Shown piece after piece: positions 1-64,000 of a DNA stretch of 64,000 nucleotides. The number at the start of each line of letters is the position of its first letter. Positions within the stretch are counted from its first letter, which is position 1. The notes under the pieces were generated by a model. The model worked only from the letters and a program-made list of their open reading frames with translations, was not told the DNA's origin and made no database searches. The stretch is taken from the NCBI RefSeq assembly GCF_021513255.1, contig NZ_CP090977.1, positions 1,798,001 through 1,862,000 on the forward strand, given 5' to 3'. The stretch is from Planococcus sp. 107-1. Lineage in GTDB: Bacteria; Bacillota; Bacilli; Bacillales_A; Planococcaceae. The translations under genes were made by a program, and so were the position numbers.

Positions 1-153
1 GCCGCTTATATCAATCTGCGCTGTTTTCACAGCCGGTGCTTGTTGCTGATTCGTTAAAACCACAATGACGGCCAGAACCCCAACTACTAAAATAGTTGCC
101 AGGACCATCCATTTCATCCCGGATCGGTGATTCTTCTTATTTTTCTTTTCCAT
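1..153 (-). CDS. membrane-anchored protein, N-terminal fragment (partial)
   Basis: The gene runs off the left edge of the window. Its start is the ATG at 151-153 on the minus strand, and only the first 51 residues are visible. They show a lysine-rich cytoplasmic start, one hydrophobic helix (about residues 15-34) and then a Gln/Ala/Pro-rich linker, as in an N-terminally anchored extracytoplasmic protein. It lies 28 bp downstream of copD and on the same strand. Membrane-anchored DsbA or thioredoxin proteins (BdbD type) begin like this, but no catalytic motif is inside the window, so the function is not established. Confidence 0.6.
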   Translation of the reverse strand, partial: MEKKNKKNHRSGMKWMVLATILVVGVLAVIVVLTNQQQAPAVKTAQIDISG

Positions 154-181
154 ATTCAACCTCTTTCCTGTATTGGTTTGT

Positions 182-1276
182 TTATTGAATGCTTGTCATT
201 AATCCCACATAGAACGATAAAATACAGAACAGCCCCATCAGCAGCGAAATATAGGCAGGCACTTTCTGCTTAAAGCAGAAAACAACGAGACCGCCAAAGG
301 TAGCTCCCAGCAGTAAAAATAAAAGACCCGGCAGATTTAATTCAAATTGCAGGTGCATGGCAGGGTCAATCGGACCGGTATGGAAATAAACAAAAAGCTT
401 CGATGCGCCATTCCCTCTCAAGAAAGATTCAATGGAATGAGGAGGCTCTTGCTGGCCCAATACCCCTGTTGCAGCAAAAACAAGAAGTAGCACCAGGCTT
501 TCCGCTTTTGTCCACGGTATTGGATTGGTCTCCTCTCCGCGTTGCAGCTTCCGCCTGATCAGGATGCCGTTAATGAAAGCAAACAGCAAAACAGGAATAA
601 CCGTCAAATGTTTCAGTAAAATCGCTTGGCCGTAAGGCATCATCCAAGCATCTTGGTAGTCTGCCACATCAACGGCCAAGGTCATGATGAAAATTCCGGA
701 TCCAATGATAACCGCAAGGCAACTGATTGCGACGGGTGTAAACCACTTTAGAAACGCCAGCCAATTCTGAGATCCAATGGAAAACCAGCTGACTATAAGT
801 AAGATTCCCACCCAAACAGTCACTGCCGTAAAGTGCAGTGTATGAAAAACGAAACCACTCCAGTCCGTCAAAGAAGCAGAATGGCTTCCCCAGCCTAAGG
901 CCATCAGCAGAGTAAAGGTGAAAGCTAGGGAGATTCCGATGAATACCTTGCTTTTAAAAACAGGAACGATCGAAACAAAAAGATAGAAAAAGAGCGACAC
1001 CCAAACGGTTAGCGACCAAGCCTGCCCCACCTCGAATTCCCCAATGACATTTTGGATAGTCAGCATGAGTCCGATGTCTTCGTATAAAAACAAAACCAAC
1101 CGAATGACGGGGGCCGCTGACAAGAGAGTAATTCCTAAAATGGAAATTTGTAGAACACGTTTGCTAATTTTTAAATCGGGCTTCCGATGCTCTGGAACCA
1201 AATGGATCAGCAAAGAGCCCATCAAGAGCGAAAAGCAAAGATAGAGCAGTGTCTCAGTCGTGTAAATCCAAATCAT
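182..1276 (-). CDS. copD: CopD family copper resistance membrane protein
   Basis: This is a 364-residue polytopic membrane protein with about eight to nine hydrophobic helices and short loops. It matches the CopD domain found in copper resistance/uptake proteins and in the C-terminal half of Bacillus YcnJ. In this family CopD is thought to move copper across the membrane with CopC as the extracellular binding partner. The ATG directly abuts the stop of copC upstream (0 bp gap), so the two genes are surely co-transcribed. In Bacillus the two domains are fused in one YcnJ protein; here they are separate genes. Histidine-bearing loops (for example the WGSHSAS stretch near residue 128) could coordinate metal, which is inference. 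Confidence 0.85.
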   Translation of the reverse strand: MIWIYTTETLLYLCFSLLMGSLLIHLVPEHRKPDLKISKRVLQISILGITLLSAAPVIRLVLFLYEDIGLMLTIQNVIGEFEVGQAWSLTVWVSLFFYLFVSIVPVFKSKVFIGISLAFTFTLLMALGWGSHSASLTDWSGFVFHTLHFTAVTVWVGILLIVSWFSIGSQNWLAFLKWFTPVAISCLAVIIGSGIFIMTLAVDVADYQDAWMMPYGQAILLKHLTVIPVLLFAFINGILIRRKLQRGEETNPIPWTKAESLVLLLVFAATGVLGQQEPPHSIESFLRGNGASKLFVYFHTGPIDPAMHLQFELNLPGLLFLLLGATFGGLVVFCFKQKVPAYISLLMGLFCILSFYVGLMTSIQ

Positions 1277-1834
1277 TTAGTTCTCCCTTCTCTTCGCTGC
1301 CCACATCAATGTTCCCACGGCAATTACCGCCAAAACCATTAGCACAATCACCATCACGTATGGTGCGTTGGAGGATTCTTCTTGATCCGTTTGCTGTTCT
1401 TCAAGCAGAGGCGCTGTTTCTTGCTCCGGATCTTCAGAGACAGGATCCGCTGTCTCCTCATTCTCTTCCGCAGGAACCGTTTCTTCCTCGGTCTTCACTG
1501 TAAAGGCATACGTTCCTTCAATCGGATGCCCATCGGCTCCAATGATTTTCCAGTTGACGGTATATTCCCCATCTGCCATGGCAGCCCCTAGTGTTCCAAT
1601 CATTTTTTGATCTTCTATCGTAACTCCAAAAGGAATTTCCTCTCCTTCAGCATTTTCTACTGTAAAAGAGCTCGCTTCCTCCAGGCTCGTATTGAATTCC
1701 AGCACAATTTCCCGAGGTTCCTCGGCCACTGTTTCTCCGTCAACGGGTGAACTCTCTTCCAGTGCTGTGTGGGCGGAAACGACAGCAGACGACAGCAATA
1801 AAATAAATAGGGTTAGCAACAGAATTTTCTTCAT
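1277..1834 (-). CDS. copC: CopC domain copper-binding protein with C-terminal membrane anchor
   Basis: The 185-residue precursor has a signal peptide ending at Ala21, so the mature protein starts with His22. CopC proteins bind Cu(II) through an N-terminal histidine plus a downstream Asp/His pair; here these would be His22, Asp101 and His103 (motif ADGHPIEGTY). A Glu/Pro/Thr-rich linker follows (about 115-153), then one transmembrane helix (about 156-178) and a basic tail, so the domain is tethered outside the membrane. The start has a good ribosome site (AGAAGGGAG). copD follows with no gap. The gene is divergent from cadC, with about 200 bp between them. Copper binding is well supported by motif; the direction of transport is not. 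Confidence 0.88.
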   Translation of the reverse strand: MKKILLLTLFILLLSSAVVSAHTALEESSPVDGETVAEEPREIVLEFNTSLEEASSFTVENAEGEEIPFGVTIEDQKMIGTLGAAMADGEYTVNWKIIGADGHPIEGTYAFTVKTEEETVPAEENEETADPVSEDPEQETAPLLEEQQTDQEESSNAPYVMVIVLMVLAVIAVGTLMWAAKRREN

Positions 1835-1972
1835 TTTCGTACTCCCTTCTCTAATAATTACGTACTCAACAAAAACTTAATGGATATTCATTCAATGTTT
1901 CCAGTGTTTTTTACACCTTATTCATTTTAACAAGTATCCGTTAACATTAAAACAATGCTTTGAATATTAGAA

Positions 1973-2025
1973 TTGACAAAGCAATGAATTTTTCCTACAC
2001 TGAATATAATCAAACGAGCATTTGA
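1973..2025 (+). promoter_or_regulatory. cadCA promoter with CadC-type operator
   Basis: A sigma-A-like promoter is visible: TTGACA at 1973-1978, a 17-bp spacer, and TACACT at 1996-2001. Immediately downstream, 2010-2025 reads TCAAACGAGCATTTGA, an inverted repeat of TCAAA and TTTGA separated by 6 bp. The same arms and spacing occur in the CadC operator of plasmid pI258. The position just after the -10 and before the cadC ribosome site is right for repression by CadC, relieved by Cd/Pb/Zn. Confidence 0.75.
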
Positions 2026-2039
2026 ATGAGGTGGACACA

Positions 2040-2417
2040 TTGAATGAAATGGAAATCAGTAAAAAGCACGATACTTGCCAAACCTTTTGTTATGACGAAG
2101 AAGTAATTGAACGAGTCCAGCCCAAACTTGTCGGCATTCGCGGGGCGGAATTGATTTTCAAAGCACTTTCAGACGCTACGCGTTTAAAAATCGCTTATGC
2201 ATTAACATTGGAAAAAGAGCTTTGTGTATGTGATGTGGCGAATATTTTAGGAACGACAACCGCTACCGCTTCCCATCACCTTCGCTACTTACGGAATATG
2301 GGATTGGCGGACTATGAGAAGAGAGGCAAGCTGGTCTTTTATTCGCTGACGGATCACCATGTGCATCAGCTTGTCCGAATCGCCTGCGAGCACGCTGAGG
2401 AGGATCGATACAAATGA
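2040..2417 (+). CDS. cadC: CadC-type ArsR family metal-sensing repressor
   Basis: This winged-helix repressor of the ArsR/SmtB family is 125 residues long from the TTG at 2040, which has GAGGTGG five bases upstream; a TTG at 2022 in the same frame lacks a ribosome site. Both known CadC metal sites are complete. The soft-metal thiolate site has Cys13, Cys17, Cys62 and Cys64. The second site has Asp105, His107, His118 and Glu121, with the same spacing as in pI258 CadC. The DNA-recognition helix lies around residues 70-85 ([11 protein letters not shown]). It should repress its own operon through the operator at 2010-2025. Its stop overlaps the cadA start (ATGA). Confidence 0.93.
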
Positions 2418-4522
2418 GTGAAAACCAGAACGTTTATCAACTGCAAAATCTGTCCTGCACGAACTGTGCCGCCAAATTCGAAAAGAACATCCGGGAAATT
2501 CCTACCGTTGAAGATGTAAAATTGAATTTTGGCGCTTCGAAAATCACTGTTGCAGGCGAAGCATCCATCGAACAATTGGAACAGGCAGGATCTTTCGACG
2601 GCATCCGGGTGTATCCGGAAAAACAGCGGATAACGGAAACAAAAGAGCCTTTCTGGAAAAAGCGGGAAAATCAAACGACCTTGGTTTCCTTGCTTTTCCT
2701 CATTCTCGGTTATGCTTCTTCAATCCAAGTTGGTGAGGAACATGTTGCCACCATTGGGCTTTTTGCTCTGGCGATCCTCATCGGCGGTTTCAGTCTTTTT
2801 AAAGAAGGACTGGGAAATCTGGTAAGACTGCAATTCGATATGGCCACTTTGATGACCATCGCCGTCATTGGTGCAGCAATCATTGGTGAATGGGGAGAAG
2901 GCGCAGTCGTCGTCTTTCTGTTTGCAGTCAGTGAAGCATTGGAAACGTATTCCATGGACAAGGCCAGAAACTCCATCCGGTCGCTCATGGACATCGCACC
3001 GAATACGGCTACCATCAAACGCGGATCGCAAGAATTGGAAGTGGATGTGGACGACATCCGGATTGGTGACATCATGATCATCAAACCGGGTCAGAAACTG
3101 GCAATGGACGGAGAAGTGGCCAAAGGCACTTCATCAATTAACCAGGCAGCCATCACCGGTGAATCCGTCCCTGTCCATAAAGTCATTGGAGATGAAGTAT
3201 TCGCTGGAACGCTCAATGAAGAAGGCGCTTTGGAAGTACGTGTCACAAAGAGATCCGAAGATACCACCATTGCGAAAATCATTCATTTAGTGGAGGAAGC
3301 GCAGGCAGAACGCGCTCCCTCTCAGCAATTCGTGGATAAATTTGCGAAATATTATACACCCGCTATATTAGTAATTTCCCTGTTGGTTGCAGTGCTCCCC
3401 CCTCTTCTTTTGGGAGGCGTATGGAATGAATGGGTTTACCGCGGACTCGCCGTGTTGGTAGTAGGCTGCCCTTGTGCCCTCGTCATTTCGACACCTGTAG
3501 CCATTGTGACAGCAATCGGGAATGCTGCGAGAAACGGTGTTTTGATCAAAGGCGGGATTCATTTAGAAGAAACCGGCCGCTTAAATGTCATCGCATTCGA
3601 TAAAACCGGTACGCTCACTCAAGGCACTCCGGAAGTGACAAATATCGTTTCCTTATCCAAGATGAGTACTGAAGAAATTTTAGCAACGGCGGCATCCATT
3701 GAAAAGCTCTCCCAGCATCCGTTAGCTTCAGCTATTTTGCGGAAAGCTGAAAATTCCGATGTCGACTTAGTCGAAGTGGAAAATTTCCAGTCGATTACCG
3801 GCAAAGGTGCAAAAGCAGAAATTGATGGGGAAGTTTTCTATATTGGCAGCCCTAACCTTTTTGCAGAAACACTGAAAGTATCCGCTGACATCGAAAAAGA
3901 AGTGGAAACTCTTCAGGCTGCTGGCAAAACAGTGATGCTGTTGGGATCCGGCAGCGAAATCAAAGGCTATATCGCGGTAGCGGACCAAATTAGACCAAGC
4001 AGTTCCACCATCATTCAAAAACTTTATGACTTGGGTATCCAAAAGACGATCATGTTAACCGGCGACAATCAGCTTGCCGCCAGCGCCATCGGCAACCAGC
4101 TCAATTTATCTGATGTCAAATCAGATTTGATGCCTGAAAATAAATTAGCTGCCATCAAATCGCTGCGGGAGCAGTTCGGCAAGGTCGCAATGGTCGGTGA
4201 CGGAGTGAATGATGCCCCGGCATTAGCGAGCTCCACGGTCGGGATTGCCATGGGCGGCGCCGGCACGGACACAGCACTCGAAACGGCTGATATTGCTCTC
4301 ATGGCAGATGATTTGGATAAACTGCCTTACACCATTGGCCTTAGCAGAAAAACTTTGACGATTATTTACCAAAACGTAGCTTTTGCATTAGGGTTAAAAG
4401 TACTGGCTTTGCTGTTAATCATTCCAGGATGGCTGACACTTTGGATGGCCATCTTTGCGGACATGGGTGCTACGTTAATCGTGGTATTGAACTCCCTTCG
4501 CCTGATGAAAAGCAAATATTAA
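2414..4522 (+). CDS. cadA: Cd/Zn/Pb-translocating P1B-type ATPase
   Basis: This is a 702-residue soft-metal efflux pump. An N-terminal heavy-metal-associated domain carries one CxxC pair (Cys15, Cys18). Membrane helices follow, then the actuator loop (TGES), the ion-binding Cys352-Pro-Cys354 in the transmembrane domain, the phosphorylation motif DKTGT at Asp396, the P1B-specific HP dipeptide (SQHPLA) and the hinge GDGVNDAP. The CPC motif and the CadC regulator point to Cd(II)/Zn(II)/Pb(II) rather than Cu(I). Translation is coupled to cadC by a 4-bp overlap. Length is normal for a CadA with a single metal-binding domain, and a strong terminator follows. Confidence 0.95.
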
Positions 4523-4578
4523 TCTCAGCAAGCTGAACGCCTGAACAGAATTCATGGGCATCAACAGCAGCATGAACG

Positions 4579-4621
4579 AAAAAGCCGCCGATTCAAGTGT
4601 CACTGAATCGGCGGCTTTTTC
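4579..4621. terminator. rho-independent terminator after cadA
   Basis: A long perfect stem (GCCGCCGATTCA pairing with TGAATCGGCGGC) is flanked by A5 on the left and T5 on the right, so it can stop transcription from cadA and from the convergent SCO gene. Confidence 0.9.
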
Positions 4622-4702
4622 GTCATTATTAAGATTTTTTACTTGTTAAAGTAGCTTAGGGCTAACACTACATCCAGTCTGAAAGCAGCTATGACCAGTT
4701 GT

Positions 4703-5266
4703 TCATGGCTCTTCAATCAACTTTTCAAGGTCTTTTCGTATCTCATCCACGGGTACATTTTTAAAGCCGTCATAATTGCTTGCCACTTCGCCTTCCTGGT
4801 CAACCAAATAAAAAGAAGTACCATGGATGACTTGATTGCTGCCCGGTTCCTTTTTGACGAACGATTTAAAATTCTCGCTGGCAAACTCCGCTATCTGTTC
4901 CTGCGTGTACCCCGTCAGCAAATGCCACTTCGATTCATCCGGAACCGAAAACTGCGACAAATACTGTCGCAGTTTTTTGGGCTTGTCTACGGCAGGGTCT
5001 ACGCTGAATGCAACAATTTTGTACTCTTCAATACCATTGGCCTTCAATTCTTCCTGAATCTCGGTCATATTGAACATCATCGGCGGGCAAACCGTCTCGC
5101 AACTGGTGAAAGCGAACGTGGCCAGCCACGGTGTTCCATTTAAATTTTCCAAAGACACCCTTTCTCCTCGATGATCGGTATATGAAAAATCCTCAATTGC
5201 AGAACTGCCGCATGCAGAAAGCAACAAAATCACACTCAGCAAAGTTGCCAAAGAAAAAAACTTCAT
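4703..5266 (-). CDS. SCO1/SenC family lipoprotein, copper chaperone for cytochrome oxidase
   Basis: A 187-residue thioredoxin-fold protein of the SCO family, which inserts copper into the CuA site of cytochrome c oxidase or acts as a thiol redox protein. It has a lipoprotein signal with lipobox cysteine Cys19. The metal-binding CxxxC is Cys56-Cys60 (SCETVCPP), and the third ligand of the family is His148 (VIHGTSF). The start is supported by GGAGG seven bases upstream of the ATG. It resembles Bacillus YpmQ. Its position beside copCD and cadCA gives a metal-handling block, although it lies on the opposite strand to cadA. Confidence 0.93.
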   Translation of the reverse strand: MKFFSLATLLSVILLLSACGSSAIEDFSYTDHRGERVSLENLNGTPWLATFAFTSCETVCPPMMFNMTEIQEELKANGIEEYKIVAFSVDPAVDKPKKLRQYLSQFSVPDESKWHLLTGYTQEQIAEFASENFKSFVKKEPGSNQVIHGTSFYLVDQEGEVASNYDGFKNVPVDEIRKDLEKLIEEP

Positions 5267-5459
5267 TTCAGCGCCTCCATTCTTCCATCTCGCTTTATTC
5301 TACCGAAAGTACTATCCGACTCCAACAAAAAGTCAAGTTAATGATGTGATAAGTTTTTAAATGTCGAATCACTTTTATGTACCCGCCTTCGCCTTCAGTC
5401 TACCTCAGAAATTACCCCTTTATTTAAAAGGAAATCAATAATTATAAAAGCAACTACAT

Positions 5460-5494
5460 AAAAACAGCCGACACCTCTCGTGATGTCAGCTGCT
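5460..5494 (-). terminator. terminator of the M23 gene
   Basis: Arms CAGCCGACA (5465-5473) and TGTCAGCTG (5484-5492) pair with one mismatch. On the minus strand the stem is followed by a T-run (plus-strand A5). Confidence 0.7.
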
Positions 5495-5497
5495 TTA

Positions 5498-6892
5498 TTA
5501 AGACCCAATATAATTACGTGGATCGACGGCGTTGGAACTTGAACCGTTCCATATTCCGATATGAGTTTCGAAGTGTAGGTGTGGTCCAGTCGAGCGTCCC
5601 GTATTTCCCATTCCGCCAATACGTTGACCTTGGGATACCTTCTGCCCAACCGAAACATCAATAGAGTTCAAATGACCATATACCGTGGTCATCGTTTGTC
5701 CGTTGACTGAGTGAGTAATGACAACGGCATTTCCTAATCCCCCCATTACACGAGCACTTGAAACGTAGCCGTCGGCTGCTGCTTTAACTTCTGTTCCTGG
5801 AACATTGGCAATGTCCATACCTGCGGTAAATTCAGGTCCATCTCCAATATCACGCCATCCAAAATTGGAGGTGTTTCTGCCTGTTGTTGGACGGATAAAC
5901 GGAGAACCCATAGATGTTGCAGGGGCTTGATAAGATTTGACTGATGAATTTGTGTTTGCAGACTTTTTCCCATTTGCTGTTTTCACACGTGGCGTTTTTG
6001 CAACGTTGGCTTTGGCAGCTTTAGCTTTTTGTTCTGCAGCTGCTTTTTCTTGAGCCGCTTTTTCAGCCGCTAATTTGCGCTGACGCGCTTCTTCAGCTTT
6101 TCTTGCCACTTCTGCTAGACGTTTCTGTTCATTCATAATTTGTGTTTCTAATTCCGCGCTAATGTCAATGGCTTCGGTACGTTGTTCCTCTAAAATGGAT
6201 TTCTCACTTGCTAAACGTTCTTGTTCAGCTTGCAATTCTTTTACAAAACCGGCTTTTTCGGTTTTCTGGTCGTCGAGCGAAGCTTTCAGGGTTTCTAATT
6301 CAGCAAGACGTTCTTCTTGCTCGGCAAGTTTTGTTTCCACTTCCGCTTTTTGTTCAGCGAGAAGTTGTTTGTCTTCTGCTTGTTCTCTCATGATTTCACG
6401 GTCCGCTTCGATTAAGGTATTAACTGCTGAGAAACGGTCAATAAAATCAATAAAACTGCTTGCTCCAAGCAAGACATCAATATAATCAACTGATCCGCCG
6501 CTCAATTGAATGGCACGGGCACGTTCCTGCAACAATTCTGTGCGTTCAGCAATTTTACGTTCAAGTTCTTCGATCGATACTTTTAATTCGTCAATTTCCA
6601 CTTTCGTTTGATCGATTTCAGCTTGTACGGCGTTAATTTTGCCTTCCGTCTCCTGAATTTTATTGTTCAATTCAGTAATTTTAGCCATGATCTTTTCTAG
6701 ACTGGATTGATTTTCGGTAATTTCGCTTGTTTTTTCTTGAATGCCTGAATTTAACTCACTTTGTCTTTGTTCAATTTCCTGTTTCTTTTGTTCAAGTTCG
6801 CTCAGTTTATCAGCACTCGCTGTCGGAACTAGAATCGACAACGCTAATACAGACGATAAACCGGTTAACATCCATTTTGATTTCAAGTTCAT
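5498..6892 (-). CDS. secreted coiled-coil protein with M23 (LytM) domain, PcsB/EnvC-like
   Basis: The 464-residue protein has a signal peptide (cleavage near SADKLSE, about residue 27). A long charged coiled coil follows (about 28-290, rich in Glu/Lys/Gln heptads and similar in layout to PcsB/CwlO/EnvC), then an Ala/Lys linker and a C-terminal LytM/M23 domain (about 335-460). M23 enzymes bind zinc through His and Asp of an HxGxD motif and through HxH. Here HxH is present (His438, His440) and Asp360 is present, but the first ligand position is Thr356 (FTAGMD). The active site is therefore incomplete and the domain may work as a hydrolase activator like EnvC. The gene stands alone with its own terminator. 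Confidence 0.88.
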   Translation of the reverse strand: MNLKSKWMLTGLSSVLALSILVPTASADKLSELEQKKQEIEQRQSELNSGIQEKTSEITENQSSLEKIMAKITELNNKIQETEGKINAVQAEIDQTKVEIDELKVSIEELERKIAERTELLQERARAIQLSGGSVDYIDVLLGASSFIDFIDRFSAVNTLIEADREIMREQAEDKQLLAEQKAEVETKLAEQEERLAELETLKASLDDQKTEKAGFVKELQAEQERLASEKSILEEQRTEAIDISAELETQIMNEQKRLAEVARKAEEARQRKLAAEKAAQEKAAAEQKAKAAKANVAKTPRVKTANGKKSANTNSSVKSYQAPATSMGSPFIRPTTGRNTSNFGWRDIGDGPEFTAGMDIANVPGTEVKAAADGYVSSARVMGGLGNAVVITHSVNGQTMTTVYGHLNSIDVSVGQKVSQGQRIGGMGNTGRSTGPHLHFETHIGIWNGSSSNAVDPRNYIGS

Positions 6893-7190
6893 GTTCCCCT
6901 CTCAGAATATAGCTTTTTCTCTCTATTTTTAACACTCTTCAATAGTGAAACCCCATACCTTGAATATGTTGAATTTCCTCTTGATTAGAATGCTTTATAA
7001 AACTCCAGCTGTTATATTGTATCACCCGAACCCTTTAGTTCTATTACAATAACTTTACAATTCAACTTTTTAATTGAAATTTTTTTGGCTTTAATTCCCA
7101 CATTTGCTCTTGATAACTGTTCCTTTCTCTACAATTTTTAATGAAGGCTTCCATTTTTCACAATTTCAATGTGGAACGCAAATTATTTCA
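6893..7190. other. AT-rich intergenic region
   Basis: About 300 bp between the start of the M23 gene and the terminator of the pseudo-amylase gene. I see no open frame with a ribosome site and no strong repeat. It should hold the promoter of the minus-strand M23 gene. Confidence 0.4.
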
Positions 7191-7225
7191 AGCAAAAAAC
7201 CTGAATATGCAGAAACATATTCAGG
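7191..7225 (-). terminator. terminator of the pseudo-amylase gene
   Basis: A perfect 10-bp stem (7200-7209 with 7216-7225, arm CCTGAATATG) is followed on the minus strand by T6. It lies 94 bp past the stop codon. Confidence 0.85.
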
Positions 7226-7318
7226 CAATATTTTCTATCAATTATGTGGTTGAGACATTTGAGTTGCTGATCGGAAAAGATCGGATCTTCTGTTAAATTT
7301 ATTTAAATTTCTTCCGTT

Positions 7319-8772
7319 TCACTGACTGGCAACTCCCATTTTCCTTACTGCAGCCCTTTTCTTCCCTCTTCGCCATGCTGCCCATAAAAAAGTCAAGAAA
7401 GTGACATATAGAACAATCAACGCCGCAATGTAAGCTTGATTGAAACCTTTTTGCTCGATGACGTTAAAAGCTTCCCCCAATTCTCTGTCCAATGTTAGTT
7501 GGTAACTGCCATCATCATTCTGCCGGACAATATTGTTTTCAAATAAGCCGCGCAGTTCTTTATCATCGCCAATTACACTGGCTGGCAGAGTTAAGCTTTT
7601 TGTAGAGGGAGAATTATTGATGGCAATAATCCATGTATCTTCTTCATTTGAACGCTTATAAACAAGCCACCCCTCTTCTTCATGCAGCACTTCCATATCT
7701 CCTGTCCGGAGCGCTTTCGATTCATTCCGAAGGGAAGTTAAATTGGTAATGTGATCTATTAATTCTTTATCTACTCCCATGTCCAAAATCGGATGGGTTT
7801 CAGGCGCCGCTGTTCCATTCATCGCGATTTCAGAACCGTATTGGATAACCGGGATGCCTGGCATGGTCAATAACTGAAACATTAATAAGTTCCAGCGTGT
7901 TGGCGGAAACCCTCTTTCTTTTATTACATCGGCCGTAAAGCGGGAGCTTAAAAGAGAATCGACTTGAGTCAGGTTCCCCTCCGCCTTTTCCCAAAAGTCA
8001 GGGGAAACTGATGAATCCGGGTTAAAATTTTTATAACTGTTCCGGAGTGCTTCTTCAACACCCGGCATGACAACTGCATCCAGCCCCGGATTAGAATCCA
8101 TGGCAACGTCACTCAATATATAAATGTCACGAATACTTTTGATTTCTTGAGAAAACCGTTCGATAAAAAGGGGTCCAGTTCGTCAGCCGTCTGCAAACGA
8201 ATACCATCAATCTTGTATTTGCTGACAAAAGTACTGAAACGATCAATCAACTGATCCTGCACTTCCGGATTGCTGGTGTCCAGCGCAACCGTTCCATCCC
8301 CGTTTTCGCTGAACCACTCCGGGTTACTTTCCCGCCACATATGGTCATTGCTAACCCTTTGCGTGGGAAGATCAATTGTAATTTTCATGTCCAACTCATG
8401 CACTTTCTCGATGACTTCCTGCCATTCTTCCTCCGTTCCAAACCGGGGTTCCAGCTGCTGGTAATCCAGCACTTCTTTTCCGTCATAAGAATTGGCGGAA
8501 AAGACAGGACCGATGGAAACCATGGTAAACCCCATATCTTTGATGTATTGCATTTCACTGCTGAGACCTGCAAAATCCCCTCCGCTAAATGCATTTGGAT
8601 TTAAAGAATCCACCTGAATATCATTTTGAATTCCTTTGTTAAAAAAACGGTCGACCAAGAGATCGTATATAATCTCATCCTGCAGTGCTTGTTTTTCTGC
8701 GGCCGCGGTTGATGTAACCAGACTGAAAAGCAATACTCCTATTAACACGACTGAAATCCATTTCAGTTTCAC
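7319..8772 (-). pseudogene. GH13 alpha-amylase-like membrane-anchored protein, frameshifted; catalytic residues absent
   Basis: Two adjacent frames together encode one GH13-like protein of about 484 residues. The start is the GTG at 8772 with AGGAGG eight bases upstream; a signal peptide follows, and a C-terminal transmembrane helix plus Arg/Lys tail anchors it. The frame breaks at plus-strand A4 (8152-8155), where one extra base restores continuous homology. Independently of the frameshift, the GH13 signature regions are degenerate. Region I DxxxNH is DLPTQR, region II GxRxD is GIRLQ (nucleophile Asp to Gln), the region III acid/base Glu is Asp (LSDVA), and region IV NHD is SLL. The fold is recognisable (LVDRF near the start, GIPVIQYGSEI), but hydrolysis is unlikely. 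A binding or scaffold role is inference. Confidence 0.82.
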
Positions 8773-9143
8773 TTCAATTTCCTCCTTCGGCAAGGACAAA
8801 CTGTTTCCTTACATTTGGTTCAGTTTATCAAACACGTGGCTCTGCTTCTATGTAAAATCGCGTAAACACACGAATCTGCTAAAAAGTTTCAACGATATTG
8901 TGAAGATTGAACAAAAAACTGGATACAATTCACTTGTAAACAAGATCCAGTCGTAAATCCGCAATCCCTTTTCTCTAAAAAGACATAAAAGTCAGTTGAT
9001 TTTTACGATAAGTGTATTACAGTTAGACAGTGGATAATCAGATATTGTTTAACAGAAATACTGTTTTCTATCCTCTTCGGCTTCCGACGATATTAACTCA
9101 AATAAGCGTTTAACTATTCATTTAAATTGAAGGAGGAAATAAA
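8773..9143. other. intergenic region between divergent genes
   Basis: About 370 bp. It holds the AGGAGG ribosome site of the pseudo-amylase at 8781-8786 and, near 8920-8952, a weak inverted repeat (ACTGGAT with ATCCAGT). I see no further gene. Confidence 0.4.
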
Positions 9144-9377
9144 ATGGATCGAACAAAGAAGGAGCAGAAGGATCACGCTTCTACTTATGGATTTCTCTTT
9201 TACAGTGGAGCGTTGTTACTTTGGTCTATTTATGATTTTTTCGTTAATGATATAACTGGCTGGCAAATGCCCATTTTGTTTGTTGGTTTAGCACTCTATT
9301 TATGGTCGAAGGTTTTTTACCAACAAAAAAGAGTAAAAGAATCTTTAAAAATCAGAGATCCAGAAAAGCGGGTTTAA
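9144..9377 (+). CDS. small two-helix membrane protein, unknown function
   Basis: A 77-residue protein with a charged N-terminus, two hydrophobic segments (about residues 15-33 and 42-60) and a basic C-terminal tail. The ATG has a strong ribosome site (GAAGGAGGAAATAAA). It stands alone and is followed by a terminator 11 bp after the stop. I do not recognise the family. Both ends are charged, so it is probably an integral membrane peptide with cytoplasmic termini. Confidence 0.75.
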   Translation: MDRTKKEQKDHASTYGFLFYSGALLLWSIYDFFVNDITGWQMPILFVGLALYLWSKVFYQQKRVKESLKIRDPEKRV

Positions 9378-9387
9378 AAGACAAGAA

Positions 9388-9418
9388 AAAAAGAGGAACG
9401 GCCAATTCGTTCCTCTTT
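9388..9418. terminator. bidirectional terminator
   Basis: The stem AAAGAGGAACG pairs with CGTTCCTCTTT, with A-rich sequence on the left and T3 on the right. It ends the small membrane gene. Confidence 0.85.
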
Positions 9419-9501
9419 GCATTAGCATTATTCTTTTATTTCAATCAATTCTCTCGATAAGGATGGTTTAAATACCTCGCCTGCATAACGCCATTTCCAA
9501 G

Positions 9502-10446
9502 CTAATGATGGTTATGTTCCGCCTTCCCCGATTCTTTGTCATCTTGGCACATAATCGAATCTTTATGGGGATGCTCTGACGTTTCGAGCTGGACTGTGAC
9601 ATGCCCGATTTTTTGTTCTGCCAGTGTTTCTTCAATCTCCCTCAATATAAGTTGACTATCTCTGAAAGAGACCCCCTCCTCAATGACCACATGTCCGGAT
9701 AATGCGTTTTTCCCGCTGGTGATACTCCACACATGCAGATCATGGATATTTTTCACACCCGGTATATTTTCGATAGCTGCCGTCACTTCATCGATACTCA
9801 CATTTTTCGGCGTTCCCTCCATTAAGACATGAATGGCTTCTTTTGTAACACGCCAGCCACTGACTAAAACGAGCACTGCCACAATGACACTGGCTAATGG
9901 ATCAGCCCACGCCCATCCAAAAAACATGATGAGCAATGCCGCTGTGATGGCACCAATAGATCCTAGTAAATCGCCCAGCACATGGAGAAAAGCTGCACGA
10001 AGGTTTAAATTTTCTTTTGTGTCGCCGCCCCGCATTAAAATCCAGGCAACCAAAATATTTATCAGCAAGCCAATTACCGCTATCGTTAACATGCCGGTTG
10101 AAGCAACGTCTGGCGGATCGGCAAAACGATGGTAAGCTTCATAAAAAATGTAGACGGCAATTAACACAAGGGTTACCCCATTGAAGACAGCCGCCAGTAT
10201 TTCAAACCGTTTATAGCCATAGGTTTTCAATTGATCGGCGGCCTTCTCGCCGATCGTAAAGGCCAAAAAGCCGATTCCCAGCGAAATAGAATCGCTCAGC
10301 ATATGACCAGCATCCGCAATTAAGGCTAAACTGTTAGTCAGAAAACCGCCCACCGCTTCTACAATCATATAGGAAGTTGTAATAAGAAAGGCGATCATCA
10401 AGGTTTTTTTATTTCTTCCGTGGCTATGGCCATGTTCGCTACCCAC
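9502..10446 (-). CDS. czcD: cation diffusion facilitator (CzcD-type Zn/Cd/Co exporter)
   Basis: A CDF transporter of about 314 residues that exports Zn(II), Cd(II) or Co(II) in exchange for H+ or K+. A His-rich start (HGHSHG) precedes six membrane helices. Transport-site motifs are HMLSDS in TM2 and HVLGDLLGS in TM5. The C-terminal cytoplasmic domain has the typical HDLHVWSI and a short His-containing tail. The GTG at 10446 is chosen because AGGAGG sits eight bases upstream; a TTG at 10452 in the same frame touches the ribosome site and is unlikely. It adds zinc/cadmium export to the cadCA locus about 5 kb away. Confidence 0.93.
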   Translation of the reverse strand: MGSEHGHSHGRNKKTLMIAFLITTSYMIVEAVGGFLTNSLALIADAGHMLSDSISLGIGFLAFTIGEKAADQLKTYGYKRFEILAAVFNGVTLVLIAVYIFYEAYHRFADPPDVASTGMLTIAVIGLLINILVAWILMRGGDTKENLNLRAAFLHVLGDLLGSIGAITAALLIMFFGWAWADPLASVIVAVLVLVSGWRVTKEAIHVLMEGTPKNVSIDEVTAAIENIPGVKNIHDLHVWSITSGKNALSGHVVIEEGVSFRDSQLILREIEETLAEQKIGHVTVQLETSEHPHKDSIMCQDDKESGKAEHNHH

Positions 10447-10501
10447 CTGCAACTCCTCCTTTTTTATTGTGCAAGGTTATGAAATGACGATATGGATCCC
10501 G

Positions 10502-11522
10502 TTATATCACATTAAAAATCACCAGCAGTATGACCGCCAAGTAAACCAGATAACTTGCATCAAAAGCTAACCTGCCAGCGTTTGAAACCCGGCTCCTTGC
10601 CTCCCCAGCTGACAAAAGCAGTGTACAAAGCAGGCATAAGGGCGACGAACAGAAAGTTTACCCAATAGAGCTGAAAATTTTCAATCGGTACGCTTTCTAG
10701 TGCCAATGAGACAAAAGCGACCGTCATGGTGATGGCATTGTCGGCAATCACACTGGTTGTGCCAGCCGTCACTTGCCCGCTTCTTGAAACGCTCCATGTC
10801 TTAAATACTTCAGGAGCCGTGCTCATGATCCCCGTGATGAACAAGCCGCCGATTACCTTTGAAATGCCGAATGCGGCCACCATGTTTTCTGTCGCCGTGA
10901 CAATGAAATAAGCGCCAACAGCGATAGCTCCGGCCCCAGCTACTGACAGCCAGATATGCTTTTTGTTCCACTCGACTTTCTCTTTCCGGCCGCGCCCTCT
11001 AAAAATCGCCTGGGCAAGAAAAGCGATGTACGCACCCAGCATAATCCATGCATCCAACGGCTGCAGGCCACGCCAAGGTGCAGGAATCGTCAGTAGTGCC
11101 ACTAACGCCAGAATCCCTAAATAAGGCAGCACGAGAACCGTGACTGTTTTTTGGTCCAAATACAGGATATGTTCCTTCAAGTGGTGCTGATGATCCTTCG
11201 TTTTGGAATTTAAATTACTTTCTTTTTCCTTGAACGTTTTTCTCGTGACAAAATAAGCAATACTCACCATCAGCGGAATGGAAATAATATTGGAACCTAA
11301 TAGATTGCCCAAGCCGATTTCGGCATTAACGGTAAGCGCACTGGTCACGTTGATGCCCACTTCCGGGCTGGCCGTAACGATAGCGAGCAGAGCGGCCCCG
11401 CCGGAAGATGTTAAGCCCCACTGTTTGCGGAGGTTTTTAAGCGGTCTCACTAACTGTTCGGCTCCCCAATGGGCTCCCCAGGCCGCAATGATTAAGACTA
11501 AAGCCCATAGGCAGGCTGTCAT
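10502..11522 (-). CDS. CaCA family sodium/calcium exchanger-like antiporter, C-terminus frameshifted
   Basis: A membrane antiporter with two inverted alpha-repeats: the first around ASPEVGIN...GNLLGSNI and the second around GIMSTAPEVFKTW...SVIADNAI, as in the CaCA superfamily. The start at 11522 has AAGGAG six bases upstream; upstream ATGs in frame lack ribosome sites. The literal frame stops at 10560 after a charged loop, leaving an odd number of helices. One base out of the plus-strand A4 at 10562-10565, the frame continues with a final hydrophobic helix (DASYLVYLAVILLVIF) to a TAA at 10502. The real protein is probably 339 residues. The transported ion cannot be told from sequence. Confidence 0.85.
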
Positions 11523-11730
11523 GATAAACTCCTTCATTCCCATTAGCCTTAAAAGGCAACAATACATATTATTCCTTTATCCTAAATCCATGAAACTAAA
11601 CGAAAAAAGAGGTTTAAAGACAAAATATTAAAGCAAAATTCGCTGGGAAATTTTTTAAAATGCCTATATCGTTTACTAAACAGAAAAATTGCAACAAGGA
11701 AATCCAATAGGATTGATTTTAAAGATGTAC

Positions 11731-11856
11731 AAAAAAGCGTTCGTAAAAGTACACTTTTACGAACGCTTTAAAAATGCTTGAAAACGACTAAAAAAACGTT
11801 CGTAAACGTGTCAAAACACATTACGAACGTTCAGTTTGTGAAACATACGTTTACGG
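11731..11856. repeat. nested palindromes built on TTCGTAAA units; includes terminator
   Basis: Positions 11734-11769 form a perfect inverted repeat of two 17-bp arms (AAAGCGTTCGTAAAAGT and its complement) around 2 bp. On the minus strand it is followed by T6, so it can end transcription of the vWA gene. A second, imperfect inverted repeat with the same CGTTCGTAA/TTACGAACG core spans about 11794-11832, and a third half-unit (ACGTTTACGGA) lies near 11848-11857. The core unit occurs four times in 100 bp. Confidence 0.8.
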
Positions 11857-11872
11857 ACAATTTACCTTGAAT

Positions 11873-12523
11873 TTACTGTCTGCTGCGCTTGCTAAAGTCA
11901 GCTTCGATATCCTTCTTCCAGTTCTGATCCAGTTTTCTTCCTTGCCGGAATGAACTGACGGTTTCATTCAATACGCGGTAATTCAGTTCTGTCCCTTTAT
12001 CATCCGCGTGGTAATTTACAGCCCGGTCTTCACTGATTCCGAAGTTTTTGGCGGTCGCGACTGCGTCGATGTTGGCACCGAGGAAGATAAATTCCCAGCC
12101 GAACTTTTCTTTTTGAAAAGAAAGCATTTTTCTTATTTTTGCGTAGTCGTATTCACAGCTGGCATTTTCCATGCCGTCTGTCGTGATCACAAACATGACT
12201 TTTTCCGCTTGTTCTTCCTGGCTTGTCCGTTTTTGAACATTCACCAGCTTTTGGATGGCTGAACCGACAGCATCCAGTAAAGCGGTCGTGCCGCCGACTT
12301 CAAACTCTTTTTCCGTTAATGGGGCGATCCCCGAGATTGCAATGCGGTCATGCAGCAACTCATACTGGTGGTTAAAGAGAATGGTGGTTATTTTTGCGTC
12401 TCCCGCTTCTTTTTTCTGCTTTTCAATTAAAGCATTAAAGCCCCCAATTGTGTCTTTTTCAAGCCCTGCCATTGAACCGCTTTTATCGAGAATAAAAACG
12501 ATTTCCGTACTTCCTTTTTTCAT
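11873..12523 (-). CDS. von Willebrand factor A domain protein (TerY-like)
   Basis: This cytoplasmic vWA protein of 216 residues has an intact MIDAS metal site (DKSGSM near residue 14, a conserved Thr in GGTTALLD, and TTDGMENA as the third loop). There is no signal peptide or membrane segment. The ATG at 12523 has AGGAGG eight bases upstream; an upstream in-frame ATG has none. It lies directly downstream of a macro-domain gene on the same strand (about 90 bp apart, with a small hairpin between), and the pair probably acts together. vWA proteins of this kind appear in Ter-type stress modules, but no ter gene is in this window. Function unknown. Confidence 0.82.
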   Translation of the reverse strand: MKKGSTEIVFILDKSGSMAGLEKDTIGGFNALIEKQKKEAGDAKITTILFNHQYELLHDRIAISGIAPLTEKEFEVGGTTALLDAVGSAIQKLVNVQKRTSQEEQAEKVMFVITTDGMENASCEYDYAKIRKMLSFQKEKFGWEFIFLGANIDAVATAKNFGISEDRAVNYHADDKGTELNYRVLNETVSSFRQGRKLDQNWKKDIEADFSKRSRQ

Positions 12524-12596
12524 ATCGGTCTCCTCCTTAGTCTGCCTGTTCTTCACAGGTGATACCTAAAGAGTAACCTTTACCGGAAATCGTTTG

Positions 12597-12613
12597 GTCG
12601 CTTTTGAAGCGAC
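12597..12613. other. small hairpin between macro and vWA genes
   Basis: GTCGCTT and AAGCGAC form a 7-bp stem around 3 bp, immediately after the macro gene stop. No T-run follows, so it is more likely an mRNA processing or attenuating hairpin than a full terminator. Confidence 0.4.
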
Positions 12614-12615
12614 AA

Positions 12616-13614
12616 TTATGCACCAAGCAAAGGCTGGTCAAAGGCAAATAAAGCTTCGTTGATTTCATGGATGTTGTATATTTTTTGGATTATGAAATAT
12701 TCAATGATGACGTCCAATTTATGGCTATGGGACAAAGCGTACCCGGCCGTTCCTAATAGTTCTGCAGTTTCCTCGAGGTCCAGTTCTAAGGCAATAGCAA
12801 ATGCAAAAACGGTTTTCTTAAGCGGTGTATACCCTGGCGAGTTTCGGATCTTTGAAAATAATCGCCGATCGATATTGGCTTTTTTATAAGCTTGTGCATC
12901 CGTCATTCCTTTTTCGTCAATGAATTGAAGAAGTTTGTCCGAAAAATTTTCTTTTATTCGGCTTAGGGCCTCTTCTAATCCCTCAACTGTTTGATGGACA
13001 GCAGTAGACCGTTCTTCGGTTGAGTAGGATACTTCTTCTAAAACACGGCGGCTTCGAGCGTATTTTAGCTGCTGGTGTTCTACGTAATTTTCGTCGATGT
13101 AATTGCGGATCGATTGAGACAGTTTTCCGCTGAAACCGAACGATGCTTGATCAAAGACGACAAGAAAAACGAGTATTTCATGGTCCGGCTTCATTAAGAA
13201 ACGATGGATTTCCGAAATGGCGACTTGCAGAGCCTGTTCTTTTGGGTAGCCGTAGATGCCGGAAGAAATTAACGGAAAAGCGATCGATTCACAATTTAAG
13301 GAATGGGCAAGTTCCAGCGAATTTGCGTAGCAAGACCGGAGATGGCCTTCTTCATTTTCCTTTCCTCCGTGCCAGATTGGCCCCACTGTATGGATGATGT
13401 AATTGGCATGCAAGTCGAAGGCCTCTGTACTGACAGCTTCACCGACCGGGCAATAGCCGATTTCGTTGCAGGCTTTTTGCAACTGGGCAGCCCCAGCAGC
13501 ATTAAATATCGTACCGCACACGCCGCCGCCCATTCGAAGTTCTCTATTGGCCGCATTGACAATGGCATCTACATGCATTTTTGTGATGTCATTTCTCACA
13601 ATTTCTAAAGGCAT
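12616..13614 (-). CDS. macro domain protein with C-terminal helical regulatory-like domain
   Basis: 332 residues in two parts. Residues 1-165 are a macro domain (ADP-ribose binding, often ADP-ribosyl or O-acetyl-ADP-ribose hydrolase), with NAANREL, the GGGVCGTIF loop and SSGIYGYP. After a charged linker, residues about 220-332 form an all-helical domain (FSDKLLQFIDEKGM... to ALFAFDQPLLG) that resembles a Cro/XRE-type fold and is found at the C-terminus of many Bacillota macro proteins; its role is not known to me. It is followed by a vWA gene. A role in reversing ADP-ribosylation under stress or in defence is inference from the macro domain only. Confidence 0.85.
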   Translation of the reverse strand: MPLEIVRNDITKMHVDAIVNAANRELRMGGGVCGTIFNAAGAAQLQKACNEIGYCPVGEAVSTEAFDLHANYIIHTVGPIWHGGKENEEGHLRSCYANSLELAHSLNCESIAFPLISSGIYGYPKEQALQVAISEIHRFLMKPDHEILVFLVVFDQASFGFSGKLSQSIRNYIDENYVEHQQLKYARSRRVLEEVSYSTEERSTAVHQTVEGLEEALSRIKENFSDKLLQFIDEKGMTDAQAYKKANIDRRLFSKIRNSPGYTPLKKTVFAFAIALELDLEETAELLGTAGYALSHSHKLDVIIEYFIIQKIYNIHEINEALFAFDQPLLGA

Positions 13615-13668
13615 CTTCTCGTCCCCCTTTCTTCTATTATAGTATCCACTTGCAATGGCCGTAAAAGT

Positions 13669-14901
13669 TTAATCGAAAAGCTTTTCGATTTCATGGATTT
13701 CGAGCTGCATGCGTTCTGGCCAGGAAAGCAGTTTTTCTTTCGCATAACGCCGACCATTTGCCGCTAGTCCTCGAAGCAGTTCTTCGTGGTCCATCCATTC
13801 AGCCAAACGCTCCGCAATGAACGTTTCATAGATTTCATCCAATAAAATAGCATTGAATCCATCTTCCAATACTTTACAGACGCTATCATTTTTCAAGGTG
13901 CAGACGGCCGTCCCAAGAGCCAGTGATTCCAGTATCGAGTTTCCCAGATTTCCGCTTTCATTCAATGTGATGTAGAGGTCGGCATTCGCTAAATGGCCAA
14001 TGGTTTTTTCGTGATCCATCGCGTCCAGGAAAAGGATATTCTTCACCCCTTTTGCGTGGACCATCTCAATTAACCGGCTTTTTTCAGGTCCATCCCCAAT
14101 CGCTATTAAATGAGCGGTTGGCTTAAGTTCTTCTAAATAGCCCATCATTTTCACAAGGCGGTCCAGCCGTTTCCAATCCACAAAACGATTGGCGGTACAG
14201 ATGATAAAGGCGTCTTCAGGCAAATGCATGTTCATTGCGTAATGCTCATCCCGTTGATAGCTCACGTATTTTTCTTTATCAGCCAGACCATTCGGCCAGA
14301 AACGGACTTTATTTTGATTGATTTCCAATCGTTCCAATACTTTATCACCGTCCGTTCCGTCATTCGCCATGATGATCAAATCCGCATCAACTGCAGTTCC
14401 TTTAATGTAATCATGGGCATCATCAAATTTCGGGCTGTCCAGCAGAAGTCCAAGCTCGGTTCCTTGGAAACGGGTGACGCAAGGAACTTCTAATTTACCT
14501 GCGAGCTTTTTAGCGGCACGGGTACTGTAGATTTCATAACCATACATAAGATCCGGCTCCAGTTCAGCTGCGAGTTCCAATCCCTCCCGGTAAGCCATGC
14601 GGTTCCAGAACTTCGCAAAAAACGTCGCTTCTGTCCGGTCCGCTTCCGCATGGTCTTTCACTAAATTTAGACGCTTCAAGGATTTATATGCATCATAATA
14701 CCGCGATCGCTTCACCAGGATATTCGGAAAAGGGATACTTTGTTTCGGGACATCAGCAAACGTCAGCATCGTTACATGGTAGCCTTGGTCGCTAAAGCCT
14801 TTTAGCGTATTGTAGAGCGTTTGGTTTCCAGCGTTTTTATTCCCTTCATCCCCTTCAAAATTCACAAGCGGCAAACTGTTGAGCATCAAGATCTGTTTCA
14901 T
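13669..14901 (-). CDS. glycosyltransferase family 4 (GT-B fold)
   Basis: A 410-residue GT-B glycosyltransferase. The N-terminal domain has an acceptor-side Rossmann fold starting QILMLNSLPL. The C-terminal domain has the sugar-nucleotide site: AIGDGPEKSRL and an ExxxxxxxE-type motif around NESGNLGNSILESLALG, where the donor nucleotide is held. The start is the ATG at 14901 with AGGAGG nine bases upstream; an earlier in-frame ATG has no ribosome site. No signal or membrane segment is seen. It stands alone, with no neighbouring capsule or teichoic-acid genes, so its product (glycolipid or cell-surface glycan) is not known. Confidence 0.85.
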   Translation of the reverse strand: MKQILMLNSLPLVNFEGDEGNKNAGNQTLYNTLKGFSDQGYHVTMLTFADVPKQSIPFPNILVKRSRYYDAYKSLKRLNLVKDHAEADRTEATFFAKFWNRMAYREGLELAAELEPDLMYGYEIYSTRAAKKLAGKLEVPCVTRFQGTELGLLLDSPKFDDAHDYIKGTAVDADLIIMANDGTDGDKVLERLEINQNKVRFWPNGLADKEKYVSYQRDEHYAMNMHLPEDAFIICTANRFVDWKRLDRLVKMMGYLEELKPTAHLIAIGDGPEKSRLIEMVHAKGVKNILFLDAMDHEKTIGHLANADLYITLNESGNLGNSILESLALGTAVCTLKNDSVCKVLEDGFNAILLDEIYETFIAERLAEWMDHEELLRGLAANGRRYAKEKLLSWPERMQLEIHEIEKLFD

Positions 14902-14973
14902 CAAGGTCTGCCTCCTTTTGCTCAAATCTCCCATTCTTATTTTTGTTTTCCCGAAATATAGGACTGCATTCAT

Positions 14974-15021
14974 AAAAAAAGCTTATCTTGAATTCCGGCT
15001 TGGCCAGATGTCAAGATAAGC
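14974..15021 (-). terminator. terminator of the BASS-oxidase operon
   Basis: Arms GCTTATCTTGA (14981-14991) and TCAAGATAAGC (15011-15021) pair perfectly. On the minus strand the stem is followed by T7. Confidence 0.85.
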
Positions 15022-15031
15022 GCTAAGGATC

Positions 15032-16021
15032 TTATTTATCAAGAGTTGCTTTTGGTACGGTTTGAAGATTCTTTACTCGATCTGCTTCAATGGCAGCTGC
15101 CGGTTTCTTCGACCAGATGGTTGCAAGAATCGGACCGGAAATATTATGCCAAATCGCACCCCAGACGCTTGGAAGTGCTGCAAGTGGACTGAAATGCGCT
15201 GTAGCTAAAGCAACGCCGAGTCCGGAATTTTGCATCCCGACTTCCAATGAAATGGCACGTCGGTCGGTTTCGTTCAACCCTAGTGCCAAAGCGGTCAAAT
15301 ACCCTAAAAGCAATCCGAAGCCGTTATGAAGGAATACGGCAAAAAAGACGACGGCTCCTGAACTGACGACATTCCCAGCATTGGCAGCCGTCACTGCAGA
15401 AACGATAATTAGAATCGCCAGTACAGAAATCAGTGGAACGATGGTGATGCTTTTTTCAACTGCTTTTGGCAAGAAGCGCTGAACCATGAAACCTAAAGCA
15501 ATCGGGATGATGATCACTTGAATAATGGACATGAACATCGAAACCGGATCAACAGGCAGCCATTGCCCTGCTAGAAGCAGCAGCAATAGCGGTGTCATGA
15601 TCGGTGCAAGCAAAGTAGAAAGTGAAGTCATCGCAACGGACAACGCCAGATTTCCTTTTGCTAAATATACCATTACGTTTGAAGCGGTTCCGCCCGGTAC
15701 ACAACCAAGGAGCACTAATCCCGCCGCAAGTTCCGGTGGAAGGTTTAACACTTTCGCAATGGCAAAGGCAGCGAGCGGCATGATGATGAACTGGGCGGCA
15801 ACGCCAATGATAACGGGAAGCGGCCGGGTCAAGACAATTTTAAAATCGACCGGCTTCAACGTTAACCCCATACCGAACATGACAATTCCAAGCAATATGG
15901 TGATGTATGCCCCGAGCGGAAGAAACGGATCTGGGAGTAAAAACGCGATTAGGGCGATTAGGATGACCCAAACCGCAAAATATTTCCCGGCAAAATTACT
16001 GATGGATTCTAAAACTTTCAT
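15032..16021 (-). CDS. bile acid:sodium symporter (BASS) family transporter
   Basis: A 329-residue transporter with about ten hydrophobic helices. BASS features are visible: GMGLTL in the first half and the GCVPGGTASNVM motif that in this family lines the sodium and substrate site. Bacterial members carry organic anions such as pantoate or pyruvate, and a plant member exports glycolate. The start codon overlaps the stop of the FAD oxidase gene by 4 bp, so the two are translationally coupled. With the oxidase and the FadR-type regulator, transport of a short 2-hydroxy acid (glycolate, lactate) or its oxo product is a reasonable inference. Confidence 0.85.
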   Translation of the reverse strand: MKVLESISNFAGKYFAVWVILIALIAFLLPDPFLPLGAYITILLGIVMFGMGLTLKPVDFKIVLTRPLPVIIGVAAQFIIMPLAAFAIAKVLNLPPELAAGLVLLGCVPGGTASNVMVYLAKGNLALSVAMTSLSTLLAPIMTPLLLLLLAGQWLPVDPVSMFMSIIQVIIIPIALGFMVQRFLPKAVEKSITIVPLISVLAILIIVSAVTAANAGNVVSSGAVVFFAVFLHNGFGLLLGYLTALALGLNETDRRAISLEVGMQNSGLGVALATAHFSPLAALPSVWGAIWHNISGPILATIWSKKPAAAIEADRVKNLQTVPKATLDK

Positions 16022-17421
16022 TGGACCGCTCCTCTCGTTTCTTGCTTGATCAGTTTATTTGGATTTAACCGGTTGTCCGGGTCCAAGGCCTGTTTGATGC
16101 GTTCCATGACGAGCAGTGCAGCTCCGTGTTCTTGCTGCTGGTATTTTTGTTTGCCGATGCCAACCCCATGTTCGCCGGTGCATGTGCCGCCGCGCTCTAA
16201 AGCATACAAAACGATTTGTTCATTCAGCAATTGCGCTTTTGCCACTTCAGCTGGATCATTCATATCCATCATCAACAAGACATGGAAATTCCCGTCCCCG
16301 ACGTGCCCGACAATGCCGCCGACCATCCCGAGCGCAAATACTTTCTCGCGGGCATCGGCTACTGCGCCTGCCAGTTCCGAAATGGGAAGACATACATCCG
16401 TCACCATCATCTTTTTCCCAGGATTCCCGTGGATAAAGGCGTAAGCCAAATTATGGCGTGCTTCCCATAGCCGGTTGCGGCCTGCATTGTCCGTTTCAAA
16501 CTCGATGCTTTCACATTGGTGCCCCTCGACAATTTCGTTCATGAACGCGATATCTTGTTTTAACCCTGCTTCATTGCCATGGAACTCGAGGAATAAGGTC
16601 GGCTTTTCGGCATAATCCGTTTCACTGAACAGATTTACTTGCCGAATCGAGACTTCATCGACCAGTTCCACTCTCGCAATTGGAATTCCTGCCTGTAAAA
16701 TCGAGACGACTGCTTCTACCGCGTCTTTGACCGTTGGAAAAGATGCCCGGGCAGCCGACACATGTTCTGGAATTCCGTAGACTTTCAATGTCAATTCCGT
16801 AAAGCAGCCAAGCGTGCCTTCCGATCCGGTAAACAAACCGTTTAAATGCAATCCAGACGAGGACTTGGCCGCCTTGTTGCCAGTATGGATGACTGTTCCA
16901 TCAGCCAAAACAACTTCCAAATCCCGGACCTGGTCACGCATGACACCGTACTTGACTGAAGTCGTCCCACTGGCATTGGTCGCTGCCATTCCACCTAGTG
17001 TCGCGTCCGCTCCAGGATCAACCGGAAAGAACAATCCGTATTTCTTTAATTCTTTATTCAGCTGGGAACGCGTGACCCCCGGTTGAACTTTCACTAAAAA
17101 ATCATTTTCGAGCACTTCCAAAACCTGATTCATCCCCGAAAAATCGATTGTAATGCCGCCTTTATCTGGAATCACATGCCCTTCCAGGCTTGAACCGAGT
17201 CCAAAAGGAACGATTGGGACTTGCAGATTTTTTGAAATTCCCATTATGTTTACGACATCTTCAGCCGTATCCGGAAATACAACGATATCCGGCAATTTCT
17301 GCTGATGGTAGGATTCATCCCTTCCGTGCAATTCCCGGACGGTTTCATTAATCGTGATTTGGTCTTCTCTTAACTTCGTATGTAAAGCATCCATAACCTG
17401 TTCAATTTCTTGAATTAGCAT
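16018..17421 (-). CDS. FAD-binding 2-hydroxyacid oxidase/dehydrogenase (GlcD/D-lactate dehydrogenase type)
   Basis: A 467-residue flavoprotein of the VAO/PCMH fold. The N-terminal FAD_binding_4 domain spans about 40-215 (PFGLGSSLEGH, GADATLGGMAATNASG for the diphosphate and flavin). The C-terminal FAD-oxidase_C domain ends with GGTCTGEHGVGIGK, whose Glu-His is typical of the active site. Such enzymes oxidise glycolate or D-lactate and pass electrons to quinone or cytochrome. It is the first gene of a two-gene operon with the BASS transporter, read from the region holding the FadR-type operator. It lacks the GlcE/GlcF partners, so a single-subunit enzyme is expected. The exact substrate is not determined. 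Confidence 0.9.
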   Translation of the reverse strand: MLIQEIEQVMDALHTKLREDQITINETVRELHGRDESYHQQKLPDIVVFPDTAEDVVNIMGISKNLQVPIVPFGLGSSLEGHVIPDKGGITIDFSGMNQVLEVLENDFLVKVQPGVTRSQLNKELKKYGLFFPVDPGADATLGGMAATNASGTTSVKYGVMRDQVRDLEVVLADGTVIHTGNKAAKSSSGLHLNGLFTGSEGTLGCFTELTLKVYGIPEHVSAARASFPTVKDAVEAVVSILQAGIPIARVELVDEVSIRQVNLFSETDYAEKPTLFLEFHGNEAGLKQDIAFMNEIVEGHQCESIEFETDNAGRNRLWEARHNLAYAFIHGNPGKKMMVTDVCLPISELAGAVADAREKVFALGMVGGIVGHVGDGNFHVLLMMDMNDPAEVAKAQLLNEQIVLYALERGGTCTGEHGVGIGKQKYQQQEHGAALLVMERIKQALDPDNRLNPNKLIKQETRGAVQ

Positions 17422-17465
17422 TACCGCTCAACCCCTTACTTGTCTGTAAAAATATATTCGTTGCA

Positions 17466-17480
17466 ATTGGTCCGACCAAT
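17466..17480. promoter_or_regulatory. FadR/LldR-type GntR operator palindrome
   Basis: ATTGGTCCGACCAAT is a perfect 15-bp palindrome with the TGGTC-N-GACCA core of FadR-subfamily GntR regulators. It lies in the divergent control region, 45 bp upstream of the oxidase start and 117 bp upstream of the regulator gene. Confidence 0.8.
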
Positions 17481-17596
17481 AAAATTTATTATACCGATTA
17501 ATCTGAATTTTTCAATGATTATTTTAATTTATTGATTATTATTTTAGAAGTTGATAAGGTGGAAGAACTAAAGGTTCAAAAAGAGGAGCGAAATGC

Positions 17597-18328
17597 ATGG
17601 GTTCTGGAAAGAAAAAAACTTCGCAGATTATTGCGGAAAAAATTGAAGAATTCTTTTTGAAAGGCGACTTGCAACCTGGTTCAAAATTGCCGTCAGAACG
17701 TGAACTTGCGAGCCGGTTCGGCGTAAGCCGCTCTTCTGTCCGTGAAGCGCTGCAACAGCTTGAATTGACCGGTGCAATCATTATTCGCCAAGGCGGAGGA
17801 AGCTATATCAATACAAGCGAAGTCGAAAAAGTCAGCCAGCTCCTTTCCGACTCCATCGTAGAAGCGGAAAGCCATCTCGTTGTGGATATGCTCGAGCTTC
17901 GGCGCGCTCTCGAAATCGAAGCCATATCGCTTGCTTCTGTTCGAGCAGTTCCGGCTGATTTAGCCAAAATTAAACAAGCACTCGATGAGATGAAGAGCTC
18001 ACTGTACGATGCTGAAAAAGGGATCAAAGCGGATTTGCATTTTCATCAGCGGATTGTCGAAGCTTCCCATAACCCGCTATTGATCAATCTCGTTCAGTCT
18101 TTAGCGGAAAAAATGGAAGATTCCATCCGCGCGACCCGAACTCACCGGTTTATGGATGTAGACCGCTATGAAGATACTTTTATCGAACATGCGGAATTAT
18201 TTGAAGCCATTTCCATCCGGAATTCGGTTCTTGCTAAAGAGCGGATGGAAAAGCATATCACGCGCATTTTGGATGAGCTGGATTTGCCGGACCATCCTTT
18301 AAACAGTTATCCGAATAATGTCGGCTAA
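17597..18328 (+). CDS. FadR-subfamily GntR transcriptional regulator
   Basis: A 243-residue regulator. The N-terminal winged helix (about 8-75) has the GntR signature KLPSERELASRFGVSRSSVR. The C-terminal FCD helical domain (about 95-225) has the metal/ligand residues of this group (Asp in the ADLHFHQRIVEAS segment and His in the final helices). The ATG has GAGGAG eight bases upstream. It is divergent from the oxidase-transporter operon and shares the palindrome at 17466-17480, so it probably represses that operon until its 2-hydroxy or 2-oxo acid ligand binds. A strong terminator follows. Confidence 0.92.
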   Translation: MGSGKKKTSQIIAEKIEEFFLKGDLQPGSKLPSERELASRFGVSRSSVREALQQLELTGAIIIRQGGGSYINTSEVEKVSQLLSDSIVEAESHLVVDMLELRRALEIEAISLASVRAVPADLAKIKQALDEMKSSLYDAEKGIKADLHFHQRIVEASHNPLLINLVQSLAEKMEDSIRATRTHRFMDVDRYEDTFIEHAELFEAISIRNSVLAKERMEKHITRILDELDLPDHPLNSYPNNVG

Positions 18329-18333
18329 ACAAC

Positions 18334-18365
18334 AAAACGCCTGCTGGAGTGCCAGCAGGCGTTTT
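18334..18365. terminator. bidirectional terminator
   Basis: The stem AAAACGCCTGCTGG pairs with CCAGCAGGCGTTTT around a 4-base loop, between convergent genes. Confidence 0.93.
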
Positions 18366-18373
18366 GTGTCGGT

Positions 18374-19144
18374 TTACCGGATAAATCCGCCTTCCGAATG
18401 AATGATCTGTCCTGTAATCCATTCCGCATCGGGACTTGCGAGAAACTGGACCAATTTGGCCGCATCATGAGGTTTGCCGAGTCTGCCAAAAGGAAACCGC
18501 TCTTTTAAGTGCTCTTTCAAGTTTTCGTCCATCCAGCCCGTGTCCGTCGGTCCTGGATTGATAGCATTGACTGTGATGCCAAGAGCTGCAGTTTCCGCCG
18601 CCAACGTAATGGTCATGGCATCTATCGCTCCTTTTGTCGAGGCATAGGCCAGTTCACCTGGCATTGCCCCTTGAAACTGGCCGGAACTAAGATTGATGAT
18701 GCGCCCGCCTGTTTTTTTCTTAAAAGACTTAGCGAATTGACTGCATAAAAGTGCCGTTCCCCGCATATTCACTGCGTAATGGCGGTCCCATACTTCAGCG
18801 GTCAACTCGGTAAAATGGCCGGTAGTTGAGTAAGCGGCGTTGTTGATTAAAATATCAGGAGAACCCATTTCACGAACAACTATCTCCATTAAAATGGCCG
18901 CCGCATCGGGCTGCGCTAGATCCAACTCCAGCGCTTTCGCTTTTACCCCGATTTTTTTCAGTTCCTCTAGCAGCCTCTGCGGCTCATTCGCTTCGATTCC
19001 CCAAGGCATTTCCTGATCATAAGCTGTCCAATAAGTAAAAAACAGATCGCAGCCATTTCTGGCAAGTTCCAGGCAGATGGCTGCACCGATTCCATCGAGT
19101 CGGCTCGCACCAGTCACGATCGCTGTTTTTCCTTTGAGTTTCAT
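18374..19144 (-). CDS. SDR family oxidoreductase
   Basis: A 256-residue short-chain dehydrogenase/reductase. The cofactor loop is TGASRLDGIG (a slightly expanded TGxxxGxG), followed by NNAAYS, the catalytic Ser in INLSSGQ and YASTK as the YxxxK pair, and INPGPTDTGW near the C-terminus. The residues after the second strand do not clearly fix NADH or NADPH preference. The start overlaps the stop of the upstream Nudix gene by one base (TAATG), so the two are co-translated. It resembles 3-oxoacyl-ACP reductase-like SDRs, but the substrate is unknown. Confidence 0.9.
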   Translation of the reverse strand: MKLKGKTAIVTGASRLDGIGAAICLELARNGCDLFFTYWTAYDQEMPWGIEANEPQRLLEELKKIGVKAKALELDLAQPDAAAILMEIVVREMGSPDILINNAAYSTTGHFTELTAEVWDRHYAVNMRGTALLCSQFAKSFKKKTGGRIINLSSGQFQGAMPGELAYASTKGAIDAMTITLAAETAALGITVNAINPGPTDTGWMDENLKEHLKERFPFGRLGKPHDAAKLVQFLASPDAEWITGQIIHSEGGFIR

Positions 19145-19677
19145 TAAATCACCCCTTCCGAATTCTGTTGGCGCAAGTATGGCATAATCTGGTGCCGATT
19201 CACCTGGAACCGGTCCCAGATCCTTGATACGACAAGCCCTTGTTGAACCATTTCTTCAAACTCTGCCAAAGTCACCAGTTTTGCGCCGCAAACTTCACCG
19301 GGCTGCAAGATTAGGTCTTCAGGTTGAATCGCTGTCTTTCTTTTCCATACGTAGCTATCCAAGAAATAATTGCCGTATTTCATTTCCCCAAGCAGTTGCA
19401 GCTCTTCTTCCCCCGCAACAAGCCCTGTCTCTTCCTCGAGTTCACGCAGTGCTCCTTTTAGGCTCGATTCACCTGAAGTCACGGAGCCTCCGGTCGTTTC
19501 CCAAAGGAGCGGATACGTTTTTGCCGCATCCCTTTGAGTCAAGAGAATTCGGCCATCCGCGTTCACGGTTAAAATTTCCACGACCACATGATATTCTCCT
19601 GACTGCTGTGCTTTTCCCCTTGTATGTAATTTACCTATCGGTTTTCTCCGCTCATCTACTAAATCCCAAACTTCCAT
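19144..19677 (-). CDS. Nudix hydrolase (isopentenyl-diphosphate isomerase-like subgroup)
   Basis: 177 residues with a complete Nudix box, GSVTSGE followed by seven residues and RELEEETG (about residues 61-83). The opening EVWDLVDERRKPIGKLHTRG is the typical start of the IDI-like/YfcD-type Nudix group, which hydrolyse nucleoside diphosphate derivatives. It leads a two-gene unit with the SDR gene by a 1-bp overlap. Substrate not predictable. Confidence 0.9.
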   Translation of the reverse strand: MEVWDLVDERRKPIGKLHTRGKAQQSGEYHVVVEILTVNADGRILLTQRDAAKTYPLLWETTGGSVTSGESSLKGALRELEEETGLVAGEEELQLLGEMKYGNYFLDSYVWKRKTAIQPEDLILQPGEVCGAKLVTLAEFEEMVQQGLVVSRIWDRFQVNRHQIMPYLRQQNSEGVI

Positions 19678-19726
19678 CCTATCTCCTCTTTCTATGGTTT
19701 CCTTACTAATAGGTGAGTGGCTTCAT

Positions 19727-20164
19727 CTATAGTTTCAAGCTCATGGAAACAGTTCTCGTTTTGAATCCCAGATGTTCATATAGTTTCACCGCTGGATTAT
19801 CGGCTTTCGCACTAAGGCGCACTTCCGTATAGCCTTCTTGTTGAAAATAGGTGAAAGCTGCCTCCATTAAAGATTTGGAATATCCTTTCCCTCTGAATTC
19901 CTTTAACACAAATAATTCATAGATAAAACCATTTCTTATTTCAGTGAATGGGTCCTTACTTGTCCCCAAGAGAATCCACCCCAAAAGCTGTTCTCCTTCT
20001 GCCGCCGCTAAGTAAAAGCATCCCTTATCCAACAACGGCTGCACAAGCAGTTTGATTTTCTCATCAGTGGGCATGACCTCTCCCATCGTGCCATCGTATA
20101 TGGCTTGAGGTGAGAGCGATAGGATCGTTTCCATTAGAATATCATTCGGTTTCTTTATCTCCAT
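19727..20164 (-). CDS. GNAT family N-acetyltransferase
   Basis: A 145-residue single-domain acetyltransferase. The acetyl-CoA loop reads FRGKGYSKSLMEAA, the R/QxxGxG/A type, and the C-terminal VKLYEHLGFKTRT is typical of the GNAT fold. It is monocistronic and divergent from the HTH gene to its right. Substrate unknown. Confidence 0.88.
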   Translation of the reverse strand: MEIKKPNDILMETILSLSPQAIYDGTMGEVMPTDEKIKLLVQPLLDKGCFYLAAAEGEQLLGWILLGTSKDPFTEIRNGFIYELFVLKEFRGKGYSKSLMEAAFTYFQQEGYTEVRLSAKADNPAVKLYEHLGFKTRTVSMSLKL

Positions 20165-20333
20165 TTTGTTCCCCCCTTATAGTCGCTGGTTTGCGTTTTT
20201 TCACTTATTAAATATACCAAATAAAACCAAGATCTAATATTCCAACTAAACTATCTTTCTGACAAAACTACTTAGTCTACTCTTTTCTGATTGACTGATC
20301 ATGTCCTATTTACCTCTTAATGCAACGGTTAAG

Positions 20334-20378
20334 TTGACATTTCAATGAATTGATGTAATATATAAATTACATATGTAA
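20334..20378 (+). promoter_or_regulatory. promoter and palindromic operator of the XRE regulator
   Basis: TTGACA at 20334-20339, a 16-bp spacer and TAATAT at 20356-20361 give a good sigma-A promoter. A perfect 12-bp palindrome, TTACATATGTAA, follows at 20367-20378 around the expected start of transcription, a natural site for autoregulation. Confidence 0.6.
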
Positions 20379-20407
20379 GATATATATTGCAAAGTGCAGG
20401 TGAAGAG

Positions 20408-20602
20408 ATGAAAAACAGAGTGAAGTATACACGGATGGAATTGGCAATTACTCAAGAGCAGCTGGCTAAGCGGGTCGGTGCAACGAGGCAAACCATTGGA
20501 TTAATTGAGAAAGGGGAATACAATCCCAGCCTTCATCTTTGCATAGCGATATCGAAAGAGCTGGGGAAAACACTGGACGAATTATTTTGGGAGGTCGATT
20601 GA
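20408..20602 (+). CDS. small XRE/YgzD-type HTH transcriptional regulator
   Basis: A 64-residue single-domain Cro/C1-type helix-turn-helix protein (LAITQEQLAKRVGATRQTIG as helices 2 and 3, then IEKGEYNPSL). The start is the ATG at 20408 with AGGTGA just upstream; a TTG at 20387 is in frame but lacks a ribosome site. Such stand-alone regulators commonly sit next to a small membrane protein gene, as here (2 bp to the next start). It probably controls its own operon. Confidence 0.92.
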   Translation: MKNRVKYTRMELAITQEQLAKRVGATRQTIGLIEKGEYNPSLHLCIAISKELGKTLDELFWEVD

Positions 20603-20604
20603 TC

Positions 20605-21060
20605 ATGAAAACGTGGATATCCTTTTTATTGCCGGAAGACGAATATAAGGAGAAAAAGATTTTTCACTTTTTCGCAGAAGGAGCGATCCTTCTTTTCTTA
20701 GCCCTTATTGTTTCGCTCATTTGCAGCCGATTTATCAATTTTGATACGGAAACGATCTTATTCCTCCATATCGCATTATTCGCAGTTTATGTTTTAGGCA
20801 GATATGTCCTGTCCGGAATTGAATTCACCGCTATCGCAACGGAACGGGAGTACAAGAAAGAACGGAAAGTCATTGTCATTAAATCAGTCGGTTTTGTCGT
20901 CATCTTTATCTTCGGCTATTCATTTTTAAGTGGATTCCCTAGCAGCCTCAGTGAATGGCTAAACATCTTAGCGGTTCCACTATTAGCAGGGATGTTCCTG
21001 TTTTCCATCAACTATATTTCTTTGAAACGTTCCTATCATAAAAACAAAGAATTGACTTAA
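20605..21060 (+). CDS. membrane protein co-transcribed with XRE regulator
   Basis: A 151-residue protein with four predicted helices (about residues 28-45, 53-70, 92-112 and 117-135) and charged ends. The ATG at 20605 has GGGAGGT nine bases upstream, inside the end of the regulator gene. It resembles the DUF3796/DUF2178-like membrane proteins that accompany YgzD-type regulators, but I cannot assign a function. A terminator follows. Confidence 0.8.
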   Translation: MKTWISFLLPEDEYKEKKIFHFFAEGAILLFLALIVSLICSRFINFDTETILFLHIALFAVYVLGRYVLSGIEFTAIATEREYKKERKVIVIKSVGFVVIFIFGYSFLSGFPSSLSEWLNILAVPLLAGMFLFSINYISLKRSYHKNKELT

Positions 21061-21082
21061 ATGGAAAAGGCCGTTAAACTAA

Positions 21083-21127
21083 AAAACCTTCAGTACAGTA
21101 TCCAAAAGATATCGTCTTGAAGGTTTT
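21083..21127. terminator. terminator after the XRE operon
   Basis: AAAACCTTCA (21083-21092) pairs with TGAAGGTTTT (21118-21127) around a 25-base loop. Confidence 0.75.
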
Positions 21128-21217
21128 GCGTATTTAAACCTTTATTTTCTATTAATAAAGAAGCGTTTTTAATAAGACTGAGAAACTGATACTTTGCCAT
21201 TTTGAAGCAATTAGGCG

Positions 21218-21511
21218 TTATTCTTTCAGCCAGTAGGAAGAGCCGTCTTTGTTCCGATCCAAAAATCCGTATTCAATCAAATATCTTCGGATTGATACAT
21301 AATCGTGGTATACCTTCTTTAAAATTTCATTCATTTCATTTTCTGAGTACATTCTATGAGGCTCGAACTGCGCAGCAATAAACTCCAATAGAATCAGCTT
21401 CTTTTTCTCCTTGCTCGGAAACACTTCAATACGGTTAGTGAAATCACCTTTGAAATAATTCGTTAAAACCTTCTCTTTTACTTCTGCCGAAATCTCATTG
21501 TTTTGATTCAT
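21218..21511 (-). CDS. DUF2087 domain protein
   Basis: A 97-residue protein matching the DUF2087 pattern (LTNYFKGDFTNRIEVFPSKE, then KKLILLEFIAAQFEP, then DYVSIRRYLIEYGFLDR). This is a small nucleic-acid-associated-like domain often fused to ArsR or other HTH domains. Here it stands alone with a good start. Function unknown. Confidence 0.85.
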   Translation of the reverse strand: MNQNNEISAEVKEKVLTNYFKGDFTNRIEVFPSKEKKKLILLEFIAAQFEPHRMYSENEMNEILKKVYHDYVSIRRYLIEYGFLDRNKDGSSYWLKE

Positions 21512-21588
21512 CCATTTACTCCTTTGTTGAAGTATTTCCAGTAGCTGACTAGCATATTAGAAAAATTGCTTTATCACCATGAACAGCT

Positions 21589-22032
21589 TTATATGGCATT
21601 CAAATCGGATTGCCGTTTCTTGACTTCATTTATGGAAAGATACAATGCATAATTTCCGTAGCTGAGCGTAGCATTTAAAAATAGGTTCAATTGTTCTTGG
21701 GATCGCACTTTTATCGTCAAATGGTAGCAGCCTTCTCCGGAAACCCGGTGTGCTTCAACCACTTCCTGCCGTTCGTTGAGAAAGTCAATGAACTTTCCGT
21801 GGCCGACTGTTTCCATATAAATGATAACAAAAGCGGTATAGGGTAGGCCAAGCTTCAATTCATCTACCACAAGCGAATAAGCTTTTATAACACCGCTGTC
21901 CTCCATCTTTTTTATGCGGTTCCCGACAGCCTGGCCGGTCATGTGGATCTGTTCCCCCAGCTCTTTCCACTGAATACGTGAGTTTTCAGACAGCAAGCGG
22001 AGGATTTGAAAATCAATCGCATTAAGTTCCAT
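21589..22032 (-). CDS. Lrp/AsnC family transcriptional regulator
   Basis: A 147-residue feast/famine regulator: an N-terminal AsnC-type HTH (LDAxDFQILRLLSENSR-like start, QAVGNRIKKMEDSGVIKAYS wing) and a C-terminal RAM ligand domain (about 65-140). The start is the ATG at 22032 with AAAGGA seven bases upstream, in preference to a TTG at 22038. It is divergent from the isochorismatase-like hydrolase, and the shared region contains a CCACT...AGTGG inverted repeat (about 22084-22102) that could be its site. It probably controls the hydrolase gene. Confidence 0.9.
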   Translation of the reverse strand: MELNAIDFQILRLLSENSRIQWKELGEQIHMTGQAVGNRIKKMEDSGVIKAYSLVVDELKLGLPYTAFVIIYMETVGHGKFIDFLNERQEVVEAHRVSGEGCYHLTIKVRSQEQLNLFLNATLSYGNYALYLSINEVKKRQSDLNAI

Positions 22033-22150
22033 ATTCAATTCCTTTCATGATGAAATGATTTAGTGAAAAAGTGCTTCATCAGCCACTCGATAATTCAGTG
22101 GAACGTGTATATCATTCAAGTGTACCCAAAATTATGAATGAGGTGGAAAA

Positions 22151-22696
22151 ATGAGCACAGCATTGATCGTTGTCGATATACAAAATGATTATTTTCCGAA
22201 TGGAAAGATGGAACTGCACAACGCGGAAAACGCAGCTGCCAATGCGGCGAAAGTTTTGGAATGGTTTAGAACAAACCAAAAAGAGAATATTTTTCATGTT
22301 CAGCATCTGGCAAGCAATCCCGCAATGGGCTTCTTCCTTCCGGATACCGATGGCGCTGAAATCCACGAAATTGTTCAGCCTTTAGAAAACGAAAGCATTA
22401 TTACGAAACATTTCGCGAACAGCTTCCTCGAGACAGATCTGGAAAGCCGATTAAAAGAAAAAGGGATAACTAAACTTGTGGTTGTCGGCATGATGACGCA
22501 TATGTGCATCGATGCAACTGTGCGCGCTGCCGTTGATCTGGGCTACGAAACGACTTTGATCGAGGATGCCTGTGCGACCCGTGAGTTGATGTATCAAGAT
22601 AAAGTGGTGCCAGCTGAACAGGTACACTATGCGTTTATCGGCGCACTCCAAGGGATGTATGCCGAAATAACATCTACCGAAGAATTCTTGAAATAA
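22151..22696 (+). CDS. isochorismatase family cysteine hydrolase
   Basis: A 181-residue hydrolase with the family triad: Asp9 in VVDIQNDYF, Lys in IITKHFANSF, and Cys in MMTHMCIDATVRAA. The group includes nicotinamidase, N-carbamoylsarcosine amidase and isochorismatase, and sequence alone does not choose between them. The ribosome site GAGGTGG precedes the ATG. It is single-gene, divergent from an Lrp-type regulator, and has a strong terminator. Confidence 0.92.
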   Translation: MSTALIVVDIQNDYFPNGKMELHNAENAAANAAKVLEWFRTNQKENIFHVQHLASNPAMGFFLPDTDGAEIHEIVQPLENESIITKHFANSFLETDLESRLKEKGITKLVVVGMMTHMCIDATVRAAVDLGYETTLIEDACATRELMYQDKVVPAEQVHYAFIGALQGMYAEITSTEEFLK

Positions 22697-22731
22697 TAAT
22701 CTTCATTCTGACAGAAATATTGGAAGCAATC

Positions 22732-22766
22732 AAAAAGGAAGCTTGTTCTACGCAAGCTTCCTTTTT
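22732..22766. terminator. terminator of the cysteine hydrolase gene
   Basis: A 14-bp perfect stem (AAAAAGGAAGCTTG with its complement) around 7 bases, ending in T6. Confidence 0.93.
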
Positions 22767-22850
22767 TGTTCTCCCATCGGTTGGATGATTTTTTTCGATA
22801 TTTTAAAGTTAAAACCATATTGACTTTATAAAAATTATTCTGTAAGCAAA

Positions 22851-23039
22851 TTATAATGCAAACATCCACGTTATATTAAATGTGATATAGACAGCTGAAA
22901 GCGTCAGCCAAAAAGTATTTGCAGAGGTATCCACATACTTATCTTTCTTTGTTTTTTTAATGATTGCTACTAAATTCAGGCAAAAAACGATAGCGAAAAT
23001 CGGGTTTAAAAAAAACCCTGCTTGAATCAAGAATTCCAT
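22851..23039 (-). CDS. small membrane protein, unknown
   Basis: 62 residues with two hydrophobic helices (about 5-26 and 43-60) joined by a Lys/Asp-rich loop. The ATG has AAGGGGTGG upstream. It is followed by the isochorismatase gene on the opposite strand and preceded by the M50-like gene on the same strand. Family not recognised. Confidence 0.6.
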   Translation of the reverse strand: MEFLIQAGFFLNPIFAIVFCLNLVAIIKKTKKDKYVDTSANTFWLTLSAVYITFNITWMFAL

Positions 23040-23128
23040 CTTGCCACCCCTTATTTGTGAATGCGATACGAGAGCCGCAATGCTTTTCTTCTGTAGAATT
23101 AAATGGACAGCTTTTTCAATGCTGTTTA

Positions 23129-23635
23129 TTAAGAAACGGGGTTGCGTTGTTTCCGATTTTCTTTGATCAAGTTCATGAGCTGCAAACCGTCACTCGGTCC
23201 ACCGCCTAAAAAACGGGGGTAATTAAATGGAATTAAAGGCGTAGCGAACAGAAAAAAGCTAGCGCCTGCAAGATTAATAAGAATATTGCCAGCTACACCT
23301 GGAAAATAGGCTGAAGCCATATATAGTAGAACAAAACCTATTAGTGAAGCTACTGGTCCGCCTAAAAGGAAGAAGGACCTTTGTTTAAATGACGCAAGCG
23401 GAAGTTCTTGCCAATTTGATTGTCTGCAGAATCCGTTTAGCGCTACAGTCAGATAACAGGTAATTCTCCCAAGCTTCAATTTCAACTTTTTCTCTTTGCT
23501 TGATGAACCCATAAAAATTTCTGCCTTTGCTTTTTTATTCAACAAGATTGTGGCAATGGCATGTCCCATCTCATGCATAAAAATCGCAGTAGAAAAAATC
23601 AGCAAAACTAAAATGATTTCAAGTAGCATTCCCAA
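23129..23635 (-). CDS. M50-like site-2 protease family membrane protein
   Basis: A 168-residue membrane protein with the zinc motif HEMGH (HExxH) in its first helix at about residue 22 and further helices around 85-105 and 110-130. A GPSDG segment near residue 150 takes the place of the second metal motif (usually NxxPxxxxDG) and supplies the Asp-Gly. The start is TTG at 23635, with GAGGAG eight bases upstream. It is shorter than typical RseP/SpoIVFB proteins and lacks PDZ or CBS domains; it resembles small M50 proteins of unknown role. Confidence 0.8.
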   Translation of the reverse strand: MGMLLEIILVLLIFSTAIFMHEMGHAIATILLNKKAKAEIFMGSSSKEKKLKLKLGRITCYLTVALNGFCRQSNWQELPLASFKQRSFFLLGGPVASLIGFVLLYMASAYFPGVAGNILINLAGASFFLFATPLIPFNYPRFLGGGPSDGLQLMNLIKENRKQRNPVS

Positions 23636-23741
23636 TACCGTTTCTCCTCTTCTTTAAATTAATTGCACTTCTTTTTAAACTCAAATGCGGGTTAAATATC
23701 ATAGAATATATAATCGAATTTTTAAAATTATCCATTTAATT

Positions 23742-23831
23742 TTACCATTTATTATCATTTAATCCAGCCCTTTCTAAGTATTTCCTCATCAAAAAAATTA
23801 GGGTAGTGATCAGCAATCCAATTGAATTCAT
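23742..23831 (-). CDS. possible 29-residue single-helix membrane peptide
   Basis: A short frame from ATG at 23831 to TAA at 23742 encodes one hydrophobic segment (IGLLITTLIFLM) followed by a basic/acidic tail. The nearest ribosome-like GAGGAG lies 13 bases upstream, which is longer than usual. This is a small-ORF candidate only. Confidence 0.25.
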   Translation of the reverse strand: MNSIGLLITTLIFLMRKYLERAGLNDNKW

Positions 23832-23855
23832 TTACGGATCAGTTTCTCCTCTATT

Positions 23856-23893
23856 AAAAAAAAAAGAAACAGCTTAAGAAAGCCGTTTCTTTT
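23856..23893. terminator. terminator
   Basis: AAAGAAAC...GTTTCTTT arms with A10 on the left and T4 on the right. It can end the VOC gene on the minus strand. Confidence 0.7.
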
Positions 23894-23928
23894 ATACGAA
23901 TATTTACTTTATTGATTTTCAAAAGCCT

Positions 23929-24378
23929 TTATACAAAACCATCTAAGAATTTGCTTGCCTCACCGTTGAATTTCCATATCACTCCAAACCGGTCAACCAG
24001 CATGCCGAAACTGTCGGACCATGGCGTAGATGATAATGGCATAATTACAGTGCCTTTTTCTGACAACGCTTGAAAGATAGAGCGGTTCTCATCCGGAGAT
24101 CCGTCAATTAAGCTTATTAAAATTGCGTTTCCTTTCAATAGCGGACCAGTCACAGCTTGCATACTTGGCAGAACATCGGAGAGCATTAAGGTATTGCCGA
24201 AAAATTCGACGCTTGCTTCCATAATCATATTTTGTTCTTCTTCCGTCAATGGTAAATTCGGATTCGGACCAAGTGCACTGAACCGAACTTTCTTCACTTT
24301 TGCTGCCAGCGCTTTTTCGTAAAAAGATAATGCTTCTTCTGCCTTGCCTTCGAATTGTAAATAAGCGATTGTTTTCAT
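23929..24378 (-). CDS. VOC family protein (PhnB/YjdN-like)
   Basis: A 149-residue vicinal-oxygen-chelate fold protein of the PhnB-like group: IAYLQFEGKAEEALSFYEKA at the start and the closing DRFGVIWKFN. The group's enzymatic role is mostly unknown, and the metal ligands are only partly conserved. It is divergent from a WYL-domain regulator, with an operator-like palindrome between them, so it is probably the regulator's target. Confidence 0.88.
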   Translation of the reverse strand: MKTIAYLQFEGKAEEALSFYEKALAAKVKKVRFSALGPNPNLPLTEEEQNMIMEASVEFFGNTLMLSDVLPSMQAVTGPLLKGNAILISLIDGSPDENRSIFQALSEKGTVIMPLSSTPWSDSFGMLVDRFGVIWKFNGEASKFLDGFV

Positions 24379-24422
24379 ATTTCCTACCTCCCTTTTCTAT
24401 TCACAGTATAATTGGTTATAGG

Positions 24423-24438
24423 CGACAGCTATATGTCG
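24423..24438. promoter_or_regulatory. operator-like palindrome between VOC gene and WYL regulator
   Basis: CGACA-GCTATA-TGTCG, with flanking TATA on both sides, lies in the 75-bp divergent region and directly before the regulator's AGGAGG. Confidence 0.6.
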
Positions 24439-24454
24439 TATATAGGAGGTAATG

Positions 24455-25363
24455 ATGAAAAAAATTGAACGGCTCATTTCAATCGTCATGATTTTATTGC
24501 AAAAAGAAATTGTTTCCGCTTCTGAACTCAGCCGCTTATTTAATGTATCTAAGCGAACGATTCAACGCGATATGGAAAGCTTGAGCTATGCTAATATACC
24601 CGTCTATGCTGAATACGGGCCTGATGGCGGCTATGGATTGATGAACGAATACAAGTTTGACAAACGTTTGTTGAACAGCCAGGATTTGGAGAACATCCTT
24701 GTCTCTCTGGACGGCTATGACCAGCTCATCACGGATCCCGAAATTCAAGTGACCATTCAAAAAATTAAGGCGATGGCTAATGCTAATCTATCCGCAAACC
24801 TCGACCTGACATTCTATAATTGGACAGGTCGAAGTGAACTTAAGGAAAATCTCTCGTTTATCAAAGAAGCGATTGAAAAATCTTGGCTTATTAAATTTGA
24901 TTATATCGATCAACTTGGGAAAAGAACGGTTCGCTTAGTGGAACCTTATCGCCTTCACTTAAATGAGATGGATTGGTATCTCTCTGCATATTGCACCGAG
25001 CGCAGCGATTATCGAACGTTTAAACTTACGCGAATGATTGAAATGAAAAAGGAAGGATTGTTTAAGCCGAGGCTTGAAAATAGAGGGAAAACGACATTGA
25101 TGCAACGTGAATCACTTAAGAAAGTACAGGTAGAGCTCCTAATTGAAGCAGCCATCCGCGATCAGTTTATCGAAAGATATGGGCAAAGCTTAGTCACGGA
25201 AATATCGGCTGATTCCTATCTGGTGGAAATTGAACTGCCTGAAAATCATTTTGCCTACCAGTTTCTAGCAGGGTTTGGAAACAAATTGAAAATTCTCAAG
25301 CCCCAAACTTTCGTCGAGAAATACCTTCATTTTTTAGAAGAAACAATCGGCTTATACAAATAA
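24455..25363 (+). CDS. HTH-WYL domain transcriptional regulator (YafY type)
   Basis: A 302-residue regulator. The N-terminal DeoR/HTH_11 winged helix has SASELSRLFNVSKRTIQRDM. The central WYL domain (about 140-215) carries WLIKFDYID and VEPYRLHLNEMDWYLSAYC, and a WCX-type C-terminal extension follows. The ATG at 24455 is preferred because AGGAGG sits five bases upstream; the ATG at 24452 is too close. Family members sense small ligands through the WYL pocket and regulate neighbouring genes, here probably the divergent VOC gene. Confidence 0.9.
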   Translation: MKKIERLISIVMILLQKEIVSASELSRLFNVSKRTIQRDMESLSYANIPVYAEYGPDGGYGLMNEYKFDKRLLNSQDLENILVSLDGYDQLITDPEIQVTIQKIKAMANANLSANLDLTFYNWTGRSELKENLSFIKEAIEKSWLIKFDYIDQLGKRTVRLVEPYRLHLNEMDWYLSAYCTERSDYRTFKLTRMIEMKKEGLFKPRLENRGKTTLMQRESLKKVQVELLIEAAIRDQFIERYGQSLVTEISADSYLVEIELPENHFAYQFLAGFGNKLKILKPQTFVEKYLHFLEETIGLYK

Positions 25364-25592
25364 TTTATAGGTCTATTCGCTAATGATTTCAGGAGATAAA
25401 ACCCCAGTTCTGGCGTTTGTCTCCTTTGGCTTTGGATTTTGGCTATGAGTGCTTCCCTGGAAAGGCAAAATTCCCCACAAGTCCGGAGCACTGTTGGGGT
25501 TAAGAAATTTTTAGAATGAGTCGTTTTTTTAAACATCAGCTACATTCAAGTCCATCACGGCATTCCCTTCGTTCAGCATTTTGCTATTGCAT

Positions 25593-26054
25593 TCACTTTA
25601 TAATGGGCAGTTTTGATTGATGGACCCAATCCAAAATAAACCTCGCTTGATGGGCATTCAAATGCGGAAGTTCATCTGGAGAAAAGAACCGATGTTCCCG
25701 GCTTTCTTCTGCTTCTTGGATTAGCTCCCCTTTAAAATCTGTAGCATGAAAAATGATTTGCACACTAAAGATTTGATCGCCATTTCCATATTCAGCAAAA
25801 CCCTGTTCACCCGAATAAAGGCCGAACAGTTTTAAGTTTTCCACCTTCAAACCCGTTTCTTCGAAGGTTTCACGGAGCGCTGTTTCCTCGAAAGTTTCTC
25901 CCGGTTCCATGACTCCTCCCGGAATTCCCCAAACGTCTTTGTCTTTTCGGTGCTGCAGCAAAATTTGGCCATTTTCTTCGAGAATGATCCCGCAGCCTAT
26001 TGTCATCAGCATGCGAGAACCGATTAACTGCCGCATTTCTTGTATATAGTTCAT
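25593..26054 (-). CDS. Nudix hydrolase (MutT/ADP-ribose pyrophosphatase-like)
   Basis: A 153-residue Nudix enzyme. The box GGVMEPGE...RETFEETGLKV is complete, preceded by DVWGIPGG. The start is the ATG at 26054 with AGGAGG five bases upstream; the longer frame has no ribosome site. It stands alone. Substrate not predictable. Confidence 0.9.
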   Translation of the reverse strand: MNYIQEMRQLIGSRMLMTIGCGIILEENGQILLQHRKDKDVWGIPGGVMEPGETFEETALRETFEETGLKVENLKLFGLYSGEQGFAEYGNGDQIFSVQIIFHATDFKGELIQEAEESREHRFFSPDELPHLNAHQARFILDWVHQSKLPIIK

Positions 26055-26170
26055 AACTGCCTCCTGAAAATAATCGATTGTATTTAATTGAAATTGAAAA
26101 ACTAAACCTTGCAAGCTATAGGATTCTTACATGATCTCTCTTGTCAGTTCCACTCGGGTTCATAATTGAA

Positions 26171-26327
26171 TTAGTTTTTTCGTTGCGTTTTGCCTGTTAA
26201 CTGACCTGCAATCAGACCTAATAGCACATTGGTTACAATAAGTGCACTCATCGGTGTGTTCGAAACGATTAAGATTAAAGACAGAATACCGCTATTCCGG
26301 CAAATAAAAGAGCATTTGAAGTCATGC
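26171..26327 (-). pseudogene. small membrane protein gene, probably frameshifted
   Basis: From the ATG at 26327 (AAGGATG seven bases upstream) a frame begins MTSNALLFAGIAV. One base later the adjacent frame continues with a hydrophobic, small-residue-rich stretch (LILIVSNTPMSALIV, NVLLGLIAGQL) and a basic tail, ending at TAA 26171. Joined, they give about 51 residues with two helices. The shift must lie around 26281-26293. Family unknown. Confidence 0.4.
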
Positions 26328-26389
26328 AAACCATCCTTCCCGCAATTCTTTTTATTAGGTCCTAACTTATTGATTCTCTTCGGTATTAA

Positions 26390-26890
26390 TCAGCACCATA
26401 AATAATGAACAAAGCGCATTTTTTCACCATTCAACTCGAACTCTTCTTCACCAATACCAGTTTGTTTGAAACCATTCTTTTCTAATAATTTCATCGACGC
26501 CTTATTGACAGTTGTCGTCTTTCCACTGATTTTCTTTACAGGCAAATCGGATTGTATCAATAGGGTTAACGCTTGATTGCCGACTCCTTTTCCGATAGAG
26601 TCTTCGCCTATTCTAAATCCAATTTCTGCAATGCTATTTACTTTATCAATATCCACTAAGTTAATTCTTCCTAGAATTTTTCCAGCCTCATTTTTTATTA
26701 AATAAAAACTGGAAGAGCCTTTTTCTTGTTCCACTAATAATTTTTGAAGGCTTTCTGCAAAGCCTCTAAGAGTATAGTAGGCATGTCCCCGGCTTGGTAC
26801 CGATTTTTCAAAAAAAGCCCGATTTTCTGCTTCAAATTCAAGCAATGGTTCCGTGTCCATTCTGTTTAATAAATGCAAGGAGATTTCCAT
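26390..26890 (-). CDS. GNAT family N-acetyltransferase (RimJ/RimL-like)
   Basis: 166 residues with the layout of ribosomal-protein-type acetyltransferases: an LLxRMDTEPLLEFE-like start, IGKGVGNQALTLL as the acetyl-CoA loop, and TTVNKASMKLLEKNGFKQTG towards the end. Target unknown. It is monocistronic. Confidence 0.88.
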   Translation of the reverse strand: MEISLHLLNRMDTEPLLEFEAENRAFFEKSVPSRGHAYYTLRGFAESLQKLLVEQEKGSSSFYLIKNEAGKILGRINLVDIDKVNSIAEIGFRIGEDSIGKGVGNQALTLLIQSDLPVKKISGKTTTVNKASMKLLEKNGFKQTGIGEEEFELNGEKMRFVHYLWC

Positions 26891-27080
26891 TTTCAGTGCC
26901 CTCTTTTCTATTGGCGGTTGAATGATATAATCATTGTACCAATTATATCCAATAAGTTAATCAAAAAATTAAACTTTTCTTAATACTCACTATTGAATTG
27001 CAATGTATTCAATCCTCATTATTAAGAATCAAAGTGGTTATAAAATCCGATGACAAAGTTTTCTATGAGAAGGTGCTTTA

Positions 27081-27422
27081 ATGAAGAAAAGCGTACCTAT
27101 ATTCATGATTTTGTGTCTACTCATTTTGGAGACAGGCTGCACCAATAACTCTTCTGCAGACTGGGCGTATTCTTTTGTTGTATGGAATGAAGATATGTAT
27201 AAGGTCAGCGATGAATCTGTTGAAGAAGTAGGCGAGAAGATTGGAGAGCTTGCTATTTATTCAGATCAAGAGGGCTCTTATACTGGAAACTTCTCCAATA
27301 AATTTGAAAAAGGTACAAGTTATTATTCCATACCTGGCATTTCCACGGAAGAAGCCATAGCCGTCCAAGATGGGGATAAGTTTCGAAAAGTGATCCGAGA
27401 AGGAAAATACGGAGGAAAATGA
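27081..27422 (+). CDS. small lipoprotein, unknown function
   Basis: A 113-residue lipoprotein with lipobox LETGC (Cys20) after a hydrophobic signal. The mature part has aromatic and acidic residues and an ISTEEAIAVQDGDKF motif near the end, as in a family of short Bacillus lipoproteins without known role. The ribosome site AGAAGG is upstream. Confidence 0.75.
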   Translation: MKKSVPIFMILCLLILETGCTNNSSADWAYSFVVWNEDMYKVSDESVEEVGEKIGELAIYSDQEGSYTGNFSNKFEKGTSYYSIPGISTEEAIAVQDGDKFRKVIREGKYGGK

Positions 27423-27485
27423 TCATGAATTTGACTATTTAATAGATCTTTAATTCCGAATTAAAATTAGAGGAGCTTATTAAAA

Positions 27486-27848
27486 ATGAGATATTGCAAA
27501 TGCCGTGTTAAAAGATTCAGCAATAAGAAATTATACACGCGACTCGCTCGGTTGCAGGAATATGAGAATCCAAATCTTAAAGCAATTCATGTGCTCCTTT
27601 CGGAAATAGAAAGCCGGGATCCAGCGGAATACGAAGCGGGGATTATTGAAGCGAAAGTGGAACAATCCAAACGCTTTGCGGTAAGAGAAGTGGATGAAAT
27701 CCTTCATTATGAAATCAAATACAATGAAGATTACCTTGCCAAACCGGAAGCTGAGACAGACCCGTTTGAACGCAAATTGCGCGCTGCAAAACTAGCAATG
27801 GTTCAAGACGTTTTAAATCGGAGAAACAAGACGAGGCAGGAAAAATAA
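27486..27848 (+). CDS. conserved hypothetical protein
   Basis: A 120-residue, highly charged, predicted all-helical cytoplasmic protein that begins with a CKCR cysteine pair. No family recognised. The ATG has GAGGAGC upstream. It is 63 bp after the lipoprotein gene on the same strand, so they may share a transcript. A bidirectional terminator follows. Confidence 0.7.
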   Translation: MRYCKCRVKRFSNKKLYTRLARLQEYENPNLKAIHVLLSEIESRDPAEYEAGIIEAKVEQSKRFAVREVDEILHYEIKYNEDYLAKPEAETDPFERKLRAAKLAMVQDVLNRRNKTRQEK

Positions 27849-27867
27849 TAGATCCTATTCGAAAATA

Positions 27868-27917
27868 AAAAAGCTGCCCCGCTAGCCACATAATGTGGCT
27901 ATACGGGACAGCTTTTG
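27868..27917. terminator. bidirectional terminator
   Basis: AAAAGCTGCCCCG (27869-27881) pairs with CGGGACAGCTTTT (27904-27916), and an inner stem TAGCCACA/TGTGGCTA extends the hairpin. It serves convergent genes. Confidence 0.9.
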
Positions 27918-27923
27918 TTGTTA

Positions 27924-28517
27924 TTAACGAATGGTTTTCAAAGCTGTCGACCAAGGAATTACTTGATCCAGCATTTGGTTCACCGAGTCAGCTTGTACAG
28001 GTGCCGGTTTGAACTCAGCGCCGTTCACGAAATCAGTGAACAATGAAAGAGCCGGGTGGACACGAACGTCCGCAACCATCAATTCGCCTAAAATGCCGCG
28101 AAGATGTTCAGTTGCGCGAGCACCGCCTACTGAACCGTAGGAAACGATTCCAGCCGCTTTGTTATTCCATTCCGGACGCAGATAATCCAATGCGTTTTTC
28201 AAGGACGCACTAATGGAATGGTTGTATTCCTGTACGATAAAGACGAATCCGTCTTGTGCCCCAACTGCTTCAGACCATGCAGCAGCTCCAGAGGCGTCTC
28301 CGCCATTTTCACCAAGCAATGGCAATTTGTAGTCAGCAATATCAATCAATGTATAAGTTGCATCACCGCGTTGATCTGCCAATTCTTTGACCCAGTTCCC
28401 TACTTGTGGGCTTAAACGCCCTTCTCTTGTCGATCCTAGGATGATGCCGATGTTTAGTTTAGTCATTTTCGTTTCCTCCTGTTGTTTGTTTCCAAATAGT
28501 TTAGATAGAAAGCTCAT
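27924..28517 (-). CDS. NAD(P)H-dependent FMN reductase family protein
   Basis: A flavodoxin-fold reductase with the FMN phosphate loop GSTREGRLSPQVG and the flavin-binding VQEYNHSISASLKNALDYL, as in azoreductase/quinone reductase-like enzymes. Two starts are plausible: ATG 28517 (AAGGAG ten bases upstream, 197 residues) and ATG 28466 (AGGAGG eight bases upstream, 180 residues, beginning directly at the flavodoxin fold). It follows the ring-cleaving dioxygenase gene by 14 bp and shares its MhqR-type control. It probably reduces quinones or azo compounds with two electrons. Confidence 0.9.
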   Translation of the reverse strand: MSFLSKLFGNKQQEETKMTKLNIGIILGSTREGRLSPQVGNWVKELADQRGDATYTLIDIADYKLPLLGENGGDASGAAAWSEAVGAQDGFVFIVQEYNHSISASLKNALDYLRPEWNNKAAGIVSYGSVGGARATEHLRGILGELMVADVRVHPALSLFTDFVNGAEFKPAPVQADSVNQMLDQVIPWSTALKTIR

Positions 28518-28531
28518 ATAAGTGATTCTCC

Positions 28532-29515
28532 TTACAGGTATTCTTTTTCAATCGTTTTTGTGCTTCTGACAGTATCAATCGGGCGAACCATCGCTTCGAT
28601 TTCGTCGCGTTTCGGCTCCAAGAATGGCGGCAAGGATAATTTCTCGCCTACCGTTTCATATGGTTCATCTCCCATGAATCCTGGGCCGTCTGTTGCCCAT
28701 TCAAATAAAATGCCTTGTGCAACACGAGCATACAGCGATTCAAAGAAGAAGCGGTCCACATAGCCGGATGTACTAAAGCCAAGCTGCTGCATCCGGTCGA
28801 TCCATTCTTTCAAAACATTGGTATCCGCTACACGGAATGCTGCGTGATGTACGGTACCGAATCCTTGTTGGCCGCGCGGCAACAAGGTATTGTGTTCAAC
28901 AATCACTTGTGCCCCGTTGCCCCCTTCACCAACTTCAAATAAATGAAGCGATCCTTCTTTCGCGATTTCGCGCATCAACATCGCTTTTTCCAGAACTTCT
29001 TTGAAATAATCGAATTCTGCAATGCGGATGTGAATGGGCCCAAGTCCCGTAATGGCGAACTCTAGAGGCACAGGTCCATTCTGCCAAGGCGTTCCGGAAG
29101 CCACTCCCACATTCCCTTCGTCTGATACCAGCATGTACTGCTGGTCGTCAAAATCTACGAAAGATAAAGTTTTTTTGCCGAATACTTCTTTAATGCCTTT
29201 GTGCTTCACTTCGTATTTTTCGAAACGCTTCACCCAATATTCCAAGGCTTCATCTGTCGGCACTCGGAAAGCGGTTTTGTAAATTTCATTGGTGCCATGC
29301 GTCCCTTTTGGAATTCCCGGGAAGTCGAAAAATGTCATATCTGTTCCGGCAGATCCTTTATCATCCGCAAAGAATAAATGGTAGGTTTGGATATCATCTT
29401 GATTGACTGTTTTTTTGACCAATCGCATCCCAAGTACATAAGTGAAAAACTCATAGTTTTTCTCAGCACTGCTCGTAATAGCCGTAACGTGGTGCATCCC
29501 TTTTAATTCGTTCAT
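28532..29515 (-). CDS. ring-cleaving dioxygenase of the MhqO/MhqA type
   Basis: 327 residues with two tandem vicinal-oxygen-chelate modules. Metal ligands of the family are visible: HHVTAITS near the start, a second HHAAFRV near residue 225, and the Glu in ILFEWATDGPGF. In B. subtilis MhqO, MhqE and MhqA are hydroquinone/catechol-cleaving enzymes under MhqR. Here an almost identical operator lies 27 bp upstream of the start. With the adjacent FMN reductase this is a quinone-electrophile detoxification operon. Confidence 0.92.
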   Translation of the reverse strand: MNELKGMHHVTAITSSAEKNYEFFTYVLGMRLVKKTVNQDDIQTYHLFFADDKGSAGTDMTFFDFPGIPKGTHGTNEIYKTAFRVPTDEALEYWVKRFEKYEVKHKGIKEVFGKKTLSFVDFDDQQYMLVSDEGNVGVASGTPWQNGPVPLEFAITGLGPIHIRIAEFDYFKEVLEKAMLMREIAKEGSLHLFEVGEGGNGAQVIVEHNTLLPRGQQGFGTVHHAAFRVADTNVLKEWIDRMQQLGFSTSGYVDRFFFESLYARVAQGILFEWATDGPGFMGDEPYETVGEKLSLPPFLEPKRDEIEAMVRPIDTVRSTKTIEKEYL

Positions 29516-29541
29516 ATGAAAACTCTCCTCTGTATTATAAT

Positions 29542-29559
29542 TATCTCGAATTCGAGATA
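29542..29559. promoter_or_regulatory. MhqR-type operator (perfect palindrome)
   Basis: TATCTCGAATTCGAGATA is a perfect 18-bp palindrome identical in form to the MhqR box of B. subtilis mhq operons. It lies 27 bp upstream of the dioxygenase start. Confidence 0.88.
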
Positions 29560-29607
29560 TATGCTTAAAAAATAAAACCTTGCTTCAGAACTGGCGTGTC
29601 ATTAATT

Positions 29608-29625
29608 TATCTTTAATTCGAGATA
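29608..29625. promoter_or_regulatory. second MhqR-type operator (imperfect)
   Basis: TATCTTTAATTCGAGATA keeps one full half-site and a degenerate left half. It sits 66 bp from the first box, centre to centre, so looping or cooperative binding is possible. Confidence 0.7.
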
Positions 29626-29704
29626 ATCATAACATGGGATTTTTCGATGGTCAAGCATTAAGTTTAAATATTGTTAGGTGCCTGTTTCGCCCCTTCCGCC
29701 TAAA

Positions 29705-29738
29705 ATGAAAAAGGCATCCAGTAGAGGATGCCCTTTTG
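29705..29738 (-). terminator. terminator of the bce-type operon
   Basis: AAAGGCATCC (29710-29719) and GGATGCCCTTT (29726-29736) form the stem. On the minus strand it is followed by T5, 13 bp after the permease stop. Confidence 0.85.
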
Positions 29739-29750
29739 CTTAAAATAGGA

Positions 29751-31673
29751 TTATCTTAAAGCCATTTTCACTGTCTTGCGGTAATAGCCTACTGTCAAAA
29801 AAGCAAATAACAGGTAGATGATGGCGAATAAGATCATGACGGTTGCTGCTGAAACCATGATATTCGTCTGGAAAAAGTAAGATAAAGCTTTTAGCGCAAA
29901 GAATGAATGCACCAAACTGATCACTAGCGGCAAGCCAAAAACGAAAATCTGCTTGCGGATAATGCCTTGCATGATCTCATTCACCGAAAATCCAAGCTGG
30001 CGCAGAGTGGAATAGCTTTGTTTTTCTTGTTCCGCTTCGGTCATTTGCTTGAAATACAGGATGCTTCCGGTTGAAACCAAGAACACGAGCCCTAGGAATC
30101 CGGCGATGAAAATCATCAATCCGTTTGATTCCATCCCTTCTTTCACCGTCGAATAATAATCTTGGCGCGGATTTTTCCCGTTGTATTTGGGCTGGTGATA
30201 AAGCGCTGATGCCTCTTCCAAATCTTCATCATTTAAAATATGGAATCCGTCAATTCGACGAATTTCGGCAGAACCTTTTGCTGCTAAATCGGTTTTCAGC
30301 TGTTCATATTTCTTTGGATTCACCACAACTTGGGTGTAAAACGTTTCCCAGTTGATGACATTCCCTTCACCGAAAGCTTCAATTTCAATCGGTTCTTTTA
30401 CATCCTGCAAGTATAGATCCACAGGCAAGCGTTCATTATCCATGAACATCGATAGTGAAGATGTCGAGTGGAGGCTCGCACTGTTTGTTCCCGGCGCTTC
30501 AATCTCAATTCCTGCTTTTTGAAGCTGCTCATCACTTGCAACGGCGATATAGAGCGGATCACTTGGAACAGCTAAAGCCCCTTCTTCAAGTTGCCCTTCC
30601 GTCACCAATATTTCCACAATGCCTTGCTGGAAATCGATGCCTTTTTCTTTCATTTCTGCACTTATTTCAGAAGCAAAAGCTTCCTCATTTTCAAATATGA
30701 AGTCAAAAGGCATTTTTGCTTGTGCTTCCTGTTCAGTTGAATAGTAGAAAGAATAAGCGCCGGCGATCATCGACAAAGTCATAGCTGACAAGATGGTAAT
30801 GATCGTCAATGAATTGGCATTACCTTTTAAGCGATGCATCAAGGGCGCGATGGATAAACTATTATTCAATCCAAGATGCCCTTCTTTGCGGCTTCTGATT
30901 TTGTATAATAGCCAGCTGAGCGTCACGCGGAAGGTCAAGTAAGTGCCGGCAATAGTCGAGATTAAAACACCGGAGATATTCAAGAAGAAATTGGCATCGA
31001 ACATTCTTTCAGAGAGCCAATAGCCAAATCCGATCAAAAGAATCCCGGCCACTGCCAATACAGCTGCAGAACTGGTTTTTGGTTTTTTTGGATGTTCCCC
31101 GGCTTTTTCTGTGTTAAATAGCGACAATAAGGTGTTGCGGTAAACCGTCCGGATCATCTGGATCGTCGTTAAAGCAAAGATCCCGATAAAGACAGCAATT
31201 GTCTGCAGCACTGCTTCGATTGAAAATGACACGCTGATCGTTGTTTCAAAACCGATCAGTTTTAACAAAAGCAGCAGGAAAACACGCGAGACAAGCATCC
31301 CGATTACGATCCCTACTATTAAAGCCCCGATTCCAAGCAATGTATTTTCAACGATCAATAGACGGGCGACCGTTCTTTTTTTCAACCCGATCAGTTGATA
31401 AAGCCCGATTTCCCGGCTTCTTCTCTTCAAGAAAATCGAATTTGCATAAACGATGAAAATCCCAGCGATGAAGATCAGCAAGATTCCAGCAGCCAAGAAG
31501 GCAGAGCTGATCATCTTGTTTCCTTGTTCAACAATGGCCTGGTCATATTGCAGCGTGGCAAACACGAAATACAAAACCACACTCAAGATCAATGCAAAGA
31601 AATAAAGGTAATAATGCTTGATGTTTTTCCGCATGCTGCGAATGGCTAAATCAAAGAGCGTCAACGCTGTCAC
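29751..31673 (-). CDS. bceB: BceB-type ABC transporter permease (peptide antibiotic detoxification)
   Basis: A 640-residue FtsX-type permease with the BceB layout: ten predicted helices and a large extracellular domain (about 320-520) between helices 7 and 8. BceAB-type transporters free cell-wall lipid targets from bacitracin and related peptides, and signal flux to the BceS kinase. The start lies inside the end of the ATPase gene (23-bp overlap), so expression is coupled. The whole module reads bceR-bceS-bceA-bceB on the minus strand. Substrate peptides cannot be named from sequence. Confidence 0.9.
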
Positions 31674-32466
31674 CCCCGAGTACAGCCTGTACGTTCAAGA
31701 TTTCCTGGAAAAAGGCCTGTCTTGTTTTATTGCCTTTGTACAACTCGGAATAAATATTGCCGTCTTTCAGGAAGACCACCCGGCTGCAGTAGCTGGATGC
31801 GAGCGGATCATGCGTAACCATCATGATGGTCACTTCTCGTTTTTCGTTGACGTCTGCCAATGTACCCAGCAAGGATGACGCGGCTTTTGAATCAAGCGCT
31901 CCTGTTGGTTCATCCGCAAAGACCATTGACGGCTGATTGATGAGCGCCCGGGCAGCTGACGTCCGCTGCTTTTGCCCGCCGGAAATTTCATGCGGGTATT
32001 TGTTTGCTAGTTCCGTGATGCCGAGGATATCAGCGATTGAGCGGAATTCCGCTTCTGCCAATTTTTTTCTCACTTTGCCAAGTGAAACGGGAAGTAAAAT
32101 ATTCTCTTTCACTGTCAATGTGTCCAGAAGATTGTAATCCTGGAATATGAATCCGAGGCGGTCGCGGCGGAATGCCGACAATTGGGCATCTTTCATTTTT
32201 GAGATGTCCGATCCGCTGATTGTAATCGTCCCTTCAGTTGCCCGGTCAATCGTTGCAAGCACATTCAGAAGCGTCGTCTTTCCAGCACCGGAAGGTCCCA
32301 TGATGCCGACAAACTCCCCTTTTTCTACGCGCAAGTCGATGCCTTTTAGCACTTGCTGGACATTTCCTTTAGAGCCGAATGACTTTCGTACATTATAGGC
32401 TTGAAGAACGGATTGGGTATCTGTTTTTTTATTGGTTTTGATCGCATCTTTTATTTTTGTGAACAT
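31651..32466 (-). CDS. bceA: BceA-type ABC transporter ATP-binding protein
   Basis: A 271-residue ATPase with Walker [11 protein letters not shown]-loop near FIFQDYN, signature SGGQKQRTS, Walker [13 protein letters not shown] and switch His in VTHDPLA. An N-terminal extension of about 20 residues ([11 protein letters not shown]) precedes the domain. The ATG has GGGAGG seven bases upstream. It overlaps bceB and is preceded by a BceR-like box, so it starts the inducible transcript. Confidence 0.93.
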
Positions 32467-32555
32467 TGTTTTTGCCTCCCTGTTTTCTTATATCCCTATC
32501 GTACCTCGTGCACTGCACCCGGTCGTTTGATTTACATGACAAACAGGAAGCCCAA

Positions 32556-32573
32556 TGTGACAATGCCGTCACT
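32556..32573. promoter_or_regulatory. BceR-type response regulator binding site
   Basis: TGTGAC-AATGCC-GTCACT is an inverted repeat of the TGTGAC/GTCACA type known for BceR-like regulators. It lies 90 bp upstream of bceA and partly inside the 3' end of bceS. A TACGAT -10-like element lies between it and the bceA start. Confidence 0.65.
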
Positions 32574-33591
32574 TACGGATATGATCGAATTCGTTTTCAA
32601 TGGAAAATGCCAATTCCATCGTCGTTCCTTTTGCCAATTCGGATTCAGCGTGCAGCTGGATGCCGATTTTATCTGCCACCAATTTCGCCAAATACAAACC
32701 GAGGCCAGTGGCTGCATTTTGAATTCGCCCAGTCGAACCTGTAAAGCCTTTATCGAATATCCTCGGCAAATCGTGCGGTGCAATTCCTGCACCTTCGTCT
32801 TCCACCATTAAAACAGTCTGCCCCGTTTCTTCAGTCCGTGTAGAAATCGCAATCGTTCCGCCGTCGGGGCTGTACTTGACTGCATTCGACAGAACTTGCC
32901 GCAATGCAAAACGGCTCCATTTCTTATCCGTAATCACTTTTTTATCCAAGCCATCCATATCCACCGCTAAGTTTTTTTCTAAGCACCAAGACATCAATTC
33001 CCGGATTTCAGCCGAAACCAATTCTTTCAGTTCGACTTCTTCCAAGGAATAATCACTTTCAAGCGTGGGCAGCCGGCTTATGTATAATTGCTGGTCAATC
33101 AGTAAATAGATGCGCAGCCATTCCGCTTCAATTCGCTTTACGGCTGGCAAATTTCGATTCGAGTCAATGATTAGTTTCATAGCGGTCAGCGGTGCTTTGG
33201 CTTCATGCACCCATGCCGCTGTGTAATCGCCTTGGATCATGCTGCTTTTCCGGATTTCCTGCAGCTGGGTTGAAAAGAGCATGCCTTTTTCAATTAAAAG
33301 ATCGTTGACGATTTCATCCTGTCTAAAAGAAGCATCGGGTAATCCTTCAACCCAATCCATTCCGCTCGATTCACTCAATGAGGCGAGTTCTTTCAGATAA
33401 GCGGTTTCTTTAAAGTAGCGCCAGACGATGAAACAAACGAGAGAAATGAGCAATAAGGCATTCATATAAATAACTGAGGAAGCCTCAACATCAACTCCCG
33501 GGTCCAGCCATAGCAGCAAGTCGATGGCACTTAATGCAAGGATAATGAATAAGATCCAGCTTAAGCGGTCGCGCAAAAAACGTAAGAACAT
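32569..33591 (-). CDS. bceS: BceS-type intramembrane-sensing histidine kinase
   Basis: A 340-residue kinase with two N-terminal helices (about 10-30 and 38-58) and almost no extracellular loop, as in BceS kinases that sense their cognate transporter. The phosphoacceptor is His in WVHEAKAPLTAMK (about residue 129). The N-box is VLSNAVKYSP, followed by G1 DEGAGIAPHDLPRIF and G2 GLGLYLAK. It lies 14 bp after bceR and directly upstream of bceA. Confidence 0.92.
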   Translation of the reverse strand: MFLRFLRDRLSWILFIILALSAIDLLLWLDPGVDVEASSVIYMNALLLISLVCFIVWRYFKETAYLKELASLSESSGMDWVEGLPDASFRQDEIVNDLLIEKGMLFSTQLQEIRKSSMIQGDYTAAWVHEAKAPLTAMKLIIDSNRNLPAVKRIEAEWLRIYLLIDQQLYISRLPTLESDYSLEEVELKELVSAEIRELMSWCLEKNLAVDMDGLDKKVITDKKWSRFALRQVLSNAVKYSPDGGTIAISTRTEETGQTVLMVEDEGAGIAPHDLPRIFDKGFTGSTGRIQNAATGLGLYLAKLVADKIGIQLHAESELAKGTTMELAFSIENEFDHIRK

Positions 33592-33605
33592 CGAACCCCT
33601 CTTTT

Positions 33606-34283
33606 CTAAAATGTGACGGCTACATAGCCGAGCCCTTTTTTCGTGATGATGGCATCGCCTAAATCGAGTTCCGCGAGTTTTTGACGGAGTCTTGTGACAT
33701 TCACGGTTAAGGTATTGTCGTTAACAAAACGTTCATCGTCCCATAATTTACGGATCAATTCATCACGCGAAACGATTTCGTCTTTTGCATCTACTAACAC
33801 ACTCAAGATAAAGAATTCGTTTTTCGTCAGTTCAACTTCCTTTTCATCCCGTCGGATAAGTCCACGTTTTAAATCGATAACCGCCCCGTTCCATTCTTTT
33901 ACGTCGGATACCTCTTCTCCATATGAATAGACGCGCCGAAGCGTAGCTTGAATTTTAGCGATCAAAACGTCTGAATGGAACGGCTTTTGCACATAATCAT
34001 CTGCCCCCATCTGCATCGCCATGACCATATCCATCGGATGGTCGCGTGACGAAAGGAAAATGATCGGCACTTTTGAAACCGCGCGGATTTCACGGCACCA
34101 ATGGAATCCATCGTATACCGGCAATTGAATGTCCATGATGACCAAATGCGGTTTTTGTTCGATAAACTTTGTTAAAATTTCCTGGAAATTCTCTGGCCCG
34201 ACGGCTTCAAGCCCCCATTTTTGCAATCCTTCCTGCAGCGCTTGAAAGATTGCCGGATCATCTTCTACAATATATACTTTCAT
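33606..34283 (-). CDS. bceR: BceR-type OmpR family response regulator
   Basis: A 225-residue regulator with receiver-domain acidic residues (EDDP), the phosphoacceptor Asp in VIMDIQLP, the conserved Thr/Ser position (FLSSRDH) and Lys in VQKPFHSD. The C-terminal winged helix has LTKNEFFIL and the DNA-binding DNTLTVNVTRLRQKL. The ATG at 34283 has GGTGG six bases upstream; the ATG at 34289 is also in frame. It forms a two-component system with bceS and probably binds the box at 32556-32573. Confidence 0.92.
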   Translation of the reverse strand: MKVYIVEDDPAIFQALQEGLQKWGLEAVGPENFQEILTKFIEQKPHLVIMDIQLPVYDGFHWCREIRAVSKVPIIFLSSRDHPMDMVMAMQMGADDYVQKPFHSDVLIAKIQATLRRVYSYGEEVSDVKEWNGAVIDLKRGLIRRDEKEVELTKNEFFILSVLVDAKDEIVSRDELIRKLWDDERFVNDNTLTVNVTRLRQKLAELDLGDAIITKKGLGYVAVTF

Positions 34284-34353
34284 GTCCATCCACCATACAC
34301 GCCCTTTCTTTCATACATTCTACTGGAAACTCGAAGCGACAAGCAACGACAAC

Positions 34354-34388
34354 GAAAAAAGGCCCACCCCAGTAAAGGGGCAAGACCC
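34354..34388 (-). terminator. probable terminator of the lipoprotein gene
   Basis: On the minus strand GGTCTTGCCCC pairs imperfectly with GGGGTGGGCC and is followed by T6. It separates the lipoprotein gene from bceR. Confidence 0.6.
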
Positions 34389-34394
34389 GTTTCA

Positions 34395-35000
34395 TCACCC
34401 TTCAATTCGAACGAGCTGGTTGCCTTCTACGTCATACTGCATTATTCGGACACTTGGGTCATTATCATATTCCAGGACCGCCATGATTTTTTCTTCTCCG
34501 TCCATCTCATTCCAATCCGCATCGTCAACAATCAGGAATTTATCCACATATGCTCTGCCGTTTCCGATGATGGAGTTGCCGCCATATTCCGCTTTCAACT
34601 CTTTGCCGCCAACTGTTACATCTTCCTGTTTTTCTTTCGCGTAAAGAACCGCTTCACCTTTCGACAAATCTGACACGCTTTCTACTGCTTCCGTCTTGTC
34701 TCCTTGGATCACTTCTCTTAACAACTCTTTGTCTATAAGTGCTTGCGCTGTTTTCTCACTCAATACCATGACTTTTTCGCCGTTGTCTTCCGCTAACTTG
34801 ATTTGATACTGGTCGTCGCTGACCAATTTGATTTCTTCTTTTTTATCATCCGCTGCCGCTTGTTCCAGTTTTAAAACTTCGTCGATATTCGGCCCATCTC
34901 CATATACGATCAGCCCGTTCGCTTTTTCAAACCATCCGCATCCGGAAAGCAAAGCCCCTGCTAGAATTGCTGATGCACCCATCAATGCCATTTTTTTCAT
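34395..35000 (-). CDS. lipoprotein, unknown function
   Basis: A 201-residue lipoprotein from the ATG at 35000 (GAGGGG upstream), with lipobox LLSGC. The mature part is acidic (many Asp/Glu/Lys, DDADWNEMDGEEK) with no recognised domain. It lies upstream of bceRSAB on the same strand but is separated by a probable terminator, so a link to antibiotic resistance is only possible, not shown. Confidence 0.75.
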   Translation of the reverse strand: MKKMALMGASAILAGALLSGCGWFEKANGLIVYGDGPNIDEVLKLEQAAADDKKEEIKLVSDDQYQIKLAEDNGEKVMVLSEKTAQALIDKELLREVIQGDKTEAVESVSDLSKGEAVLYAKEKQEDVTVGGKELKAEYGGNSIIGNGRAYVDKFLIVDDADWNEMDGEEKIMAVLEYDNDPSVRIMQYDVEGNQLVRIEG

Positions 35001-35174
35001 ACTAATTACCCCTCTCATATTAAGGACATGCTGCTCACTTTTTCCTTGGCTGAACTTCAGCGCGCCTTTTGTAAGCAACTCCTTTATTAACCTTAGTATA
35101 CGAGGGGAAACCGAAACTTGCGTTTGTTCTAGATGACGCTATCCTTACAATATTGCAAGAAACAGCCAAATAAA

Positions 35175-35207
35175 AAAAGAAACTGCTTTTAAAAAGCAGC
35201 TTCTTTC
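35175..35207 (-). terminator. terminator of the GAF-PAS sensor kinase gene
   Basis: AAAGAAACTGCTTTT and AAAAGCAGCTTCTTT pair with one mismatch. T7 follows on the minus strand. Confidence 0.8.
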
Positions 35208-35217
35208 ATATCTGGAC

Positions 35218-37263
35218 TCAGATCATCGGTTTGAACAATGTATAGAACACTGTTCCTTCAGGACTGGTCTCGATTTCGATTTTCGCATTATGCCTTGCTG
35301 CGATGCCATAAGATACGCCAAGCCCTAGCCCTGTGCCATTGTCTTTGGTCGTATAGAACGGCGTACCGAGTTTTTCAAGAATGTCTTTTTCGATTCCAGT
35401 TCCTTGATCCCGCACTTCCAATACAACGTCCCCGTCTTCTTTCATATACGTGGAAATCGAAAGGGTCCGGCCAGCTTCCATCGCTTCCAGGCCGTTGCGG
35501 CATAGGTTAATCAGCAATTGTTTGATCTCATCTTGGTTCAGGAAAAGCTCAGGAATCTGAGACGTCTGGATATCGATCAATTTGTTTTGGTTGATCGTAT
35601 CGATTTCCAATAGCGGTGCCACATCGTAAATCAATGCATTCAGATCCGATTTTTTCAAATCGGATTTATTGATATTCCCCATGGCAAGGAATTTTGTGAT
35701 GATCGAATTGGCGCGGTCCAGTTCATCGATCATCAACTTGAAGTATTTTTTATGCTCTCCCAAGTCTTCCATCGTCAATAATTGAAGAAACCCTCTAACA
35801 GTAGTCATGGGATTGCGGATTTCATGGCTGATTCCTGCAGCCATATGGCCGATCAGCTCCAAATTGGCTAAGCGCTTCAATTCTTTCTCGAAATTCTTTT
35901 TTTCTGTTATGTTTTTCGACAAACAGCAGATTCCCTCATCGTACGGGTATGCCACCATTTCCTGCCAGAAAATACCCGAATCTGAAGACAATTCAAAATG
36001 AACCGGTATTCTGTCAAACATGGCTTTATGGAATTGTTCGAACATTGCCGTGCTGGCTAGTTCTGGGAATGTATCCCAAATCGATTTGCCGATGAGGTCA
36101 TTGGGTTCCATTCCTTTTGGCAATGGCTGGTGCTTGTTAATATAGATGAATTTCCATTCTTTATTGACCGCAAAAAAACCATCGGTGATGCTTTCAATTA
36201 CATCTGTGACCCGTTCGTTGGCATTGGCCAACTCTTTAGTCCGTTCATCTACTAATTCCTCTAACTGCTCCATCTGCAATAAATTATCAAAATTTATGGC
36301 AGTGGCGTCAAGTATCGATTGAACCAATTGGATGTCCGGGTTGTTCATGGAAATTGTCTTCTCGAAAAACGATTCAACCGTAAGGACACCCAAAACTTTT
36401 CCTCTGGAAATCATCGGAAACAGAAGGACCCTTCGCTTTCCATCCAACGGAATGATCGCCATTTCTTTATTGCGAAACACTTCACGCAATGTTTCTTCGA
36501 AGACCTGGCCCGTTTTATCATTCATGCCCGATGTCCAGTCTTCGATTGGCCATAGGGCATTTTCGCTTATTTTCTTGATGGCAAATCCCGATCTGTTGCT
36601 CGAATCTCTTGTATGCAAAGCCGCGTTTCGGCTCCCCCATATTTTGCGTACATAGGAAAAGCAGATCGTCAAACAATCCTCAATAGAGGAACAAGCCGAA
36701 AGTTCTCGGTTTGCATCCAATAAGAGTTGTTTCTCACTGACGACTTTTTCTTTTTGTTCCAAGTTCTTAGCGTTCTGAATGGCAATAGCCGCCATGTTCA
36801 CGTACGCTTCGGCACTTTGGATTTCGGAATCGTCCATTTGGATGAAGTTAAAATAAAATAACTGGACCATTCCCAGCATTTCCTCTTTGTAGATGATCGG
36901 CAATGCCAGTAACGATTTGATTTGCAAAGCTTCGCATATTTGCGGATTCGGCCGGTGGTCATTCATGGCATCTTCGATATAGATGGTTTTTTTTGTCTCG
37001 ATTAATTCTTTTGCTAAAAGATCCGTTTCCGGGTCAATCACCAAAGAATAAATCGACATCCCATTCATAAAATCCGGTTTGCCTGCGCTGCCTCTAAAAG
37101 TGCCGTCCCCTACCGGAAGGAATATCCCAACAGCATCGCATTGGATAATTTCTTCTGATATAGCAGAAGTCACATAATCCAAAACTTCATTCAGTTCAAG
37201 TTTTTTATTGATGATTTTTGTGATTTCGAAAATTTTAGAGTTCCCGGTCGTTTCTTTAGCCAT
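35218..37263 (-). CDS. orphan sensor histidine kinase with two GAF domains and a PAS domain
   Basis: A soluble kinase of about 681 residues. GAF 1 spans about 20-165 (ISEEIIQCDAVGIFLP), a second GAF-like domain about 185-335, and PAS about 352-455 (VIESITDGFFAVNKEWKFIYIN). The HisKA box IGHMAAGISHEIRNPMTT follows, and the catalytic domain has LLINLCRNGLEAM, DQGTGIE and GTGLGLGVSYG. It has no membrane segment and no response regulator beside it, as in the phosphorelay kinases of Bacilli that feed Spo0F. The ATG at 37263 has GGAG eight bases upstream. The signal is unknown. Confidence 0.9.
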   Translation of the reverse strand: MAKETTGNSKIFEITKIINKKLELNEVLDYVTSAISEEIIQCDAVGIFLPVGDGTFRGSAGKPDFMNGMSIYSLVIDPETDLLAKELIETKKTIYIEDAMNDHRPNPQICEALQIKSLLALPIIYKEEMLGMVQLFYFNFIQMDDSEIQSAEAYVNMAAIAIQNAKNLEQKEKVVSEKQLLLDANRELSACSSIEDCLTICFSYVRKIWGSRNAALHTRDSSNRSGFAIKKISENALWPIEDWTSGMNDKTGQVFEETLREVFRNKEMAIIPLDGKRRVLLFPMISRGKVLGVLTVESFFEKTISMNNPDIQLVQSILDATAINFDNLLQMEQLEELVDERTKELANANERVTDVIESITDGFFAVNKEWKFIYINKHQPLPKGMEPNDLIGKSIWDTFPELASTAMFEQFHKAMFDRIPVHFELSSDSGIFWQEMVAYPYDEGICCLSKNITEKKNFEKELKRLANLELIGHMAAGISHEIRNPMTTVRGFLQLLTMEDLGEHKKYFKLMIDELDRANSIITKFLAMGNINKSDLKKSDLNALIYDVAPLLEIDTINQNKLIDIQTSQIPELFLNQDEIKQLLINLCRNGLEAMEAGRTLSISTYMKEDGDVVLEVRDQGTGIEKDILEKLGTPFYTTKDNGTGLGLGVSYGIAARHNAKIEIETSPEGTVFYTLFKPMI

Positions 37264-37464
37264 CGTCATTGCTCCGTTCTATAGGGGAAACTTTCAAGGA
37301 GCGAAAGGCAAAAATAGGCCATTCAGCTCCTTGCAGATTGATTTTAAGTTAGATACCACTAGCTTACCATATATTCCTATTTTATACTTAGCCCTTTTTC
37401 TAAATTTCTCTCTTGTTTCATAGACCCCAATTGAATATGATAAGAAGCGAAAGGAGTTGAGAAA

Positions 37465-37800
37465 ATGAAAAAAGTGGCTATCGCAGAAATAATGATTTTA
37501 TTGTGTTTTTTCCTATTCGCTAACCCGATTCAAGAAACAAACCAATTGCCTTCCCAAGCTTTCGATGAAGAACCGATTATTTCTTCAATGAAGATAGTCA
37601 CCAAAGTGGACGCCCTCAGCCCTTCTACATTGATGCTCGTCCAAAAATGGGAAAAGCAAGCGCCTACAGCCGCTTTGCCAATTCCTTTTTACGATCGAGC
37701 GGAACCCTCTCTTCAAAAACCAGAAGTTCCGGTTTTCAGGAACGCTGCGTTTTTTGGATTCATTAATGTAATCCACCACCAATCCAACTACCTCTCCTAA
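37465..37800 (+). CDS. hypothetical secreted or membrane-anchored protein
   Basis: 111 residues with an N-terminal hydrophobic helix (about 4-20) and an Ala-Asn-Pro cleavage-like region, followed by a soluble, Pro-rich segment without a recognised domain. The ATG has GAAAGGAG nine bases upstream. No homologue recognised. Confidence 0.6.
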   Translation: MKKVAIAEIMILLCFFLFANPIQETNQLPSQAFDEEPIISSMKIVTKVDALSPSTLMLVQKWEKQAPTAALPIPFYDRAEPSLQKPEVPVFRNAAFFGFINVIHHQSNYLS

Positions 37801-37840
37801 GGCCCTCAGACCTTTAAACCCATCTATTAAAAACAACGCC

Positions 37841-37872
37841 GCCTCGTTGCTTTTTAATAGAAGAAACGAGGC
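37841..37872. other. hairpin between two small genes
   Basis: GCCTCGTT (37841-37848) pairs with AACGAGGC (37865-37872). No T-run follows, so it may attenuate or protect the transcript of the small downstream gene. Confidence 0.45.
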
Positions 37873-37890
37873 GCATAAGGGGCCAATCAG

Positions 37891-38073
37891 ATGAATGAAA
37901 AAAGTGAATTCAGAATCGCTGTGGAAGCGAATCTGATCGTCGGAATATCCGCGTTATTATTTTTTGGCAGTATTTTAGCAGTAGCCCAGTGGTCTGGCAG
38001 CGACTTGATCGCCATCTTCTCTGACCTTCCATGGAAAGAGATCAACACATGGAGCGATATCCAGCGCAATTAA
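37891..38073 (+). CDS. small membrane protein, unknown
   Basis: 60 residues with one hydrophobic helix (about 13-34), then an amphipathic tail with several Trp residues. The ATG has AAGGGG eight bases upstream and a terminator follows closely. Family not recognised. Confidence 0.6.
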   Translation: MNEKSEFRIAVEANLIVGISALLFFGSILAVAQWSGSDLIAIFSDLPWKEINTWSDIQRN

Positions 38074-38097
38074 TGAGGCGGCAACAACTGAACAAAT

Positions 38098-38138
38098 CGA
38101 ACGGATGGAGAATGCAGCCCTTTCTCCATCCGTTTTTT
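38098..38138 (+). terminator. terminator
   Basis: ACGGATGGAGAA (38101-38112) pairs with TTCTCCATCCGT (38122-38133), followed by T6. Confidence 0.9.
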
Positions 38139-38194
38139 ATATTTAAAGGTTTGACTAATTCACTGCTCGGTTCCATTGGAAATCTTCGCTTCAT

Positions 38195-38243
38195 TTGACA
38201 TCTATCAAGTTTCATGAGATTATTTCCTAACGACCGTTAGGAA
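38195..38243 (+). promoter_or_regulatory. promoter and operator of the TetR-MFS efflux operon
   Basis: TTGACA at 38195-38200, a 17-bp spacer and GATTAT at 38218-38223 form the promoter. Immediately downstream, TTCCTAACG-AC-CGTTAGGAA (38224-38243) is a perfect 20-bp palindrome covering the expected transcription start, an ideal TetR repressor site. Confidence 0.8.
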
Positions 38244-38252
38244 GGTGAAATT

Positions 38253-38831
38253 TTGAAAGCAACTCTTTTACTCGAAACTGCATTGAAACATTTCGCAGAA
38301 GAAGGCTATGAAGGGGCTTCACTCAGCAAAATTGCTGAAGAAGTCGGCATTAAAAAGCCTTCCATCTATGCCCATTATAAAAGCAAAGACGATCTGTTTA
38401 TGTCTGCATTACACTATTCAATGGAATCCCAAAAAACACAGATGGCTTCTTATTTTAATCTTTCCCGCCACCAGCCATTGGATAAAGTCTTATCCGGATA
38501 CTTCCACTGGTTTGCAAAAGAGACAGATGAAAATGTTCAAATGAAATTTATCATACGGACCGCCTATTTCCCGCCTTTGAAATTAGAAAAGGAAGTCGGC
38601 CAGCTGTTTGATCCTTTTTTAGATGATATGCATCGCCATCTCACCCGTTTGCTGCGAGAACGTGAACGGCATCAAAAAGTCCTGTATGAAGATGATTACA
38701 GTAAAGCGGCTTTGGCTTTCCTGACGATTGCGGAAGGCACAATGACGGAACTCGTTTACAGCGGGCAAGAACAATATGAAAAACGGTTTGAAGCCATCTG
38801 GCCGATATTTTGGCGCGGACTTGCGCTTTAG
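38253..38831 (+). CDS. TetR/AcrR family repressor of an MFS exporter
   Basis: A 192-residue TetR-type repressor starting at TTG 38253. The HTH reads FAEEGYEGASLSKIAEEVGI followed by KPSIYAHYKSKDDL, and the C-terminal domain is helical (TetR_C_33-like, as in YxaF/LmrA). Ribosome site AAGGTGA lies just inside the operator palindrome. It precedes the MFS gene by 55 bp and probably represses both through the site at 38224-38243 until a drug ligand binds. Confidence 0.92.
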   Translation: MKATLLLETALKHFAEEGYEGASLSKIAEEVGIKKPSIYAHYKSKDDLFMSALHYSMESQKTQMASYFNLSRHQPLDKVLSGYFHWFAKETDENVQMKFIIRTAYFPPLKLEKEVGQLFDPFLDDMHRHLTRLLRERERHQKVLYEDDYSKAALAFLTIAEGTMTELVYSGQEQYEKRFEAIWPIFWRGLAL

Positions 38832-38886
38832 ACCAACTTACTAAACGGACTTTTAACTTGTATGGCCATTTAAAGGAGAATTTTAC

Positions 38887-40062
38887 GTGAAAACCAACAA
38901 ACTTGTATTAGCCACTTTATTGTTAAACTTATTTATCGCGTTTTTAGGAATCGGCCTCGTCATTCCTGTTACGCCAACCATTATGAATGAATTGAATATC
39001 TCGGGGACAGTAGTTGGCTATATGGTTTCTGCATTTGCCCTCGCTCAATTGATCATGTCGCCAATTGCCGGGAAATGGGTAGACAAATTCGGCCGGAAGC
39101 CAATGATCATTATCGGTTTGCTCATTTTCAGTGTCTCCGAATTGCTTTTCGGGATTGGCGAAACCGTTGAAGTTCTGTTCGCTTCACGGATTCTCGGCGG
39201 CATCAGTGCTGCATTTATCATGCCGGCAGTTACGGCTTTTATCGCAGATATCACAACGAGCAACACCCGACCGAAAGCATTAGGCTATATGTCTGCAGCC
39301 ATTTCCACCGGTTTTATCATCGGGCCTGGAATCGGCGGGTTTTTGGCTGACATCAGCACACGCCTTCCATTCTTCTTTGCAGCTGGATTTGGCCTTTTTG
39401 CGACCATTCTATCGCTCATCACATTGAAAGAACCGGCTCGAAATGATGAATACGATGATCAGCCGATTCAAAAAAGCGGCTTCGGAAGAATCTTCGCACC
39501 GATGTATTTCATTGCGTTCATGGTCATCTTAATTTCCTCTTTCGGCCTTGCTTCGTTTGAGTCGCTTTTCGCTTTATTCGTTGACCATAAATTTGGTTTT
39601 ACTGCTAAAGATATTGCCATTGTCATTTCCTTGGGCGCAATTGTCGGTGTCATCGTTCAAGTCGGATTGTTTGACCGTCTGACCCGGTGGATCGGTGAAA
39701 TCAGTTTGATCCGCTACAGTTTGATCGTCTCCACAGTTCTTGTGCTTGTATTGACTTATGTCACAAGCTATTGGGCGATCCTTTTAGTGACCATGACGGT
39801 CTTCACCGGTTTCGATTTGATGCGTCCGGCAGTTACAACTTACCTTTCGCGGATTGCGGGGAATGAGCAAGGATTTGTCGGCGGGATGAACTCGATGTTT
39901 ACGAGCATCGGCAATATTATCGGGCCGATCATCGGCGGTATTCTTTTTGATATCGATTTGAATTACCCCTTCTATTTCGCAACTGTCGTTTTGGCCATTG
40001 GAATCGCACTTACGTTTGTCTGGAAATCTCCAGCCGCGCTAGACACAAAAGCGAAAATTTAG
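38887..40062 (+). CDS. MFS multidrug efflux transporter (NorA/Bmr-like)
   Basis: 391 residues with twelve helices. Motif A lies after TM2 (GKWVDKFGRKPMI) and the proton:drug antiporter motif C in TM5 (GFIIGPGIGGFLAD). The starting KLVLATLLLNLFIAFLGIGLVIPVTP is typical of the DHA1 NorA/Bmr group. The start is GTG at 38887 with AAAGGAG upstream. It is co-transcribed with the TetR gene. Substrates are probably cationic or hydrophobic drugs. Confidence 0.92.
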   Translation: MKTNKLVLATLLLNLFIAFLGIGLVIPVTPTIMNELNISGTVVGYMVSAFALAQLIMSPIAGKWVDKFGRKPMIIIGLLIFSVSELLFGIGETVEVLFASRILGGISAAFIMPAVTAFIADITTSNTRPKALGYMSAAISTGFIIGPGIGGFLADISTRLPFFFAAGFGLFATILSLITLKEPARNDEYDDQPIQKSGFGRIFAPMYFIAFMVILISSFGLASFESLFALFVDHKFGFTAKDIAIVISLGAIVGVIVQVGLFDRLTRWIGEISLIRYSLIVSTVLVLVLTYVTSYWAILLVTMTVFTGFDLMRPAVTTYLSRIAGNEQGFVGGMNSMFTSIGNIIGPIIGGILFDIDLNYPFYFATVVLAIGIALTFVWKSPAALDTKAKI

Positions 40063-40069
40063 ATACGAC

Positions 40070-40109
40070 GAAAAAACCAGTAGGGATAAATTTCCTCACT
40101 GGTTTTTTC
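40070..40109. terminator. terminator after the MFS gene
   Basis: AAAAAACCAGT (40071-40081) pairs with ACTGGTTTTTT (40098-40108). It is bidirectional between convergent genes. Confidence 0.9.
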
Positions 40110-40132
40110 ATTTGTATATTTAGCAGTTGAAC

Positions 40133-40756
40133 TCACCCCAAAGTATTTCCTTCTGCAGGGATGGGGTTGTTTTTCAATAGCCCTGCTAAATGGTACGTAT
40201 TATAAGCTAAGCGTTCAATCGTCGATTTCGTAAACTCATTTTCCCGTCCGGCTTCAATATAGGAAGCCCCTGGACCCGCTTCTCCTACCCAATACGCGTC
40301 TACGTTAGGAGGGATCAAAAAACCGATATGCGACAATCCATACAGAAGTGAGGCGGCTGAATGCTTTGCACCATCTTCATTTCCGGTAATTATCGCCCCT
40401 CCTACTTTGTTGTAGAAAATGGCCTGTCCTTTGTCATTGGTCACACTGCTGCTGCCGTATAAGCGCTCTATGGCAACTGTCGCAAGTGAACTTTTTTCGC
40501 CGAGCCAAATCGGTGTACCGATGATTAAAATGTCTGCATCCTTGACCTTTTCAAGAATCTCCGGCCATTGATCGTCCCCGCCCATATCCTCCTGAACACC
40601 AAATGCAATGCGATAATCGGCTAAGCGAACGATTTCCGATTCTACGCCAAGGCTGTTGTAATGCACTTGAACATCATTCATGAATCCTTCCGTGTTGGAT
40701 GTTTCGTCTGAACTTTTTAACGAGCAATTTAAAAATAGCGCTTTTAATGGCTGCAT
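40133..40756 (-). CDS. flavodoxin-fold NAD(P)H-dependent oxidoreductase
   Basis: A 207-residue flavodoxin-like protein: LFLNCSLKSSDETSNT as the FMN phosphate loop, GTPIWLGEKSSLATVAIERL, and GGAIITGNEDGAKHSAASLL as the second flavin loop. This matches the multimeric flavodoxin WrbA/IsuC-like reductases. The ATG at 40756 is preferred; two earlier in-frame ATGs lack ribosome-site spacing. Substrate unknown. Confidence 0.85.
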   Translation of the reverse strand: MQPLKALFLNCSLKSSDETSNTEGFMNDVQVHYNSLGVESEIVRLADYRIAFGVQEDMGGDDQWPEILEKVKDADILIIGTPIWLGEKSSLATVAIERLYGSSSVTNDKGQAIFYNKVGGAIITGNEDGAKHSAASLLYGLSHIGFLIPPNVDAYWVGEAGPGASYIEAGRENEFTKSTIERLAYNTYHLAGLLKNNPIPAEGNTLG

Positions 40757-40849
40757 TCCTCTCATCCTTCCATGGTAAATTTCATTTTTGCTTCCACTAT
40801 CATTTGTTCCCTTGCCCGCCAAAGCTAAACAGTCCAATTTTATGGCAAT

Positions 40850-40885
40850 AAAAAAACCGCTGGCCTAGTCGGCACAGCGGTTTTC
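40850..40885 (-). terminator. terminator of the frameshifted FMN reductase gene
   Basis: AAAACCGCTG (40854-40863) pairs with CAGCGGTTTT (40875-40884). T7 follows on the minus strand. Confidence 0.88.
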
Positions 40886-40906
40886 AGTCAAGATTCATTT
40901 TACTGC

Positions 40907-41447
40907 TTAAAATCTTTCCATCCATTTTTCAAAATTAGTAACGACCGTATCCAAATAAGCGACTGTAGCTTCATCGGTAATGTTGCCTTCTTCATCCATT
41001 TTTGTATGGACCGCGCCGATGTATACATCATTGCCGATCAAAACCGGCGATTGAAGGCCTGCCGCAAATAAAATATCACGCAAATGCATTTGCGCTTTCA
41101 CTGTCCCTAAATTGCCCATGGATGCGCCCATGATCCAAGAAGGCTTCCCGATCATGACTTTATCCACGCGGGATAGCCAGTCGATTGCGTTACCTAGAAC
41201 ACCTGGAATGGTGGCATTGTATTCAGGCGTCACCCACAAGACGGAATCTGCTTCTTTCACTTTCTTTTTTAAATCCGATAATTTCCGGCGGCATGTCGTT
41301 TTCAATATCTTGGTTATATAATGGCAATACGCTAAGATCCAAGATTTCGATTTCAAAACGGCCGGCATACCGGTTTTTCACAAATTCCGCTAATTTCCGG
41401 TTGAACGATTCTTTCCGGACACTTCCAACAATCACTGCAACTTTCAT
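40907..41447 (-). pseudogene. NADPH-dependent FMN reductase, frameshifted
   Basis: The first frame (ATG at 41447) carries the FMN phosphate loop VGSVRKESFNRKLAEF. It runs out of homology at GFKK, and the neighbouring frame continues KKVKEADSVLWVTPEYNAT, the expected flavin-stacking segment, and then GNAIDWLSR. The break is the plus-strand T6 at 41265-41270; five Ts would restore a 179-residue protein of normal family length. It resembles YwqN/ArsH-like reductases that use NADPH to reduce FMN, quinones or azo dyes. It has its own terminator. Confidence 0.88.
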
Positions 41448-41600
41448 CTAAATGACCTTCTTTCTTATATGGATCCCAACTATTTTCAAAATAGCGAAAA
41501 AATTCATCTATTCTCTAGTCTAAACCAAAAAAAGCATAAGCGCCAGGCACTCATACTTTTTCGTAATGTGTCGAAAATAGCCTGTTTCGTTTCTATATAT

Positions 41601-41636
41601 AAACCCCATCAGTTCATAGTGAACTGGCGGGATTTA
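41601..41636 (-). terminator. terminator of the TetR gene
   Basis: CAGTTCA (41610-41616) pairs with TGAACTG (41620-41626), and the stem extends through CCC/GGG to AAA/TTT on the outside. Confidence 0.65.
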
Positions 41637-41667
41637 TTTTGATTTAGAATGTTTGCTTCGTAATCTG

Positions 41668-42228
41668 TTATTCAGCTTCAAGGCCAAATCGAATAAAGGG
41701 AATAGCCCCTTTGATAAACGTTTCGGGCGATAACCCGCCATTCCTTTTCCATTCGACAGAAGCACCATATATTCCCCAGCTGAGCATGACCGCAGTCAGA
41801 TGAAGGGAGTCCGCGTTTGCTTGAGGATTTTTCTTAGTGAGCAACTTAAAGAAAATCACTTCGAGCTGGTCCCGGATTATGCGGGCAATCGTCTCTTCAT
41901 AGCCGCTATGGCACCGATGAGAAATGGATTGCTGAAAATTTGTTACAGCCTCGAATAGCTGAAAGAACGTTTGCTCATCCAGTTCCCTTTCCGTAAAGGC
42001 TGCAGAATCCAGATTGACCAAAAGAACTTCAGACAAGGCTTTCTCCAGCAAATCGTAAATATCTTCGAAATGCCGGTAGAAGGTAGCCCGGTTGATCATT
42101 GCCTCCATCGTTATATCTTTTACGGTGATATCTTTAAACTCTTTCCGTTCTGAAAGCGTGATGAAAGAATCCATGATTAATTTACGTGTGCGTACGGCAC
42201 GGGGATCCATCTTCGCTTGATCCATCAT
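41668..42228 (-). CDS. TetR/AcrR family transcriptional regulator
   Basis: A 186-residue regulator: HTH FKDITVKDITMEAMINRATF followed by YRHFEDIYDLLEKAL, then a helical ligand domain with YEETIARIIRDQLEVIF. The ATG at 42228 has GGAG seven bases upstream. It is divergent from the DsbA-family/YdhR pair. A palindrome at 42265-42280 lies between them, so it is probably their repressor. Ligand unknown. Confidence 0.88.
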   Translation of the reverse strand: MMDQAKMDPRAVRTRKLIMDSFITLSERKEFKDITVKDITMEAMINRATFYRHFEDIYDLLEKALSEVLLVNLDSAAFTERELDEQTFFQLFEAVTNFQQSISHRCHSGYEETIARIIRDQLEVIFFKLLTKKNPQANADSLHLTAVMLSWGIYGASVEWKRNGGLSPETFIKGAIPFIRFGLEAE

Positions 42229-42264
42229 CTTTTCACTCCAATTTAATAGACAATATTCCAAATG

Positions 42265-42280
42265 TGTTGCTTAAGCGACA
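42265..42280. promoter_or_regulatory. operator-like palindrome of the TetR/DsbA divergent region
   Basis: TGTTGCTTAAGCGACA is a 16-bp palindrome with one mismatched pair. It lies 37 bp upstream of the TetR start, and a TTGACT element follows near 42316 for the DsbA gene. Confidence 0.55.
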
Positions 42281-42378
42281 AAATCGAATAATTATTGGTG
42301 TCTCTCCTTCTCATATTGACTTAAGATTCAAGTGTATAGCAAATTAGATGCTCGAATTATTTAGAGGAGGAAGAAAAA

Positions 42379-43320
42379 ATGGACAATAAACTTCAAAATC
42401 AGATGTGCGATCTTGAAACAGGCATTTGTGGACCGGTCGAAGAAGAAGAAACAGGACTTATCGATTTTGGCCAACCGAATAAAACCATTACGCTTTACTA
42501 TGTAACGGATCCAATCTGTTCCCATTGCTGGGCACTTGAACCTGTACTTCGCCGTTTTGTTGAGCAATACGGCAGCTATTTTAAGTTCCAGACAGTTATG
42601 GGCGGCTTATTGGAAAAATGGAATGATGGCCCGATTGACCCGGCAAACGGCATTTACAAACCTTCAGATGTCGCAGGCCATTGGAGAGAAGTCGGGGAAT
42701 ATTCCCGGATGCCGATTGATGGTTCTTTGATGATTGATAATCCGGTGCAGTCGTCCTATCCTCCGTCGCGCGTATTTAAAGTCATTCAATCGCAGATCAA
42801 TGAAGAAAAAGCGAATGAATATATGCGCCGTGCACGAGAAGCACTATTCGTTTTCAACCAAAATATTTCGAGCGATGCAGTTTTGATTGAAATCGTAAAC
42901 GGCATGGGACTTGATGGTGAAGCAATCATTCAGAAATCTGCCGAGCCTTCAGCTAAACAAGCGTTAAATGAGGACTTTGCACTTGCCCGCAGCTTAGGTG
43001 CAAGAGGATTCCCTTCCATCATTCTGGTCATTGAAGATATGAAAGGTGTCAAAATTGTCGGCGGACAGCCACTGGAAAAGTATGTGGATGGATTGCAGCG
43101 TCTTTTAGGTGATGTGCCGCAAGCCAAGCATCAGCCGCTATTGGCCGACTTGCTAAAAAAAGAACAGCTTTTATTTTCCAAGGAAATCGAAGTGATGTAC
43201 GAAGTGGATCAAGAACAGATTGCAGTTTTTGCTGAAAAAGAACTTTCTGGCCAATCTTATGAGACGAAAGAAATATTAGGGGAACGCTATTATACATTTA
43301 CTAAAAATGAAGGGCTATGA
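42379..43320 (+). CDS. DsbA family protein, SpxH/YjbH-like
   Basis: A 313-residue cytoplasmic protein (no signal peptide) with a DsbA-type thioredoxin fold. The active-site-like motif is DPICSHCWALEP at about residue 53, close to the DPLCPECW-type motif of SpxH/YjbH, the ClpXP adaptor for the redox regulator Spx. A long helical insertion and ARGFPSIILV (cis-Pro loop) follow. The N-terminal CDLETGICGP adds two cysteines. The ATG has GAGGAGG seven bases upstream. It is followed 5 bp later by a YdhR-type gene and faces a TetR gene, so this is probably an inducible oxidative or xenobiotic response unit; whether it is an Spx adaptor or an oxidoreductase is open. Confidence 0.85.
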   Translation: MDNKLQNQMCDLETGICGPVEEEETGLIDFGQPNKTITLYYVTDPICSHCWALEPVLRRFVEQYGSYFKFQTVMGGLLEKWNDGPIDPANGIYKPSDVAGHWREVGEYSRMPIDGSLMIDNPVQSSYPPSRVFKVIQSQINEEKANEYMRRAREALFVFNQNISSDAVLIEIVNGMGLDGEAIIQKSAEPSAKQALNEDFALARSLGARGFPSIILVIEDMKGVKIVGGQPLEKYVDGLQRLLGDVPQAKHQPLLADLLKKEQLLFSKEIEVMYEVDQEQIAVFAEKELSGQSYETKEILGERYYTFTKNEGL

Positions 43321-43325
43321 TTTAA

Positions 43326-43631
43326 TTGGCTTATATTTTACAAGTGGATTTTAAAACGGATGGACCATTCGGTGAAGAAATGACATCAGCTTTTGCAGAC
43401 TTGGCAGAAAGCATTAACCAAGAAGAAGGATTTAAGTGGAAGATCTGGACAGAAAATAAGGACGCCATGGAAGCAGGCGGAATTTATCTTTTTGAATCTA
43501 AAGAAACAGCTGAAAAATATGTCGATATGCACACTAAAAGATTATCAGGTTTCGGCATCACAAATGTAAACGCTAAAATTTTTTCGGTTCAAACTCAATT
43601 GACTTCCGTAAATCACGGTCCAGCCAATTAA
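43326..43631 (+). CDS. YdhR-type monooxygenase-like protein
   Basis: A 101-residue dimeric ferredoxin-like fold (YILQVDFKTDGPFGEEM, then EEGFKWKIWTENKD, then GGIYLFESKETAEKYVDMH), matching the YdhR putative monooxygenase family in length and motifs. The start is TTG at 43326. It is co-transcribed with the DsbA-family gene. Members are linked to breakdown of aromatic compounds, but no activity is established. Confidence 0.87.
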   Translation: MAYILQVDFKTDGPFGEEMTSAFADLAESINQEEGFKWKIWTENKDAMEAGGIYLFESKETAEKYVDMHTKRLSGFGITNVNAKIFSVQTQLTSVNHGPAN

Positions 43632-43768
43632 CTCTCCAGATCATCAAATTTCTAAGCCCGTCAATTGATGAACCAGGTTTTACCCGATTGTTCCTTTTTC
43701 AAGCAGAAAATGAAATTCATGCATTAAAAAAATCTGGAAACTGAAAAACAAAAGAAAAATTCCCTATT

Positions 43769-43860
43769 TTGACTTCCCATATATTATGGTATACTTTCTA
43801 CTTTGTGGAGAGATTGGATTTTGCTGATTTCCTAGCAGCATCCACATGATATTGGAGGTT
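43769..43860 (+). promoter_or_regulatory. promoter and hairpin leader of dedA
   Basis: TTGACT at 43769 and TATACT at 43790-43795 (spacer 15) suggest a promoter. The short leader forms a two-step hairpin: outer stem TGTGGA (43804-43809) with TCCACA (43841-43846), and inner stem GCTG/CAGC. The ribosome site GGAGG follows. I cannot match it to a known riboswitch. Confidence 0.45.
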
Positions 43861-43865
43861 AAAAC

Positions 43866-44456
43866 ATGGAAGTTTTGATTTTACAGATGATGGAGGCGCT
43901 TAAAAGTCTGTCCTATTTCGGGATCATGCTGGCGCTGACTTTTGAATTTGTTCCCGCCGAGCTTGTGCTTCCCCTTGCAGGCTATTGGGTTTATGAAGGT
44001 GATCTTGTTTTATATGGCGCGATTTTAGCGGGTTCGATCGGTGGAGTTCTTGGGCCATTGACCTTATATGCACTAGGACGCTACGGCGGACGCCCGATGG
44101 TCATCAAATACGGGAAGTATTTTCTTGTCAAAGAAGAACATATTGATAAATCCGACCGCTTTTTCGAGAAATACGGTGCCGGTGTCGCTTTTTTAGGGAG
44201 ATTTGTCCCTGGAGTCCGTACTGCCGTTTCCATTCCATGCGGTATGGCCAAAATGAATGTCTGGAAATTTATTTTCTTTACTTATATCGCAATGCTTCCG
44301 GTTACAACCATCTATGTCTACTTGGGCTACCGCCTTGGGCCTCAGTGGGCTATGGCGGGTGAATTATTCGGGCAATACGCAAATTACTTATTAATACCAA
44401 TTGTCCTGGTCATTGTTTGGCTCGTGTTGAAACAACGAAAAGTACGATCAATTTAA
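43866..44456 (+). CDS. DedA family membrane protein (undecaprenyl-phosphate/phospholipid transporter type)
   Basis: 196 residues with the DedA/VTT layout: an amphipathic start, FEFVPAELVLPLAGYWVYEG (the conserved E-x-x-x-P re-entrant segment), the GRYGGRP loop, and FLGRFVPGVRTAVSIPCGMAKM with the essential FxGRxxPxxR motif. DedA proteins of Bacilli (UptA, PetA group) recycle polyprenyl phosphate or phosphatidylethanolamine across the membrane. Monocistronic, with a terminator. Confidence 0.92.
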   Translation: MEVLILQMMEALKSLSYFGIMLALTFEFVPAELVLPLAGYWVYEGDLVLYGAILAGSIGGVLGPLTLYALGRYGGRPMVIKYGKYFLVKEEHIDKSDRFFEKYGAGVAFLGRFVPGVRTAVSIPCGMAKMNVWKFIFFTYIAMLPVTTIYVYLGYRLGPQWAMAGELFGQYANYLLIPIVLVIVWLVLKQRKVRSI

Positions 44457-44478
44457 AATTAAGTTTTAGATAGCCAAC

Positions 44479-44512
44479 ACAAAAAGCCATCAAAATTCTG
44501 ATGGCTTTTTGT
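44479..44512. terminator. terminator of dedA
   Basis: AAAAAGCCATCA (44481-44492) pairs with TGATGGCTTTTT (44499-44510) around six bases. Confidence 0.92.
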
Positions 44513-44516
44513 GTGT

Positions 44517-44654
44517 TTATAATCCGCTTTCATTCTTCTCCATATCTTTAACGGTTTTAGGTACGTCCAAAGTTAGAACCATATATTGGCTTTCTACAGG
44601 ATTTTCCGTTCTTTTTACAGAAAAGCAGTGCCACTTAGCGATTCCCCTTCCCAA
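44517..44654 (-). other. possible short gene or gene remnant
   Basis: A frame from TTG 44654 to TAA 44517 encodes about 45 residues with protein-like composition (WHCFSVKRTENP, ESQYMVLTLDVP, KTVKDMEKNESGL). It has no clear ribosome site and may be the 3' end of a lost gene. Family unknown. Confidence 0.25.
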
Positions 44655-44663
44655 AACAAATAA

Positions 44664-46538
44664 TCATGAGTAAAACTCCCAGATAATCATCAGGATGAAA
44701 AGAATTAAAAAATTTCCGATGGCCAGAACATAAACCGCTTTTTGTAAAGCGCTCAATCCTACCTTTTTCCATTTCACTGCCAGTTGAAAACTCAGGAATA
44801 CACACGCAGCTGTTAATCCATAATTCAGCCAAATGTGGAGAATAATTTCCGAATAAGCGCGATCACTATTTTGCAGCATCCTTAAAGCTAAAACCATGAT
44901 GTTAATCAACAAAGCGGTCGAACAGAAGTTCAAGGCAAAATACCAAACCGATATTGGTGAATACACTTCCTTCTTCAGCTTTTTCTTTAGCATTATAAAC
45001 ATTAAAAGTATGGTCATTCCAAACGAATAAACGATGACTAGTATGAACATCGCGAGACTAACCTTTAAAAATGGAATACTTTTATCCAGTGGAAGATAAT
45101 CAGAAATGGAAGTTGAAATCTTTTTGACTTTGCTGTTTTCTACCTCAAAATAGAAATCCTGATTTGGCAAGAAAAGATTATCGCCTTTTTCCATTCTATA
45201 CACATAAGCTTCTGTCTGGACATAAGTGGCTGTTCTGCCTGATATACTTACTTTAATCCGATCGGAACTAAGCGGGCTGATTTTTAAAGGAGATAAATAA
45301 TAATAGACGCTTAGAAATCCACTGTGCATTCTGCGGGCCGTTATGTAAGTTCCACTTACTTCGTCTGCATCCGGCAAATCATCTCCGATTTTATGTTTTT
45401 TCTCACCGACTATCTCTTTTATCAAACCGTAGGACAAGTCTATTTCTCCTGCTTGATTGGTAAGAATCATGACCGCAAAATGGTCTTCCGGAACGATATG
45501 AAGATTTCCTGAAAAGGATGTCGTGTTGCCCGCATGAGTTACTCCCCTGTATTTCCCGTTATATTCCCACAAACCGTGTGCTACGCCTGGCATGTTCGAG
45601 TTCGCCTGATAGCTTGTGGACAATAATTCATCCAACGTACTTTCATTGTGAAATAAACGATTTCCCTCTTTTTCCAAAGAAGGCATTAATGCTTTCGCGA
45701 ATAATGCTAAATCTTCAGCGGTTCCATTTATTCCGCCACTCGGATAAAGAGACATATAAAATGGTGTGGAAGGTTTAAATTGGGAAGGTTGCAATAATTC
45801 ATACCCAACTGCTTTTTCAGTAAAGACAGAAAGATTTTCTTTAGTTGGCAAATAGACTGCTGAGTTATCGATGCCGACTTTCGAAAAAATATTTTCAGCA
45901 GCATATTCGTGGAATTTTTTAGTAGTCACCCGTTCTACCACAAAAGCAGCTAAAGAAGTCGAATAATTTGAGTAGGCCACCACTTCACCTGGCCGGTATA
46001 CTTGCCGGGGTTCTGCAATCCTTAGCCCCTCTTCTAATGATTTCACCTGTGTTTCAGAAGCAAAACCCAAATCAAACACCCGATCTTCAAAACCCGCATT
46101 ATGATTCATTAAATGAAGCATCGTAATCGGTTCACTAAAAGTGAGTTTACTTAGAAAGTTGTCAGGCAAATAGGATTGAATATCGGCATTCAAATCTAAT
46201 TTCCCTTCTTCCACCAATTGCATGACTGCTGTCCATACAACCAATTTACTGATAGATCCCCATTCAAACACGGTACTTGCAGGGTCAACAGGTACTTTCT
46301 TGCTGACATCGGAGTAACCATAGCCTTTTGAAAGAACAATCTCACCCTCTTTCAAGATGACGATGCTTGCCCCTGCCACACTTGTGCCAATATAGTCTTC
46401 AACGTATTTGTCGACAAATTCCTCAAGATTTTGGAACGGGATACCTGACGGCGTCGAAGTTTCCGCTGCCTTCATTTTTTCGGCAGGCCATATGATCAAT
46501 AACAAGAAAAGAACAAAAATGCCAACTTTTTTCTTCAT
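44664..46538 (-). CDS. membrane serine hydrolase, class C beta-lactamase/PBP4* family
   Basis: 624 residues: signal peptide, then a beta-lactamase-fold domain (about 30-385), then four C-terminal helices (about 480-620). The nucleophile motif is SISK (WGSISKLVVW), the tyrosine motif is YSNYS, and the third motif near HAGNTTS matches the HxG found in this serine hydrolase group instead of KTG. Such proteins are D-amino-acid or esterase-like enzymes, or remnants of penicillin-binding proteins involved in wall metabolism. Monocistronic, and normal for the 'serine hydrolase with C-terminal membrane domain' layout. Confidence 0.88.
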   Translation of the reverse strand: MKKKVGIFVLFLLLIIWPAEKMKAAETSTPSGIPFQNLEEFVDKYVEDYIGTSVAGASIVILKEGEIVLSKGYGYSDVSKKVPVDPASTVFEWGSISKLVVWTAVMQLVEEGKLDLNADIQSYLPDNFLSKLTFSEPITMLHLMNHNAGFEDRVFDLGFASETQVKSLEEGLRIAEPRQVYRPGEVVAYSNYSTSLAAFVVERVTTKKFHEYAAENIFSKVGIDNSAVYLPTKENLSVFTEKAVGYELLQPSQFKPSTPFYMSLYPSGGINGTAEDLALFAKALMPSLEKEGNRLFHNESTLDELLSTSYQANSNMPGVAHGLWEYNGKYRGVTHAGNTTSFSGNLHIVPEDHFAVMILTNQAGEIDLSYGLIKEIVGEKKHKIGDDLPDADEVSGTYITARRMHSGFLSVYYYLSPLKISPLSSDRIKVSISGRTATYVQTEAYVYRMEKGDNLFLPNQDFYFEVENSKVKKISTSISDYLPLDKSIPFLKVSLAMFILVIVYSFGMTILLMFIMLKKKLKKEVYSPISVWYFALNFCSTALLINIMVLALRMLQNSDRAYSEIILHIWLNYGLTAACVFLSFQLAVKWKKVGLSALQKAVYVLAIGNFLILFILMIIWEFYS

Positions 46539-47054
46539 TTTTACCTCCTGCTCAACTTAGTTCCGGATAGATTCTAATTTAATATATATAAGACCTTTTC
46601 GGAAAATCACTATAAAGAGGCATTGTGTTCATTTAATACATGCTTATAAGTTTATTTGTTTAAGAATGAAACAATTTTACCACTAATTATTTACTGGACA
46701 AAGGTAATTAGAATTATATAAATAATATTTATTTGTAAATTTAATATGGTAGTTGATTTAGGATGTCATGATTTATTCATTTATAGATAGAAAATTCATT
46801 CTATTTCCGACAACATTAGTCAGCTTCTGCCGCTTCTTGTAGTCAGAGGAGGATTGAACTTTTATAACTCAAGTCCCTAGACAGCTCTCATATAGACGGC
46901 TGACATAAAGAACCTTATCATAGGGCTTTTAATAGGATGGAATTATTTCTTTAACTAACATTTTCTGTTATGCCAAATGAATATTTCATTGCATAGATTG
47001 GGAGCTTTAACTTATAAAAGGTAACAATTAAGGAATAATAATGATTAAGGAGAA
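46539..47054. other. AT-rich intergenic region
   Basis: About 516 bp between two divergent genes. A candidate promoter for the YoaK gene is TTGCAT at 46989-46994 with TATAAA at 47013-47018 (18-bp spacer). I see no coding frame with a ribosome site, no strong repeat and no structured RNA. Confidence 0.4.
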
Positions 47055-47741
47055 ATGAACAGGATGTTAAATCGAAACAAAAAGAGCAATCCAGCTATCA
47101 CTGCTATTACCATGATTGTCTGTTTCTTGATGGGCTTTATAGATGCTTATACGTTCTTAGTGCAGGATGAGGTATTTGCCAGTGCCCAGACAGGTAATTT
47201 TGTTAGTATGAGTGCCAAGCTTTTCTCTGGTGAATGGCGTGAAGCTTTAGGACATATTTGGGTAATTGCGGGATTTGCAGTCGGGGCGATTGCTGGAGAA
47301 GCGATGCTTGACCGTTATAAAGCAAAAGGAGTTGCTAAATACCGCTATTTCCTTTTCTTCCAGTCGGTCCTTTTGCTTTTGCCCGCGATTTTTGAAGAGC
47401 TGATGAATGATTTGGTCATATTAGTTTTCCTGGGCCTGCTTGCCGGCTATGCCCTTACGACGTTTCGGAACGTCAACCAAACTATGGTTAATAACGGTAT
47501 CATGACCGGAAATCTGAAGAATTTGATGGGCTACTTTTATCAAATGCTTTTTCAAAAGGATAAACAAGCCAAGCTGCATCTTTTCAATTTGGCAACTGCC
47601 ATTCTTATTTTCGTGCTAGGCGTCGGGGGCGGCACCCTCACTATTCTATTTAATGCAGGCTATCATTTATGGGGAGCTTTCTTCATTTCAGTAACCGCTT
47701 TTGGTTGGACAGTGTTCTCTCCTTCCTTTTCAAAAGCATAA
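47055..47741 (+). CDS. YoaK/DUF1275 family membrane protein
   Basis: 228 residues with six helices and the YoaK signatures GFIDAYTFL near the start and QTGNFVSMS after the first helix. The family is common in Bacteria and may export or sense small molecules; no function is proven. The ATG at 47055 is only two bases from AAGGAG, so the in-frame ATG at 47064 (11 bases away) may also be used. A terminator overlaps the stop. Confidence 0.88.
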   Translation: MNRMLNRNKKSNPAITAITMIVCFLMGFIDAYTFLVQDEVFASAQTGNFVSMSAKLFSGEWREALGHIWVIAGFAVGAIAGEAMLDRYKAKGVAKYRYFLFFQSVLLLLPAIFEELMNDLVILVFLGLLAGYALTTFRNVNQTMVNNGIMTGNLKNLMGYFYQMLFQKDKQAKLHLFNLATAILIFVLGVGGGTLTILFNAGYHLWGAFFISVTAFGWTVFSPSFSKA

Positions 47742-47769
47742 AAAGCCATCGGTTACGATGGCTTTTTCC
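47738..47769. terminator. bidirectional terminator
   Basis: AAAAAGCCATCG (47740-47751) and CGATGGCTTTTT (47756-47767) form a perfect 12-bp stem with a 4-base loop between convergent genes. Confidence 0.93.
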
Positions 47770-47778
47770 AGTGATTTT

Positions 47779-48439
47779 TTATCCGATTTTTGATTCCAGG
47801 CGGCTATTCGCCAATTGTACCGCGAGACAGTCATCCAAATAGCCAATCGCAAAGAGGTAATCATGGAGGAGATCAAGCGGCATGATGAAGTACAGCAAGG
47901 CGCCCCCCATTATGGCAAGCTCTTTCTTACTCCCCGCTCGCTTGTTCGTAGCTTTTCTGCCATTTTTTTAATAGCAAAAGATGGCGTCCAGCATTCCCGA
48001 AGTGTTTCACTTTCGAACTGAATGATTCTTTCACCATTTCTTGGCCTTCTTCAGTTTCAGCGAATAAAGAACAATGATCTAGTTCGGCCGATATCCGGTC
48101 AATCGTGATGCTTTCATCCTGCATTTTGATAAGTTCCAACATATGTTTCATTTCATCTATCGCCGGTTTTTGCTCAACTTTTTTCTGAACGTTTCGCATA
48201 GCAGCTTTCGGCAATTTCACCGTCTTTTCTTCGGCAGCGATTAAATCAGAAAGCGGCGTCTCTAATACTTGGGCAAAAACTTTTAAGTGGTCGAGTGTCG
48301 GCTTTCTTTTGCCATTCAGAATCCGAGAAATTGTCGCTTTGTCAACGCCAGTCAAATCAGCAAAATACCTCAATGTATAATTTCGCTCCGCCCATTTTTT
48401 TTGCAAGAATCCACCAATTCCATTTTTCAATTCTGTCAT
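47779..48439 (-). pseudogene. XRE HTH - DUF1232 (YkvA) fusion regulator, frameshifted
   Basis: The start is ATG 48439 with AGGAGG six bases upstream. The N-terminus is a Cro/C1-type HTH (YTLRYFADLTGVDKATISRI), followed by a helical linker. The literal frame stops at 47927 after EQASGE. One base out, the next frame continues SKKELAIMGGALLYFIMPLD and FAIGYLDDCLAVQL, which is the DUF1232/YkvA membrane motif, ending at TAA 47779. The break is plus-strand C4 at 47932-47935; three Cs restore a 219-residue protein. It faces the LCP gene across a palindromic operator and is probably autoregulated. Confidence 0.85.
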
Positions 48440-48509
48440 AAGCGACCTCCTTTTCACATTTATAGCGCCTGTTGTCTTGGTATCTCTACTTTAGGCAATC
48501 GTTGATGTA

Positions 48510-48544
48510 TTGTCAAACAAGTTATTCGTTGACAATTTGTCAAC
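48510..48544. promoter_or_regulatory. operator array of the XRE-DUF1232 regulator
   Basis: GTTGACAATTTGTCAAC (48528-48544) is a perfect 17-bp palindrome. A further half-site TTGTCAA lies at 48510-48516. The array sits in the 160-bp divergent region between the regulator and the LCP gene, and TTGACA within it can serve as a -35 element. Confidence 0.75.
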
Positions 48545-48600
48545 ATCACTTTAAACTCTTTGGAGACTGCGCGTTTTCTAAGAAACGATGAGGTGATGGA

Positions 48601-49536
48601 ATGAAACGAGCAATACTACGAAAAAGCCGAAGAAAAAAAGTGACCATTACGCTGTTTGGCATTTTAATCGCTAGTTTAGCAATAGCCTGTGTCACAGCTT
48701 ACAGCCAGTTTAATCCTAAGAAAACAGAAACTGCTGGTACAGCCCCATACATAAACAATGGATCTGAAAGTACGGACGAAGAAATTGCGGACATCGATAT
48801 GAAGAGCTTCAACATCCTCTTGATCGGAAGTGATCGAAGAGAAGAGGAATACGGATTATCAGATGCATTAATGATTTTAAATTACCAGCCAGAATCCAAA
48901 GAAATTAAACTGGCCTCGATTATGCGTGATACTTATGTACACATTCCTAAATATGGGATGCAGAAAATCAACGCTGCCCATGCATTTGGCGGGCCTGAAT
49001 TGGCCAGTGAAACAGTCGAAGAAAACTTTGGCATCAAAACTGACTTCTATGCAGCAGTTGATTTCAATAGTTTCCCGAAATTATTGGATCTCATTATCCC
49101 TAGTGGAATTGAAATTGATATTCCATATGAAATGTCCTATGGCATCGGCATGACGCTAGAGCCTGGAAAGCAGATTTTAAATGGCGATCAATTATTAGGA
49201 TATGTCCGTTTCAGGCATGACAAAAATAGCGATTACGGACGCGTTGAACGGCAGCAGGAAGTGATGTCTGCTGTGAAAGACCAAGGAGTCGAATTTAAGA
49301 CTTTACTCAATTTACGCAAAATTATTGAAGCTGCTGATACCTTTATTGATACGGACATCGATAAAAAATTGTTGCTCAGCATCGGAAAATCGATGATCCA
49401 AACCGGGACAGGCGAAATGGAAACACTGCGCATCCCGGCTCCTGATACATTTACTGAGGAAGGAAAAAATATCGGTGAAGTGCTCGTGTTGGATTTAGAA
49501 GCCAATCAAGAAGTGTTAGAGGAATTTTTCAATTAA
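48601..49536 (+). CDS. LytR-CpsA-Psr (LCP) family cell-wall polymer ligase
   Basis: A 311-residue membrane-anchored LCP protein: a basic cytoplasmic start, one helix (about 15-36), a linker, and the LCP domain (about 68-220). Family residues are visible: LLIGSDRR, SDALMIL, KLASIMRDTYVHIP, KINAAHAFGG, and LLGYVRFRHDKNSDYGRVERQQE for the polyprenyl-pyrophosphate site. LCP enzymes attach wall teichoic acids or other glycans to peptidoglycan. The ATG follows GATGAGGTGATGG. It is divergent from the XRE-DUF1232 regulator. Confidence 0.94.
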   Translation: MKRAILRKSRRKKVTITLFGILIASLAIACVTAYSQFNPKKTETAGTAPYINNGSESTDEEIADIDMKSFNILLIGSDRREEEYGLSDALMILNYQPESKEIKLASIMRDTYVHIPKYGMQKINAAHAFGGPELASETVEENFGIKTDFYAAVDFNSFPKLLDLIIPSGIEIDIPYEMSYGIGMTLEPGKQILNGDQLLGYVRFRHDKNSDYGRVERQQEVMSAVKDQGVEFKTLLNLRKIIEAADTFIDTDIDKKLLLSIGKSMIQTGTGEMETLRIPAPDTFTEEGKNIGEVLVLDLEANQEVLEEFFN

Positions 49537-49585
49537 GTTTCTTCCTTCAAGAATATATATCTTATGATCTGAAAGGAGTTTTCGA

Positions 49586-49873
49586 ATGAAAAACTGGGAG
49601 CATATGGAATGGACCGAAAGCATTGACCATGGAATGACTGAAAATGGATTCCCCTTCTACCAAGTTGGAATCACTGGCTGGAATGGCAATGTTGCCTCTT
49701 CTGACAAAGAACAGCTGCTACTGATCCGGACTGAAAAAAATAATTTTTCGATAATCACGCATGTCCATTACGTTCACCCGGATGCCCGTTATAATCTACA
49801 AGCACGGAAATTGGCGAAAGAAATCAAATTCTATTTAGAAGACTCTTTTAGAGACGATTTTTCCACTACATAA
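49586..49873 (+). CDS. conserved hypothetical protein
   Basis: A 95-residue soluble protein with many aromatic and acidic residues (WEHMEWTESIDHGMTENG, then THVHYVHPDARYNLQARKL). The ATG has GAAAGGAG upstream. It lies 49 bp after the LCP gene on the same strand, so it may share its transcript. Family unknown. Confidence 0.7.
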   Translation: MKNWEHMEWTESIDHGMTENGFPFYQVGITGWNGNVASSDKEQLLLIRTEKNNFSIITHVHYVHPDARYNLQARKLAKEIKFYLEDSFRDDFSTT

Positions 49874-50005
49874 ATCCCATTACTTTAAAATTCCTTCTTC
49901 ACTTCCGCCTATACCGATCAATCAAGGCAAAGAGCTGAGGTTAGTCATGGACCTCTAACGGGTATAGCACATCAAAGACATTTATCGATTTGAGGAGGAA
50001 AAAGA

Positions 50006-50476
50006 ATGGATTCTACAATTTGGCTTTATGTAGCACTGGGAATCGTCGTACTTGGCATTATCATTGCAGGAATCGGAGTGTTCCTGATGATCAAAGGGAT
50101 TAAAGAACCGATGAAAGAAATCAAAGGCTCTGCGAATAACCTAAAAGAACGCATGGACAATCTGAAACTTGAAACGACGAGCCTGCAGCACCACGCCAAT
50201 GAAATCAAAGAGGACGTTCAAGTGAAGTCTGAAAAAATCACCTTGCTTGTTGACGCAGCAAAAGGCACAAAAAATTCTGTAGTCGATCTGAATTCATCTG
50301 TACGCGCCATAACAACTGATATCGCCCACCACGTTGACAATGACCGCTATCAGCAAAAGCAAGTCGAACAATGGAGCAACACCGCTGTAACGATGCTGGC
50401 GATGGCGCAGGAAAAACAGCTTCCTAAGCATAAATTGGAAGAACATGCAGACCCAGTATATGAATTTGAAAATTAA
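50006..50476 (+). CDS. DUF948 domain protein (YtxG-like)
   Basis: 156 residues: one N-terminal transmembrane helix (about 6-29), then the DUF948 helical region (PMKEIKGSANNLKERMDNLK...) resembling methyl-accepting or stress-protein coiled coils, as in YtxG of B. subtilis general-stress operons. The ribosome site GAGGAGG precedes the ATG. It is followed by a terminator. Confidence 0.87.
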   Translation: MDSTIWLYVALGIVVLGIIIAGIGVFLMIKGIKEPMKEIKGSANNLKERMDNLKLETTSLQHHANEIKEDVQVKSEKITLLVDAAKGTKNSVVDLNSSVRAITTDIAHHVDNDRYQQKQVEQWSNTAVTMLAMAQEKQLPKHKLEEHADPVYEFEN

Positions 50477-50492
50477 GCATGGAACATCAGAA

Positions 50493-50520
50493 TCCGCGGC
50501 CACATTGGCCGCTTTTCTTT
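50493..50520 (+). terminator. terminator of the DUF948 gene
   Basis: GCGGCC (50496-50501) and GGCCGC (50507-50512), followed by TTTTC. Confidence 0.8.
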
Positions 50521-50570
50521 TTGCATAAAAAAGCGGCAAGAGCGACCGTATATCTCAACACTATTAACAA

Positions 50571-50623
50571 GTAAAGGAGCAGTGCAGCAAGTCGGGTAAA
50601 GACTTGCTGCACTGCCCCTTTAC
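50571..50623 (-). terminator. strong terminator of the IDEAL gene
   Basis: AAAGGAGCAGTGCAGCAAGTC pairs almost perfectly with its 21-base complement across 7 bases (one mismatch), with A/T flanks on both sides. The stem is unusually long. Confidence 0.85.
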
Positions 50624-50646
50624 TACATTTTATTGAAATTAACGGA

Positions 50647-50970
50647 TTAATTGACCGCTTGTTTTTTCTCATTCAACTGGCTGGAAAGATCTTGGAACCA
50701 TTCTTTATCATCAGTAGCTAGTGCGAGGTCGATCAAGAATTCCAATTCTGCCACTTCTTTTGTTTCTGCTGCTGGAATGCTTTCGACTATTTGAATCGGC
50801 ATGGCAATTGTCATGCCGATAATTGCCTCATTATCGCTCTCTACGACTGTAACGTTTACCGCTTCTTTCAGGACATTCATGGAATCGATATAACCGATAA
50901 TCAATTCTCCGTGGCGGGACTTTCCTTTAACCCAATCACTTGTCTTTAAAATCATCTTGTTCGCTTCCAT
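50647..50970 (-). CDS. IDEAL domain protein
   Basis: 107 residues. The C-terminal part (about 74-104, LEFLIDLALATDDKEWF) matches the short IDEAL domain found in Bacillus proteins such as YpiB, where it follows UPF0302. Here the N-terminal part is a small beta-rich segment (LIIGYIDSMNVLKEAVNVTV). Function unknown. The ribosome site TAGGTG is modest. Confidence 0.8.
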   Translation of the reverse strand: MEANKMILKTSDWVKGKSRHGELIIGYIDSMNVLKEAVNVTVVESDNEAIIGMTIAMPIQIVESIPAAETKEVAELEFLIDLALATDDKEWFQDLSSQLNEKKQAVN

Positions 50971-51318
50971 ATTTATGCACCTACTTTATCTTATTTTAAT
51001 CACTATGTGTGAATCTCTGGCTTACTGTCCTTGTTTCCCTAATGCATCCGTTGCAAACCACTTTTTGGATACTAACTTAAAATATCCCGGTTGCTGATTT
51101 TAATTTTACTCCTCCGTCAGACTCTGTACAATTTATATGCCTCGAATTCGAGATAAGTAATTCTAACTTTAATTGGTTAAGAATGCCGCCCCAGCACTGC
51201 CAGACCTTGTACTAAACGAATGGTTTTTATGATAAACTAACGAATATACGTTCCAGTATTTTAGTAATGTCATTCTTAAAACTGATTTTATTTACATAAA
51301 AGAAAGGATGCGACAGAG
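50971..51318. other. intergenic region with an MhqR-like palindrome
   Basis: About 350 bp between divergent genes. The only clear element is CTCGAATTCGAG at 51141-51152, followed by ATA, which is the core and right half of an MhqR box. No coding frame with a ribosome site is visible. Confidence 0.45.
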
Positions 51319-52019
51319 ATGGAGCGAGATGCAGTATTGCAAGAGCTTGAAGCACTTGGCACGGAACGCACGAAGAACACCTATTTGAGAAATGGCGCAC
51401 GCGAACCGCTATTTGGCGTCGCCACTGGCGCAATGAAGCCGCTGGCAAAGAAAATCAAGAAAGACCAAGCTTTAGCCGATGAACTTTATGCTACCGGCAA
51501 CTATGATGCCATGTATTTTGCCGGTGTTATCTCAGATATGAAAACACCAGAAGAATTTGAACGCTGGATTGAAGGTGCCTATTTCTACATGCTTTCCGAT
51601 TATGTCGTCGCAGTTTCGTTGGCGGAAGCACCATTTGCACAGGAACTTGCGGACAAGTGGATTGCGAGCGGCGAGGAATTGAAGATGTCTGCCGGATGGA
51701 GCTGCTATTGCTGGCTGCTCGGAAGATGGCCTGACAGTGAGTTCGACAAAAACAAACTTTCGGGGATGCTGGACCAAGTGGAAGAACATATCCACGAAGC
51801 ACCTGACCGGACAAAAGTCTCCATGAACAGTTTTATCTCGACCATCGCTATTTCTTTTGAACCGCTTCATGAAAAAGCAGTGGAAACGGCTGCAGCAGTC
51901 GGCCCTGTTGAAATCCGAAAAGGCGAGAAAAAAGCAGCACTTTGCTTGCTTCTGAAACCATCCAAAAAGCGTTGGACCGGGGACAAATCGGATTCAAACG
52001 AAAATATGTGCGATGCTGA
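51319..52019 (+). CDS. DNA alkylation repair (AlkD-like HEAT-repeat) protein, C-terminus frameshifted
   Basis: A helical HEAT-repeat protein of the DNA alkylation repair family (AlkD-like), which excises alkylated purines: RNGAREPLFGVATGAMKPLAK at the start and WSCYCWLLGRWPDSE in the middle. At the T3 run 51941-51943 the frame leaves the family. One added T gives LLLASETIQKALDRGQIGFK and KRKYVRC to a TGA at 52019, the expected C-terminus, total 233 residues. The literal frame instead runs on to 52119 with a non-family tail. Ribosome site GAAAGGATG. Confidence 0.87.
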
Positions 52020-52181
52020 TCACACAGCTTGCCCCCTTCACTTGCCTGGTATAGTGATGGGGGCTTCTCTTTTGAAAGAGCCGTCCCTGAATGATATGGA
52101 TAAAACGAGTTTTCATTAACAGGCTTCAGCTATAAAAAGATATAATAAAGCCTGATCGAAATAATAGACGGGGTGATGTAC

Positions 52182-52916
52182 ATGAGAAGCGGCAATCCAA
52201 GTTTAAAAGACGACAAATTTATCAGATCGAGTGCAAGTGGAAATGGCCGTTTGATGACCATCCAAGGGACGGTCAATAAAACATTCATCCTCCTGCTCTT
52301 AGTATTGGCAACATGCATCTATTCGTGGAATCAATTTCTCAATGACCCAGGCAGTGTAACTCCGTTAATCCTTATCGGCGCAATTGGCGGATTTATCGTT
52401 GCTTTGATCACGATTTTCGTTCCCAAAATTTCGCCGATTACAGCACCGATCTATGCGTTGCTGGAAGGCTTGTTTATCGGGGCGATTTCCGCTCAGTACG
52501 AAGTGCAATTTGGCGGCATTGTGTTTCAAGCCGTTTTATTGACCATCGGTGTCTTACTGAGTTTATTGCTCGCCTATAAATTGGGCTTGATCAAAGTCAC
52601 AGAGAACTTTAGGCTCGGGGTCTTTGCGGCAACCGGCGCAGTCTTTGTCGTTTATCTGATTTCCTTCATCGGCAGCTTTTTCGGCTTTCAAATTCCGTAT
52701 CTGCATGAAGCAAGTCCGATCGGCATAGCCATTAGTGTAGTGATCGTCATCATCGCAGCTTTGAACCTCGTATTGGATTTTGACTACATCGAAAACGCAG
52801 CTGCAAAACGCGTCCCGAAATACTTCGAATGGTACGGTGCCTTTGGCTTGCTCGTGACACTGATCTGGCTCTATCTTGAAATTCTTCGCTTATTATCAAA
52901 AATTCGGAGTCGATGA
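52182..52916 (+). CDS. Bax1-I (Bax inhibitor-1/YccA-like) membrane protein
   Basis: 244 residues with seven helices and the BaxI_1 family features: MRSGNPSLKDDKF start, ISPITAPIYALLEGLFIGAIS in the second pair of helices, and LVLDFDYIENAA near the end. The ATG at 52182 has GGGGTG upstream. The family is related to calcium-leak channels (BsYetJ), but this subfamily is uncharacterised. Followed by a strong terminator. Confidence 0.9.
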   Translation: MRSGNPSLKDDKFIRSSASGNGRLMTIQGTVNKTFILLLLVLATCIYSWNQFLNDPGSVTPLILIGAIGGFIVALITIFVPKISPITAPIYALLEGLFIGAISAQYEVQFGGIVFQAVLLTIGVLLSLLLAYKLGLIKVTENFRLGVFAATGAVFVVYLISFIGSFFGFQIPYLHEASPIGIAISVVIVIIAALNLVLDFDYIENAAAKRVPKYFEWYGAFGLLVTLIWLYLEILRLLSKIRSR

Positions 52917-52942
52917 AAAAACGCCCATGGGGCGTTTTTTTT
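52914..52942 (+). terminator. terminator of the Bax1-I gene
   Basis: AAAAAACGCCC pairs with GGGCGTTTTTT around a 4-base loop, and the stem begins at the stop codon. Confidence 0.93.
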
Positions 52943-53068
52943 ATCTTCTCTTCCAAAACACACATGATAATTTCTCTTTAATAGGGTTTAAATTTGACAG
53001 AATATTAACTATTCAGGAAAATGAAATTGTGTTTGTTTATCAATTGAACAAAGATTGGAGATGATTAT

Positions 53069-54230
53069 ATGGATCAGTTGAATATTGGAATGGTCGGCTA
53101 TAAATTTATGGGAAAAGCTCACAGCAATGCTTATCGTGCATTGCCGATGTTCTTTCCTGACCGCCTCCCCCTGGCGATGCAAGTAATATGCGGACGAAAT
53201 AAAGAAGCAGTGGCATCAGCGGCGGACCAATTCGGTTGGGCGGAATTTAGCACTGACTGGAAAACGCTTGTTTCCCGGGATGATATTGACATCATCGATA
53301 TCAATGCACCAAGCAATGCGCATAAAGCGATAGCGGTTGCAGCAGCTGGTGCTGGCAAACATCTATATTGTGAGAAACCGCTTGCCCTTTCTTTGGCAGA
53401 TTCACGCGACATGCTTGAAGCCGCGGAAAGTGCTGGCGTGAAGCATATGGTCGGCTTTAACTACCGGTTTGCCCCTGCAGTGATTCTGGCTAAAAAATTG
53501 ATCGAAGAAGGCCGCTTAGGCGATATCTACCATTTCAGGGGATGGTTTTTGCAAGACTGGCTGGTCGACCCGGACTTCCCCCTTGCCTGGCGTCTTCAGC
53601 AGGAAATAGCCGGTTCAGGTGCGCATGGAGATTTAGGTGCACATCTAATTGATATGGCGCATTATCTCGTCGGCAACATGAAAGAAGTTATCGGAATGAG
53701 CGAAACCTTCATCAAAGAACGGCCGCTTCCGGGTGAATCAGGCGGTTTTATCTGCGACAAGCGGATCCACGACAGAAACAGGACCGGTAACGGTTGATGA
53801 TGCAACGCTATTTATGGCCCGTTTTGAGAACGGTGCACTTGGCAGTTTTGAAGCGACTCGATTTGCTTCCGGCCATCGCAGCACCAATTCATTTGAAATC
53901 AACGGTTCCAAAGGCAGCGTCATTTTTGACTTTGAACGCATGAATGAGCTGCAGGTCTATTTCACTAACGACCAAGAAGATGTCCAAGGATTCCGCCGTG
54001 TGCTCGCAACAGATTCAGCCCATGCCTATTCAGGCGTGTGGTGGCCGACTGGGCACCCGATCGGATATGAGCACACCTTTACACATGCTTTCGTTGAATT
54101 CCTGGATGCCATTCAAGAAGATCGGCAGCCTTCCCCGAATTTCAATGACGGGGTCAAATGCCAGCAAGTGCTCGAAGCTGTTGAACAATCGATAAAAGAA
54201 AGAAGATGGAATGACGTAGCAAGTCTTTAA
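53069..54230 (+). pseudogene. Gfo/Idh/MocA family oxidoreductase, frameshifted
   Basis: Two frames together encode one NAD(P)-dependent sugar oxidoreductase of 386 residues. The first has the Rossmann start [18 protein letters not shown] and the catalytic EKPLALSL; the second starts mid-domain with [20 protein letters not shown] and completes the C-terminal beta-sheet domain. The break is the T4 at 53746-53749 (three Ts give GGLSAT). It leads a three-gene operon with ThuA and a second Gfo/Idh. The family oxidises sugars such as inositol or disaccharides at C3. Substrate unknown. Confidence 0.9.
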
Positions 54231-54264
54231 AATAGGAATACAATCGGTTAGGAGTGAAGCATCC

Positions 54265-55008
54265 ATGAAGAAAAAAGCGTTGATCGTGCAAGGCGGCTGG
54301 GATGGCCATGAACCGGAGCAGGTGGCGAATATCTACAAAGAGCTGCTCGTTTCGGAAGGTTTTGAAGTCGAGATTTCCGATTCCCTTGATGCCTATGCAG
54401 ATGCCGAAAAATTGAAAGCGCTTAACTTGATCGTGCCGCATTGGACGATGGGAGAAATCGATCCCCAATATTTGCGCAATGTTTCAGAAGCGGTCATTAA
54501 CGGGGTTGGGCTCGCAGGAAGCCACGGCGGCATGTGCGACTCTTTCCGGAAAAACGTAGATTGGCAATTTATGACCGGCGGCAATTGGGTTGCCCATCCC
54601 GGAAACGACGGCATTGAGTATATGGTCAATATAAAGCAATCCTCGAGCCCCATCCTAGAAGGTCTCGACGATTTTAAAGTCGTCAGCGAACAATACTACC
54701 TTCATGTCGACCCGGCTGTTGAAGTGCTGGCCACAACCCGCTTTCCAGTAGCCGCTGGGCCGCATGCATTAAATAAAGCTGTAGATATGCCGGTCGTTTG
54801 GACGAAGCGTTGGGGACTCGGACGCGTATTCTACAGTTCGCTTGGACATGCAGCAAATATTGTCGCGATGCCCGAAGTTTCGTTAATTATGAAAAGAGGA
54901 TTTTTATGGGCTGCAGAAGGAAAAGAACTTTACAGCAGTTCAAACAATCAAAACCGAGCTGTTTTTGAAAACGCCCAAGTTTATACCGGTATGGGCGATA
55001 GCCAATGA
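54265..55008 (+). CDS. ThuA family protein
   Basis: A 247-residue protein of the ThuA/trehalose-utilisation, class I glutamine amidotransferase-like fold: ALIVQGGWDGHEPEQVANI start and GVGLAGSHGGMCDSFR in the nucleophile-elbow-like region, where a Cys follows the GSHGG turn. In rhizobia ThuA acts with the ThuB Gfo/Idh dehydrogenase on 3-keto-disaccharides. It is sandwiched between two Gfo/Idh/MocA genes here, which supports a similar keto-sugar pathway. The start has GGAGTG upstream. Confidence 0.9.
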   Translation: MKKKALIVQGGWDGHEPEQVANIYKELLVSEGFEVEISDSLDAYADAEKLKALNLIVPHWTMGEIDPQYLRNVSEAVINGVGLAGSHGGMCDSFRKNVDWQFMTGGNWVAHPGNDGIEYMVNIKQSSSPILEGLDDFKVVSEQYYLHVDPAVEVLATTRFPVAAGPHALNKAVDMPVVWTKRWGLGRVFYSSLGHAANIVAMPEVSLIMKRGFLWAAEGKELYSSSNNQNRAVFENAQVYTGMGDSQ

Positions 55009-55025
55009 CCTCAGGAGGAAAAGGG

Positions 55026-56135
55026 ATGAAACCATTTACAATCGGCATTATTGGCTGCGGGTACATAAGCTCCATTTACATGGAAAATATCCCGCAATAC
55101 AACCATTTAGCATTAACAGCTTGTGCAGACTTGGATTTAGAGCGAGCTCAATCTCAAGCCGCCCAATTTGGCATTCCTAAAGCGTGCAGCGTGGATGAAT
55201 TACTGGATGATCCCGAAATTGACCTGGTCATTAATTTAACTTTGCCAAAAGTCCACGCAGAAGTATCGCTTCAAATTTTGGAAGCCGGCAAACATGTGTA
55301 TGTCGAAAAGCCATTGGCGATCCAGCTCGAGGATGCAAAACGCGTTTTAGAAAAAGCCGATGAAAAAGGATTGGTTGTCGGAAGCGCTCCTGATACTTTT
55401 TTAGGAGCTGGTATTCAAACCGCTCTTCAGCTGATTGAAAAAGGAGAAATTGGCGTACCCATTGGCGCGTCGGCATTTGTCATCGGACGAGGCCATGAAC
55501 ATTGGCATCCGAATCCCGCCTTCTATTATGAAAAAGGCGGCGGTCCCTTATTTGATATGGGCCCTTATCACCTGACCGCTTTGATTGCATTGCTTGGGCC
55601 GGTAGAGCGAATTGCCGGATCCGCCCGCATCAGTTATCCCGAACGAACCGTCTCAAGTGAACCGAATACCGGGCAGAAAATCACCGTTTCCACGGAAACA
55701 CATATTGCCGGAACAATCGATTTTGCCTCCGGTGCGATTGCCACGCTCACATCGAGTTTTGATGCTTTTGGCGGTTCTTCCTTGCCGCCCATTGAAATCT
55801 ACGGCAGCGAAGGAACCTTGCTCGTACCGGATCCAAATACATTTGGCGGACCGGTCCGGATACGAAAAAAAGGGGATGAAACTTTTTCCGACATTCCGCT
55901 AATTTCAGATTTTCAGGGAAATGAACGCGGACTCGGTGTAGCGGACATGGCGCACGCCATCTTGAATGGAGAGAAACATCGTGCTAGCGGACAGCTTGCG
56001 CATCACGTGCTTGAAGCGATGCACGGTTTCCTGATTTCATCGCAAAAAGGCGTTTATTACCAAATGGAGAGCAGTTGTGAGAAACCTGAAGCTTTATCCG
56101 TTAACGGCCAGGCGTTTAAGCAAACAACTTCATAA
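55026..56135 (+). CDS. Gfo/Idh/MocA family oxidoreductase (second of the operon)
   Basis: 369 residues. The N-terminal Rossmann domain has IGIIGCGYISSIYMENIPQY, the catalytic EKPLAIQLEDAKRV follows, and the C-terminal domain has GGGPLFDMGPYHLTALI with the family His/Asp. The ATG at 55026 has AGGAGG seven bases upstream; an earlier in-frame ATG overlaps ThuA but has no ribosome site. It should oxidise or reduce a sugar hydroxyl with NAD(P). Followed by a terminator about 100 bp downstream. Confidence 0.92.
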   Translation: MKPFTIGIIGCGYISSIYMENIPQYNHLALTACADLDLERAQSQAAQFGIPKACSVDELLDDPEIDLVINLTLPKVHAEVSLQILEAGKHVYVEKPLAIQLEDAKRVLEKADEKGLVVGSAPDTFLGAGIQTALQLIEKGEIGVPIGASAFVIGRGHEHWHPNPAFYYEKGGGPLFDMGPYHLTALIALLGPVERIAGSARISYPERTVSSEPNTGQKITVSTETHIAGTIDFASGAIATLTSSFDAFGGSSLPPIEIYGSEGTLLVPDPNTFGGPVRIRKKGDETFSDIPLISDFQGNERGLGVADMAHAILNGEKHRASGQLAHHVLEAMHGFLISSQKGVYYQMESSCEKPEALSVNGQAFKQTTS

Positions 56136-56235
56136 AGAAGGCGAATTGATGATTATTGGCTTCCGCTATAAAGGTGTTCTTCATGAATGCTTCCGGAATC
56201 CTTAATCTTTTAAAATGCTGTTTGATAGATTTAAT

Positions 56236-56278
56236 ACAAAAGGAGTTGACCCAAAAGTAAATGGGGACAACTCCTTAA
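56236..56278. terminator. terminator between the keto-sugar operon and fabH
   Basis: AAGGAGTTG and CAACTCCTT flank an inner CCC/GGG pair around 56240-56276. It serves both strands. Confidence 0.8.
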
Positions 56279-56286
56279 TATTTCGC

Positions 56287-57270
56287 TTAGATCGACCAAT
56301 TGATTAACATCCCCGCATGCGTCAAGCCCCCGCCGAAACCATATAACAACAAGTTATCACCCGCCTTGATCTTTCCTTCCTGCACCCCTTTGTCCAGTGA
56401 TAGCGGAATGGATGCCGCAGACGTGTTTCCAAAATACTCCAAACTGTAAATGGTCCGTTCAAGCGGCAAATCATTTCTGCTGCAGATGGACTCAATGATC
56501 CGGAGGTTTGCACTGTGCGGAACAAACCAATCCACACTCTCTTTTTCAAAATCGGCTTTATCCATCAAGGCCTTCATTCCTTTCGGTACGGTGTTGACTG
56601 CCCATTTATAGACTTCGCGTCCATTTTGCGTGACAAATCCATTGACCGCTAATTCGTTGCCGAACATTTGCGTTGAAAGATCTGTACAGTAGAGGTTATG
56701 GGCTAATTGTCCATCCGTACCGGCATGTGAAGCGATGAAGCTTGGCAAACTTTCGTCGTATTCAACAAGAACCGCTCCCCCACCGTCTCCAAACAAAATA
56801 CAAGTGGAACGGTCGCTGTAATCCAGAATTTTCGAGAAGGTTTCTGCACCAATTACCAAAATCTTTTTGTTCATGCCGGCTGTTATCAAACCGTTGGCAA
56901 CCTGCAGTCCATAGGTGAACCCCGAGCATGCTGCATTCAAATCAATGGCACCCGTATTCGGGATGCCAAGCTTCGCCTGCACCAAGGCAGATACGCTCGG
57001 CGTCTTAAAGTCCGGTGTCATCGTACAAACAATGATCATGTCGACATCCTCCAACGTTTTATCAAAACGCTCCCTTAAATTTTCAGCAGCTTTTATGCAG
57101 ATGTCACTTGTGAATTCACGTTCATCCGCGATTCGGCGTTCTTTAATGCCCGTCCGTTGGACGATCCATTCATCATTCGTATCAATCATTTCTTCCAAGT
57201 CATGGTTAGTCAATATTTTTTCAGGCACATAGGAACCGATGGCTGTAATTCTGGCTTTAGAAATAATCAA
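56287..57270 (-). CDS. fabH: beta-ketoacyl-ACP synthase III (FabH)
   Basis: This KAS III starts fatty acid synthesis by condensing an acyl-CoA primer with malonyl-ACP. The catalytic triad is present: Cys in NAACSGFTYG, His in FVPHSANLRI, Asn in YFGNTSAASI. The TTG at 57270 (AAGGG nine bases upstream) is preferred to ATG 57279, which touches the ribosome site. It is a stand-alone gene, like the second FabH (FabHB/YhfB) of Bacilli, under a FapR-type operator. Confidence 0.93.
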   Translation of the reverse strand: MIISKARITAIGSYVPEKILTNHDLEEMIDTNDEWIVQRTGIKERRIADEREFTSDICIKAAENLRERFDKTLEDVDMIIVCTMTPDFKTPSVSALVQAKLGIPNTGAIDLNAACSGFTYGLQVANGLITAGMNKKILVIGAETFSKILDYSDRSTCILFGDGGGAVLVEYDESLPSFIASHAGTDGQLAHNLYCTDLSTQMFGNELAVNGFVTQNGREVYKWAVNTVPKGMKALMDKADFEKESVDWFVPHSANLRIIESICSRNDLPLERTIYSLEYFGNTSAASIPLSLDKGVQEGKIKAGDNLLLYGFGGGLTHAGMLINWSI

Positions 57271-57316
57271 TAATCTCATCCCTTCAAGTTGCTTACGCCT
57301 AATTCTATCATCAACT

Positions 57317-57335
57317 ATTAGTAATAGGTACTAAT
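57317..57335. promoter_or_regulatory. FapR-type operator upstream of fabH
   Basis: ATTAGTAATAGGTACTAAT is a palindrome with 7-bp arms that matches the FapR box of Bacillales fatty-acid genes. It lies about 46 bp upstream of the fabH start, where it would cover the promoter; FapR releases it when malonyl-CoA is plentiful. Confidence 0.85.
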
Positions 57336-57344
57336 TTTACTGAA

Positions 57345-57388
57345 TAAAAAATGCCTAGGATGAATTGGTTAAGTTTTCATCCTAGGCT
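57345..57388 (-). terminator. terminator of the WGR-DUF4240 gene
   Basis: GCCTAGGATGAA (57353-57364) pairs with TTCATCCTAGGC (57376-57387). T6 follows on the minus strand. Confidence 0.88.
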
Positions 57389-57436
57389 TGGCTTTGATGG
57401 ATTGTCATTTTTGACTGAAACTTCGAATTTTCTTCA

Positions 57437-58207
57437 TTAACCTAAAGGATCTTCTCCGTACTTTGCCCATAACTTCGGAAACTTGCGGCTCAAGGTTGCT
57501 TCGTCATCTTCATCCCAGTCAAACTCGATTTCCGGAGTCGGACCTTCATCTCCCGCTAAGGAATTGTATATATTGAGAAAATCTTCTTGCTCAAGCCCAG
57601 TCTTTTCTTCAAAGGCGATCGTCGCACACGACAGTAAATCTTCGAATTCAGGCACCTCTTCTTCATCTAAATAAGGCATGATGCTTTCTGGATCCGCTAT
57701 TGCTTGTTCATAAACTTCTTTCCCAGCGAACACGAGCCATGCCCGAAAATAATCGAAGGAATCGTCTGAACATCCGCCCATGATGATGTAAGCTGCAGCC
57801 CACAAATCGGACGTATACGATTTTTGATAAACACGGTTAAATTGACTATCAAAATGGACGATTTCATTGATGGATTTTCTCGCTAGCTGTTCAATGAGCC
57901 ACTCGAGCTGTTCTTCCATGAAATCACCTTTTTGATGAGCGGCATCGATTAACTGCCAGAACTCTGCCTCAGTCATCTGCCTGGCTTGGCCAATATTCTC
58001 TTCCTGTTCCCTGTAGCCTTTTTTCAGCTTTGACTGAATCAGTTTATTCGCTTCTCGCAGGCAATGTTCTTCTGAAGAAAACTCTTTCGTATTAATGGAG
58101 CCTTGCGTTCCGATTTTTCCGTAAGAGACGATAAACATATTTCCCTGCACTTTGATTTTCCAGAATTTGTTTGAAAATGAGGTGATGCAGACGAATGACT
58201 TTTCCAT
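57437..58207 (-). CDS. WGR domain - DUF4240 fusion protein
   Basis: 256 residues. The N-terminal part (about 1-75) is a WGR domain ([34 protein letters not shown]), best known from PARPs and MolR-like proteins. Residues about 78-215 are DUF4240 ([49 protein letters not shown]), a domain of unknown function common in bacteria. The C-terminal tail is acidic. No signal or membrane segment. Monocistronic with its own terminator. Confidence 0.88.
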
Positions 58208-58291
58208 GGAATTCTCCTATCGTTCCTTATATAATCTGAATGATATTAACCCATATTATCATGTTTTGTCAGAAGGCCATCGTGCTAAAAT

Positions 58292-58321
58292 AAAAAAATC
58301 CGCCAAGAATTGGCGGATTTG
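58292..58321. terminator. terminator of the M48-ankyrin gene
   Basis: AATCCGCCAA and TTGGCGGATT form the stem around 3 bases. T7 follows on the minus strand. Confidence 0.9.
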
Positions 58322-58352
58322 AACTTATTTCTTTTAATTTAATTTCGTCCCA

Positions 58353-59645
58353 TTAAAATCCAGTTTCCAAATACTCGACAAATTCCGCCTCGGATGACGC
58401 TTCTGCATAATCCATGGCTGACATCCCATCCGGGCCCTCAAGCTCCGGATCAGCGCCATAATCTAAAAGCAATAAAGCCGTATCGTATTCACCATAATAA
58501 ACGGCATTCCCGATGGCGGTGTCATAATCATCCATGGAATTAACGTTTGCTCCATTTTCAATTAAGTATGCAGCCATTTCGTTATCACCATTAAAAACTG
58601 CATACATTAAAGCGGAACTTCCATCAGCATCGACTGCATGAATATCTTCTCCATTAGCTACAGCTTCTTCAGCACCTGCTAAATCGCCCTCAGCTGCGGC
58701 AACAATCAATGGCGTCTGCCCATCAATCGAAAAATCTTCCTCAGCATAAAGCGCATCGTCAAACCCATTTAGAAATTGGGAGTAGACGAGTGTTCCACCG
58801 GCAAAAAGCGCAATGCTAATGAAATAAACAGCTGTTATGCCCACAAAAATCAGTGTTGCACCAATGGCAATTCTTCCCGTATTCTGTGTGTAGATAGGGG
58901 CATCGTTTCCTTCAAACTGTTGGATTGCCTGAATTCGTTTTGGCAGGAGCGGATGGGACGAAAGCACTTCGCTGAGCCAGACGATGCCGTTCGATTCAGA
59001 TGAAATCTGTTCGCGGTAAGCTTCTTCATTGACTTCGCTATACATTTTCTTGCCGATGCCGAGAAGCGTCAATGCGCGTTTTGCAGCCGCAGCGTTTTGG
59101 ATCGTGAAAGCTGCATGGCGGTCGCAAGTGTATTCACATGAGCGGCTATAGGCCTGGCTCAAGAAAGGAATAAACCCTGCCGGCACAATCAAAAGATTCT
59201 TCCAGACATGGCGTCGTTTCACATGTGCCAGTTCGTGGGCGATGATGAAGTCGAGTTCTTCTTGGCCCTGCTCACGTGCCAGTTCAAACACTTCTGAATA
59301 TAAGACGACCATGTCGCGGCCGAAAAAACGGGTCGCAAAGGCGTTCAATGCACCCTCCGACTGAATGACAAAAACTTCTGGAACTTTTTTGAGTTCCATT
59401 TCTTTTGAAAGAATTTGCACTCGTTCGTAGACATCCGGAAATTGGCGTTCGTGGATCCGCACGCCGTTTCCGCGTATGGATCCTAACATCATGGCGTTGG
59501 CAAAAAGCATAAAAGCAAAAATGATAAGGGCTATGGCAATGCCGACGACAGAAATGATGGCGAATACATAAATGATGATACTGAAAATCAAGCTGGTGAT
59601 GAAATAGATGGTTTCTCTGTTCGACTGAATTGCAGATTTGTCCAA
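58353..59645 (-). CDS. M48 family metalloprotease with C-terminal ankyrin repeats
   Basis: A 430-residue membrane protease. Two N-terminal helices precede the M48 (HtpX/Ste24-like) catalytic domain with HELAH (HExxH, IIAHELAHVKRRH) and the third zinc ligand in SCEYTCDRHAAF. After a further helix (about 260-285), about three ankyrin repeats follow (TPLIVAAAEGDLAGAEEAV, SALMYAVFNGDNEMAAYLI, TALLLLDYGADPELEG). HtpX degrades misfolded membrane proteins; an ankyrin tail is unusual and suggests protein recruitment. The TTG at 59645 is preferred, with AGAGG upstream. Alone on its transcript. Confidence 0.88.
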   Translation of the reverse strand: MDKSAIQSNRETIYFITSLIFSIIIYVFAIISVVGIAIALIIFAFMLFANAMMLGSIRGNGVRIHERQFPDVYERVQILSKEMELKKVPEVFVIQSEGALNAFATRFFGRDMVVLYSEVFELAREQGQEELDFIIAHELAHVKRRHVWKNLLIVPAGFIPFLSQAYSRSCEYTCDRHAAFTIQNAAAAKRALTLLGIGKKMYSEVNEEAYREQISSESNGIVWLSEVLSSHPLLPKRIQAIQQFEGNDAPIYTQNTGRIAIGATLIFVGITAVYFISIALFAGGTLVYSQFLNGFDDALYAEEDFSIDGQTPLIVAAAEGDLAGAEEAVANGEDIHAVDADGSSALMYAVFNGDNEMAAYLIENGANVNSMDDYDTAIGNAVYYGEYDTALLLLDYGADPELEGPDGMSAMDYAEASSEAEFVEYLETGF

Positions 59646-59833
59646 TGATCCTCTTCCCTTCAATATGGAATAACTTACATATAATAGCACATAGAGTCAG
59701 AAAGAAATACTTGAATTCAAAGTATTTGAATCCTGCCTTATGTTATTTAGGTGCTTTACTTCCTTATCCATATCCGCTACACTGAACTCAACCGGGCAAA
59801 CCCGGCCCACAAAAACCGCATACCGTTTACTGC

Positions 59834-59921
59834 ACTAGGGGTGCCCATTATGGCTGAGATGCAAGCGCAAGCTTCGATCCCTTATAACTCGATCAGGTTA
59901 GGACCTGCGTGAGGAAGTGCG
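59834..59921 (+). ncRNA. TPP riboswitch (THI element)
   Basis: The conserved THI elements are in order: CTAGGGGTGCC at 59835, GGCTGAGATG around 59872, then GATCCCTTATAACTCGATC, AGGTTAGGACCTGCG and the closing GAGGAAGTG. A terminator follows at 59964-59997, so thiamine pyrophosphate should stop transcription of ykoFEDC. Confidence 0.94.
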
Positions 59922-59963
59922 GCGCATTTCTGAAATGATTCCTTTTGAAATTATTTGTAGATT

Positions 59964-59997
59964 ATGGCTGCATCTTCGCGGATGCGGCTTTTTTTGT
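59964..59997 (+). terminator. riboswitch-controlled terminator
   Basis: GGCTGCATC pairs (with one G-U) with GATGCGGCT and is followed by T7, 24 bp before ykoF. Confidence 0.85.
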
Positions 59998-60021
59998 GCA
60001 CATTTTTAGGAGGAATTCAAT

Positions 60022-60612
60022 ATGGAACCATTGCAATGCGGCACTAGCCCGATTGTCGGATTTCGCTTTTCGCTTCATCCGATGACCGGCGATTTCATTA
60101 AAATCATCAAAGGGGCACTGAATGAAACAGACACTTCGAATGTCTGGATGCATACAGACGACGTCTCTACGGTGATTCGCGGAAAACAGAATCATGTCTT
60201 CAACGTCGCAAAAGCACTAGCTTTGCATGCGGCAAAAACCGGTGAACATGTCGCGCTTTCGGGCACTTTTTCCATCGGCTGCCCCGGCGACTCGGCGGGA
60301 GATGTGTATTTGGAAAAATCGGATGAATTGTTGAACACAGATACCACCAAGCAATATGTCTCTTCTCAATTTGCGCTATATCCAATGAACAACCCGGATT
60401 ATATGGCGGTTATTTACCGTGAAGTGGACCGTGCAAAAGAACAAGGTGTCTTTAATGATTCGATGCATTACGCAAGCGGCATTCATGGCGATATTCATGA
60501 GGTCTTTGCCTTTTATGAAGAAGCATTTACAAATGCCCGTTCAGAAGAGCATCGCCATCTCGTCATGACGGTATCGATGAGCATCAATAGCCCATCACAC
60601 GGAGGCAAATAA
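60022..60612 (+). CDS. ykoF: YkoF family thiamine/hydroxymethylpyrimidine-binding protein
   Basis: 196 residues with two tandem ACT/ferredoxin-like halves (GFRFSLHPMTGDFIKIIKGAL and SSQFALYPMNNPDYMAVIYRE), matching the YkoF family that binds thiamine or its HMP precursor. The ATG has GGAGG seven bases upstream. It is the first gene of the riboswitch-controlled operon and is 1 bp from ykoE. Confidence 0.94.
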   Translation: MEPLQCGTSPIVGFRFSLHPMTGDFIKIIKGALNETDTSNVWMHTDDVSTVIRGKQNHVFNVAKALALHAAKTGEHVALSGTFSIGCPGDSAGDVYLEKSDELLNTDTTKQYVSSQFALYPMNNPDYMAVIYREVDRAKEQGVFNDSMHYASGIHGDIHEVFAFYEEAFTNARSEEHRHLVMTVSMSINSPSHGGK

Positions 60613-60613
60613 A

Positions 60614-61194
60614 ATGCTGACATCGTGGAAATTAAAAGAAGTCGTGTTAATGTCTTTATTTGCGGTCGTCTTCGGTATCGTTTATTTGGTATTTGTCCAC
60701 GTTTCGAACATTTGGGCGGCTGTAATCGGTCCGCTCGCCTATGAATGGATGTTCGGGATCTGGTTTATCGTTTCGATCATTTGCATGAACATCATCCGAA
60801 AACCAGGAGCCGCGGTGTTATCGGAATCGATGGCTGCAGCGATTGAAGTGCTGCTTGGGAACGCGGTCGGCCCCTGCCTCCTATTGTCTGGCATTGTACA
60901 AGGCCTAGGCGCAGAAGCGGCTTTTGCCATAACTGGCTACAAGCATTTCAATGTTGCTGTGCTGATGCTTGCCGGCGCCGGTTCCGCCGTCTTCAGTTTT
61001 GTATACGGCTATTTCATTTCAGGCTATGCAGCACTCGACCCTTCTTTTGTCGCTTTGATGTTTACCTTGCGTGTGCTCAGCGGCATGATTATTGCTGGGA
61101 TCGGCGGAAATTCATTTCGGATGGCCTGCTTGCGACGGGTTCGCTTCGCGGCTACGCCATTTCTCGTTCGAAGAAAAGTGATGCCCGTGCATGA
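60614..61194 (+). pseudogene. ykoE: YkoE, substrate-binding (S) component of thiamine-precursor ECF transporter, frameshifted
   Basis: A membrane protein with five to six helices (KEVVLMSLFAVVFGIVYLVF start, ESMAAAIEVLLGNAVGP, YKHFNVAVLMLAGAGSAVF), matching the ECF S-component YkoE. In the literal sequence an A3 run at 61108-61110 shifts the frame into the ATPase gene and produces a fused reading frame. With a fourth A the frame continues KFISDGLLATGSLRGYAISR and ends at TGA 61194 (193 residues), the normal YkoE size. Together with ykoD and ykoC it imports the hydroxymethylpyrimidine part of thiamine. Confidence 0.88.
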
Positions 61195-62616
61195 AGCCGT
61201 TTTTTCACTTAGACAGATTGGCTTCCGTTTTCCAGACGACGAACAGCCGACCTTGTCTGCTATTTCCTTTGATATCCATAATGGAGAACGCGTTGTCATT
61301 TCAGGGCCAAGCGGCTGCGGAAAAGTACGCTTCTTTACCTCTTGAATCGCTTATACCCGCTTAATTGCGATGGAGAGCTCACGGGCAGCATCCGGCTTTT
61401 CGGGAAAGACGCTGAGTCGTATGCGCCGGGTGAAATCAACCGCCGGGTCGCAACCGTCTTTCAAGATCCCGATTCCCAGTTTTGCATGCCAACGGTTGAA
61501 GAAGAATTGGCTTTCACCTTGGAGAATCTGCACGTTCCCCGTGAGAACATGCAGACTAGAATTACCGAAATTTTAAAGCTGACCGGTTTGTCAGCTCTGC
61601 GGCATGAAGTGATCCAATCCTTATCTGGCGGTACGAAGCAGCGAGTTGCAGCTGCTTGCGCGTTAGTTATGGAACCTGAAGTGCTGCTATTGGACGAACC
61701 GATCTCGCATTTGGATCCCGTGACTGCGAAAGAGTTTATCCATTGGCTAGACCGGCTGCAGCAAGACTTGAATTTGACAATTGTTGCCGTAGAGCACCGG
61801 CTCGACTTATGGGATTCTTTTTTCAGCCGGGAAATCCAATTAGATCGCTCCGGCTGTTTTATCAGCGACAAAATAGCCAGTGTCCGTTCTCCTGTTTCAT
61901 TGCCTGAACGAGTTTCGTCAATGGGTTCAGAAATCATTCTGAAGGCTGAAGAAATTGCAGTAAAGGCTAATGGAAAAGAACTCATGACCGGCCTTTCGTT
62001 TACTGCCCATAAAGGTGAAATCATGGTCGTTGCCGGTCCAAACGGCAGTGGAAAATCTTCGTTATTAAAGGCATTATGCGGAATATACCCGCTTGATGCC
62101 GGGAGCATCCAATCACCTGGAGTCGGATTTGTGCCGCAGTCCCCAGAGTATTTATTCTTAGAAAAAACCGTAGCGAAAGAACTGGCGTTTTCAGGCATTG
62201 CAACTCCAGAAGAATTGGACGATTTGATGGACCGGCTGCGCTTGAAGGAAATCCAATACGACCATCCGTTTTCAGTCAGCCATGGTCAAAAACGCCGGGT
62301 CGCAACTGGTGCGATGCTTGCCGACCGGCGCACGGTTGTTTTGATGGATGAACCGACTTCAGGCCAGGACGCAGCTGCGCTTCTAGAGTTGCATCGAATG
62401 ATTGCTGAACGGTCAGACGAAGGCGCCACGTTCTTAATCGTCACGCACGATATGGAATTTGCAGCAAGTCTCGCCGATTCCCTCCTGCTGATAAAAGACG
62501 GGAAAATGACCGGAAAATACCCTGCTTATGAAGTTTGGAAAAATACAGATTTGCTCGCTGAACACCATTTGCTTCCGCCGAAAGGAGTTGTACAGTTTGC
62601 AAAATCTTTTGCATGA
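61187..62616 (+). pseudogene. ykoD: YkoD, duplicated ATPase (A1-A2) of the thiamine-precursor ECF transporter, frameshifted
   Basis: Two ABC ATPase domains in one chain of about 476 residues. In the first, Walker A is broken by one missing A at 61321-61324 (GPSGCGK should continue STLLYLLNRLYPL), with SGGTKQR signature and LLLDEPISHLD. The second domain has GPNGSGKSS, SHGQKRR and LMDEPTSGQD. The start is probably GTG 61187, overlapping ykoE by 8 bp. The stop overlaps the ykoC start by 20 bp. A double ATPase is the normal YkoD layout, so only the single base is abnormal. Confidence 0.9.
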
Positions 62617-63349
62617 CATGAACCCTTCGCTAAAATTTGTTTTGGTGACCCTTTCGATGTTCGCCATCGCTTTTTTCTTCAACCCTTGGACTCCGTTCTT
62701 TTTCTGGGTCGGCGTACTGCTTATGCAAGTTTTCATGAGCATAGTGAACTGGAAAACCTGGTCTTTGTTTATGCTCCCTTTTGCTTTAGGTGCATTCGGC
62801 TATTTATGGACGACCATCGTTTTTGCTGCTGATACAAGCGGCGAAGTCATCTGGTCATACTTAGGATTTCAAGTGACTGCTGATCAATTGGAAACTGCGC
62901 TGTCGCTCGCTTTTCGTGTGATGGCCTTCTCTACCTTATCGCTGATGTTTGCTTTCACGACCGATCCTGTGAAATTCATCATGAGTTTGATGCAGCAGAT
63001 GAAGCTGTCACCCAAACTTGCGTATGGCGTTCTGGTTGGCTATCAATTCCTTCCGGTAATGAAGGACGAGTTCAACCAAATCCAGCAAGCTCATCGACTC
63101 CGCGGAGCTGAAGTCGAAAAAAATGCCTTGCGCCGTTTGCTAGGCATGCGGAAAGTCTTGATTCCGATGCTTGCCGGAGCTGTCCGCAATGCAGAGCGTT
63201 CCGCTTTTGCAATGGAAGCACGTGGTTTTACGGGTGAAGCAAGATCTGAATATTTCCAGGTGATTAAACTCCAAAAAGCGGATGCAGCTATGACGGCTAT
63301 TTTTGCTTTTCTATTAATTGTCAGTTGCTCTGCCGGGTTTTGGTTTTAA
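62597..63349 (+). CDS. ykoC: YkoC, transmembrane (T) component of thiamine-precursor ECF transporter
   Basis: 250 residues with about five to six helices and the coupling motif of ECF T-proteins, the Ala-Arg-Gly signature (FAMEARGFTGEARS), preceded by QAHRLRGAEVEKNAL. The TTG at 62597 has AAAGGAG nine bases upstream, inside the end of ykoD. It is the last gene of the operon, which is under a TPP riboswitch, and is followed by a terminator. Confidence 0.93.
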   Translation: MQNLLHDMNPSLKFVLVTLSMFAIAFFFNPWTPFFFWVGVLLMQVFMSIVNWKTWSLFMLPFALGAFGYLWTTIVFAADTSGEVIWSYLGFQVTADQLETALSLAFRVMAFSTLSLMFAFTTDPVKFIMSLMQQMKLSPKLAYGVLVGYQFLPVMKDEFNQIQQAHRLRGAEVEKNALRRLLGMRKVLIPMLAGAVRNAERSAFAMEARGFTGEARSEYFQVIKLQKADAAMTAIFAFLLIVSCSAGFWF

Positions 63350-63353
63350 TTTT

Positions 63354-63386
63354 TTGAGGGCTTCTTTATTGAAGCTCTCTTTTTCT
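63354..63386 (+). terminator. terminator of the ykoFEDC operon
   Basis: GAGGGCTTC (63356-63364) and GAAGCTCTC (63371-63379) with one G-T pair, followed by T5. Confidence 0.85.
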
Positions 63387-63534
63387 TGTTGCGGATTTTG
63401 TTTTTTTATTAAATCCTTATGTAGTTTATTACAATTGATTTTGGAAAGCCATTTTTCGAAAAGAATTAGAAAAATTTGATGGCTGTTTGTTGTTTATTTA
63501 GTTGAATTCCTTATGTAATTTTCTACATTTGCAC

Positions 63535-63567
63535 TCAAAAAACCGCCCATTATATTAATGGCGGGCT
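63535..63567 (-). terminator. terminator of the right-edge GNAT gene
   Basis: CCGCCCAT (63543-63550) pairs with ATGGCGGG (63558-63565), and T6 follows on the minus strand; the hairpin overlaps the stop codon. Confidence 0.8.
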
Positions 63568-64000
63568 TTTGAGTACGGCTCGCTGGTACATCAGTGAAAA
63601 GCCGTTCTTTTCCATACTGCGTGCTGATGAATTTCCCGGTTTGGTCGTTACCGTGATAAATTGACAGCCCGCCGCTTTTGCGAACCGGATGCGTTCTTCG
63701 ATTAAGCGATTTTGGTACCCTTTTCCCCTGTATGGTTTGATGGTAGCCGTTAAAAACAGTTCTGCCAGGTTTTCCTTGATGGCGACAGTGGCTCCCGCTA
63801 CATTCTCAGCCCCTTCTTTTAATAGAAAAGCTGTATTGCCTGGCACTTCCCAAAATGCGCGGACCGACTCCATTGCTTCTTCTGTAACTGTATGGTCCTG
63901 TGAAATGCCAAGGGCTACCGTCCATGCCCAATCGTAAGAATGGTAATCGTCCACTTTTAGGATTTCTGAAGTTGAATTTTGATCAAACCGCGCGGTTTCT
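63550..64000 (-). CDS. GNAT family N-acetyltransferase (5'-truncated by the window)
   Basis: The reading frame is open from the right edge (first visible residues ETARFDQNSTSEI) to TAA 63550; a GTG at 63954 lies inside it and is probably not the start. The GNAT motif is YRGKGYQNRLIEERIRFA, with TTKPGNSSARSMEKNGFSLM after it. The protein begins outside the window, so its length and any N-terminal domain are unknown. Substrate unknown. Confidence 0.82.
   Translation of the reverse strand, partial: ETARFDQNSTSEILKVDDYHSYDWAWTVALGISQDHTVTEEAMESVRAFWEVPGNTAFLLKEGAENVAGATVAIKENLAELFLTATIKPYRGKGYQNRLIEERIRFAKAAGCQFITVTTKPGNSSARSMEKNGFSLMYQRAVLKSPPLI

Follow-up and report, generated by a model that had tools for sequence, protein, structure and literature searches.

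A macro domain–helix-turn-helix protein looks like the regulator of its neighbouring vWA gene in Bacillota and phages

In Planococcus sp. 107-1 a macro domain fused to a helical C-terminal domain (CTD) is encoded just before a vWA protein, and this pair looks primarily like a regulator together with its target gene, because the CTD resembles a DNA-binding activator with its own operator before the vWA gene. We consider it likely that the vWA gene is switched on by the macro-CTD protein, a one-component activator that would bind the operator through its helix-turn-helix (HTH), act as a class II activator and use its macro domain as sensor. Our computational analysis shows the pairing, the operator, a fixed promoter geometry, sites before ADP-ribosylglycohydrolase (ARH, PF03747) genes and a covariation of recognition helix and operator. 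Activation instead of repression can reasonably be inferred from these data, while ADP-ribose or a derivative as the signal through the macro domain is a weaker proposal, because CTDs lacking a macro domain use the same operator.

Results

The gene pair lies in a stretch of 64,000 nucleotides that was analysed as a whole (the window). An earlier note, made from the sequence alone, had placed a vWA gene directly after a macro gene. Both minus-strand reading frames were found as claimed (macro gene 13614..12616, vWA gene after it) and the order stands, while the vWA start had to be corrected: ATG 12523 is likelier than GTG 12556, because the Shine-Dalgarno sequence AAGGAGGAG (12530-12538) sits 6 nt upstream of it. 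What that reading had missed are the palindrome between the genes, the replacement of the MacroD Asp and His by Cys33 and Phe37, and the DNA-binding-activator look of the CTD. All features are collected in Table 1; sigma-A-like matches such as the one listed before the macro-CTD gene occur in this region at chance frequency. The four flanking genes of the window match glycosyltransferase, SBF transporter, Na_Ca_ex and cation efflux families in Pfam.

Table 1. Features of the macro-CTD/vWA gene pair in window coordinates.
Feature	Position	Strand	Remarks
Possible sigma-A promoter of macro-CTD gene, TTTACG-18-TATAAT	13636..13665	minus	promoter scan
Macro-CTD gene	12616..13614	minus	332 aa; macro domain fused to predicted Cro/C1-type HTH domain
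Macro domain, residues 1-165	13120..13614	minus	N20, N23 and GGG loop kept; Cys33/Phe37
HTH core of CTD, residues 224-290	12745..12945	minus	AlphaFold2; SinR, 434 Cro and P22 c2 matches; conserved columns
Recognition helix DRRLFSKIR, from residue 249, within HTH core		minus	
Two extra C-terminal helices, residues 299-324	12643..12720	minus	AlphaFold2
Operator TGTCGCTTCAAAAGCGACC	12596-12614	minus	just 3' of macro-CTD stop codon
-10 box TACTCT of vWA promoter	12570..12575	minus	conserved distance from operator; position read from sequence
Hairpin 5-prime arm CTCTTTAG	12566..12573	minus	wholly upstream of predicted start
Predicted vWA transcription start, A after T, conserved YR	12563	minus	profile; inferred
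Hairpin 3-prime arm CTAAGGAG	12533..12540	minus	includes part of vWA Shine-Dalgarno
vWA gene	11873..12523	minus	phrog_7371-like, MIDAS present; proposed regulator target

As judged from its predicted structure, the CTD is a Cro/C1-type HTH followed by two helices. In the AlphaFold2 model of the whole protein (pLDDT 85.8) the macro domain is followed by a long helix, with a disordered linker, and then by a compact helical domain; the last 123 residues modelled alone reach pLDDT 93.6, in agreement with the separate XRE-like helical domain that had been read into the C-terminal ~110 residues. This model matches DNA-bound SinR (Z 10.2, 63 residues, 1.7 A), 434 Cro (Z 9.5) and P22 c2 (Z 8.6), mainly over residues 10-84 of the 123; the top row, 9a7f (Z 10.9), is an integrative model, and matches of the full-length model fall mostly on the macro domain. 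The last two helices are spanned by one of 50 match rows (7p4a, Z 8.4, rmsd 4.6 A) and have no clear structural partner among these 50, which does not in itself make them a new fold. The macro-CTD protein thus shares with SinR, 434 Cro and P22 c2 the five-helix HTH and a palindromic operator, and differs from them in the two C-terminal helices, the macro fusion and the vWA target. Residues after 165 of the window protein have no Pfam match of their own above the cut-off; HTH_26 (cut-off 22) recognizes one relative (L007, 23.0), falls just short in another (L133, 21.3) and gives no match to the window protein, whose HTH is not basic (pI 6.4, charge -0.2). Asp249 was also considered as a MIDAS ligand, an idea that was dropped because the recognition helix begins with this residue, which changes along with the operator.

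The N-terminal part is a macro domain by profile (Pfam Macro on residues 19-132, E 1.2e-41) and by predicted fold. The model matches E. coli YmdB (5cb3, Z 28.5, 164 residues, 1.6 A) and O. iheyensis MacroD (OiMacroD, Z 26.1), with which it shares the Asn and the GGG loop, and this fold points to an ADP-ribose pocket of the MacroD type. The catalytic Asp and nearby His of helix alpha1 are absent in the window protein, which has Cys33 and Phe37 instead; these correspond to D40 and H44 of OiMacroD with an offset of seven, as do N23 to N30 and G30 to G37, and the fold match agrees (OiMacroD numbering from PMC5413906). In 121 distinct fused proteins the two positions read Asp/His 66 times, Cys/Phe 49 times, Ser/Phe four times, and Gly/Ala and Asp/Tyr once each, and neither Asp/Phe nor Cys/His occurs among them. 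The active site therefore comes in two coupled types, Asp/His and Cys/Phe, and the latter is a deeply conserved variant. When the Asp/His columns were removed, a quick tree of 108 full-length proteins explained the two-state label with 2 changes, while a tree of the CTD alone requires 5. Because OiMacroD D40A retains ~14 percent of kcat/Km (331 vs 2412, PMC5413906), the Cys/Phe macro domain may, by analogy, still hydrolyse weakly. The window genome has only this one Macro gene.

The intact MIDAS that had been reported for the vWA protein is indeed there: DKSGS...T...D can be read in the sequence, and the pattern DxSxS...T...D falls on conserved columns. The protein matches phrog_7371 clearly (E 8.7e-54) and the Pfam vWA profile weakly (E 0.0015, 19.2 bits, cut-off 23.8).

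We then turn to the pairing. In a CTD scan of genome contigs the best 80 of 594 matching stretches were kept; among these the CTD is fused to a macro domain in 76, and a vWA gene follows downstream on the same strand in 66, 58 of them within 400 nt. It stands on the other strand in one and was not seen in 13, eight of which end within 2.4 kb. Ten of 11 viral CTD loci likewise have the vWA gene downstream on the same strand, and phages, plasmids and viral contigs also carry the module. An even sample of 398 Bacillota genomes contained the CTD in 65, the vWA gene in 53 and both in 48 (Fisher 1.6e-41, not corrected for phylogeny), in line with the similar pairs in other Bacillota that the earlier note mentioned: 48 of 53 vWA genomes also have the CTD. 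Counted over 61 of 62 vWA rows and 89 of 90 CTD rows, with short fragments left out, 47 of the 61 vWA places have a CTD no more than 2.5 kb away (39 of these vWA genes downstream on the same strand, 8 divergent), and 42 of the 89 CTD places have no vWA gene within this distance; some of the latter are macro-less CTD proteins beside other genes. From this data we conclude that the macro-CTD/vWA pairing is strongly conserved, beyond chance. The gene-neighbourhood survey of the CTD suggested earlier thus removes the objection that the two genes might fail to co-occur elsewhere. All 12 same-genus genomes among the matches listed, our own included, have the full-length fused gene, and within the genus the pair is kept while its flanks vary between species (L273, L277, L278). 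At family level 47 of 121 genomes match, some by the macro or CTD part alone.

A palindrome, TGTCGCYTnnnARGCGACC, is common to divergent CTD/vWA pairs of distant genomes and lies in the window between the two genes. We scored GTCGCYT-N3-ARGCGAC upstream of 200 distinct vWA genes, over at most 180 nt each, and found it with at most three mismatches in 148 (73 exact matches; one mismatch in 65, two in 7, three in 3; the other 52 were worse), always with a spacer of 3; 30 of 1000 shuffles reached this threshold, and the upstream regions of 120 macro-CTD genes gave none. The operator precedes 144 of 151 vWA genes in CTD-bearing loci vs 4 of 49 in loci without the CTD. The seven failures comprise three loci with altered half-sites (L170, L171, L101), one site further upstream (L252), an apparent half-site at the edge of the stretch (L023), a second vWA gene (L097) and one upstream region with no operator visible (L045). 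Among the four CTD-less exceptions, L224 comes from genome G246, where a CTD is encoded elsewhere, and L177 is truncated by the end of its contig. TGTCGCTTCAAAAGCGACC is the only exact operator match in the window genome; at up to two mismatches there are five matches, two of which are this site on either strand, vs six in the reversed control. The 19-bp pattern alone is noisy already at one mismatch (65 rows vs 21 in the reversed control, 50 genomes).

We also searched the 398 genomes for a composite pattern of operator, N20 and TAnnnT with at most one mismatch. It occurs in 50 of them, namely in 48 of 65 CTD-positive and 2 of 333 CTD-negative genomes, and its reversed form in 7. The pattern was partly derived from loci of the same genomes and is not independent of the discovery set, so that the CTD-negative genomes are the real control. 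Within 150 nt before a vWA gene lie 44 of 62 composite sites, in 43 genomes of 26 family codes.

The bases downstream of the operator keep a fixed arrangement. In 146 distinct sequences aligned on the operator centre, T, A and T stand at +30, +31 and +35 in 98 percent each, and pyrimidine and purine at +41 and +42 in 97 percent each. Taking these as the -10 box and the start puts the operator centre at -42 and leaves no -35 box: the right half-site fills its place, with ACC at +7 to +9 in 100 percent of the sequences, followed by A/T-rich bases unlike TTGACA. An operator at -42 over a missing -35 box is the arrangement of class II activator-dependent promoters and resembles lambda CI at OR2/PRM. 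The standard promoter scan did not list the vWA promoter, as expected from the missing -35 box.

Additionally, the promoter can pair with the ribosome-binding site that it precedes. In the window CUCUUUAG pairs with CUAAGGAG, including one G-U. The promoter stretch from -20 to -1 pairs with the vWA Shine-Dalgarno region with a mean of -10.5 kcal/mol (n 143), compared with -6.8 kcal/mol for mismatched pairs (lowest of 100 permutations -7.2) and -6.3 kcal/mol for the stretch 5-prime of the operator. In the predicted folds the read-through RNA (97 nt, -28.8) hides the Shine-Dalgarno sequence, and the RNA from the predicted start (64 nt, -8.8) exposes it. Because the -10 region can pair in this way, we propose that the vWA gene is off in the read-through RNA.

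Regarding the targets, the 170 distinct sites over the loci examined stand before vWA genes (144), ARH genes (7), macro-less CTD genes (2), and other genes or nothing (17, several at contig ends). The "other" sites include those before an HD_4 protein directly after the macro-CTD gene (L104/L227) and a PcfJ/Sel1 protein of 698 aa (L286). In genome G246 an ARH gene with a site is on a different contig from the CTD and vWA genes; it was considered as proof of action in trans and set aside, since CTD and vWA lie near contig ends and only the ARH gene is clearly apart. Genome G151 (L215) has a vWA gene overlapping an ARH gene together with the operator, and no CTD match at E<=1. Several macro-less CTDs (L141, L143, L144, L151, L229, L267-L271) have a vWA gene and the same operator, and the macro domain is therefore not needed for the circuit. 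An operator-first scan of viral sequences returned 45 stretches with 47 sites, 10 beside the module; the remaining sites look like chance, given the large collection and loose pattern.

The recognition helix and the operator vary together. Out of 150 distinct CTD-vWA pairs, 131 combine Asp at the position of window residue 249 with GTCGC in both half-sites. Four pairs have the half-site GTCAA, and each of them has an SxQ helix: in L101 GTCAA fills both halves, in L168 one, and L170 and L171 read GTCCA/GTCAA. As the last two are near relatives, the covariation amounts to three lineages only. L083 (S249, K251) and L173 (G249) keep GTCGC; the half-site switch therefore tracks Gln251 no less than Ser249. 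Co-occurrence and covariation tie the palindrome to the protein, as expected for a Cro/C1-type regulator, and on this comparative evidence the CTD very probably binds the operator.

The ADP-ribosylation link that the earlier note had drawn from the macro domain is strengthened apart from that domain, by unrelated ARH neighbours (L177, E 2.3e-32; L139, E 1.7e-78; L289, E 1.2e-39) and a WGR-PARP gene directly before a vWA relative in Xanthomonas phage XacN1 (L156 3684-5615). ARH genes lie between macro-CTD and vWA (L006, L059, L093, L096, L112), adjoin the pair (L073, L077, L097, L101, L138, L170), stand beside a vWA gene with no CTD in the stretch (L177, L215) or flank a macro-less CTD (L139). 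By similarity to two ARH proteins, 24 stretches have an ARH reading frame no more than 1 kb from a CTD or vWA frame, some places being counted twice. A Pfam tally with 25 of 137 families listed has 7 ARH among 130 chosen neighbours, which is not an unbiased rate because the gene between macro-CTD and vWA in L059, missed by the simple gene caller, was added by hand. Among the matches listed, vWA relatives without a CTD share no neighbour except ARH (L177, L215) and PARP (XacN1). At E<=0.01 neither ARH nor SIR2 was found in the window genome, which is 94 percent complete.

Discussion

Taken together, we propose the following circuit. A Cro/C1-type HTH dimer would bind the palindrome just 3' of its own gene. 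As the operator sits at -42, with a -10 box, a YR start and no -35 box, the bound macro-CTD protein is proposed to recruit RNA polymerase at the vWA promoter in the class II manner. The macro domain would be the likely sensor, with the HTH switching when ADP-ribose or a derivative binds; the target set would comprise the vWA gene, plus ARH where present, and the read-through RNA may keep vWA silent until its own promoter fires. Its purpose could be to clear ADP-ribosylation or free ADP-ribose, arising from phage or host, or to cope with either. Several observations count against this circuit: the macro-less CTDs with an identical operator, the CTD-less genome G151 with operator and targets, the non-basic HTH of the window protein, the many CTD places with no vWA gene close by, and the lack of ARH and SIR2 in the window genome.

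Two other readings concern the palindrome itself. The HTH protein might be a vWA repressor that occupies the -35 position and leaves the DNA once ADP-ribose binds to the macro domain; the operator does overlap this position, and negative regulators of the Nudix-HTH and WYL-HTH kind are proposed for ARG systems (Iyer et al. 2022, PMC9503650). A repressed promoter should, however, retain its -35 box, which the ACC and A/T-rich bases of all 146 sequences do not resemble, and we regard repression as unlikely. Far less probable still is an RNA-based explanation, with the palindrome as a structured element or attenuator of the vWA leader and the HTH acting elsewhere. The element is palindromic and the stretch downstream of it pairs with the Shine-Dalgarno region above chance, yet its arms GTCGC/GCGAC are nearly invariant, arm variants in L168 and L275 are not matched by a change in the other arm, and -10 box and YR start keep a fixed distance from an element that divergent genes have in common.

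Other readings concern what the module does. A plain pair of ADP-ribosyl eraser (macro) and MIDAS chaperone (vWA), with regulation as incidental, would fit the Asp/His pair kept in 66 of 121 fused proteins, the entry of ARH, another eraser, into the module and the peptide-binding chaperone role given to vWA in the ARG study (Iyer et al. 2022, PMC9503650). Cys33/Phe37 of the window protein and the occurrence of CTD and operator without any macro domain speak against it, and we find this account doubtful. We are about equally sceptical of a role in antiphage defence. Plasmids and viral contigs do carry the module, and in phage PV036457 it stands between ResIII/N6_N4_Mtase and HsdM matches, yet PADLOC models gave 0 families at E<=1, and the gene in all 12 same-genus genomes listed makes it unlike a patchy defence island. 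A toxin-antitoxin reading was rejected, as no transferase is found among the four flanking genes of the window and in the neighbourhoods inspected the only possible writers nearby are the XacN1 PARP and the L222 SIR2.

Coming back to the macro-CTD protein as activator, the closest known relatives are the ARG-centred systems, which are predicted to undo viral ADP-ribosylation (Iyer et al. 2022, PMC9503650). They are reported from actinobacteria, planctomycetes and proteobacteria, and over 42 percent contain a Nudix-HTH or WYL-HTH regulator. As here, they combine ARH, vWA and sometimes Macro with a proposed ADP-ribose-sensing HTH and no coupled transferase, and HD phosphatases related to alarmone enzymes are also listed as a common feature (PMC9503650). 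Compared with these systems, our module has a macro-HTH regulator, is found mostly in Bacillota, has a core of CTD and vWA with ARH optional, and comes with an operator identified. The window copy lacks two ARG-system features, with no ARG gene in its genome (E<=0.01) and no Nudix-HTH or WYL-HTH regulator. By analogy, the module looks like a Bacillota counterpart of the ARG-centred systems with another regulator. The NrtR-type Nudix-HTH proteins cited there likewise join an HTH to an ADP-ribose-sensing domain; the macro sensor is unrelated, and its sensing putative. DarTG and sirtuin-macro pairs, cited in the same study, also place a macro domain in a small operon, and unlike DarTG the four flanking genes of the window hold no ADP-ribosyltransferase toxin, though L222 does have a SIR2-macro pair beside the module.

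A search of freely available journal papers brought up no description of a macro-HTH regulator, such a pair or the operator. What is new here is the sensor-regulator combination, macro plus HTH, in an ADP-ribose-processing neighbourhood, and it suggests an undescribed bacterial route for sensing and answering ADP-ribose stress. We see even chances that macro-HTH proteins form a widespread, undescribed group of ADP-ribose-sensing activators in Bacillota and phages, with a regulon of vWA, ARH and once an HD hydrolase, one operator in at least 26 families, and Asp/His members that hydrolyse next to Cys/Phe members that purely sense. Many bacterial macro domains are without a known purpose, and the operator, start and targets make the sensing question testable with reporters. 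Should the signal be ADP-ribose or a relative, the system would be a ready-made biosensor and vWA the candidate effector of the ADP-ribose response.

Finally, several minor observations deserve mention. At 11734-11850 of the window, 3' of the vWA gene, two strong inverted repeats with ACGAACG (around AAAGCGTTCGTAAAAGTACACTTTTACGAACGCTTT) look terminator-like by eye and are absent from the terminator scan list. L219, L220 and L221 encode vWA paralogs with an apparent signal peptide, and their stretches are free of ARH, macro and CTD genes. In L222 (8928-10186) two copies of the macro-CTD module are accompanied by a SIR2 sirtuin (PF02146, E 8.4e-53) and a standalone macro gene, and in phage PV036457 (L002 5326-8205) macro-CTD, vWA and a weak HD_4 match are flanked by restriction genes, type III-like on one side and type I-like on the other. 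Standalone macro genes of the Cys/Phe variant, without a CTD, are found in L261 (2726-3226) and L262 (3067-3567). The operator stands before a macro-less CTD gene in L136 and directly before the ~700-aa PcfJ/Sel1 gene in L286, and genomes such as these two contain up to seven CTD matches.
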